A stretch of DNA of 32,636 nt from an uncultured Flavobacteriaceae bacterium. GTDB lineage: Bacteria > Bacteroidota > Bacteroidia > Flavobacteriales > Flavobacteriaceae. This document shows, one piece after another, positions 1 to 32,636 of the stretch; position 1 is the stretch's first letter, and each line of letters begins with the position of its first letter. The position numbers and the translations under genes are program-made. Where the stretch lies: positions 1-32,636 of the forward strand of contig CAKZOR010000053.1 in NCBI GenBank assembly GCA_937136755.1. Direction: 5' to 3'. The notes under the pieces are model-generated. The model was not told where the DNA came from. It made no database searches and saw only the letters and a program-made list of their open reading frames with translations.

Positions 1-1
1 A

Positions 2-325
2 GACAAACACGAAACGGGTAGGGCCATGATTCAGTTAGAACGCGAAAAGCTGGCCCAGCAACGCGAACGCAATGACCAAGATCTAAAGACATTGGGCAGC
101 TTAAAAAACAGGGCTACTAGCGCTCAAATAGCCCCCGGTGCATTGGTACACACCTCTTTGGCAAGCTATTTTCTGGCCGTCCCGGCCGATGCCTTTTCCC
201 ATCACCCAAAAAATATCTATTGCATCTCTCCCCAAAGCCCCATAGGGCAATTACTACTCGGCAAGAAACCCGGAGAATCTTTCTCTTTTAGAGGAAACGA
301 TATAGAGATTTTGGAGGTGATTTAA
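2..325 (+). CDS. GreA/GreB-like small protein, 5' end cut off by the window
   Basis: The frame is open from the left edge, so the first in-frame ATG at 26 is probably internal and the true start lies outside the window. The visible 107 residues begin with D-K-H-E-T-G-R-A-M followed by a charged helical stretch (LEREKLAQQRERN), which resembles the end of the GreA/GreB coiled coil. The C-terminal part (SPIGQLLLGKKPGESFSF near the end) resembles the GreA/GreB C-terminal FKBP-like domain, where a conserved S-P-x-G-x-x-L-x-G-K stretch precedes the last strand. Proteins of this kind in Bacteroidota are often annotated misleadingly as 3-oxoacyl-ACP synthase. A role in binding RNA polymerase is only an inference from the fold. 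It ends two bases before the convergent kinase gene. Confidence 0.6.
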   Translation, partial: DKHETGRAMIQLEREKLAQQRERNDQDLKTLGSLKNRATSAQIAPGALVHTSLASYFLAVPADAFSHHPKNIYCISPQSPIGQLLLGKKPGESFSFRGNDIEILEVI

Positions 326-327
326 GT

Positions 328-942
328 TTAAAACAAACCGTTAATCTCGGCATCTATTTTTTCGATGATAGATCCCAGGTCTTCTGGGTTGGCTACAAAA
401 TCTAGAGGGTCTACGTCTATGACCAATAATTTGCTATTGGTGTAGCCGTGTGCCCAAGCCTCGTAGCGTTCGTTTAGCCTACTGAGGTAGTCTATGGAAA
501 TGGTGTTTTCGTATTCGCGGCCTCTTTTCTGTATTTGGTTTACCAAGTTGGGTACTGAACTCCTAAGGTAAATGACTAGTTCTGGTGGTTGCACCAATTT
601 TTCCATGAGCTCAAACAACTGTTTGTAGTTGTTAAAATCTCTATTGGTCATAAGCCCCATAGCATGTAAGTTGGGTGCGAATATGAAAGCGTCTTCGTAG
701 ATGGTTCTGTCTTGGATAATGTTCTTGCCGGATTCTCTAATCTCTAGAATTTGTCTGTATCTGCTATTGAGGAAGAAAATTTGAAGGTTAAAACTCCATC
801 TTTCCATTTGATTGTAGAAGTCATCTAAATATGGATTATCTTCTACTTCTTCAAAGTGTGCATCCCATTTATAGTGTTTAGAGAGTAATTTAGTGAGCGT
901 GGTTTTTCCTGCGCCAATATTTCCAGCAATAGCTACATGCAT
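328..942 (-). CDS. Deoxynucleoside kinase (dNK / deoxyadenosine-deoxyguanosine kinase family)
   Basis: This 204-residue protein should phosphorylate deoxynucleosides with ATP in the cytoplasmic salvage pathway. The Walker A loop GNIGAGKTT lies at residues 7-15 right after the first strand. The mid-protein stretch QDRTIYEDAFIFA matches the conserved (D/E)RS-type motif of the family, with R needed for catalysis. The basic KRGREYE segment near residue 140 fits the LID region. Length is normal for bacterial dNKs. The start ATG at 942 gives the usual MHVAIAGNIG beginning. The exact substrate (dA, dG or dC) cannot be told from the sequence. It is convergent with the upstream GreA-like gene and divergent from the GLPGLI gene, so it is probably transcribed alone. 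Confidence 0.87.
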   Translation of the reverse strand: MHVAIAGNIGAGKTTLTKLLSKHYKWDAHFEEVEDNPYLDDFYNQMERWSFNLQIFFLNSRYRQILEIRESGKNIIQDRTIYEDAFIFAPNLHAMGLMTNRDFNNYKQLFELMEKLVQPPELVIYLRSSVPNLVNQIQKRGREYENTISIDYLSRLNERYEAWAHGYTNSKLLVIDVDPLDFVANPEDLGSIIEKIDAEINGLF

Positions 943-1136
943 ACGATTAGGTCTTTGTTAGGTCATGGTCCCTTTTTAAAGGGGGCAACAAGATACCTAT
1001 TTTCTGCAATTTTATAAAATCTAAATGACTAAAAGTGTTTGCCATTTTAGGGGGAAGGGCTTTCTTCTATTTTGGATGTATTTTTTTATTTTAAATTAAA
1101 CTTTTATTCAATCCCTTAGTCAAAGGGTAAATATCA

Positions 1137-2045
1137 ATGATTATGAAACCTTATTTTAAGATCTTTTTAGTACTTCTTTGTACACAAACACTTGTTGTAG
1201 CACAAGACTTTCAAGGGACGGCTACCTATATGTCTAAGTCTACGGTAGACATGAATTTCGGAGGCCGTCAGATGTCTGAGGCCCAAAAAAAAATGATTCA
1301 GGAGCGCATGAAATCTATGCTAGAAAAGACTTTTGTCCTGAATTTCAATAGAACAGCTTCTACTTATGAGGAAGAACAAAAACTAGATGCACCTGGTGCT
1401 GGAGGTCCGGGTATGCGTTTCATGGGTTTTGGTGGTGGTTCAGGGGTGTATTATAAAGACATTCAAGAGAAGACATACACAAATGAAACAGATATTTTTG
1501 GAAAGCCGTTTTTGGTAAAAGACGTACTGAAGCCATTGGCTTGGACCCTGACGGCAGAGACCAAACAAATAGGTCAGTATACTTGTTATAAAGCTACTGC
1601 TGTAAAACAATTAGACACCACTATGAGAACTGCTTTCAGAGGGATGAGACCTGGACAGCGTGGCAATAGAGCAGATGAAACAGCCAAAGATTCTACAGAT
1701 GCTAAAAGTGATGGTCAAAATTCCTTGGCCTCAAGAATAGAAATTCCTAGTGAAGTAACAGTAACAGCATGGTATACTTTGGATATTCCCATTAGTCAAG
1801 GGCCAGGAGAATATTGGGGTTTGCCTGGACTCATTTTAGAAGTTTCAGAGGGAAGAACGGCTATTTTATGTTCTAAAATCACCTTGAATCCTAAGGAGAA
1901 AATACTGATTGAGGCCCCTAAAAAAGGAAAAGAAATTACTCAAAAAGAATACCAAGAAACCATGGCTAAAAAAGCTTTGGAAATGTCCGAACAATTTAGG
2001 GGAAGAGGAAGGTCTGGAGGTACAAGAATTATGATTCGCAATTAA
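1137..2045 (+). CDS. GLPGLI family secreted protein
   Basis: A 302-residue protein with an N-terminal hydrophobic signal segment (about residues 5-22, ending VVAQ) and the name-giving GLPGLI motif at residues 228-233, preceded by the typical W-Y-T-x-x-I-P-I-S-x-G-P stretch. The family is common in Bacteroidota and its biochemical function is unknown; a periplasmic or outer-membrane-associated location is inferred. The internal and terminal segments are rich in Gly, Met and Arg (RFMGFGGGSG around residues 97-106, RGMRPGQRGNR in the middle, RGRGRSGG near the end). The stop codon shares one base with the start of the following outer membrane protein, so the two are almost certainly co-translated. 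Start chosen at 1137; an in-frame ATG two codons later (1143) is equally possible. Confidence 0.85.
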   Translation: MIMKPYFKIFLVLLCTQTLVVAQDFQGTATYMSKSTVDMNFGGRQMSEAQKKMIQERMKSMLEKTFVLNFNRTASTYEEEQKLDAPGAGGPGMRFMGFGGGSGVYYKDIQEKTYTNETDIFGKPFLVKDVLKPLAWTLTAETKQIGQYTCYKATAVKQLDTTMRTAFRGMRPGQRGNRADETAKDSTDAKSDGQNSLASRIEIPSEVTVTAWYTLDIPISQGPGEYWGLPGLILEVSEGRTAILCSKITLNPKEKILIEAPKKGKEITQKEYQETMAKKALEMSEQFRGRGRSGGTRIMIRN

Positions 2046-4732
2046 TGAATAAAAGTTTAAAATATGTCTTGGCTACACTGTTGTTTGGCCTAGTACAATT
2101 GGTTCAGGCACAAAAAGTAACTATAGCTGGAGTCGTTAAAGATTCCACAGGTGTTGGTTTAGATATGGCCAATGTGGTGGCCATTAATGAAGCCACTAAG
2201 GCCCTAGATGGTTTTGGAATTACAGATCCCAATGGCCGCTACAAAATTGTGGTAAACGCCAATACTACCTATAGGGTAAAAGTGAGTTATATTGGTTTTA
2301 CCCCCAAAGAGTATTTGGTGACTACTACGCTCAATGATTTTTTAAAAGATGTTGTTTTAGAAGCTCAGGCAGAGGCCCTGGATGAGGTAGAACTTACTTA
2401 TGAAATACCGGTGACCATTCAAGGAGACACCATTGTATACAATACAGACTCTTTTGTGAGTGGTACCGAGAAAAAGTTGGGAGATGTCATTAAAAAATTA
2501 CCAGGTTTAGAAATCAACGACGATGGAGAAATTGAAGCTGAGGGTAAAAAAGTGGGTAAGATTATGGTGAACGGCAAGGATTTCTTTGACGGAGACACCA
2601 AATTAGCCACCAAGAATATTCCAGCCAATGCGGTTTCTAAGGTAGAGGTGCTTAGGAATTATTCTGAGGTAAGCCAATTAAGCGGAGTCACGAACAACCA
2701 AGACAATGTGGCTATTAATATAAAGCTGAAAGAAGGAAAGGAACGTTTTTGGTTTGGGGAAATTACTGCAGGGAAAGGTTTGGACAATACTTTTTTGGCA
2801 CACCCAAAAGTCTTTTACTACAGCCCAAAGTTTTCTGTAAACCTCATTACAGATGTGAACAACATTGGGGAGCTACCCTTTACGCCTAGGGATTTCTTTA
2901 ATTTCACAGGGGGTATGGCCAATTTTAGTAGGGCTGGAGGTACTCAATTTAACGCCACCAATAATTCATTGGGTATTTCATTATTGCAGAACAACAGGGC
3001 CAAATCTATAGACACAAAATTTGGTGCGGCTAATTTTAATTACGCTGCCACACCCGCCCTAGATCTCAGTGGTTTTGCTATATATTCCTATACAGGAACT
3101 CTTTTGGAAACCATTACCTCTAGGCAATTTATAGTGTCTAATCAGACAGAGCAATCTACTACCAATACGGATCAGAAAGCAACTTTGGGATTGGGTAAGT
3201 TTAGTGCGCGCTACAAACCTTCTGCCCGTTTGCAGTGGGATTATGATGTGCTATTGAAACAATCTTCCCAAGAAGAGCAACGACTCCTTTCTTCTAGGGC
3301 TATAGTCAATGAAGATATTGAGGAAAACAAAACACAGGACCCTATCACAGTGACCCAGAATACGGGACTTTATTACACCCTTTCAGACACTCACATATTT
3401 GCTTTTCAAGGGCAACATATGTACCAAAAGGAGGATCCTTTTTACAATGCGGTCAGAACTCAGGAGCCTTTTAACGGCGTATTGCCATTGGTTGGAAATG
3501 GCCTTGGGTTTAATATTAATCAAGGACAGGAAGTCACCACTAATAAATTAGATGCTAAGCTGGATTATTATCTAGTGACAGGTCCCAAGAGTAATTTAAA
3601 TTTTAGCTTGGGAACTACGCTGAGTGAGCAGTCCTTCCAGTCTTCTATTTTCGAGTTATTAGAGGGGAATACTACGGCCGCTTTAGAGGATAATTTGTTT
3701 AAAAATAATGTAAGCTTTGATTTTCAGGATCTCTATGCAGGTTTTCATTACAAGGTAATTTCTGGAAAATTCACCTTTAATCCAGGATTTAATGTGCACA
3801 CCTACAAGGCAACCAATACCCAATTGGGCACTTCAGTGACCGACAATCTGACCAATATTGTACCCGATTTATTTGTGAATTTTCAAATGAGAAAGTCTGA
3901 AAATATTCGTTTGAACTACAGTATTGCTAGGGAATTTACAGATATTAATAATTTGGCAGCTGGCTATGTGTTTAGCAATTATAACGCTATTTATCAGGGA
4001 AATAGAGATTTAGAAAGTGCACTATACCACAGCGCTAGTTTAAATTTCTTCAGTTTTAATATGTTTAATTTTCAAAATATATTTGCCAATTTCGCGTATA
4101 ATAAAAGAATAGATGCCTTTAAAAATGCAGGGGTCATTACAGGAATTAATCAGGTAAATACCACCATTAATGCTGCACTACCAGACGAGACTTTTACAGG
4201 TTCAGTGAATTACCAGAGGACTTTTGGGAAACTAAAAGTGAGTAGTAGGGCTAACTTTTCTCAGTCTATTTTAAACAATGTCATAAACAATACTCCTAGG
4301 GTATCTAAGTCATTTAATCAGACCTATAGAGGTTCTTTGGCCACCAATTTTAGATCTGCCCCAAATATAGAATTGGGTTATTCTTATACTGTAAATGATT
4401 ACAACAACGCAGGGCGTTTGAGTACTTTTTATACCGACAGGCCTTTTATGAAATTGGATATGTTGTTTTTAAAGTCTTTTATTTTCACTGCAGATTACGA
4501 TTATTACCATTACAGAGATGCCGCAGAAACAGCAGACAATGAATATGCTTTTTTAAATGCCAATCTCTCTTATCAAAAGAAAGACAGCAAATGGGAGTAT
4601 AATATTCAGGTGACCAATGCACTGAATACGGAGGCTTTAAATCAAGATGGATTCAATGATTTATTCATTAGTTCTTCTGCTTATATGGTGCAACCAAGGT
4701 ATGTAGTTTTCAAGCTCAAATACGATTTATAG
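2045..4732 (+). CDS. Outer membrane beta-barrel protein with carboxypeptidase-regulatory-like N-terminal domain (TonB-dependent receptor-like)
   Basis: 895 residues. Residues 1-22 are a signal peptide (ending VQLVQAQ). Residues about 25-105 form a carboxypeptidase-D regulatory-like beta-sandwich (VAGVVKDSTG-type opening, then a YIGFTPKE stretch). A plug-like domain follows (residues about 115-235, with LGDVIKKLPGLEIND and IMVNGKDFFDGD). The remaining 650 residues alternate polar and aromatic residues as in a large outer membrane barrel, ending in FKLKYDL. This architecture matches the Bacteroidota outer membrane beta-barrel family related to TonB-dependent transporters; I did not see a clear TonB box. 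Its one-base overlap with the GLPGLI gene points to a shared role, possibly transport or handling of a cofactor, metal or peptide, but no substrate can be assigned. Confidence 0.83.
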   Translation: MNKSLKYVLATLLFGLVQLVQAQKVTIAGVVKDSTGVGLDMANVVAINEATKALDGFGITDPNGRYKIVVNANTTYRVKVSYIGFTPKEYLVTTTLNDFLKDVVLEAQAEALDEVELTYEIPVTIQGDTIVYNTDSFVSGTEKKLGDVIKKLPGLEINDDGEIEAEGKKVGKIMVNGKDFFDGDTKLATKNIPANAVSKVEVLRNYSEVSQLSGVTNNQDNVAINIKLKEGKERFWFGEITAGKGLDNTFLAHPKVFYYSPKFSVNLITDVNNIGELPFTPRDFFNFTGGMANFSRAGGTQFNATNNSLGISLLQNNRAKSIDTKFGAANFNYAATPALDLSGFAIYSYTGTLLETITSRQFIVSNQTEQSTTNTDQKATLGLGKFSARYKPSARLQWDYDVLLKQSSQEEQRLLSSRAIVNEDIEENKTQDPITVTQNTGLYYTLSDTHIFAFQGQHMYQKEDPFYNAVRTQEPFNGVLPLVGNGLGFNINQGQEVTTNKLDAKLDYYLVTGPKSNLNFSLGTTLSEQSFQSSIFELLEGNTTAALEDNLFKNNVSFDFQDLYAGFHYKVISGKFTFNPGFNVHTYKATNTQLGTSVTDNLTNIVPDLFVNFQMRKSENIRLNYSIAREFTDINNLAAGYVFSNYNAIYQGNRDLESALYHSASLNFFSFNMFNFQNIFANFAYNKRIDAFKNAGVITGINQVNTTINAALPDETFTGSVNYQRTFGKLKVSSRANFSQSILNNVINNTPRVSKSFNQTYRGSLATNFRSAPNIELGYSYTVNDYNNAGRLSTFYTDRPFMKLDMLFLKSFIFTADYDYYHYRDAAETADNEYAFLNANLSYQKKDSKWEYNIQVTNALNTEALNQDGFNDLFISSSAYMVQPRYVVFKLKYDL

Positions 4733-4750
4733 AAAAAAAGCACCTATTTT

Positions 4751-4782
4751 TTTGATTATAAAATAAAGCTGTTATACATTTG
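4751..4782 (+). promoter_or_regulatory. Bacteroidota-type promoter for the metK leader RNA
   Basis: TTTG at 4751-4754 and TACATTTG at 4775-4782 match the Bacteroidota -33 (TTTG) and -7 (TAnnTTTG) elements with a 20-base spacer. The start of transcription would fall near 4789, just ahead of the first paired base of the structured RNA at 4798. Confidence rests on the consensus match only. Confidence 0.75.
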
Positions 4783-4797
4783 CCTCATATTTATTAA

Positions 4798-4923
4798 GAG
4801 GAAGGATTTGACTGATTGCAACCTCTTTACGAAGCCAAGGCTGATGTAAAAAAAAGTGCTAAAGCAGTTCACCATAGGTTCTATGTGGTGATAAAACCCC
4901 GCTAACAAGTCAAATTCGCCCTC
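4798..4923 (+). ncRNA. Structured RNA in front of metK: candidate 6S-type (6S-Flavo-like) RNA or SAM-clan-like leader
   Basis: A long closing stem pairs GAGG (4798-4801) plus GGATTTGACT (4804-4813) with AGTCAAATTC (4908-4917) plus CCTC (4920-4923), separated by a 2x2 internal loop. Inside, GCAAC (4818-4822) can pair with GTGC (4856-4859) and TTTAC (4826-4830) with GTAAA (4846-4850), capped by AGCC/GGCT. A second hairpin pairs CACC+ATAG (4870-4877) with CTAT+GGTG (4881-4884 and 4887-4890). The RNA starts a few bases after a good promoter and ends 22 bases before metK, with no terminator between. Two readings fit. One is a Bacteroidota 6S-type RNA (long closing stem, open central bubble, own promoter). 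The other is a metK leader related to the SAM-I/SAM-IV clan, since GCAACC...GTGCTAAA recalls the P3/J3-4 core. The kink-turn arm P2 of SAM-I is missing. I could not decide between them. Confidence 0.6.
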
Positions 4924-4945
4924 GCACACTTTAATTATTGATGCT

Positions 4946-6202
4946 ATGGCTTATTTATTTACTTCAGAATCTGTGAGTGAGGGACACCCAGATAAAATTG
5001 CTGATCAGATTTCAGATGCCCTTTTAGATAATTTTTTAGCTTTTGATCCACAAAGTAAAGTGGCTTGTGAAACACTAGTAACCACTGGTCAAGTTGTGTT
5101 GGCGGGTGAGGTAAAGAGCAATACTTATTTAGATGTTCAGCAGATAGCCAGAGATGTGATTAACAAAATAGGCTATACCAAAGGAGCGTATCAGTTCAGT
5201 GGAGACTCTTGTGGAGTTATTTCTTTAATACACGAGCAGTCTCAGGATATTAATCAAGGAGTAGATAGGGGTGCTAAAGAAGAGCAAGGTGCTGGAGACC
5301 AAGGAATGATGTTTGGTTATGCGTCTAAAGAGACAGAGAACTTCATGCCTTTGGCCTTAGATATTTCTCATAAAATATTAGAGGAATTGGCCGCAATGAG
5401 AAGAGAGGGAACCCAGATTTCTTATCTCAGACCAGATGCTAAAGCCCAGGTGACCATTGAATATTCAGACGACAATCAACCACAACGAATAGACACCATT
5501 GTAGTTTCTACCCAGCACGATCCCTTTTTAGAAGACGATCAGGCCATGTTAGACATTATCAAAAAAGATATTATTGAAAAGCTTTTGCCAAGAGTAGTAG
5601 CGCAGTTTCCTGCCCATGTACAAGCATTGTTTAATGATCAAATTACCTATTACATAAACCCAACGGGTAAGTTTGTGATTGGTGGTCCTCACGGAGATAC
5701 GGGTCTTACAGGGAGAAAAATTATTGTAGATACCTACGGGGGTAAAGGCGCTCATGGAGGAGGTGCTTTTAGTGGGAAAGATCCTTCCAAGGTAGACCGT
5801 TCTGCGGCCTATGCTGCCAGACATGCAGCTAAGAATTTAGTAGCTGCTGGAGTGGCTTCAGAAATTTTAGTGCAACTCAGTTATGCTATTGGTGTGGTGG
5901 AGCCTACGAGTATTTATGTAGATACTTATGGGACATCGGCCACAGGCCTAACAGATGGTGAAATAGCTAAAAAAGTAAGCGAAATTTTTGACATGCGTCC
6001 GCATGCTATTGAGGAGCGTTTGCAATTGCGCAACCCTATTTATTTAGAAACCGCTGCTTACGGTCATATGGGGAAAACCCCTAGAAAAGTGACTAAGGTA
6101 TTTGAGTCTCCTTACAACGGTAGGGTAGAGAAAGAAGTGACCCTATTTACATGGGAACAATTAGATAAAGTGTCAGAGGTACAAAAAGCCTTTGATTTGT
6201 GA
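4946..6202 (+). CDS. metK: S-adenosylmethionine synthetase (methionine adenosyltransferase)
   Basis: Converts methionine and ATP to SAM plus phosphate and diphosphate in the cytoplasm. The 418-residue protein opens with [22 protein letters not shown], where the GHPDK motif (residues 14-18) holds the ATP-contacting His and Asp. [11 protein letters not shown] around residues 115-126 is the second signature, and the GGGAFSGKD glycine-rich loop (about 273-281) the third. Length is typical of the Bacteroidota form. It stands alone between the structured leader RNA and a hairpin at 6217-6236, and directly precedes the SAM-I riboswitch operon, so the enzyme that makes SAM sits next to the element that senses it. 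The ATG at 4946 gives the expected N-terminus. Confidence 0.97.
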
Positions 6203-6216
6203 TATAAGTCGCTGTG

Positions 6217-6236
6217 AGTGGGTACTTTAACCCACT
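6217..6236 (+). terminator. Hairpin after metK, weak terminator candidate
   Basis: AGTGGGT (6217-6223) pairs perfectly with ACCCACT (6230-6236) around a six-base loop, 14 bases after the metK stop. No run of T follows, so it may stabilise the mRNA end rather than stop transcription. Confidence 0.4.
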
Positions 6237-6249
6237 TGCAGTATCTTTG
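6219..6249 (+). promoter_or_regulatory. Probable promoter of the SAM-I riboswitch operon
   Basis: TATCTTTG at 6242-6249 is a perfect TAnnTTTG -7 element. The -33 position (TGGG at 6219-6222, 19 bases upstream) is a poor match to TTTG. Transcription would start near 6256, about 25 bases before the aptamer. Confidence 0.5.
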
Positions 6250-6279
6250 AAATAAGTTCAAACAATTATTGAATAGTTA

Positions 6280-6411
6280 TCAAGAAAGGTGGAGGGATTA
6301 GACCCTGTGAAGCCTTAGCAACCCTTTGTTCTATGCAAAGAAGGTGCTAAATTCTATCTCATTTGAGAATAGATAACCGGAATGCTTACCGTCTGTAAGC
6401 GAACTTTCTTA
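6280..6411 (+). promoter_or_regulatory. SAM-I (S-box) riboswitch aptamer
   Basis: P1 pairs AAGAAAG (6282-6288) with CTTTCTT (6404-6410). The conserved stretch GGTGGAGGGATTAGACCC (6288-6305) forms the P2/kink-turn side, followed by TGAAGCC. P3 pairs GCAACC+CTTTG (6318-6328) with CAAAG+GGTGC (6336-6347). GCTAA of the conserved J3/4 is at 6346-6350. P4 pairs TCTATCTC (6353-6360) with GAGAATAGA (6365-6373). An extra hairpin GCTTAC/GTAAGC (6384-6400) sits between P4 and the closing strand. The order and core sequence match the SAM-I class very closely. It should lower expression of the downstream methionine operon when SAM is abundant. Confidence 0.95.
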
Positions 6412-6430
6412 AATAACTTTTTCGATTTTT

Positions 6431-6481
6431 ACCCATCTAGTGGCGCCGCTAGAGGGGGTTTGGCTTTTTAATTATTTTTTT
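6431..6481 (+). terminator. Intrinsic terminator of the riboswitch expression platform
   Basis: ACCC (6431-6434) and TCTAGTG (6436-6442) pair with CGCTAGA (6447-6453) and GGGT (6456-6459) around a GCGC loop, followed by T-rich sequence from 6465 to 6480. It lies 20 bases after the aptamer and 20 before metY, the expected place for SAM-dependent termination. I did not find a clear antiterminator pairing by eye. Confidence 0.7.
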
Positions 6482-6500
6482 AACATTAAAAACAAAAATC

Positions 6501-7802
6501 ATGAGTACCGAAAAAAACAACCAATTTGCTACAAACGCATTACACGCGGGGCACGATCCAAAATTAACTGGAGGCACCAGAGCGGTGCCTATTTATCAGA
6601 GTACCGCCTATGTCTTTGACAGTGCAGAGCATGCGGCCAATTTATTTTCTTTGGCAGAGCCTGGAAATATTTACACCAGAATTAACAATCCTACTACAGA
6701 TATTTTAGAGCAGCGTTTGGCTGCTTTGGAAGGTGGTATTGCTTCTGTGGTCACTGCCTCTGGAACCGCAGCCATTGCCACTTCATTACTAGTACTTTTA
6801 AAAGCGGGAGACCATATTGTAGCGTCTAGTAGTCTGTATGGAGGGACCTATAACTTGCTCAATGTGACCTTGCCCAGATTGGGCATTACCACTACCTTCG
6901 TAGATCCTTCAGATCCGGCCAATTTTGAGGCAGCGGTTCAGGAAAATACCAGGGCTTTCTTTGCAGAGTCATTGGGGAACCCAAAATTAGATGTATTGGA
7001 TTTAAAAGCTATTGCAGCCCATGCAAAAACCGCTAAAGTCCCCTTTATTGTAGATAATACAGTGGCTACTCCTGGCTTGTTAAATCCTATAGCACACGGT
7101 GCCAATATTGTGATTCATTCGCTCACCAAATACATTAACGGAAACGGAACGGCTTTGGGCGGGGCCATTATAGATGCCGGAACCTTTGATTGGAGCAATG
7201 GAAAATTCCCAGAATTCACCGAACCCTCTGCAGGTTATCACGGACTTATTTACCACGAGGCTTTGGGAGCAGCCTCCTTTATTGCGAAAGTGAGAATAGA
7301 GGGGCTTAGAGATTATGGGGCGGCCATTAGTCCTTTCAATGCCTTTCAGATTCTACAAGGTTTGGAAACCTTGACTATTAGAATTGCCAAGCACTCAGAA
7401 AATGCCTTAGCTTTGGCCACATGGTTAGAGGAGCAAGAATTGGTTTCTTGGGTAAACTACCCAGGTTTGGCTTCCAGCGCCTACCGTGAATTAGCCCAAA
7501 GTTATTTACCTAAGGGTCAAAGTGGTATTGTTACTTTTGGGGTGAAAGGCGGTTTTGAATCTGCTAAAAAAGTAGCCAATGAAACCAAATTATTCTCTTT
7601 ATTGGCAAATATTGGAGATAGCAAATCACTCATCATACACCCTGCGAGCACCACGCATCAGCAATTGTCACCAGACGCTCAATTGACCACTGGTGTAACA
7701 GAAGACTTAATCAGACTCTCTGTTGGATTAGAAGATATAGAGGATCTTAAGGCAGATTTAACGGCTGTTTTTGAAACCATTAAAGCCACCCAATTGGTAT
7801 AA
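6501..7802 (+). CDS. metY: O-acetylhomoserine sulfhydrylase (O-acetylhomoserine aminocarboxypropyltransferase)
   Basis: Makes homocysteine directly from O-acetylhomoserine and sulfide with pyridoxal phosphate; it may also use O-acetylserine. 433 residues, the longer length typical of MetY rather than of MetB/MetZ (about 390). It opens with the MetY-like FATNALHAGHDP stretch. The PLP lysine is K210 in VIHSLTKYINGNG, and YTRINNPTTDILEQRLAALEGG is the family signature near residue 54. It is the first gene after the SAM-I riboswitch and supplies the step after the acetyltransferase domain encoded by the next gene. A strong hairpin with a T-rich tail lies between the two, so metY may be transcribed more than the rest of the operon. 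Confidence 0.93.
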   Translation: MSTEKNNQFATNALHAGHDPKLTGGTRAVPIYQSTAYVFDSAEHAANLFSLAEPGNIYTRINNPTTDILEQRLAALEGGIASVVTASGTAAIATSLLVLLKAGDHIVASSSLYGGTYNLLNVTLPRLGITTTFVDPSDPANFEAAVQENTRAFFAESLGNPKLDVLDLKAIAAHAKTAKVPFIVDNTVATPGLLNPIAHGANIVIHSLTKYINGNGTALGGAIIDAGTFDWSNGKFPEFTEPSAGYHGLIYHEALGAASFIAKVRIEGLRDYGAAISPFNAFQILQGLETLTIRIAKHSENALALATWLEEQELVSWVNYPGLASSAYRELAQSYLPKGQSGIVTFGVKGGFESAKKVANETKLFSLLANIGDSKSLIIHPASTTHQQLSPDAQLTTGVTEDLIRLSVGLEDIEDLKADLTAVFETIKATQLV

Positions 7803-7809
7803 GCATCAC

Positions 7810-7849
7810 GTGCCTACTTTTAAAAGAGTAGGCACTTTATTTTATTTTA
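7810..7849 (+). terminator. Intrinsic terminator-like hairpin between metY and the fusion gene
   Basis: GTGCCTACT (7810-7818) pairs perfectly with AGTAGGCAC (7827-7835), followed by TTTATTTTATTTTAT right up to the ATG at 7851. It should stop a fraction of transcripts coming from metY. No promoter matching the TTTG/TAnnTTTG consensus was seen between it and the next gene. Confidence 0.75.
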
Positions 7850-7850
7850 T

Positions 7851-10800
7851 ATGAAAAAGCTCACTATTAAAGCCTTTACAACACAGTCGGATCATACACA
7901 AGATATTTCCTTGAGCTATGAGCACTTTGGTCTTCCTTTGGACCAGGCGCCGGTTGTTTTAGTGAACCATGCCCTTACAGGAAACTCTAATGTGGCGGGA
8001 GCGGACGGTTGGTGGTCTGCCTTGATTGGTCCGGACAAATGCATTGACACTAATCGCTACGCAGTCTTGGCTTTTAATATTCCAGGCAATGGATACGACG
8101 GATTTGTAATAGATGCGTACAAACAATTTGTAGCCAAAGACATGGCGCAATTATTTTTAATGGGCTTGGAAGCTTTAGGAGTTTCAAAGCTTTACGCGAT
8201 TATTGGTGGCTCTCTCGGTGGTGGAATTGCTTGGGAAATGGCGGCTATAAATCCAGCAATTACGTCGCATTTAATTCCCGTAGCTTCTGATTGGAAATCT
8301 ACCGATTGGCTCATTGCCAATTGTCAAATTCAAGAACAATTTTTATTGAATTCCAAACAGCCTGTTCACGACGCGCGCATGCACGCCATGTTGTGTTACA
8401 GGACGCCTGAATCTTTTAATCAGCGCTTTAATAGAAGCACCAATGAGGCCCTTCAGGTATTTAATGTAGAGAGTTGGCTCACCCACCATGGAGAAAAATT
8501 GCAGTCTAGGTTTCAGTTGTCTGCGTATAAATTAGTGAATCAGCTGTTGCGATCCATAGACATTACCAAAAATGGTCCAGAGGCTTTTAAAAAATTACAA
8601 GAGAGCGACACCCATATTCATATTATAGGGGTAGACTCAGATTTGTTTTTTACAGCCAGTGAAAATAAAGAAACCTTTAAGCAACTGGCACAATCTCAGT
8701 CCAATGTGACCTATGGAGAAATTAATTCTGTACATGGGCACGATGCCTTTTTACTAGAATTTGAGCAGTTAGAGGTCCTTTTGGCAGGTATTTTTAAGCC
8801 TCAAGCGGCGGCCGCTAAGGTACAGGTCTTAAAGTTTGGTGGCACTTCCTTGGCCAATGGAGAGGGTCTTTCCAAAGTCATTGAGATTGTGGGGGCTAAA
8901 AAAGCAGCCCAGCAACCCATTGCCCTAGTGGTTTCTGCCAGAGACAATGCCACTGATCAATTAGAGCGTTTGTTGGCACTGGCGTCCCAAGGCCAGGACT
9001 ACCATCCTGCCCTGGACTTTTTCAAAGCCCAACAAACCACACCATTAAAGAAGCCTATTTTAGCCCATGATTTTGAACAGCTGAGTCAAATTTTAGCTGG
9101 GGTAGCCCTCATTAAAGATTACAGTGAAAAGACCAAAGACCAAGTCTTGTCTTTTGGTGAATTACTCTCAGCCAAAACACTGGTTTATTTACTCTCACAG
9201 CAAGGACTAGACGCACAGCTGTTAGATACCAGGGCATTGATTAAAACCAACAGTGACTTTGGAAATGCGTCTGTGAAAGAAGCCCTGTCAAAAAAAGCCA
9301 TCTTAGCGGCTTATGAGGCATTAGACCCCCATATTATTCCAGTTTTTACCGGTTTTATTGCTGCTAATGAAAAAGGCGAAACCACTACGCTAGGTCGTAA
9401 TGGGAGTAATTATTCAGCGGCTCTTATCGCGAGTTTTTTAGACGCTGGAGAGCTTCAGAACTTCACCCACGTAGATGGGATATATACTGCAGACCCTAAC
9501 TTGGTGCCAGAGGCAGAAAAAATTGCCGCTTTGTCTTATAGCGAGGCCAATGAGTTGGCTAATTTTGGGGCTACCATACTCCACGCTAAAACCATTATTC
9601 CACTCATTGAAAAAAATATTCCCCTTAGAATTTTAAACACCTTTAAGGCAGACAACGAAGGAACGCTCATTAGTGCCACTCCTACTGAGGCGGGTATTAA
9701 ATCCCTCTCAGTGATTGCAGATGTGACCCTTATCAATATAGAAGGACGCGGCTTGTTGGGAAAAGCAGGCGTAGATGCCCGTATTTTTAAAACCCTGGGA
9801 AATGCCCATATTAGTGTCAGTATTATTTCTCAGGGTTCTTCTGAAAGAGGGATTGGTTTGGTGGTAGCCGCAAAAGACGCTACTGAGGCCATTATTTCCT
9901 TAGAGCGAGAATTTGAGCAAGATTTTTACGCACAGGATGTCAATAGAATATATGCAGTAGATCAGGTCTCTGTGATTTCTATAGTTGGGCAAGATTTGAG
10001 CTCTTTTCACAAACCTTACAATGCGCTTATTAAAAATCAGATAGTGCCTTTGCTTTTTAACAATACAGTCACGGGTAAAAATGTCTCTTTGGTCTTGCTT
10101 AAAAAAGACCTAAACAAGGCGCTGAACGTCATGCATGCTCAGATTTTTGGGCAGCCTAAAAAAGTGAATATCGCTGTAGTAGGTGTGGGGCAAGTAGGCG
10201 GTGCGCTCATTGATCAAATTTTAAAGACCGCCCCTCAGATAGAAGCGAGAAAAGGAATTAAACTTCAGGTTTTTGCCCTTTTAAATTCCAAAAAAATGTT
10301 GTTGAATGCACAAGGCATTGGAACGGCTTCACAAGATTGGCGCTCTGAGCTCACTACTTTAGGAGAAGCGGTGCATTTTGAAAAACTCTTTTCATACGCC
10401 CAGGAGCAGCATTTAGAAAATTTAATACTGGTAGACAATACGGCAAGTACCCCTTTTGTGCAGCATTATGAGCGCTTTGTCCGTCATGGGTTTGACCTGG
10501 TTTCCTCTAATAAAATTGCCAATACCTTGCCGTTTAATCAGTATAAATCTCTGAGAGAAACCCTGAATACGTATCAAAAGCAATACTTATATGAGACCAA
10601 TGTAGGTGCAGGATTGCCCCTGATAGACACCATTAAATTACTCCATCTTTCTGGAGAAAACATCACTCAGATTAAAGGGGTATTCTCAGGCTCGCTGAGT
10701 TATATATTCAATACTTTTTCAACGGCAGAAATCCCTTTTTCACAAGTGGTCAAAGAGGCTTTGCATAATGGCTATACGGAGCCTGACCCAAGGGAGGACC

Positions 10801-11243
10801 TCAGCGGAAACGATGTGGGTAGGAAACTACTTATTTTGGCGAGAGAGTTAGATCTAAAGAATGAATTTTCAGAGGGAGTGATTGAAAATTTAATCCCAGA
10901 GGGATTGCAGTCACTAGATGCCCCTGAATTCTTAGTACAAATGTCTAAATTAGATCCTATATTTGCAGAGATTAAAGCAGGTTTGGCCCCAGATGAGGTC
11001 CTTAGATATGTGGGGGTTTTAGGAGGCGATTTGCAAAAAGAGAAAGGAGCGCTCAGTGCGGGACTTTGTAAAGTACCCAAACAAAGCCCCTTGGGTCAGG
11101 TAAAAGGGGCAGATTCTATTATTGAAATATATACGGAATCTTATGGAGACCAGCCTATTGTTATTCAAGGCGCCGGAGCAGGAGCCACAGTCACCGCCAG
11201 AGGGGTCTTTGGAGACATTTTGAGAATCGTGGAGAAGAATTAA
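7851..11243 (+). CDS. Trifunctional fusion: homoserine O-acetyltransferase (MetX) - aspartokinase - homoserine dehydrogenase
   Basis: 1130 residues in three parts. Residues 1-317 are an alpha/beta-hydrolase homoserine acyltransferase: NHALTGNSNV near 39, the nucleophile S121 in GGSLGG, D264 in VDSDLFF and H297 in HGHDAFL complete a Ser-Asp-His triad. An Ala-rich linker (about 318-323) leads to an aspartokinase (KFGGTS at 328-333; two ACT-like regulatory repeats about 620-765). From about 771 follows a homoserine dehydrogenase: GxGxxG at 778-783, the SSNKIAN stretch, and D988/K992 in the GNDVGRK motif. AK-HSD fusions (ThrA, MetL) are well known; a MetX domain in front is unusual. The protein would carry out the first and third steps of homoserine synthesis and the acetylation that commits it to methionine. 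Its place in a SAM-I riboswitch operon, with no thrB or thrC, supports a methionine-dedicated role. The start abuts a terminator tail and has no visible ribosome binding site. Confidence 0.92.
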   Translation: MKKLTIKAFTTQSDHTQDISLSYEHFGLPLDQAPVVLVNHALTGNSNVAGADGWWSALIGPDKCIDTNRYAVLAFNIPGNGYDGFVIDAYKQFVAKDMAQLFLMGLEALGVSKLYAIIGGSLGGGIAWEMAAINPAITSHLIPVASDWKSTDWLIANCQIQEQFLLNSKQPVHDARMHAMLCYRTPESFNQRFNRSTNEALQVFNVESWLTHHGEKLQSRFQLSAYKLVNQLLRSIDITKNGPEAFKKLQESDTHIHIIGVDSDLFFTASENKETFKQLAQSQSNVTYGEINSVHGHDAFLLEFEQLEVLLAGIFKPQAAAAKVQVLKFGGTSLANGEGLSKVIEIVGAKKAAQQPIALVVSARDNATDQLERLLALASQGQDYHPALDFFKAQQTTPLKKPILAHDFEQLSQILAGVALIKDYSEKTKDQVLSFGELLSAKTLVYLLSQQGLDAQLLDTRALIKTNSDFGNASVKEALSKKAILAAYEALDPHIIPVFTGFIAANEKGETTTLGRNGSNYSAALIASFLDAGELQNFTHVDGIYTADPNLVPEAEKIAALSYSEANELANFGATILHAKTIIPLIEKNIPLRILNTFKADNEGTLISATPTEAGIKSLSVIADVTLINIEGRGLLGKAGVDARIFKTLGNAHISVSIISQGSSERGIGLVVAAKDATEAIISLEREFEQDFYAQDVNRIYAVDQVSVISIVGQDLSSFHKPYNALIKNQIVPLLFNNTVTGKNVSLVLLKKDLNKALNVMHAQIFGQPKKVNIAVVGVGQVGGALIDQILKTAPQIEARKGIKLQVFALLNSKKMLLNAQGIGTASQDWRSELTTLGEAVHFEKLFSYAQEQHLENLILVDNTASTPFVQHYERFVRHGFDLVSSNKIANTLPFNQYKSLRETLNTYQKQYLYETNVGAGLPLIDTIKLLHLSGENITQIKGVFSGSLSYIFNTFSTAEIPFSQVVKEALHNGYTEPDPREDLSGNDVGRKLLILARELDLKNEFSEGVIENLIPEGLQSLDAPEFLVQMSKLDPIFAEIKAGLAPDEVLRYVGVLGGDLQKEKGALSAGLCKVPKQSPLGQVKGADSIIEIYTESYGDQPIVIQGAGAGATVTARGVFGDILRIVEKN

Positions 11244-11289
11244 CCATGGTGTAGCTGCTGCAGAGAGGAAATTAGTGGAATAAATAGAT

Positions 11290-12471
11290 ATGGAAGAAAG
11301 AGAATTTGAAACCAATGCCATTAGAATGCAAATGGACCGTAGCGGGAACCTCGAGCATTCAACACCTTTGTATTTAACCTCTAGTTTTGTTTTTGAAGAT
11401 GCAGAAGATATGCGCGCTTCCTTTGCAGAAGAGAAAGACCGTAATATTTATTCTAGATACGCGAATCCAAATACTTCTGAATTAATTCGTAAAGTTTGTC
11501 AGATGGAAGGGGCAGAAGCGGGTTTTGCTTTTGCTTCTGGAATGGCCGCAGTATACAGTACTTTTGCAGCGCTGTTAGAAAGCGGAGACCATATTGTGTC
11601 TTGTAGCAGTGTGTTTGGCTCAACAATGAGCTTATACCAGAATTTCTTCCCAAAATGGCAAATAAGCACAGATCTCTTCCATGTAAATGATTCTGCCGCA
11701 TCCATTGAGGCCTTAATTAAGCCCCAAACAAAACTGATCTATGTGGAGTCTCCTACCAATCCAGGGGTAGATGTTTTAGACCTTCAAATGATTGGTGATA
11801 TAGCCGCAAAACACGGCCTTATTTTTATAGTAGACAATTGCTTTGCGTCTCCTTATTTACAACAACCCATTTCTTTTGGCGCTCATTTAGTGGTGCATTC
11901 TGCCACCAAACTCATAGATGGCCAAGGAAGGGTACTTGGAGGAATTACTGTAGGGGAAGCCACTTTAATAGATAAAATTTATAGATTTTCAAGAATATCA
12001 GGACCCGCCATGTCACCTTTTAACGCTTGGGTACTTTCTAAAAGTTTGGAAACTTTGGCGGTAAGAGTAGACCGTCATTGTGATAATGCCTTAGCTTTGG
12101 CGCAATTTTTAGAAGCCCACGACTCTGTAAAAATGGTCAAGTATCCTTTCTTGAAGTCTCATCCTAAATACGCCATAGCTAAAAAGCAAATGAAGGCCGG
12201 TGGTGCTGTAGTGGCTTTTGAATTAGAAGGTGGTTTAGACAATGGAAAGAAATTTTTTAACAGTATTCAAATGCTATCGCTCTCTGCAAATCTAGGAGAT
12301 TCCAGAAGTATAGTGACCCACCCCGCTAGCACCACACATGCCAAATTATCTCCAGAAGCTAGGTTAGAGGCGGGTATTACAGATGGCCTGATCAGGGTGT
12401 CTGTGGGATTAGAACATATTGCAGACATTATCAAAGACGTATCACAAGCCATTGAAAAAGCGACCCTTTAA
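11290..12471 (+). CDS. metZ: O-succinyl/O-acetylhomoserine sulfhydrylase, MetZ-like trans-sulfuration family PLP enzyme
   Basis: 393 residues, the usual MetZ/MetB length. The PLP lysine is K207 in [18 protein letters not shown], and [21 protein letters not shown] is the family signature near residue 55. The DGQGRxLGG stretch after the lysine is typical of MetZ-type sulfhydrylases rather than of cystathionine gamma-synthase, so direct use of sulfide to form homocysteine is the best call. Because the acyltransferase domain upstream belongs to the MetX family, the substrate in this organism may be the acetyl rather than the succinyl ester. It is the second sulfhydrylase of the operon, after metY; cystathionine gamma-synthase activity cannot be excluded by eye. 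It is 46 bases downstream of the fusion gene and 11 bases before metH. Confidence 0.82.
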
Positions 12472-12482
12472 AAAATATTATT

Positions 12483-15400
12483 TTGAGTAACACCCCCCAA
12501 TATACCCTAGAGAAGCCATTAGTAAAAGACCTTGTTAAAGAAAAGGTTTTGGTACTGGATGGTGCTATGGGTACCATGATTCAGGAGTATAAATTTACTG
12601 AAGAAGATTATAGAGGGAGTAGGTTTGCCACTTATGAGCATCCGCTTCAGGGAAATAACGACTTACTTACCCTCACCCAGCCAGAGGCCATTCAAACCAT
12701 TCATGAAAAGTATTTAGCGGCGGGTGCAGATATTATTGAAACCAATACATTCTCATGTACTACCATTGCTATGGCAGATTATTACATGGAAGATTTGGTG
12801 TATGAGCTCAATTATGAGGCCACTAAAATTGCTTTAAAAGCTGCAGAAAAATACACCCTTTTAGATCCCTCCAAGCCCAGATATGTGGCTGGAAGTATTG
12901 GACCTACGAATAGAACCGCTAGCTTGTCTCCAGATGTAAATAATCCGGGATACAGAGCCGTGAGTTTTGAAGACCTGAGAGTGGCTTACAAGCAGCAAGT
13001 AGAAGCTTTAATAGATGCAGGAGTAGATATTTTATTGGTAGAAACGGTTTTTGACACCTTGAATGCCAAAGCGGCACTGTATGCCATAGATGAGGTAAAA
13101 GCAGCAAGAAATATAGCCACCCCTGTTATGGTGAGTGGTACCATTACAGATGCCTCAGGGAGAACCCTTTCTGGGCAAACTGCAGAAGCATTTTTAATTT
13201 CCATTTCACACTCAGATCTGTTGTCTGTTGGTTTTAATTGTGCTTTGGGGGCAAAGGCTTTATTACCTCATTTAGAAGTATTGGCTAAAAAAGCGCCATT
13301 CGGGGTCTCTGCACACCCCAATGCAGGATTGCCAAACGCTTTTGGGGGCTATGATGAAAGTGCCGCTGAAATGGCTGCTCAAATTCAAGAATATGTAGAT
13401 TTAGGGTTGGTGAATATTGTAGGGGGGTGTTGTGGAACAAGACCTGCACATATAGAAGCCATAGCTGCTATAGCCGCTAAAGCGTCTCCCAGAAAAATTA
13501 ACCCAAAACAAATGGGGCCCATGCAGTTGTCAGGATTAGAGCCTTTGGTGCTCACTCCAGATTTGAATTTTGTCAATGTTGGGGAACGCACTAATGTGGC
13601 AGGTTCAAAGATGTTCCTAAGACTCATTAAGGAGGAATCTTATGACCAGGCCTTGGCAGTAGCCAGAGAGCAGGTAGAAAACGGGGCTCAAATCATAGAT
13701 ATTAACATGGACGACGGCCTCATAGACGGAGAGGAAGCCATGGTTAATTTCTTGAATTTAGTAGTCGCTGAGCCGGATATTTCCAGAGTGCCCATCATGA
13801 TAGACAGTTCTAAGTGGCCCATTATAGAAGCAGGACTCCGTGTAGTGCAAGGAAAATGTGTGGTAAATTCTATTTCTTTAAAAGAAGGAGAAGCCCTCTT
13901 TTTAGAGCAGGCCACCAAAATTAAAAATTATGGTGCTGCTGTGATTATCATGGCTTTTGATGAGGTAGGGCAGGCAGACAATTACGAACGTAGGATTGAA
14001 ATTGCCAAGCGATCTTATGACTTATTGGTAGAACGCATAGATTTCCCTGCCCAAGATATTATTTTCGATTTAAATATATTTCCTGTAGCAACAGGAATGG
14101 ACGAGCATACATTAAATGCTGTAGACTTTATTAAAGCAACCCAATGGGTGAGAGAAAACCTTCCAGGGGTGTCCGTAAGTGGTGGGGTGAGTAATGTGTC
14201 TTTTAGCTTTAGAGGAAACAATCCAGTGCGGGAAGCCATGCACTCGGTATTTTTATACCACGCTATTAAAGCAGGGATGAATATGGGGATTGTAAATCCC
14301 GCCATGTTGGAGGTGTATTCAGATATTCCAAAAGACCTTTTGGAGCATGTAGAAGACGTTATTCTCAATAGAAGGGCAGACGCTACAGAACGCTTATTAG
14401 ATTTTGCAGAGGGATTTGTAGGCACAAAAAAAGAAAGCAAAGTAGATCTCTCCTGGAGAGAAGAACCTCTTCAAGACAGAATTACCAGGGCACTTGTAAA
14501 AGGTTTAGACACTTATATTATTGAAGATGTAGAAGCCGCTAGAAATGCTGTGTCTGCCCCTATTCAAGTCATAGAAGGTCATTTAATGACAGGAATGAAT
14601 GTGGTGGGAGATCTTTTTGGCAGTGGAAAAATGTTCTTGCCACAGGTAGTAAAGTCTGCTAGGGTTATGAAGAAAGCAGTGGCTTATTTGCTGCCCTTCA
14701 TAGAAGAAGCTAAAAAACTACAAGTAGATTATGATGCTACGGCCTCACAATCTGCTGGAAAAATACTTATGGCCACGGTGAAAGGAGATGTGCATGATAT
14801 TGGAAAAAATATTGTGAGTGTGGTATTGGCTTGTAATAATTATGAGATCATAGATTTGGGGGTAATGGTGCCACCAGATAAAATTATTGCTGCAGCCAAG
14901 GAGCACCAGGTAGACGCCATTGGGCTCAGTGGGCTTATTACGCCTTCTTTAGATGAGATGGTTTTCTTGGCAGAAGCCATGCAGCGTGAAGGTTTCACTA
15001 TGCCCTTACTTATTGGTGGTGCTACTACTTCTAAAGCACATACCGCAGTGAAAATTGCGCCTCAGTACGGGCAAACGGTTGTGCATGTCAATGACGCCTC
15101 TAGGGCGGTGACCGTGGTGGGAGATTTGTTACAACCAGACACCTCAGCCTCATATAAAGCCAAACTAAAACAAGACTACGATCAGTTTAGAGATCAATTC
15201 CTAAACAGGTCAAAGACCAAAGAATATTTGTCTCTAGCAGAGGCAAGAGATAATGCCTTGAAGTTGAATTTTAAAAAGGACCTTCCTCCAGCGCCCAATC
15301 AATTGGGTATTCAAGTGATAGAAAAGCAGGATTTAAGGGACTTAGTGCCTTTTATAGATTGGACGCCATTTTTTAGAAGTTGGGAGTTACACGGACGTTT

Positions 15401-16196
15401 CCCAGACATTCTAACAGATGCTGTAGTGGGAGAACAGGCAAGTACTCTTTTTGAAGAAGCTCAAGCCATGTTGGAAAAAATTATCTCAGAAGAGAAATTT
15501 ACGGCAAAAGCGGTCTTTGGATTATTCCCTGCAGAACGCTCTAACGAAGACGACATCTCTGTTCAAAAAGACGACAATACATCTTACATTTTCAGGACCC
15601 TTAGACAGCAAATCAAGAAAAAAGAAGGGGTGGCACATAGAGCCCTTTCAGATTATATAGCCCCTCCAAGTGAAGGGGTTCAAGACCATATAGGGGCCTT
15701 TTGTGTGACCGCAGGTTTTGGTTCAGAAGAAATGGCTTTGACCTATCAGGCTGCTTTAGACGACTATAACTCCATCATGGTAAAAGCCTTGGCAGACAGA
15801 CTAGCAGAGGCCTTTGCAGAATACTTGCACCTAGAAGTGCGACAGTCACATTGGGGGTATGCCGCACAAGAATCTCTAGATCCAGAGGCATTAATAGCCG
15901 AGGAGTATAAAGGGATTAGGCCTGCACCAGGATACCCAGCCTGTCCAGATCACTTAGAGAAAAACACGCTTTGGGAACTACTCGAGGTAGAAGAAAAGAT
16001 AGGTGTTAGTCTCACAGAGAGTTTGGCCATGTGGCCAGCAGCCTCTGTATCAGGGTATTATTTTGCCCACCCAGAAGCGAAATACTTTGGTGTAGGTAAG
16101 ATTACCCAGGACCAATTGGAAGATTTTGCCTCTAGAAAAGAGATTCCTCTAGCCACCGCAAAGAAATGGTTGGCCCCAAATTTAGCAGACGTATAG
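12483..16196 (+). CDS. metH: Cobalamin-dependent methionine synthase, full length
   Basis: Transfers the methyl group of 5-methyltetrahydrofolate to homocysteine through methylcobalamin. The 1237-residue protein has all four modules on one chain. The first is the homocysteine/zinc domain (about 1-335), with zinc cysteines C253, C316 and C317 in GFNCALG and GGCCGT. The pterin-binding barrel (about 350-640) has [11 protein letters not shown]. The cap and B12 domains (about 650-905) carry the cobalt-ligand motif D769-x-H771-x-x-G774. The SAM-binding reactivation domain (about 915-1237) has the [12 protein letters not shown] stretch. Some relatives split the first module into a separate gene; this one does not. 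Translation most likely starts at the TTG at 12483, since the next in-frame ATG would remove conserved sequence. It overlaps no neighbour and is followed two bases later by metF. Confidence 0.95.
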
Positions 16197-16198
16197 AT

Positions 16199-17152
16199 AT
16201 GAAGATTACCCAGCACATAGCAGCCGCAAAAGGGAACACCTTATTTTCCTTTGAAATAGTCCCCCCCGTGAAAGGTGGGAATATTCAGGAGCTTTACAAC
16301 AATATAGACCCACTGATGGCCTTTAACCCACCTTTTATAGATGTGACCACCTCTAGAGAGGAATTTGTCTATTTAAAGAAAGAAGGTCTATTGGAGAAAA
16401 AGCTCACCAGAATGAGACCAGGTACCGTAGGTATTTGCGCTTCCATAAAGCATAAGTATGGGGTAGATACGGTTCCCCATGTACTCTGCGGTGGTTTTAC
16501 CAAAGAAGAGACGGAATACTTATTGGTAGATTGCCAGTACTTAGGGATAGAAAATGTCATGGCCCTTAGGGGCGATGCCATGGCTGGCCAACGTTATTTT
16601 GAAGCCACTCCCGGGGGGCACACTTATGCCAAGGACCTAGTGGGGCAAATAAAAGATTTGGGCGATGGAAAGTACCTGCATGAAGAAATTGAAAGTGCCC
16701 ATACTACCTCTTTTTGTATTGGTGTAGCTGGGTATCCAGAGAAACACATGGAAGCACCTTCCTTACAGCAAGACCTCAAAAGGCTCAAAGAAAAGGTAGA
16801 CGCAGGCGCAGACTACGTGGTGACCCAAATGTTTTTTGACAACCAAAAATACTTTGAGTTTGTAGCAGCCGCAAAAGAAATGGGCATAGAGGTACCTATT
16901 ATTCCGGGTATTAAACCCATTGCAGTAGAAAAACACTTACAACTTTTACCTCAGGTATTCAGTCTAGACTTACCTCAGGACCTTATAGACGCAGTCTCTG
17001 ATGCAAAAGACAAAGCCGCCATAAGACAGGTAGGAATTGAATGGGCTATTGCCCAATCTAAAGAGCTTATGGCTGCCGGCGTACCCGTTTTGCATTATTA
17101 CTCCATGGGTAAATCCAGCAATATAGAAGCCATAGCTGCTGAGGTATTTTAA
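16199..17152 (+). CDS. metF: 5,10-methylenetetrahydrofolate reductase
   Basis: Reduces 5,10-methylene-THF to 5-methyl-THF, the methyl donor for the MetH encoded just upstream. 317 residues from the ATG at 16199, two bases after the metH stop, giving MKITQHIAAAKGNTLFSFEIVPP. The FSFEIVPP stretch with E19 is the catalytic signature, and ALRGD and GVAGYPEKH follow in the expected order; QMFFDN lies near residue 205. An upstream in-frame ATG at 16166 would add 11 residues encoded inside the metH tail and is less likely. It is the last gene of the SAM-regulated operon; the region after it shows only an imperfect inverted repeat rather than a clear terminator. Confidence 0.94.
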   Translation: MKITQHIAAAKGNTLFSFEIVPPVKGGNIQELYNNIDPLMAFNPPFIDVTTSREEFVYLKKEGLLEKKLTRMRPGTVGICASIKHKYGVDTVPHVLCGGFTKEETEYLLVDCQYLGIENVMALRGDAMAGQRYFEATPGGHTYAKDLVGQIKDLGDGKYLHEEIESAHTTSFCIGVAGYPEKHMEAPSLQQDLKRLKEKVDAGADYVVTQMFFDNQKYFEFVAAAKEMGIEVPIIPGIKPIAVEKHLQLLPQVFSLDLPQDLIDAVSDAKDKAAIRQVGIEWAIAQSKELMAAGVPVLHYYSMGKSSNIEAIAAEVF

Positions 17153-17205
17153 ATTTTGCTCTTAAGCTGAGCAGTATCACTTCTATTATTCTCAGTTTTA
17201 AAATT

Positions 17206-17234
17206 GATTTTAATGAGATTTCTCAATAAAAATC
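17206..17234 (+). repeat. Imperfect inverted repeat downstream of metF
   Basis: GATTTTAATGAGA (17206-17218) and TCTCAATAAAAATC (17221-17234) can form a hairpin of about 12 pairs with a two-base loop and small mismatches. No T run follows. It lies 54 bases after the metF stop and may mark the 3' end of the methionine transcript. Confidence 0.35.
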
Positions 17235-17294
17235 GCTTAAATGGAAGAATTCAAAAAAAATCAATGGAATTCATGGTGTTTTAATTATAATAAT

Positions 17295-17309
17295 TACATT
17301 AGCTCTTTG
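17295..17309 (+). promoter_or_regulatory. Weak promoter candidate for the pheA leader
   Basis: TACATTAG (17295-17302) and GCTCTTTG (17302-17309) are each near-matches to TAnnTTTG. No convincing -33 box is seen. Either would start transcription about 5-12 bases before the leader peptide ATG at 17321. Some promoter must lie here because the attenuator needs the leader transcribed. Confidence 0.3.
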
Positions 17310-17320
17310 TAAAAGAAAAT

Positions 17321-17395
17321 ATGACACTTAGCACAAATTTCTGGAACCGTTTTTACTTTTACTTCTATTTTAATAGAAGTACGGGGCTTTTCTAG
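17321..17395 (+). CDS. Phe/Tyr-rich leader peptide of the pheA operon
   Basis: A 24-residue reading frame, ATG at 17321 to TAG at 17393-17395. It contains a run of alternating aromatic codons, FYFYFYF at residues 11-17 (17351-17371), plus Phe at 7 and 24 and Trp at 8, so 10 of 24 residues are aromatic. It precedes a hairpin over the same codons, an antiterminator and a strong terminator just before pheA. This is the standard design of a ribosome-stalling attenuation peptide for Phe/Tyr synthesis. It is inferred from position, composition and pairing; translation has not been shown. An A-rich stretch (AAAAGAAAAT) precedes the ATG, in keeping with initiation in Bacteroidota that lacks a Shine-Dalgarno site. 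Confidence 0.85.
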   Translation: MTLSTNFWNRFYFYFYFNRSTGLF

Positions 17396-17430
17396 GATAT
17401 TGTGAACGATATACCTTATTAAGAGTCCCG
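17361..17430 (+). promoter_or_regulatory. Attenuator: 1:2 hairpin and alternative antiterminator
   Basis: Segment 1, ACTTCTAT (17361-17368), within the Phe/Tyr codons, pairs perfectly with ATAGAAGT (17373-17380). Next to it, CGGGGCTTTT (17382-17391) can pair over ten positions, two of them G-U, with AAGAGTCCCG (17421-17430), which contains the 5' arm of the terminator hairpin (17426-17431). A ribosome stalled on the aromatic codons would cover segment 1 and favour the antiterminator. Fast translation through to the stop at 17393 would cover segment 2 and let the terminator form. All pairings were found by eye. Confidence 0.8.
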
Positions 17431-17450
17431 CTGTTGCGGGATTTTTTTTT
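17426..17450 (+). terminator. Strong intrinsic terminator before pheA (attenuator terminator)
   Basis: TCCCGC (17426-17431), loop TGTT, GCGGGA (17436-17441), then nine T (17442-17450). It ends eight bases before the pheA ATG, so pheA can only be expressed by readthrough. Confidence 0.95.
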
Positions 17451-17458
17451 GATTAAAA

Positions 17459-18295
17459 ATGAAAGAAAAAATGACAATAGCCATTCAAGGCATAAAGGGA
17501 TCTAACCACCATCAGGTGGCCATAGATTGCTATGGTTCAGACCAGGAGATGCTTCCTTGTATGTCTTTTCCGGCCTTGGTTCAGGAACTTATGGAGGGCC
17601 ATGCAGATAAGGGCATTATGGCTATTGAAAATTCTATTGCGGGTTCTATTATTCCAAACTACGCTTTGGTGTATGACCACCACTTGCATATTATTGGAGA
17701 GTATTACTTAAATATTCACCACCACCTTATGGCCTTAGCGGGGCAAAGGATGGAAGATATTAAGGCAGTGCATTCCCATCCCATGGCTTTATTGCAGTGT
17801 CATGAGTTTTTTAAAAAGCATCCGCAGATTCAATTGGTAGAAGATGTAGATACGGCAGAAACTGCGCAACGTATTCAATCTGGTCAGTTAAAAGGTATTG
17901 CGGCTATAGCCCCTAAAGTTGCTGCTGGATTGTATGGCCTAGAAGTCTTGGCTTCTGACATACAAACCATTAAAAACAATGCCACTCGTTTTATTATTGT
18001 AAAAACAAGCTCTAAGGAAATTCCTCAAGAGCATATTAATAAAGCATCGCTTCGTTTTGTGCTAGATCACAAAAGGGGCAGTTTGGCTGCAGTGCTCAAT
18101 GTGATGAGTGACTGTCATTTAAATTTAACAAAAATACAATCACTTCCTGTGATAGATCTTCCATGGAAGTACGCTTTTTTTGTAGACGTTACTTTTGATC
18201 ATTATGAAGATTACACTAAAGCTAGAGCTATTTTAGAAATAATGGCTACAGAGTTTAGGGTATTGGGAGAATATACAAATGCTAGAGAATTATGA
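17459..18295 (+). CDS. pheA: Prephenate dehydratase, monofunctional, with ACT domain
   Basis: Converts prephenate to phenylpyruvate, the branch step to phenylalanine. 278 residues: the catalytic domain (about 6-185) carries the IENSIAGS stretch near 56 and the catalytic T176-R177-F178 motif in NNATRF. Residues about 195-275 form an ACT domain. The motifs that bind Phe in many PheA proteins, GALY and ESRP, read GSLA (207-210) and QSLP (227-230) here, so feedback inhibition may differ. There is no chorismate mutase domain; that activity comes from the fusion three genes downstream. The start at 17459 follows the attenuator terminator; an in-frame ATG at 17471 is possible. Its last four bases overlap the aminotransferase gene. 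Confidence 0.93.
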   Translation: MKEKMTIAIQGIKGSNHHQVAIDCYGSDQEMLPCMSFPALVQELMEGHADKGIMAIENSIAGSIIPNYALVYDHHLHIIGEYYLNIHHHLMALAGQRMEDIKAVHSHPMALLQCHEFFKKHPQIQLVEDVDTAETAQRIQSGQLKGIAAIAPKVAAGLYGLEVLASDIQTIKNNATRFIIVKTSSKEIPQEHINKASLRFVLDHKRGSLAAVLNVMSDCHLNLTKIQSLPVIDLPWKYAFFVDVTFDHYEDYTKARAILEIMATEFRVLGEYTNAREL

Positions 18296-19440
18296 AAACA
18301 GCCACACGTTTAAATACGGTACAAGAATACTACTTCTCTAGAAAGTTAAGAGAGGTTAGGGGCCTAATGGCAGCGGGAAAACCTATTATTAATATGGGCA
18401 TTGGGAGTCCAGACTTGGCACCAGACCCAAAGGTTACACAGGCTTTAATAGCTGCCACGGCCGCGGAGAATGCCCACCAGTATCAGTCCTATCAGGGACT
18501 GCCCGAGCTCAGAGAAGCCATGGCGTCTTTTTATAAAAGACAGTTTGGTGTTTCTTTAGACGCAGCCACAGAGATTTTGCCATTGATGGGTTCAAAAGAA
18601 GGGATCATGCACATTAGTATGGCCTTTTTAAACCCAGGAGATGGAGTGCTAATTCCAGATCCAGGATACCCTACCTATCAGTCAGTATCTGATTTGGTAG
18701 GCGCTAAGGTCATTCCTTACAGGCTTTCTATTGAGCACAATTGGTTGCCAGATATAGCCGCTTTGGAGCAGTTAGACCTCACTCAGGTGAAACTCATGTG
18801 GCTGTCTTACCCTCATATGCCCACTGGAGCACTAGCTTCGGTAGCAGCACTTACCGAATTGGTGGCCTTTGCCAAAAAGCACGATATTCTTTTGGTCAAT
18901 GACAACCCTTATAGTTTTATTTTAAACAAGGCACCTCAGAGTATCTTATCTATTCCAGGCGCTAAAGGACATGTATTGGAGTTAAATTCTTTAAGTAAGA
19001 CCTTTAATATGGCAGGCTGGCGTGTAGGAATGGTGTTAGGAGACGCAGCCATTATTAATGCGGTGCTTAAGGTGAAGAGTAATATGGATTCTGGGATGTT
19101 TTATCCGGTACAAAAAGGAGCCATAGCGGCATTGGAAGTGGCTGACGATTGGTATACAGCACTTAATAAAGTATATGAGGAGCGAAGGGCGCTCACCTAT
19201 GAATTGGCAGACGCTTTGGGTTGTACTTACGATTTAAAGGCGGTGGGCTTATTTGTATGGGCTAAATTACCAGAGGGCGTAACAGATGCAGAAGCTTTTA
19301 TAGAGGCATTGTTACATGAAAAAGATTTATTTATTACTCCTGGAACTATTTTTGGAGCCGGTGGAGCAGGCTATATTCGTTTTTCTCTTTGTGTAGACAA
19401 AACGATTATAAAAGAAGCTATTGAACGCGTGAAGAATTAA
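18292..19440 (+). CDS. Class I/II PLP aminotransferase, probably aromatic
   Basis: 382 residues of fold-type I aminotransferase: the PLP lysine is K236 in LNSLSKTFNMAGWRVGM, with the NMGIGSPDLAPD stretch near residue 35 and NDNPYSF holding the conserved Asn and Tyr. Its position between pheA and tyrA, overlapping pheA by four bases (ATGA), points to conversion of phenylpyruvate and 4-hydroxyphenylpyruvate to Phe and Tyr. Family relatives also act on aspartate, alanine or LL-diaminopimelate, so the substrate is inferred from context. It is under the same attenuator as pheA. Confidence 0.85.
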   Translation: MKTATRLNTVQEYYFSRKLREVRGLMAAGKPIINMGIGSPDLAPDPKVTQALIAATAAENAHQYQSYQGLPELREAMASFYKRQFGVSLDAATEILPLMGSKEGIMHISMAFLNPGDGVLIPDPGYPTYQSVSDLVGAKVIPYRLSIEHNWLPDIAALEQLDLTQVKLMWLSYPHMPTGALASVAALTELVAFAKKHDILLVNDNPYSFILNKAPQSILSIPGAKGHVLELNSLSKTFNMAGWRVGMVLGDAAIINAVLKVKSNMDSGMFYPVQKGAIAALEVADDWYTALNKVYEERRALTYELADALGCTYDLKAVGLFVWAKLPEGVTDAEAFIEALLHEKDLFITPGTIFGAGGAGYIRFSLCVDKTIIKEAIERVKN

Positions 19441-19442
19441 GT

Positions 19443-20306
19443 ATGAAAGTAGTTTGTGTTATAGGAGTTGGTTTAATTGGAGGTTCTTTTTCTAAAGATA
19501 TCAAGGAACATTATCCTGAGGTGAAACGCATTGGGATTGACCAAAATGAAGACTACTTAAAGGAAGCTTTGTCCTTGGGTGTGATTGAAGAGATAGGGCG
19601 TTTAGAAGATGTGGTAAAGGCAGATCTGGTATTTATAGCTATTCCGGTAGACGCCGCTTTAAAAGTATTGCCACTTGTATTGGATCAGGTGTCTGCGCAT
19701 GCGGTAGTAGTAGATGCCGGTTCCACAAAGGCCAGCTTATGTGAGGCGGTTAAAGACCATCCCAATAGAAGAAATTACTTGGCAGCGCACCCCATTGCTG
19801 GGACAGAGTTCTCAGGGCCATCGGCCGCAATAGCGGGCCTATTTAAAGGAAAGACACAGATTATCTGTGAAGTAGAGCAAACGGCTTTTAAATTACAAGA
19901 AAAGGCCTTAGAGGTATTTCAAGCTCTGGGTATGCGTATTCGTTATATGAACGCAGCAGCGCATGATGTTCACATTGCTTATGTGTCTCATCTGTCACAT
20001 ATTAGCGCCTTTATGTTGGGAAAGACAGTCATGGAGAAAGAAGAAAATGAAAGAGATATCTTTGACATGGCAGGTAGTGGTTTTGAGAGTACGGTACGTC
20101 TGGCGAAAAGTTCCCCTGCCATGTGGGCACCTATTTTTAAAGATAATAAAAAAGCTGTGGTAGCCGCACTTTCAGAGTATATTAAAAATTTAGAACATTT
20201 TAAATCTTTGGTAGAAGCCAATGATTTCAACGGGCTGTACAATCAAATGGAACAGACCAACAGAATTAAAGATATTTTAACTGGGCTTGCCCCTCAACAT
20301 AAATAA
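19443..20306 (+). CDS. tyrA: Prephenate dehydrogenase
   Basis: Oxidatively decarboxylates prephenate to 4-hydroxyphenylpyruvate, the branch step to tyrosine. 287 residues: the nucleotide-binding loop GVGLIGGS lies at residues 8-15, an acidic residue after the second strand (GIDQN) suggests NAD rather than NADP, and AAHPIAGTEFSGP and YVSHLSH carry the catalytic and substrate-binding histidines. No ACT or chorismate mutase domain is present. It begins two bases after the aminotransferase stop. A very short AAGGC/GCCTT hairpin follows its stop but is unlikely to end the transcript. Confidence 0.94.
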   Translation: MKVVCVIGVGLIGGSFSKDIKEHYPEVKRIGIDQNEDYLKEALSLGVIEEIGRLEDVVKADLVFIAIPVDAALKVLPLVLDQVSAHAVVVDAGSTKASLCEAVKDHPNRRNYLAAHPIAGTEFSGPSAAIAGLFKGKTQIICEVEQTAFKLQEKALEVFQALGMRIRYMNAAAHDVHIAYVSHLSHISAFMLGKTVMEKEENERDIFDMAGSGFESTVRLAKSSPAMWAPIFKDNKKAVVAALSEYIKNLEHFKSLVEANDFNGLYNQMEQTNRIKDILTGLAPQHK

Positions 20307-20350
20307 GGCAAAAGCCTTTTAAAAACCTAATAAGATTAAATACATAAGTA

Positions 20351-21433
20351 ATGGAGAATTCAAAAGAAATGAGAAACTGGTTAGATGCCATGAATTTAGA
20401 TCATCCGCTTGTAATTGCAGGGCCATGTAGCGCTGAAACGGAAGAGCAAGTATTAAAAATTGCACATGAGTTGAAAGACACGGATGTCAATTATTTTAGA
20501 GCCGGTATTTGGAAGCCTCGTACTAAGCCAGGTATGTTTGAGGGAGTAGGTGCTTTAGGTTTAAAGTGGTTGCAAAAAGTAAAAAAAGAAACAGGTTTAA
20601 AAACAGCTACTGAGGTGGCTAATAAAGCACATGTAGAATTGGCTTTGGAGCACGATGTAGATCTTTTATGGATTGGTGCGCGTTCAACAGTGAGCCCTTT
20701 TATTATTCAAGAAATTGCAGACGCCCTAGAGGGAACGGATAAGATTGTATTGGTGAAAAACCCAGTAAATCCAGATTTAGCCCTTTGGTTAGGAGCAGTA
20801 GAGCGTTTGGCCAATGCCAATATTAAAAATTTAGGCGTAATTCATAGAGGGTTTTCTACCTATGAGAAAACTAAGTACAGAAATATTCCAGAATGGCAGA
20901 TTGCAATTGAATTACAGCAGAAATTTCCAGATTTGCCTATCATTAATGATCCTTCTCACATTACTGGAAAGCGCGATATGATTTTTGATGTTTCACAGAC
21001 TGCTTTGGATTTAAATTTTGACGGTCTCATGATTGAGACGCATTTTGATCCTGACAATGCTTGGAGTGATGCCGCACAACAGGTTACCCCTAGCTCTTTG
21101 GTTCAGATCATGAAAGACCTGAAGATTAGAAAAGAGTCTTCTGCTGAAACAGATTACAATGTGGAGTTAAACACCTTAAGGGCTCAAATAGATGTGATTG
21201 ACAACCAGCTTATTGAGACCCTTTCAAAAAGAATGAAAGTGGCAGATGCTATAGGAGGAATTAAAAAATCTCAAAATGTGGCGGTCTTACAAAGCAACCG
21301 TTGGAATGAGATTTTAGGAAAAATGATTCTAGAAGGGGAGTCCAAAGGGCTCAGTGAAGAGTTTGTTTTAAAAATGTTTAAAGCCATTCACCAAGAATCT
21401 ATTAACCACCAAGAGAAAATCTTAAAGGCCTAA
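20351..21433 (+). CDS. DAHP synthase - chorismate mutase fusion
   Basis: 360 residues. Residues 1 to about 262 are a type I-beta-like DAHP synthase (first step of the shikimate pathway): GPCSAET at 24-30 with the metal-binding Cys, RAGIWKPRTKPG near 55-66, and NDPSHITGKRD with metal and phosphate ligands. Residues about 273-360 are an AroQ-type chorismate mutase (LRAQIDVIDNQLIETLSKRM, then the KK and Q/E-rich helices). Such fusions are typical of Bacteroidota, and a related enzyme from Porphyromonas gingivalis is reported to be inhibited by prephenate. Here it joins the pathway entry to the branch point and supplies chorismate mutase for the monofunctional PheA and TyrA. It follows tyrA by 44 bases and is probably in the same operon. 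Confidence 0.94.
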   Translation: MENSKEMRNWLDAMNLDHPLVIAGPCSAETEEQVLKIAHELKDTDVNYFRAGIWKPRTKPGMFEGVGALGLKWLQKVKKETGLKTATEVANKAHVELALEHDVDLLWIGARSTVSPFIIQEIADALEGTDKIVLVKNPVNPDLALWLGAVERLANANIKNLGVIHRGFSTYEKTKYRNIPEWQIAIELQQKFPDLPIINDPSHITGKRDMIFDVSQTALDLNFDGLMIETHFDPDNAWSDAAQQVTPSSLVQIMKDLKIRKESSAETDYNVELNTLRAQIDVIDNQLIETLSKRMKVADAIGGIKKSQNVAVLQSNRWNEILGKMILEGESKGLSEEFVLKMFKAIHQESINHQEKILKA

Positions 21434-21516
21434 GCTGTAACATATCCTTAAAACACTTGTCTTTATTAGGTAATGATTTAATAACTTGCAGCCTCTGGTT
21501 GTGAAAAACAAAACCT

Positions 21517-22191
21517 ATGAAAAAATATATTGTTTTAGTGACATTTCTTTGTGGATTCTTTGCCATGGGGCAGGGACTTTTGGAGCGAAATGTGGGAGAT
21601 TTTCACGAAATTAAAGTATACGATTTAATTGCAGTAAACCTCATTAAATCTAACGATAATAGGGTCTTGATTAAGGGACCTCATGCGAGTGACATTCAAT
21701 TGGTCAATAAGGATGGGGTCTTAAAGGTGCGTATGATGTTGGAAAAGAAATTCCAAGGAGAGAACACTTTCGTAGAAGTCTATTACAAAGAATTAGATGT
21801 GATAGATGGGAATGAAGGGGCTCGCATTACAGCCAATGAATTAATATCTCAAACCTCCTTAACCTTAAGAGTTCAAGAGGGTGCAGTAATAAGCTTGGGA
21901 CTTGAGGTAGATTATTTGTCTACTAAAGCTGTCACTGGCGGTGTCATAGAAGCGAGCGGGATGGTAGATGTTCACGACGTTAATATGAATACTGGCGCAA
22001 TTTTAAGGGCAAAAGAACTCAAGAGTAGTATTACGAATATTAAAGTAACTGCTGGGGGAGATGCGGCCATTTTTGCTACCAAAAGAGTAGACGTTAATGT
22101 AAGGGCTGGGGGAGATGTAGATGTTTATGGAAACCCCAAAGAAGTGACTAAAAAACAATTTGCAGGAGGTAGGATCCGTTTTAGATCCTAA
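21517..22191 (+). CDS. DUF2807 (putative adhesin head, GIN domain) secreted protein
   Basis: 224 residues with a signal peptide (about 1-19, KKYIVLVTFLCGFFAMGQG) followed by a repetitive beta-helix-like region. Short strands recur with the pattern of DUF2807/GIN proteins: an opening VGDFHEIKVYDLIAVNLI, a central EGARITANE step and a late AGGDAAIFATKRVDVNVRAGGDVDVYGNP. The family is frequent in Bacteroidota and its role is unknown; the name adhesin is only a prediction. It sits between the aromatic operon and rsgA with 83 bases upstream and 12 downstream, so it may be read with rsgA. Confidence 0.8.
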   Translation: MKKYIVLVTFLCGFFAMGQGLLERNVGDFHEIKVYDLIAVNLIKSNDNRVLIKGPHASDIQLVNKDGVLKVRMMLEKKFQGENTFVEVYYKELDVIDGNEGARITANELISQTSLTLRVQEGAVISLGLEVDYLSTKAVTGGVIEASGMVDVHDVNMNTGAILRAKELKSSITNIKVTAGGDAAIFATKRVDVNVRAGGDVDVYGNPKEVTKKQFAGGRIRFRS

Positions 22192-22203
22192 TAGGAATCA
22201 TTT

Positions 22204-23166
22204 ATGAGGGGAACCGTTTATAAATCCACAGGAAGCTGGTATACCGTTAAGGGTAGAGACGGTTCGTTTTACGAATGTAGAATTAAGGGCAAGTTTAGGA
22301 TGGAAGGGATTAAAAGTACCAATCCAATTGCCGTTGGAGATGGCGTATCTTTTGAGTTGGAACCTCAAGGGAGTTTGGATGAGTCTGCCCCTCAGGGAAT
22401 TATACATGCCATTGATGATCGAAAAAATTATATCGTAAGGAAATCCGTAAATCTCTCCAAGCAAACCCACATTATTGCGGCCAATTTGGATCGGGTATTT
22501 TTGATGATCACTTTAAATAATCCTCCAACACATACTGCTTTCATAGACCGTTTTTTGGTTTCTGCAGAAGCTTATGGGATTGAATCGGTACTTTTATTTA
22601 ATAAAATAGACAGCTATACCCAAGACGAACTTTACGAAATAAAATATCTAACACATTTGTACACCCAAATTGGTTATCAGTGTTTAGAAGTGTCTGCTTT
22701 GACAGGGTACCATGTGGCGGAATTAAAAGCACTTATGAAAGATAAGGTGACGTTATTTTCAGGACATTCTGGTGTGGGTAAATCTACCTTAGTAAATGCC
22801 ATTGAAAATAGGTTAGACCTTAAGACTGCAGCAATTTCACAGCAGCATATGCAAGGACAGCACACCACTACTTTTGCAGAGATGTACGACCTGAGTTTTG
22901 GGGGGCATATTATAGATACTCCAGGAATTAAAGGTTTTGGTATTGTAGACTTGGAACCCCACGATATTGGTAATTTTTTTCCAGAGTTTTTTGCTGTGAA
23001 ACAAGATTGTAAGTTTCACAATTGCCTACATTTAGAAGAACCTAAATGTGCCGTAAAGCAGGGTGTTGAGGACGAGACCTTATCTATCTCTAGATATAGG
23101 AGTTATGTGCAAATGTTACAAGATGAGGAGGGTAACTACAGACAGGATATTCACCAAGGATCATGA
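22204..23166 (+). CDS. rsgA: Ribosome small subunit-dependent GTPase A
   Basis: A circularly permuted GTPase that helps late assembly of the 30S subunit. 320 residues: an OB-fold RNA-binding domain (about 1-75), then the G motifs in permuted order, FNKID (132-136, G4), GHSGVGKST (187-195, G1) and DTPG (238-241, G3). A zinc knuckle follows with C269-x4-C274-x-H276-x5-C282, exactly the family spacing. Its stop overlaps the start of dtd by four bases (ATGA), indicating coupled translation. Confidence 0.96.
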   Translation: MRGTVYKSTGSWYTVKGRDGSFYECRIKGKFRMEGIKSTNPIAVGDGVSFELEPQGSLDESAPQGIIHAIDDRKNYIVRKSVNLSKQTHIIAANLDRVFLMITLNNPPTHTAFIDRFLVSAEAYGIESVLLFNKIDSYTQDELYEIKYLTHLYTQIGYQCLEVSALTGYHVAELKALMKDKVTLFSGHSGVGKSTLVNAIENRLDLKTAAISQQHMQGQHTTTFAEMYDLSFGGHIIDTPGIKGFGIVDLEPHDIGNFFPEFFAVKQDCKFHNCLHLEEPKCAVKQGVEDETLSISRYRSYVQMLQDEEGNYRQDIHQGS

Positions 23167-23615
23167 GGGTAGTTGTTCAAAGGGTAATGGAAGCTAGTGT
23201 GGTAGTTTCAGGAACAGCAGTAGCCAGTATTTCTAAAGGACTTTTGCTGCTCTTAGGTATTACGCATACAGACACCGAAGAAGACATAGACTGGTTGGTG
23301 AAAAAAATAAGTCAACTCAGGATTTTTGAAGACGCTTCTGGACAAATGAACGCTTCTTTGCAAGAGGTTCAAGGGGAATTAATACTGGTGAGTCAGTTTA
23401 CTTTATTCGCTGCCACAAAAAAGGGAAATAGGCCTTCTTATATTAAGGCGGCGAAACCGGAGGTGGCAGAGCCTCTATATGAAGCCTTTGGGAAGGCCAT
23501 GGAAAAGGCGCTTGGCAAAAAAATTGGTAGGGGCGTCTTTGGTGCAGATATGAAAGTATCATTGATTAACGACGGTCCTGTGACCATTGTAATAGATAGT
23601 CAACAAAAAGAATAA
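23163..23615 (+). CDS. dtd: D-aminoacyl-tRNA deacylase
   Basis: Removes D-amino acids (and glycine mis-attached to tRNA-Ala) from tRNA. 150 residues, the normal length, beginning MRVVVQRVMEASV. The two active-site signatures are present: SQFTLF (77-82) and the Gly-cisPro motif in NDGPVT (GP at 138-139). It overlaps rsgA and is two bases from the next gene, so it belongs to the rsgA-dtd-mazG unit. Confidence 0.96.
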   Translation: MRVVVQRVMEASVVVSGTAVASISKGLLLLLGITHTDTEEDIDWLVKKISQLRIFEDASGQMNASLQEVQGELILVSQFTLFAATKKGNRPSYIKAAKPEVAEPLYEAFGKAMEKALGKKIGRGVFGADMKVSLINDGPVTIVIDSQQKE

Positions 23616-23617
23616 TT

Positions 23618-23944
23618 ATGGATATTAAAAATGCCCAAGAAGTGGTAGATAAATGGATTAATAATCATGGGGTGCGTTATTTTAATGAACTCACCAATAT
23701 GGCACAGCTCACGGAAGAAGTGGGTGAGGTGGCCAGAATTATTGCCAGGCGTTATGGAGAGCAATCTGAAAAGCCTTCAGATAAAGATAAGGATCTAGGG
23801 GAGGAACTGGCAGATGTCCTTTTTGTGGTACTGTGTTTGGCCAATCAGACGGGTGTAAACCTGCAAGAGGCCTTTGATAAAAAGCTAGACCTTAAAACTT
23901 CGAGGGATCACGATAGACACCATAACAATCAAAAATTAAAATAA
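23618..23944 (+). CDS. MazG-like nucleotide pyrophosphohydrolase
   Basis: 108 residues, a single all-alpha MazG-like domain. The metal-binding pattern is visible: EEVGEVAR (E-x-x-E type, near residues 29-36) and GEELADVLF with E-x-x-D near 65. Such short proteins hydrolyse nucleoside triphosphates to monophosphates, often as house-cleaning enzymes; the substrate here cannot be told. It starts two bases after dtd and ends 15 bases before aroA, so it is in an operon. Confidence 0.85.
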   Translation: MDIKNAQEVVDKWINNHGVRYFNELTNMAQLTEEVGEVARIIARRYGEQSEKPSDKDKDLGEELADVLFVVLCLANQTGVNLQEAFDKKLDLKTSRDHDRHHNNQKLK

Positions 23945-23959
23945 GAACTTTGCAAGCTT

Positions 23960-25213
23960 ATGACGTATCCAACATTTTCTCTACAAGGCCCTAGCACAAA
24001 CTTATTAAAAGCGCAGATTGCCATTACAGGATCTAAAAGTGAAACCAACAGATTGTTGTTGTTACAAGCGCTTTTCCCGGTGCTTAGCATAAATAATTTG
24101 TCCAATTCAGAGGACGCTCAGGCCATGCAAAGAGGGGTGGCTAGTACGCAGGGTACGGTAGATATTTACCATGCGGGAACTGCTATGCGTTTTTTAACGG
24201 CTTATTACGCCACACAGCCAGGTGTTTCTGTGACACTGACTGGATCTGAAAGAATGCAAGAAAGACCTATTGGCATTTTAGTAGACGCATTGAGAGATTT
24301 GGGTGCAAATATTAGTTATTTGAAAAACGAAGGGTATCCGCCTTTGGCGATAAAAGGAAGTGAAATAGCCCGAGAAAAGGTTCAATTAAATGCTGGTGTA
24401 AGTAGCCAATATATTTCTGCTTTATTACTGGTGGGCGCTCGTTTAAAAAATGGATTAACCCTAGAATTGAAAGGTAAAATCACTTCGGTACCTTATATCA
24501 AAATGACCCTGAAGTTGTTAGAAAAAATAGGCGTTAAAACAATGTTTGAGGGCCAAGAAATTAAGGTGTTTCCAGCTGGAAATGTTTCTTCTAAAACTAT
24601 GGTTGTGGAGTCTGATTGGAGTTCTGCTTCGTATTATTATTCATTAATCGCTTTGTCAGATGTTGGGAGTGAGGTTTCCTTGAGTTCATATTCCTCAGAT
24701 AGTTTGCAAGGAGACGCAGTGCTCCGTGATATTTACAGCCACTTAGGGGTTCAAACAACTTTTAAGAAGGACCAACTAGTTTTGGCTAAGGTAGCTGCTC
24801 CTAGTAACGCTATTGTAGAAAACGGGCTCTCTTGGGATTTAGCCAATGCACCAGATATAGCACAAACCATTGCAGTGAGCTGTTTTGCCTTAGGGGTGGC
24901 TTGTGACCTGACCGGATTACACACCCTTAAAATAAAAGAAACCGACCGTTTACTGGCATTAGAGAGCGAGTTAGGTAAGCTGGGTGCTGGGCTTCATGTC
25001 ACAGAAAAGAGTTTGCATTTAGAGGCTTTTGATGGAAGTATAAAGCCGCATGTGACCATTGGCACTTATCACGATCACAGAATGGCTATGGCCTTTGCCC
25101 CTTTGGCATTAAGAGTACCCATTGCCATTGAAGACGCTGGGGTGGTGAACAAATCTTATCCGGATTTTTGGACGGATATGAACACCCTCGGGATTCAAGT
25201 AGCTCCAGTATAG
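23960..25213 (+). CDS. aroA: 3-phosphoshikimate 1-carboxyvinyltransferase (EPSP synthase)
   Basis: Joins shikimate-3-phosphate with phosphoenolpyruvate, the sixth step of the shikimate pathway. 417 residues: GSKSETNR at 24-31 (catalytic Lys in place), HAGTAMRFLTAY near 70, RPIGILVDALRDLGA near 102, KIKETDRLLALESELGKLG near 330 and YHDHRMAMAFAPLAL near 373. The sequence is shorter and more divergent than proteobacterial AroA, as usual in Flavobacteriia. It lies about 2.5 kb downstream of the DAHP synthase fusion, separated by the unrelated rsgA-dtd-mazG genes, with which it seems to be co-transcribed. Confidence 0.94.
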   Translation: MTYPTFSLQGPSTNLLKAQIAITGSKSETNRLLLLQALFPVLSINNLSNSEDAQAMQRGVASTQGTVDIYHAGTAMRFLTAYYATQPGVSVTLTGSERMQERPIGILVDALRDLGANISYLKNEGYPPLAIKGSEIAREKVQLNAGVSSQYISALLLVGARLKNGLTLELKGKITSVPYIKMTLKLLEKIGVKTMFEGQEIKVFPAGNVSSKTMVVESDWSSASYYYSLIALSDVGSEVSLSSYSSDSLQGDAVLRDIYSHLGVQTTFKKDQLVLAKVAAPSNAIVENGLSWDLANAPDIAQTIAVSCFALGVACDLTGLHTLKIKETDRLLALESELGKLGAGLHVTEKSLHLEAFDGSIKPHVTIGTYHDHRMAMAFAPLALRVPIAIEDAGVVNKSYPDFWTDMNTLGIQVAPV

Positions 25214-25231
25214 GCCTTTGGGAGGCCCTAT
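25210..25231 (+). terminator. Hairpin at the end of aroA, weak terminator candidate
   Basis: ATAGG+CCT and AGG+CCTAT (25210-25231) pair with one bulged C; the 5' arm contains the aroA stop codon. No T run follows. Confidence 0.35.
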
Positions 25232-25265
25232 GAACCCTCATAATATGTAATTAAACCTGCTTTTG

Positions 25266-25298
25266 CTTGACAAGGCTATGCCTTGGGTTGTATATTTG
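25266..25298 (+). promoter_or_regulatory. Bacteroidota-type promoter for queA
   Basis: CTTG (25266-25269) and TATATTTG (25291-25298) with a 21-base spacer match the consensus. Transcription would start near 25305, about 20 bases before the chosen queA start. This also rules out the in-frame ATG at 25283, which lies inside the promoter. Confidence 0.7.
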
Positions 25299-25324
25299 CC
25301 ATCTTTAAATTAGAAAAAAAAACT

Positions 25325-26374
25325 ATGAAATTATCCGCCTTTGGTTTTGAATTACCAGATGAACTTTTATCTGAGTATCCTGCAGAAAATAGAGATGAGT
25401 CTAAATTAATGGTGATTGATAGGGCTAAGGGAACTATTGAGCACAAGATGTTTAAGGACATTATTGATTATTTCGATGAAGGAGATGTGATGGTGCTTAA
25501 CAATACCAAGGTTTTTCCAGCACGTTTATACGGAAATAAAGAAAAAACAGGCGCACGTATTGAAGTGTTCTTATTGAGAGAGCTCAATGAAGAGCAGCGT
25601 CTTTGGGATGTGTTGGTAGATCCAGCTAGAAAAATTAGAATAGGAAACAAATTATACTTTGGTGAAGACGAGAGTTTGGTTGCTGAGGTCATAGACAATA
25701 CCACTTCTAGAGGGCGAACGCTTCGTTTCTTATACGATGGGTCTTATACAGATTTTAGAAAAAAATTAAGGGACTTAGGAGAGACGCCACTTCCTAAGTA
25801 TATTAAAAGAGAGGTTGAGGCAGAAGATGAAGATCGTTACCAAACTATTTACGCCAAGCACGAAGGCGCTGTCGCAGCCCCTACTGCAGGAATGCATTTT
25901 TCTAAGCACTTATTAAAGCGTTTGGAAATTAAAGGGGTAGATTTTGCTGAGGTTACCCTGCATGTGGGTCTTGGTACATTTAACCCTGTTGAAGTAGAAG
26001 ATTTGTCCAAACATAAAATGGACAGTGAAGAGTTGATCATTGAGGAAAAAGCTACTGTGACCATCAACCAAGCAAAGAGCCAGAAGAAACGTATTTGTGC
26101 TGTGGGAACTACCGTAATGAGAAGTTTGGAAACCGCTGTTTCTTCCCAACATACTTTAAATACACACCAGGGATGGACCAATAAGTTTATTTTCCCTCCC
26201 CACGAATTTAGTATTGCAAATTGTATGATTACTAATTTTCACTTGCCTAAGTCTACTTTATTAATGATGATCTCTGCTTTTATGGGGCATGATTTAATGA
26301 AAGAGGCCTATAAAGTAGCGATTGAAGAAAAATATAAGTTTTACTCCTACGGAGACGCAATGCTTATTATATAA
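25325..26374 (+). CDS. queA: S-adenosylmethionine:tRNA ribosyltransferase-isomerase (queuosine synthesis)
   Basis: Transfers the ribosyl part of SAM to preQ1 in tRNA to make epoxyqueuosine. 349 residues from ATG 25325 ([20 protein letters not shown]), which matches the family start. Signatures include [16 protein letters not shown] near 53, [10 protein letters not shown] near 180 and [11 protein letters not shown] near 205. It has its own promoter and is followed by a strong bidirectional terminator, so it is probably monocistronic. No preQ1 riboswitch is seen in its short leader. Confidence 0.95.
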
Positions 26375-26390
26375 TTTTATTTAGTGTACA

Positions 26391-26429
26391 AAAAAGCCTG
26401 ACATAGCCCTAGGTAAAGTCAGGCTTTTT
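26391..26429 (+). terminator. Strong intrinsic terminator after queA
   Basis: AAAAAGCCTGAC (26391-26402) pairs perfectly over 12 bases with GTCAGGCTTTTT (26418-26429) around a 15-base loop. The A and T tracts on both sides allow it to act in either direction. Confidence 0.92.
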
Positions 26430-26441
26430 GCATTTTATTAA

Positions 26442-26449
26442 TACCTTTG
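26442..26449 (+). promoter_or_regulatory. -7 promoter element for rlmN
   Basis: TACCTTTG at 26442-26449 is a perfect TAnnTTTG. No clear -33 box is seen 19-21 bases upstream, where the terminator arm lies. The start of transcription would be near 26456, only a few bases before the ATG at 26463. Confidence 0.5.
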
Positions 26450-26462
26450 AGTGGTGGAAGAT

Positions 26463-27512
26463 ATGATAAAAAAAGACATAAGAGCATTGGACAAAGAGGC
26501 CCTCAGAGCATTCTTTGTATCTCAAGGTCAATCTGCCTTTAGAGGTAATCAGGTATATGAATGGCTATGGCAAAAAGGAGCCCATTCCTTTGAGACTATG
26601 ACCAATATTTCTAAAGAGACCCGAGCTTTTTTGGAAACCCATTTTGTGATTAATCATATTAGGGTAGATCAAATGCAGCGCTCCAATGACGGTACCATAA
26701 AAAATGCAGTACGTCTCCATGACAACTTAGTGGTAGAATCTGTCTTAATTCCTACCAAAACAAGAACAACTGCCTGTGTGTCTAGCCAAGTGGGCTGTAG
26801 TTTAGACTGCAAATTCTGTGCAACCTCTAGATTAAAGCGCATGCGTAATTTGCAACCAGACGAGATTTATGATCAGGTGGTGGCCATAGACCAACAGAGC
26901 CGATTGTATTTTAACAGGCCCCTCAGCAATATTGTTTTTATGGGCATGGGAGAGCCATTAATGAACTACAACAATGTGCTAAAAGCCATTGATAAAATCA
27001 CAGATCCAGAAGGTTTGGCCATGTCTCCCAAGCGTATTATAGTGTCTACCTCTGGGGTGCCTAAAATGATCCGCAAGATGGCAGAGGACGGGGTTAAATT
27101 TAAATTAGCCGTTTCTCTTCATTCCGCTATAGATTCGGTGAGGACAAGCATCATGCCTTTTAATGAAACATTCCCCTTGGAGCAACTCAGACAGGCCCTG
27201 CAGTTTTGGTACGAAAAGACTAAGAGCAGAATCACTTACGAATATGTGGTTTGGAAGGGGATTAATGACAACAAAGCTGCCATAGATGCGCTTGTTGAAT
27301 TCTGTAAATTCGCACCTGCTAAAGTGAATTTAATCGAATACAACCCAATAGAAGATGGCATGTTTTCACAAGCTTCCCAAGCAGCAATAGAGGCTTATGT
27401 AAATACGCTAGAGCGGCACAACATTACTTGTACGGTAAGACGTTCAAGAGGAAAAGATATAGACGCAGCTTGTGGTCAATTGGCCAATAAAAAAGATGTA
27501 AAAATAAATTAA
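26463..27512 (+). CDS. rlmN: 23S rRNA (A2503)-C2 / tRNA (A37) methyltransferase, radical SAM
   Basis: A radical SAM enzyme that methylates C2 of A2503 in 23S rRNA and often A37 of some tRNAs. 349 residues from ATG 26463. The iron-sulfur cluster cysteines are C112-x3-C116-x2-C119 in GCSLDCKFCATS; GMGEPLMNY near 160 contacts SAM, and the late ACGQL carries the Cys that resolves the methyl intermediate. Two GTG codons at 26451-26456 could extend the frame, but they fall between the -7 element and the likely transcript start, so the ATG was chosen. It is followed seven bases later by the dehydrogenase gene. Confidence 0.95.
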   Translation: MIKKDIRALDKEALRAFFVSQGQSAFRGNQVYEWLWQKGAHSFETMTNISKETRAFLETHFVINHIRVDQMQRSNDGTIKNAVRLHDNLVVESVLIPTKTRTTACVSSQVGCSLDCKFCATSRLKRMRNLQPDEIYDQVVAIDQQSRLYFNRPLSNIVFMGMGEPLMNYNNVLKAIDKITDPEGLAMSPKRIIVSTSGVPKMIRKMAEDGVKFKLAVSLHSAIDSVRTSIMPFNETFPLEQLRQALQFWYEKTKSRITYEYVVWKGINDNKAAIDALVEFCKFAPAKVNLIEYNPIEDGMFSQASQAAIEAYVNTLERHNITCTVRRSRGKDIDAACGQLANKKDVKIN

Positions 27513-27519
27513 AACACCC

Positions 27520-28200
27520 ATGGCAAATATTGTAATCACTGGAACGAGTAGGGGAATTGGTTTTGAAATGGCCAAAATATATGTGGCACAAGGACACCAA
27601 GTGTTGGCGCTTTCTAGAAATCCGGCACCTATAGATGCGTTAAAATTAGACGGATTATATGCTTTTCCATTTGATATTTCTAACGAAAACGACATTAAAA
27701 AAGCAGCTGCTTTTGTGGCGCAGCAATGGGGAGGGCATTTAGATGTGCTGGTAAATAATGCAGGAGCCCTTGTGAACAAGCCTTTTTTAGAAACTACTAC
27801 GGAAGACTTTTTACAGGTGTATGCAGTGAATGTTTTTGGGGTAGCTGCCCTAACCAAAGCGCTCATTCCTTATATGGGAAAAGGGCATGTGGTGACCGTA
27901 AGTTCCATGGGAGGCGTACAAGGAAGTTCAAAATTCCCAGGTCTAGCAGCTTATAGTTCAAGTAAAGGTGCTGTCATTACCCTTACGGAATTATGGGCAG
28001 AAGAATTTAAAGAAACCGGTCCTTCTTTCAATGTGTTGGCGATTGGAGCTGTGAGAACAGAGATGTTAGCAGCAGCTTTTCCAGGATATGAGCCACCTAC
28101 AACCCCTGAGCAAATGGGCGCGTACATAGTAGATTTTAGCCTCAATGGGCACGCACTTTACAATGGTAAAATGTTGCAAGTGAGCAACTCAACGCCCTAG
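27520..28200 (+). CDS. Short-chain dehydrogenase/reductase (SDR) family oxidoreductase
   Basis: 226 residues with the classical SDR pattern: the cofactor loop TGTSRGIG (7-14), NNAG near 79-82, a catalytic Ser in VSSMGG and the Y145-x3-K149 pair in AAYSSSKGA. The Arg in the glycine loop suggests NADP(H). The substrate cannot be assigned. It follows rlmN by seven bases and is probably co-transcribed; it ends 21 bases from the convergent pirin gene, with no obvious terminator between. Confidence 0.85.
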   Translation: MANIVITGTSRGIGFEMAKIYVAQGHQVLALSRNPAPIDALKLDGLYAFPFDISNENDIKKAAAFVAQQWGGHLDVLVNNAGALVNKPFLETTTEDFLQVYAVNVFGVAALTKALIPYMGKGHVVTVSSMGGVQGSSKFPGLAAYSSSKGAVITLTELWAEEFKETGPSFNVLAIGAVRTEMLAAAFPGYEPPTTPEQMGAYIVDFSLNGHALYNGKMLQVSNSTP

Positions 28201-28221
28201 TTTAAATTGCCTGTTGTTTCT

Positions 28222-29103
28222 CTACTCTTCAAGTACCCCAAAACCTCCTGTGTGGAAATCTCTGATGGCTTGTGCAATCTCTTCTTGGGTATTCATGACA
28301 AACGGCCCTTGGGCAGCTATAGGTTCATGTATTGGATTGCCGCTTAATACAAGCAAGTCAGTGGATTGGTTCGCACTAATCTCAAAAGACTCCCCTTTGT
28401 TTTGAAAAAGCACCAAGTGATTTTCCGCGATACTCTCTTCATGGGAAGCGATATTGATACCTCCAGACAATACTAAAATGGCTGTATTTTGTTGGGCAGG
28501 AAATGAAAATCTGGCTTTCCCCTGATCTTTTAGATGTACATTGTACAGATGTACTTCTGTAAAAGTATCTGCAGCTCCCTGAGTTCCTTTGTACTCACCA
28601 GCCACTACTTTTACATGACCCATTGCACCCTCCAATTGAACAGTAGGAATATCTTTTTCAGAGAATCCTTGGTATTTTGGTGCACTCATTTTATAGGCAG
28701 CAGGGAGGTTTACCCAAAGTTGAACCATTTGAAACATACCACCTTTTCGAGCAAATTCCGTTTCGTGGTATTCCTTGTGTAGCACTCCAGAAGCAGCCGT
28801 CATCCATTGTACTCCTCCAGGACCGATAATCCCGTGATTTCCTCCGGAGTCGTGATGCGCCACACTGCCTTGATAGGCCAATGTCACTGTCTCAAAACCA
28901 CGGTGTGGGTGCACACCAACCCCTCTAGGCGTATCTGTAGCTGGAAAGTGAAATGGCGCGTTGTAGTCCAACATAATAAATGGGCTCATTCTTTGCATAT
29001 CTAGGCCGTAGGCCGACGGAATAAAGTTTTGAACCCTAAAACCGTCTCCAACAAAGTGAGGGTTTCTGGGAGGAATTACCAATTCTATTTCTTTTACTGC
29101 CAT
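28222..29103 (-). CDS. Pirin family protein
   Basis: 293 residues of a two-domain cupin. The metal site of the N-terminal cupin is intact: H65 and H67 in HPHRGFE, H109 and E111 in VLHKE, matching the four ligands known in human pirin. The GPGGVQWMTA stretch before it is a family hallmark. Bacterial pirins include quercetin dioxygenases and stress-related regulators; the role here is unknown. It is divergent from the SprT-like gene with 44 bases between their starts, so the two promoters must overlap. Confidence 0.92.
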   Translation of the reverse strand: MAVKEIELVIPPRNPHFVGDGFRVQNFIPSAYGLDMQRMSPFIMLDYNAPFHFPATDTPRGVGVHPHRGFETVTLAYQGSVAHHDSGGNHGIIGPGGVQWMTAASGVLHKEYHETEFARKGGMFQMVQLWVNLPAAYKMSAPKYQGFSEKDIPTVQLEGAMGHVKVVAGEYKGTQGAADTFTEVHLYNVHLKDQGKARFSFPAQQNTAILVLSGGINIASHEESIAENHLVLFQNKGESFEISANQSTDLLVLSGNPIHEPIAAQGPFVMNTQEEIAQAIRDFHTGGFGVLEE

Positions 29104-29147
29104 CTTTTTTTAAGTAAAGATAATTCTAAAAGCTTTAATTTAGAACC

Positions 29148-29765
29148 GTGAATGAGATTTTAGAAAAATACTTACCACTCCAGGCAGTCATTCCATGCAT
29201 GTCTTTGATTCAAACCCATGAAGTGCATTTGAAAATTGTCAATACAAGGGTGACCAGGCATGGGGATTATCGCAGAAATGCCCAAGGCAAACACGCCATC
29301 ACGATTAATGCGTCATTAAACCCTTACCGGTTTTTAATGACATTAATACACGAAATAGCCCATTTGGTGGCTTTTGAAGATTTTGGCTACCATATTAAAC
29401 CACATGGGATAGAATGGAAGCAGACTTTTAGGAATCTGATGTTGCCTTTTATTAGACCGGAGGTATTTCCTTTAGATTTGTTGCCCTATTTGGCCAGACA
29501 TTTTAAAAATCCAAAGGCCAGTACAGATACAGATGCAGCGCTTTCTGTAGCTTTCTCTAACTATGATCTTAATCCCCCTCAAGAAAATCACCTCTTTGAA
29601 CTCTCAGAAGGTACTTTATTTAAAATTTACAATGGTAAAGTTTTTAAGAAAGGGCCCAAGAGGGTAAAGCGTTATGAGTGTATAGAAATGTCCTCTGGTA
29701 AAACTTATTTGTTTCAGCCCAACGCCAAAGTAGTATTTTTAATCGCAGACAATCATGGCGGTTAA
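29148..29765 (+). CDS. SprT-like zinc metalloprotease domain protein
   Basis: 205 residues. The zinc motif H68-E69-x-x-H72 (HEIAH) is followed by H86 in KPHGIEWK, the usual third ligand of SprT-like domains. N-terminal VTRHGDYR and a C-terminal beta-rich tail (GTLFKIYNGKVFKKG, then KRYECIEMSSGKTYLF) fit the flavobacterial form. SprT homologues include DNA-protein crosslink proteases; the bacterial role is unproven. Translation starts at GTG 29148 (GTG AAT GAG ATT), which gives the family-like N-terminus; no in-frame ATG lies nearby. Confidence 0.85.
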   Translation: MNEILEKYLPLQAVIPCMSLIQTHEVHLKIVNTRVTRHGDYRRNAQGKHAITINASLNPYRFLMTLIHEIAHLVAFEDFGYHIKPHGIEWKQTFRNLMLPFIRPEVFPLDLLPYLARHFKNPKASTDTDAALSVAFSNYDLNPPQENHLFELSEGTLFKIYNGKVFKKGPKRVKRYECIEMSSGKTYLFQPNAKVVFLIADNHGG

Positions 29766-29822
29766 ATAGGTATTTGTTGTGGTTGCAGTGAAGGATCAGG
29801 ATGAATAGTGTTTAAAGTACCT

Positions 29823-30590
29823 CTAGTGCTTGCCTTCAATATACATTTTTCGTACTTTTTTAAATAACTCAGAGGAGTAAACAAAATCTGTCACTGCTTC
29901 ATTATCTGTTTTAAAGACGTCTTCTTTAGTGCCTTCCCATGCTTTTAAGCCTTCTTTCAGGAAGACTATTTTTTCTCCAATTTCCATGACAGAATTCATG
30001 TCATGGGTGTTTATTACAGTTGTTATATTGTATTCTGTTGTTATTTCTTGAATTAAATTATCAATAATAATAGCTGTTTCTGGGTCTAATCCAGAATTTG
30101 GTTCATCACAAAATAAATACTTAGGGTTCATAACAATTGCCCGAGCAATGGCAACTCGCTTTTGCATTCCTCCAGACAATTCGACAGGAAGTTTTTTATT
30201 GGAATTTTTTAAATTTACCCTACTTAACGAAGTGTTTACTTTCTCTAGCATTTCTTCTCTAGAAAAGTTTGTAAACATTTGTAAAGGGAACATTAAATTT
30301 TCTTCAACGGTTTGGGAATCAAATAAAGCACTTCCTTGAAAAACCATTCCAATTTCTTGCCTCCATTGTTGCATATCTTTCTTAGAAAAGTCTAAACTAT
30401 TTCTTCTGTCAAAATAAATAATGCCTTTTTCAGGTTGGTGTAAGCCAATTAAAGATTTTAAAAAAACCGTTTTTCCTGCGCCACTTTGCCCTATAATTAA
30501 ATTGGTTTTTCCCTTTTCAAAAGTAGCGTCTATTCCTTTTAAAACTTGGACATCTCCAAAGCTTTTGTGTAAATTTTTTACTTCTATCAT
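29823..30590 (-). CDS. MlaF-type ABC transporter ATP-binding protein
   Basis: 255 residues: Walker A GQSGAGKT (34-41), ABC signature LSGGM (138-142), Walker B YLFCDE (158-163) followed by PNSGLDP, and a switch His in VINTHD. The signature reading LSGGMQKRVAIARAI and the partner permease of the MlaE type place it in the MlaEF lipid transport group, which moves phospholipids between inner and outer membranes with an MCE (MlaD) protein. No MCE gene lies inside the window on the downstream side up to 29765. It follows the permease by two bases, so the pair is one operon. Confidence 0.88.
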   Translation of the reverse strand: MIEVKNLHKSFGDVQVLKGIDATFEKGKTNLIIGQSGAGKTVFLKSLIGLHQPEKGIIYFDRRNSLDFSKKDMQQWRQEIGMVFQGSALFDSQTVEENLMFPLQMFTNFSREEMLEKVNTSLSRVNLKNSNKKLPVELSGGMQKRVAIARAIVMNPKYLFCDEPNSGLDPETAIIIDNLIQEITTEYNITTVINTHDMNSVMEIGEKIVFLKEGLKAWEGTKEDVFKTDNEAVTDFVYSSELFKKVRKMYIEGKH

Positions 30591-30592
30591 AG

Positions 30593-31333
30593 CTAGGTTA
30601 GAATTAATTGGGTGAGGAGGTAATTACATAAAACAATCACTATAGTTGTCCAGACTACAGCTTGCGTACTTGCTCTACCTACTGCAATTGATCCTCCTTT
30701 TACATAATAACCATGGTAAGAAGGTATGGTTGCAATTAGAAATGCAAATAGTAATGTTTTTACAGTTGAATAAAACAATAGAAAAGGCATAAAATCTAGT
30801 TGAACACCCTGTATATACTCTAATGCTTTAAATTGGCTCGAAAGCGTTCCTGCTAGCCATCCTCCTAGAATTCCAACAAACATTCCAAGTGTAATTAAAA
30901 AGGGGTAAAAAATTACAGTAGCTATTATTTTTGGTAAGACTAAATGATTTAAAGAGTTTATGCCCATCACCTCTAAAGCGTCAATTTGTTCTGTTACTCT
31001 CATAGTTCCAATACTAGAGGTAATATAAGAGCCAACTTTACCGGCTAAGATAATAGAGCAAAAAGTAGGAGCGAATTCTAGAATAATAGAACGTTTGGTT
31101 GCAAATCCAATTAAATAATCCGGAATAAATGGATTTTCTAAATTTATTGCCGTTTGTAACGCAATTACACCCCCTATGAATAGAGAAATAAATAGTACGA
31201 TGCCAAGAGACTTTAATCCCAAGTCTTCAATTTCTTTTAGTATAGTTTGGTAAAAAACTTTGGTTCTAACCGGAGCATTAAAGACACGTCCTAACATTAA
31301 AAAGTATTTACCAACATGTTCGATGTAGTTCAT
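30593..31333 (-). CDS. MlaE family ABC transporter permease
   Basis: 246 residues with about five membrane segments (for example GIVLFISLFIGGVIALQTA near 40-58 and the region after 140). The MlaE hallmark VTEQIDALEVMGINSLNHLVLP lies near the middle. It should form the membrane part of a lipid transporter with the ATPase encoded two bases downstream. The ATG at 31333 was chosen over the preceding TTG at 31336. Base composition is clearly more AT-rich than in genes to the left of 29765. Confidence 0.88.
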   Translation of the reverse strand: MNYIEHVGKYFLMLGRVFNAPVRTKVFYQTILKEIEDLGLKSLGIVLFISLFIGGVIALQTAINLENPFIPDYLIGFATKRSIILEFAPTFCSIILAGKVGSYITSSIGTMRVTEQIDALEVMGINSLNHLVLPKIIATVIFYPFLITLGMFVGILGGWLAGTLSSQFKALEYIQGVQLDFMPFLLFYSTVKTLLFAFLIATIPSYHGYYVKGGSIAVGRASTQAVVWTTIVIVLCNYLLTQLILT

Positions 31334-31420
31334 CAAATAAACTTTTTGGCTAAATTATTAAATAAAATTAATAGTTTTCTATATATGTTGAGCCATCAAA
31401 GAATATTGTGTTAAATTTTT

Positions 31421-32350
31421 TTACAGAAAGATTTCGGCCATCATACAGCGAGCACTTCCTCCACCATTTTTTTCAATAGTAGAAAGGTTGCTATGAATAA
31501 TATTGGTGTGTTTTTTTAGTTGGTCGATTTGATTTCTATCCAGGCTTTTGTATGCAGATGTACTCATTACTAAAAAAGTTTCGTTTTTGTTGTTTTTTAC
31601 TTGAAGGATGTTTCCAGCGAATTGATTTACCTGAGCTTCGCTAATTGTAATAATTTGTTTTTTACTCTCTTTTAACTGTTTTATAACGTTTTTTCGTTCT
31701 TTTTTATCATCAATTGCATCGCTACAAACAACTGCAAATGTTTCGCCAATACTCATCATAATATTGGTGTGGTAAATTGCTTTTCTCTCTCCTTTTATAC
31801 TTTGGTTTGCTGTAAATAAAACAGGTGTGTATTCAAAATCTTCACAAAACTCGATGAACAGTTCTTCATTTGATCTTGCAGAGAGCCCACAATATGCTTT
31901 ATTGTTTGTTCGATCTAAAATAATACTTCCTGTTCCTTCTAAAAATATATTTTCCTTTTCAGCTTGGGTGTAGTCAACAACATTTTCTATCAGAAAACCT
32001 TTGTTTTCTATGATATCTAATATTTCATCTCTTCTTTCTAGCCTTCTGTTTTTTGCGAACATTGGATATACTGCTACGGTTTTGTTTTTATGAAAAGAGA
32101 TCCAATTATTTGGAAAAATAGCATCAGGTGTATCTGTGTCTTTTGCATCGTCTGCAATAATAACCTGAATTCCTGCTGAGGTGAGATTTTTTACAAACTC
32201 ATCAAATTCTTCTAATGCTTTTTTGTGAGTGGCAATTGGTAAACTATTTTCATCTTTTTTCTGGTAATAATTGTTGACCATGGTCTGTTCATTCCTTCTA
32301 AAGTTTTCGGGACGAATCATTAAAATAGTGTCTGTTATTTGGTTTTGCAT
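31421..32350 (-). CDS. ctlX: CtlX-type citrulline hydrolase / arginine deiminase-related amidinotransferase-fold protein
   Basis: 309 residues from the ATG at 32350 (MQNQITDTILMIRPENF). Motifs of the amidinotransferase superfamily appear in order: IFPNNWISFH with an acidic substrate site just before it (DTPDA), ENIFLEGTGS with a catalytic Glu, YHTNIMMSIGE with the catalytic His, and the nucleophile C302 in GGGSARCMMAE close to the C-terminus. The best match is the citrulline utilization hydrolase CtlX group, though dimethylarginine or other guanidino substrates cannot be excluded. The open frame extends upstream to 32479, but that stretch contains the gyrB terminator and is not coding. Confidence 0.83.
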   Translation of the reverse strand: MQNQITDTILMIRPENFRRNEQTMVNNYYQKKDENSLPIATHKKALEEFDEFVKNLTSAGIQVIIADDAKDTDTPDAIFPNNWISFHKNKTVAVYPMFAKNRRLERRDEILDIIENKGFLIENVVDYTQAEKENIFLEGTGSIILDRTNNKAYCGLSARSNEELFIEFCEDFEYTPVLFTANQSIKGERKAIYHTNIMMSIGETFAVVCSDAIDDKKERKNVIKQLKESKKQIITISEAQVNQFAGNILQVKNNKNETFLVMSTSAYKSLDRNQIDQLKKHTNIIHSNLSTIEKNGGGSARCMMAEIFL

Positions 32351-32426
32351 GTTACTTTTAATGTTTTTTTTTTTAAGCAATCGCTTACTTGCTTTAAAAT
32401 GAGCTCTATAATTTTCTCTTTGCCTT

Positions 32427-32464
32427 AATAAAAAAGACTGTCTGAAAAGACAGTCTTTTTTATT
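32427..32464 (-). terminator. Strong intrinsic terminator downstream of gyrB
   Basis: AATAAAAAAGACTGTC (32427-32442) and GACAGTCTTTTTTATT (32449-32464) pair perfectly over 16 bases around the loop TGAAAA. On the minus strand it lies 21 bases after the gyrB stop and ends gyrB transcription before ctlX. The A/T tracts make it bidirectional. Confidence 0.93.
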
Positions 32465-32484
32465 AAAATGCATATTCACACAAA

Positions 32485-32636
32485 TTATGCATCAATATTA
32501 GCATATTTTGCATTACGTTCAATAAAATCTCTACGTGGAGGAACTTCATCTCCCATAAGCATAGAAAATACTCTATCTGCTTCTGTTAAACTATCAATAG
32601 TAACTTGTCTTAAAGTTCTAAATTCTGGATTCATAG
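32485..32636 (-). CDS. gyrB: DNA gyrase subunit B, C-terminal end only
   Basis: The minus strand reads [15 protein letters not shown], then [18 protein letters not shown] and [13 protein letters not shown] before the stop at 32485-32487. This is the highly conserved C-terminal tail of GyrB (TOPRIM end). Fifty codons are visible; the rest lies beyond the right edge. Confidence 0.95.

Follow-up and report, generated by a model that had tools for sequence, protein, structure and literature searches.

Locus and gene content

The window analysed here is a stretch of 32,636 nucleotides from an uncultured marine Flavobacteriaceae bacterium. Its forward strand carries an operon of four genes for aromatic amino acid synthesis. 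The first is pheA, encoding prephenate dehydratase (17459-18295), with an ACT match that falls under the Pfam cut-off. It overlaps by 4 bases with a gene for a class I/II aminotransferase (18292-19440), which is followed by genes for a prephenate dehydrogenase (tyrA, 19443-20306) and for a DAHP synthase fused to chorismate mutase (20351-21433). With this gene content, the operon supplies both Phe and Tyr. The closest named relatives by pheA are Flavobacteria bacterium MS024-3C and two metagenome bins, with 94-95% identity, and no viral relatives of pheA were found in a viral search.

A metF-like gene ends at 17152, and the gap between it and the start of pheA at 17459 is 306 bases, the length given in the original prediction. 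This gap contains all the parts of the putative attenuator described below. In the whole window, Rfam at gathering scores identified only two SAM riboswitches, both of which lie outside this element. They are of two different classes and belong to one methionine gene cluster, in which SAM-II (4792-4872) precedes the gene for a SAM synthetase (4946-6202) and SAM-I (S box; 6274-6379) the gene for a PLP enzyme of Cys/Met metabolism (6501-7802). There is also an ORF (7851-11243) whose product of 1130 amino acids combines, in a single chain, domains of an alpha/beta hydrolase, an amino acid kinase with ACT and a homoserine dehydrogenase; it may be a ThrA-like enzyme fused to a homoserine acyltransferase.

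Leader ORF and predicted promoter

The leader peptide ORF (17321-17395, forward strand) has 24 codons, reads MTLSTNFWNRFYFYFYFNRSTGLF and ends with the stop codon TAG at 17393. Residues 11-17 form the run FYFYFYF, seven Phe/Tyr codons at 17351-17371, exactly as had been described, and the run exceeds what is obtained from dinucleotide shuffles of the gap. Among 4000 of these, an ATG-initiated ORF of 10-40 codons with seven of seven Phe/Tyr residues was never obtained, and one with six of seven was obtained 14 times. The aromatic leader is kept in relatives.

A likely promoter of the Bacteroidota type lies at 17274-17302, with a -33-like TGG (17274-17276; TTG in relatives L032 and L034) and a -7-like TACATTAG (17295-17302), and would place the RNA start near 17308. 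The untranslated RNA 5′ of the leader ATG would then be about 13 nt long. The scoring is based on the Bacteroidota promoter consensus (-33/-7), to which the window conforms at 7 of 9 positions; 124 of 210 sequences score 8 or 9, and in 76 of those 124 matches the -7 element lies 23-27 nt upstream of the leader ATG.

No G-rich peak is seen at the place expected for a Shine-Dalgarno site before the leader ATGs of 210 sequences. The ATG context shows an A at -3 in 78% and an A at -6 in 62% of these. Bacteroidota ribosomes are reported to fail at Shine-Dalgarno recognition (PMC9976891, PMC6847099), and in Flavobacterium johnsoniae an A at -3 is described as a positive determinant of initiation (PMC6847099).

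Helices of the leader RNA

Several helices are predicted for the forward strand of the gap. Hairpin P1b (17361-17380) lies within the aromatic codons and consists of 8 perfect base pairs (17361-17368 with 17373-17380). Segment 2 (17382-17391), the 5′ strand of the antiterminator, pairs with segment 3 (17421-17430) at all ten positions, two of them as G-U (17386/17426 and 17389/17423). Segment 3 is common to the antiterminator and to a predicted intrinsic terminator (17421-17450), which has an 11-bp stem (17421-17431/17436-17446), a loop of 4 and nine T (17442-17450). The perfect hairpin, the ten-position antiterminator and the terminator with nine T ending just before pheA are thus all present as first described. 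By its sequence, the region has the make-up of an attenuator, with a run of codons for the products of the operon in a short ORF and a predicted intrinsic terminator before the first structural gene.

The role given to the 17361-17380 hairpin as first stem has to be revised. The hairpin exists, but it does not overlap segment 2 and so cannot by itself compete with the antiterminator. The putative 1:2 competitor is a longer helix around it that the original prediction had missed, the long-range helix P1a (anti-antiterminator, 17332-17404). P1a is composed of 17339-17346/17390-17397, an outer part (17332-17336/17400-17404) and a weak inner part (17349-17353/17383-17387), and it encloses P1b. In an untranslated leader it would take up part of segment 2.

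Distribution among relatives

The search of the family covered 199 genomes including the window's own, 178 of them with pheA, and 150 upstream regions were examined, these being 30 loci (own included) and a further 120. Of the 150, 147 have an aromatic leader upstream of pheA, complete in 146 and cut by a contig end in one (L230, where the leader is partly visible); it is absent in L157, L197 and L231. pheA was placed by tblastn in 144 of these regions, of which 136 have an ATG leader with at least 5/8 Phe/Tyr. In L143, L155, L187 and L148 the script chose a TTG start and an ATG leader is present. The six regions in which tblastn did not place pheA have the leader on rescan. In 80 named loci, a set that overlaps the 150, the aromatic leader is complete in 79 and cut in one. 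Five more divergent family loci beyond the 150 (L276-L279 and L260) also have the leader. In L157 a GC hairpin (CCCGCAGAAAGGCGGG) remains without a T run and is perhaps the remnant of a decayed attenuator.

Outside the family, 32 loci from the order and the class were examined; 22 have an aromatic leader, a weak one in one case, and 10 have none. The order set (40 genomes, own included) has 17 genomes outside the family with pheA, 11 of them with the leader, while the class set (60 genomes, own included; Bacteroidia in GTDB) has 16 others with pheA, 11 with the leader, the weak case being L237. One leaderless genome is common to both lists, and their union is the 32 loci.

A covariance model built from close relatives (R1) has a single copy in 24 of 40 genomes. 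Fifteen copies lie directly before pheA, as judged by coordinates or tblastn, and 8 more in the genus of the window carry an aromatic leader. The remaining match, in G260, was judged false, as no aromatic leader accompanies it and the search for pheA gave no hit in that genome (76% complete).

The original prediction had named a lack of conservation in close relatives among the outcomes that would refute it. Reading frame, aromatic run and alternative pairing are all conserved, and so is the spacing between the aromatic codons and segment 2, so that this test did not refute it.

At one locus (L264, 1216-1482), two putative attenuators lie in series before a pheA homolog with an internal stop. 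The first unit has the leader MNNLVSTFRFFGFFFFRKEGAMS and a terminator, and the second has the leader MNQNTQQNFSFFGFFFFKWKSEAVD and a terminator of its own. Phe is present and Tyr absent in both leaders, and the antiterminator fit at this locus refers to the second unit only. Further tandem leaders were looked for among 216 distinct pheA upstream regions. A second Phe/Tyr-rich ORF occurs in five, and by eye none of these looks like a second leader with its own terminator.

Covariation of segments 2, 3 and 4

Pairing was analysed in 211 distinct regions of the family and named sets with at least 5/8 Phe/Tyr, the mispicked L143, L155, L187 and L148 being retained. The terminator was located solely by 3:4 complementarity and a T run, and the best duplex that its 5′ arm forms with the region of the leader stop was then taken. 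The mean score of the 2:3 duplex is 17.35, against 11.25 when shuffled and 14.84 when segment 3 is taken from a different genome, although only 150 of the 211 duplexes lie above 95% of their own shuffles.

The terminators fall into types by their core. Where this is of the GTCTCG type (n = 79), segment 2 best fits solely that type in 70 cases, with 3 ties and 6 that fit another type. With the GTCCCG type (n = 84), segment 2 fits its own type alone in 55, ties in 17 and fits GTCCCA better in 12. The own type alone is fitted in 9 of the 17 GTCCTG-type sequences and in only 4 of the 21 of GTTCCG type, 16 of which fit GTCCCG, i.e., through G-U pairs. The remaining terminators are two of GTCCCA type and eight without a recognised core. 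Within the genus of the window, relative L034 has CGAGACTT/AAGTCTCG in place of CGGGGCTTTT/AAGAGTCCCG, with the terminator altered to match.

At loci beyond the family, segments 2 and 3 have unrelated sequences and are mostly still complementary, examples being AGCGGGATTT, GAGCGGTC, and ACGGGAGG, in a set of 21 loci for which there is no shuffle control. This set is made up of 20 of the 22 leaders from outside the family (the near copies L252 and L263 being omitted) and the family locus L260. Poor segment fits outside the family set were seen in L235, L240, and L244.

Within leader types, where the segments vary little, the signal is weak. The leaders were divided into groups G, Y, and o by their final residues, and in a fixed-column test within leader types pairing reached 91% and 90% at one register. 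Permuting segment 3 among 110 G-type sequences lowered pairing from 91.2% to 89.8%, the observed value being above all 500 permutations, and permuting it among 53 Y-type sequences gave no drop. On alignment A1 the antiterminator is 75.9% paired, with a modest signal of 14 double-change cells against 7.1 when shuffled. Run on plain MAFFT alignments, RNAalifold recovered hardly any structure from A1, where differing loop lengths probably put the terminator columns out of register, and little besides the terminator from A2; on both alignments pairing was counted for named structures instead of taking the RNAalifold consensus.

As the drop on permutation within types is small or nil, the evidence from covariation lies in the contrasts between types, genera and families. 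Segments 2, 3, and 4 change jointly between these groups, with a weak signal within them. It is from these contrasts that the antiterminator, as a predicted structure exclusive with the terminator, appears to be maintained by compensatory changes.

Helices P1a and P1b in relatives

In relatives the counterpart of P1a is formed by the YFWNG codons with the GLL-stop codons, and in another group by the YTY codons with the LYV-stop codons; this pairing may be the reason for the conservation of these non-stall codons. In 110 sequences the P1a duplex has an energy of -15.25 with its own 3′ strand, -7.74 when shuffled, and -6.1 with the 3′ strand of other groups, 95 sequences being in the best 5% of shuffles. 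The corresponding values for 53 sequences are -10.66, -5.34, and -7.95, with 41 in the best 5%, and for the mixed group of 48 they are -9.94, -7.05, and -7.49, with only 17 in the best 5%. P1a is conserved in two of the groups.

On alignment A1, the relatives' version of P1a has 84.9% of its cells paired, against at most 55.1% in slid controls, For the version of the window the figures are 71.0% and at most 57.5%, and the outer five pairs are not conserved (36.3% paired). Double changes in P1a on A1 number 33 against 15.4 when shuffled, but the controls slid by +1 and +2 have 39 each. On A2 77.3% of P1a is paired, against at most 60.6% when slid, and covariation there is not above shuffles. 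For hairpin P1b on A1 the figures are 89.8% paired against at most 70.6%, and 16 cells with two-sided changes against 5.2 when shuffled, making the inner hairpin a well supported prediction.

Trp is found in 139 of the 211 leaders (L002-L229), where it makes up 3% of residues and often adjoins the Phe/Tyr run. Its role may lie in the sensing, or in helix P1a only.

Spacing, folding energies, and ribosome position

Spacing was measured from the first base of the last aromatic codon. In the window, segment 2 begins 13 nt downstream of this base and its first purine lies 14 nt downstream of it. Among 206 sequences, which are related and not independent, 178 have the first purine of their segment 2 core at a distance of 14-15 nt; this set is the 211 without L143, L155, L187, L148, and L101, the last having its duplex assigned to a wrong stretch. 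Of the three groups, the first has 14 nt in 106 of its 110 sequences and the second 15 nt in 50 of 52; in the third, which ranges from 10 to 20 nt, 22 of 44 have 14 or 15 nt. The position of segment 2 relative to the stop codon is variable, 10 nt before it, 15 nt before it or even after it. For the 21 loci, which come mainly from other families, spacing was taken to the duplex start, which is not quite the same measure; 18 of them have 10-17 nt, and the other three have 6, 20, and 26 nt. A bacterial ribosome covers about 12-13 nt past the first base of the codon in its A site, and so a ribosome awaiting the last aromatic codon would leave segment 2 just free.

The energies of the alternative folds, a comparison put forward with the original prediction, came out on both sides. 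In the full free RNA, P1a with the terminator is favoured over the antiterminator by 3.9 kcal/mol (-38.5 vs. -34.6 kcal/mol). In RNA cut at the terminator loop and without a ribosome, it is the antiterminator that is favoured (-29.8 vs. -24.7 kcal/mol for P1a), with a value of 0.998 for the antiterminator in the window, and the cut free RNA favours the antiterminator in 139 of 211 sequences. When the RNA upstream of 17382 is held by a ribosome, terminator and antiterminator are 1.8 kcal/mol apart and near balance (-21.8 vs. -20.0 kcal/mol). As the terminator is the better structure even with the upstream RNA occupied, antitermination would have to depend on the order of folding. With a ribosome masked at the aromatic codons, the antiterminator is predicted in 205-206 of 211 sequences, and with one at the stop in 1 of 211, in a test that is partly true by construction. 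Spacing and masking, the latter with that qualification, give a clear prediction that segment 2 would be free in the stall state and covered when the ribosome is at the stop.

Proposed mechanism and alternative explanations

The element is very probably a ribosome-mediated transcription attenuator, working without a Shine-Dalgarno site, through which the supply of Phe and Tyr would control the pheA-aminotransferase-tyrA-DAHP synthase operon. This was the reading of the original prediction, and the conserved frame, aromatic run, pairings and spacing support it, with the competitor helix changed to P1a. The short RNA would begin some 13 nt upstream of the leader ATG, where translation would start independently of a Shine-Dalgarno site. 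When Phe-tRNA and Tyr-tRNA are ample, the ribosome would run to the stop at 17393 and cover segment 2, the 3:4 stem would form and transcription would terminate before pheA. With Phe or Tyr short, the ribosome would stall in codons 11-17, break P1a and leave segment 2 exposed ahead of it; 2:3 pairing could then form before segment 4 is synthesised, and the polymerase would enter the operon. If the leader were not translated, P1a might keep segment 2, the terminator being the more stable predicted outcome in the full RNA.

The best placed of the alternatives, although improbable, is translational control, in which the 3:4 hairpin near the pheA start would block ribosomes and a ribosome on the leader would open it or restart at pheA. 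Reinitiation near leader genes has been proposed in many bacteria including Bacteroidetes (PMC4833913), and the distances at some loci are suitably short. The T run of the window ends 8 bases before the pheA ATG, and from the terminator stem to the pheA start there are at most 8 bases in 62 of 211 sequences. However, this distance is at least 40 in 72 of the 211, and the start codon of pheA in the window lies outside the hairpin. Moreover, in 207 of the 211 the T run after the stem (median 9) is 6 or more long, a feature which a translational switch does not need. In two loci, L121 and L127, the attenuator is 338 and 234 nt upstream of pheA, well above the median gap of 20, which suggests an insert or a small gene between the two.

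It is slightly less probable again that the RNA itself acts as the receptor for Phe, Tyr, a tRNA or a protein, as a riboswitch, T-box or protein-controlled attenuator would, with the aromatic ORF being incidental. Such an RNA would be well structured, as this one is, and a terminator and antiterminator pair fits any control of this kind. With E-values up to 10, though, Rfam gave only sub-threshold matches over the element and no family at cut-off. Conservation lies in the aromatic frame and in the distance between its last aromatic codon and segment 2, whereas helix sequences differ from group to group, and a binding pocket would show the reverse. Nor does the ORF look incidental, as in 216 distinct regions upstream of pheA, each of 500 bases or fewer, one with at least 5/7 Phe/Tyr is found on the sense strand in 208 and on the antisense strand in 9.

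Chance, in which TTT-rich stretches of an AT-rich gap happen to encode Phe and the terminator is an ordinary one serving the upstream gene, is hardly credible and is refuted by conservation. None of the 4000 shuffles gave seven of seven, the leader is conserved before pheA across genera and families, and three segments carry matching changes.

Returning to the ribosome-mediated attenuator, a history can be proposed for it to which we would give about even weight. Co-sensing of Phe and Tyr would have arisen early in the class and been retained before pheA while its helices were rewritten, with ribosomes that do not use Shine-Dalgarno sites and at a constant spacing of about 14-15 nt, and in at least one lineage (L264) the attenuator would have been doubled in series.

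Comparison with known systems

The original prediction held that ribosome-mediated attenuation is much less studied in Bacteroidota. In F. psychrophilum, strong clues for leader-peptide attenuation at amino acid operons have been reported (Guerin et al., 2021; PMC9723704), and the same paper lists a 5′ element upstream of pheA among those present in other Flavobacteriaceae genera, so that the element described here is not wholly new. The two are alike in their place upstream of pheA, in the family, in being shared by further genera and in having no Rfam match. Section 19 of that paper gives no pheA leader sequence, pairing or spacing and does not itself call the pheA element an attenuator. As far as that section shows, the present analysis contributes the sequence of the leader, its helices (P1a among them), the spacing and the distribution across the class. 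On comparative evidence, the textbook trp/phe attenuator is thereby extended to a phylum for which literature searches gave clues of it in one paper (PMC9723704).

The element could serve as a compact natural reporter of the coupling of leader translation and transcription in Bacteroidota. Since ribosome profiling of F. johnsoniae already exists (PMC6847099), it can be asked directly whether this coupling is close enough for attenuation. The analysis also predicts that expression of the aromatic operon would respond to Phe and Tyr across a large bacterial group. Earlier comparative surveys of attenuation, by Vitreschak in 2004, Lyubetsky in 2007 and Lopatovskaya in 2010, may cover Bacteroidetes as well.

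By score, the element is not the same RNA family as the Phe leader of Rfam (RF01859 Phe_leader), against which it reaches 14.5 bits with a cut-off of 55. Its best weak match is to RF00512 Leu_leader, at 25.2 bits with a cut-off of 50, and it could be described as a new RNA family. The leader attenuators of the Yanofsky type in trp, his, and leu operons (RF00513, RF00514, RF00512) work with stall codons and the alternatives 1:2, 2:3, and 3:4; the element follows the same logic and differs from them in the amino acids sensed, in sequence and in phylum. The enteric pheA and pheST attenuators have a short Phe-rich leader ORF and an alternative antiterminator and terminator, the pheA one controlling prephenate dehydratase. 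The element resembles them in its Phe-rich leader ORF, in its alternative antiterminator and terminator and in its proposed control of prephenate dehydratase; unlike them, it has mixed Phe and Tyr codons, no Shine-Dalgarno-like site and an operon that serves both amino acids.
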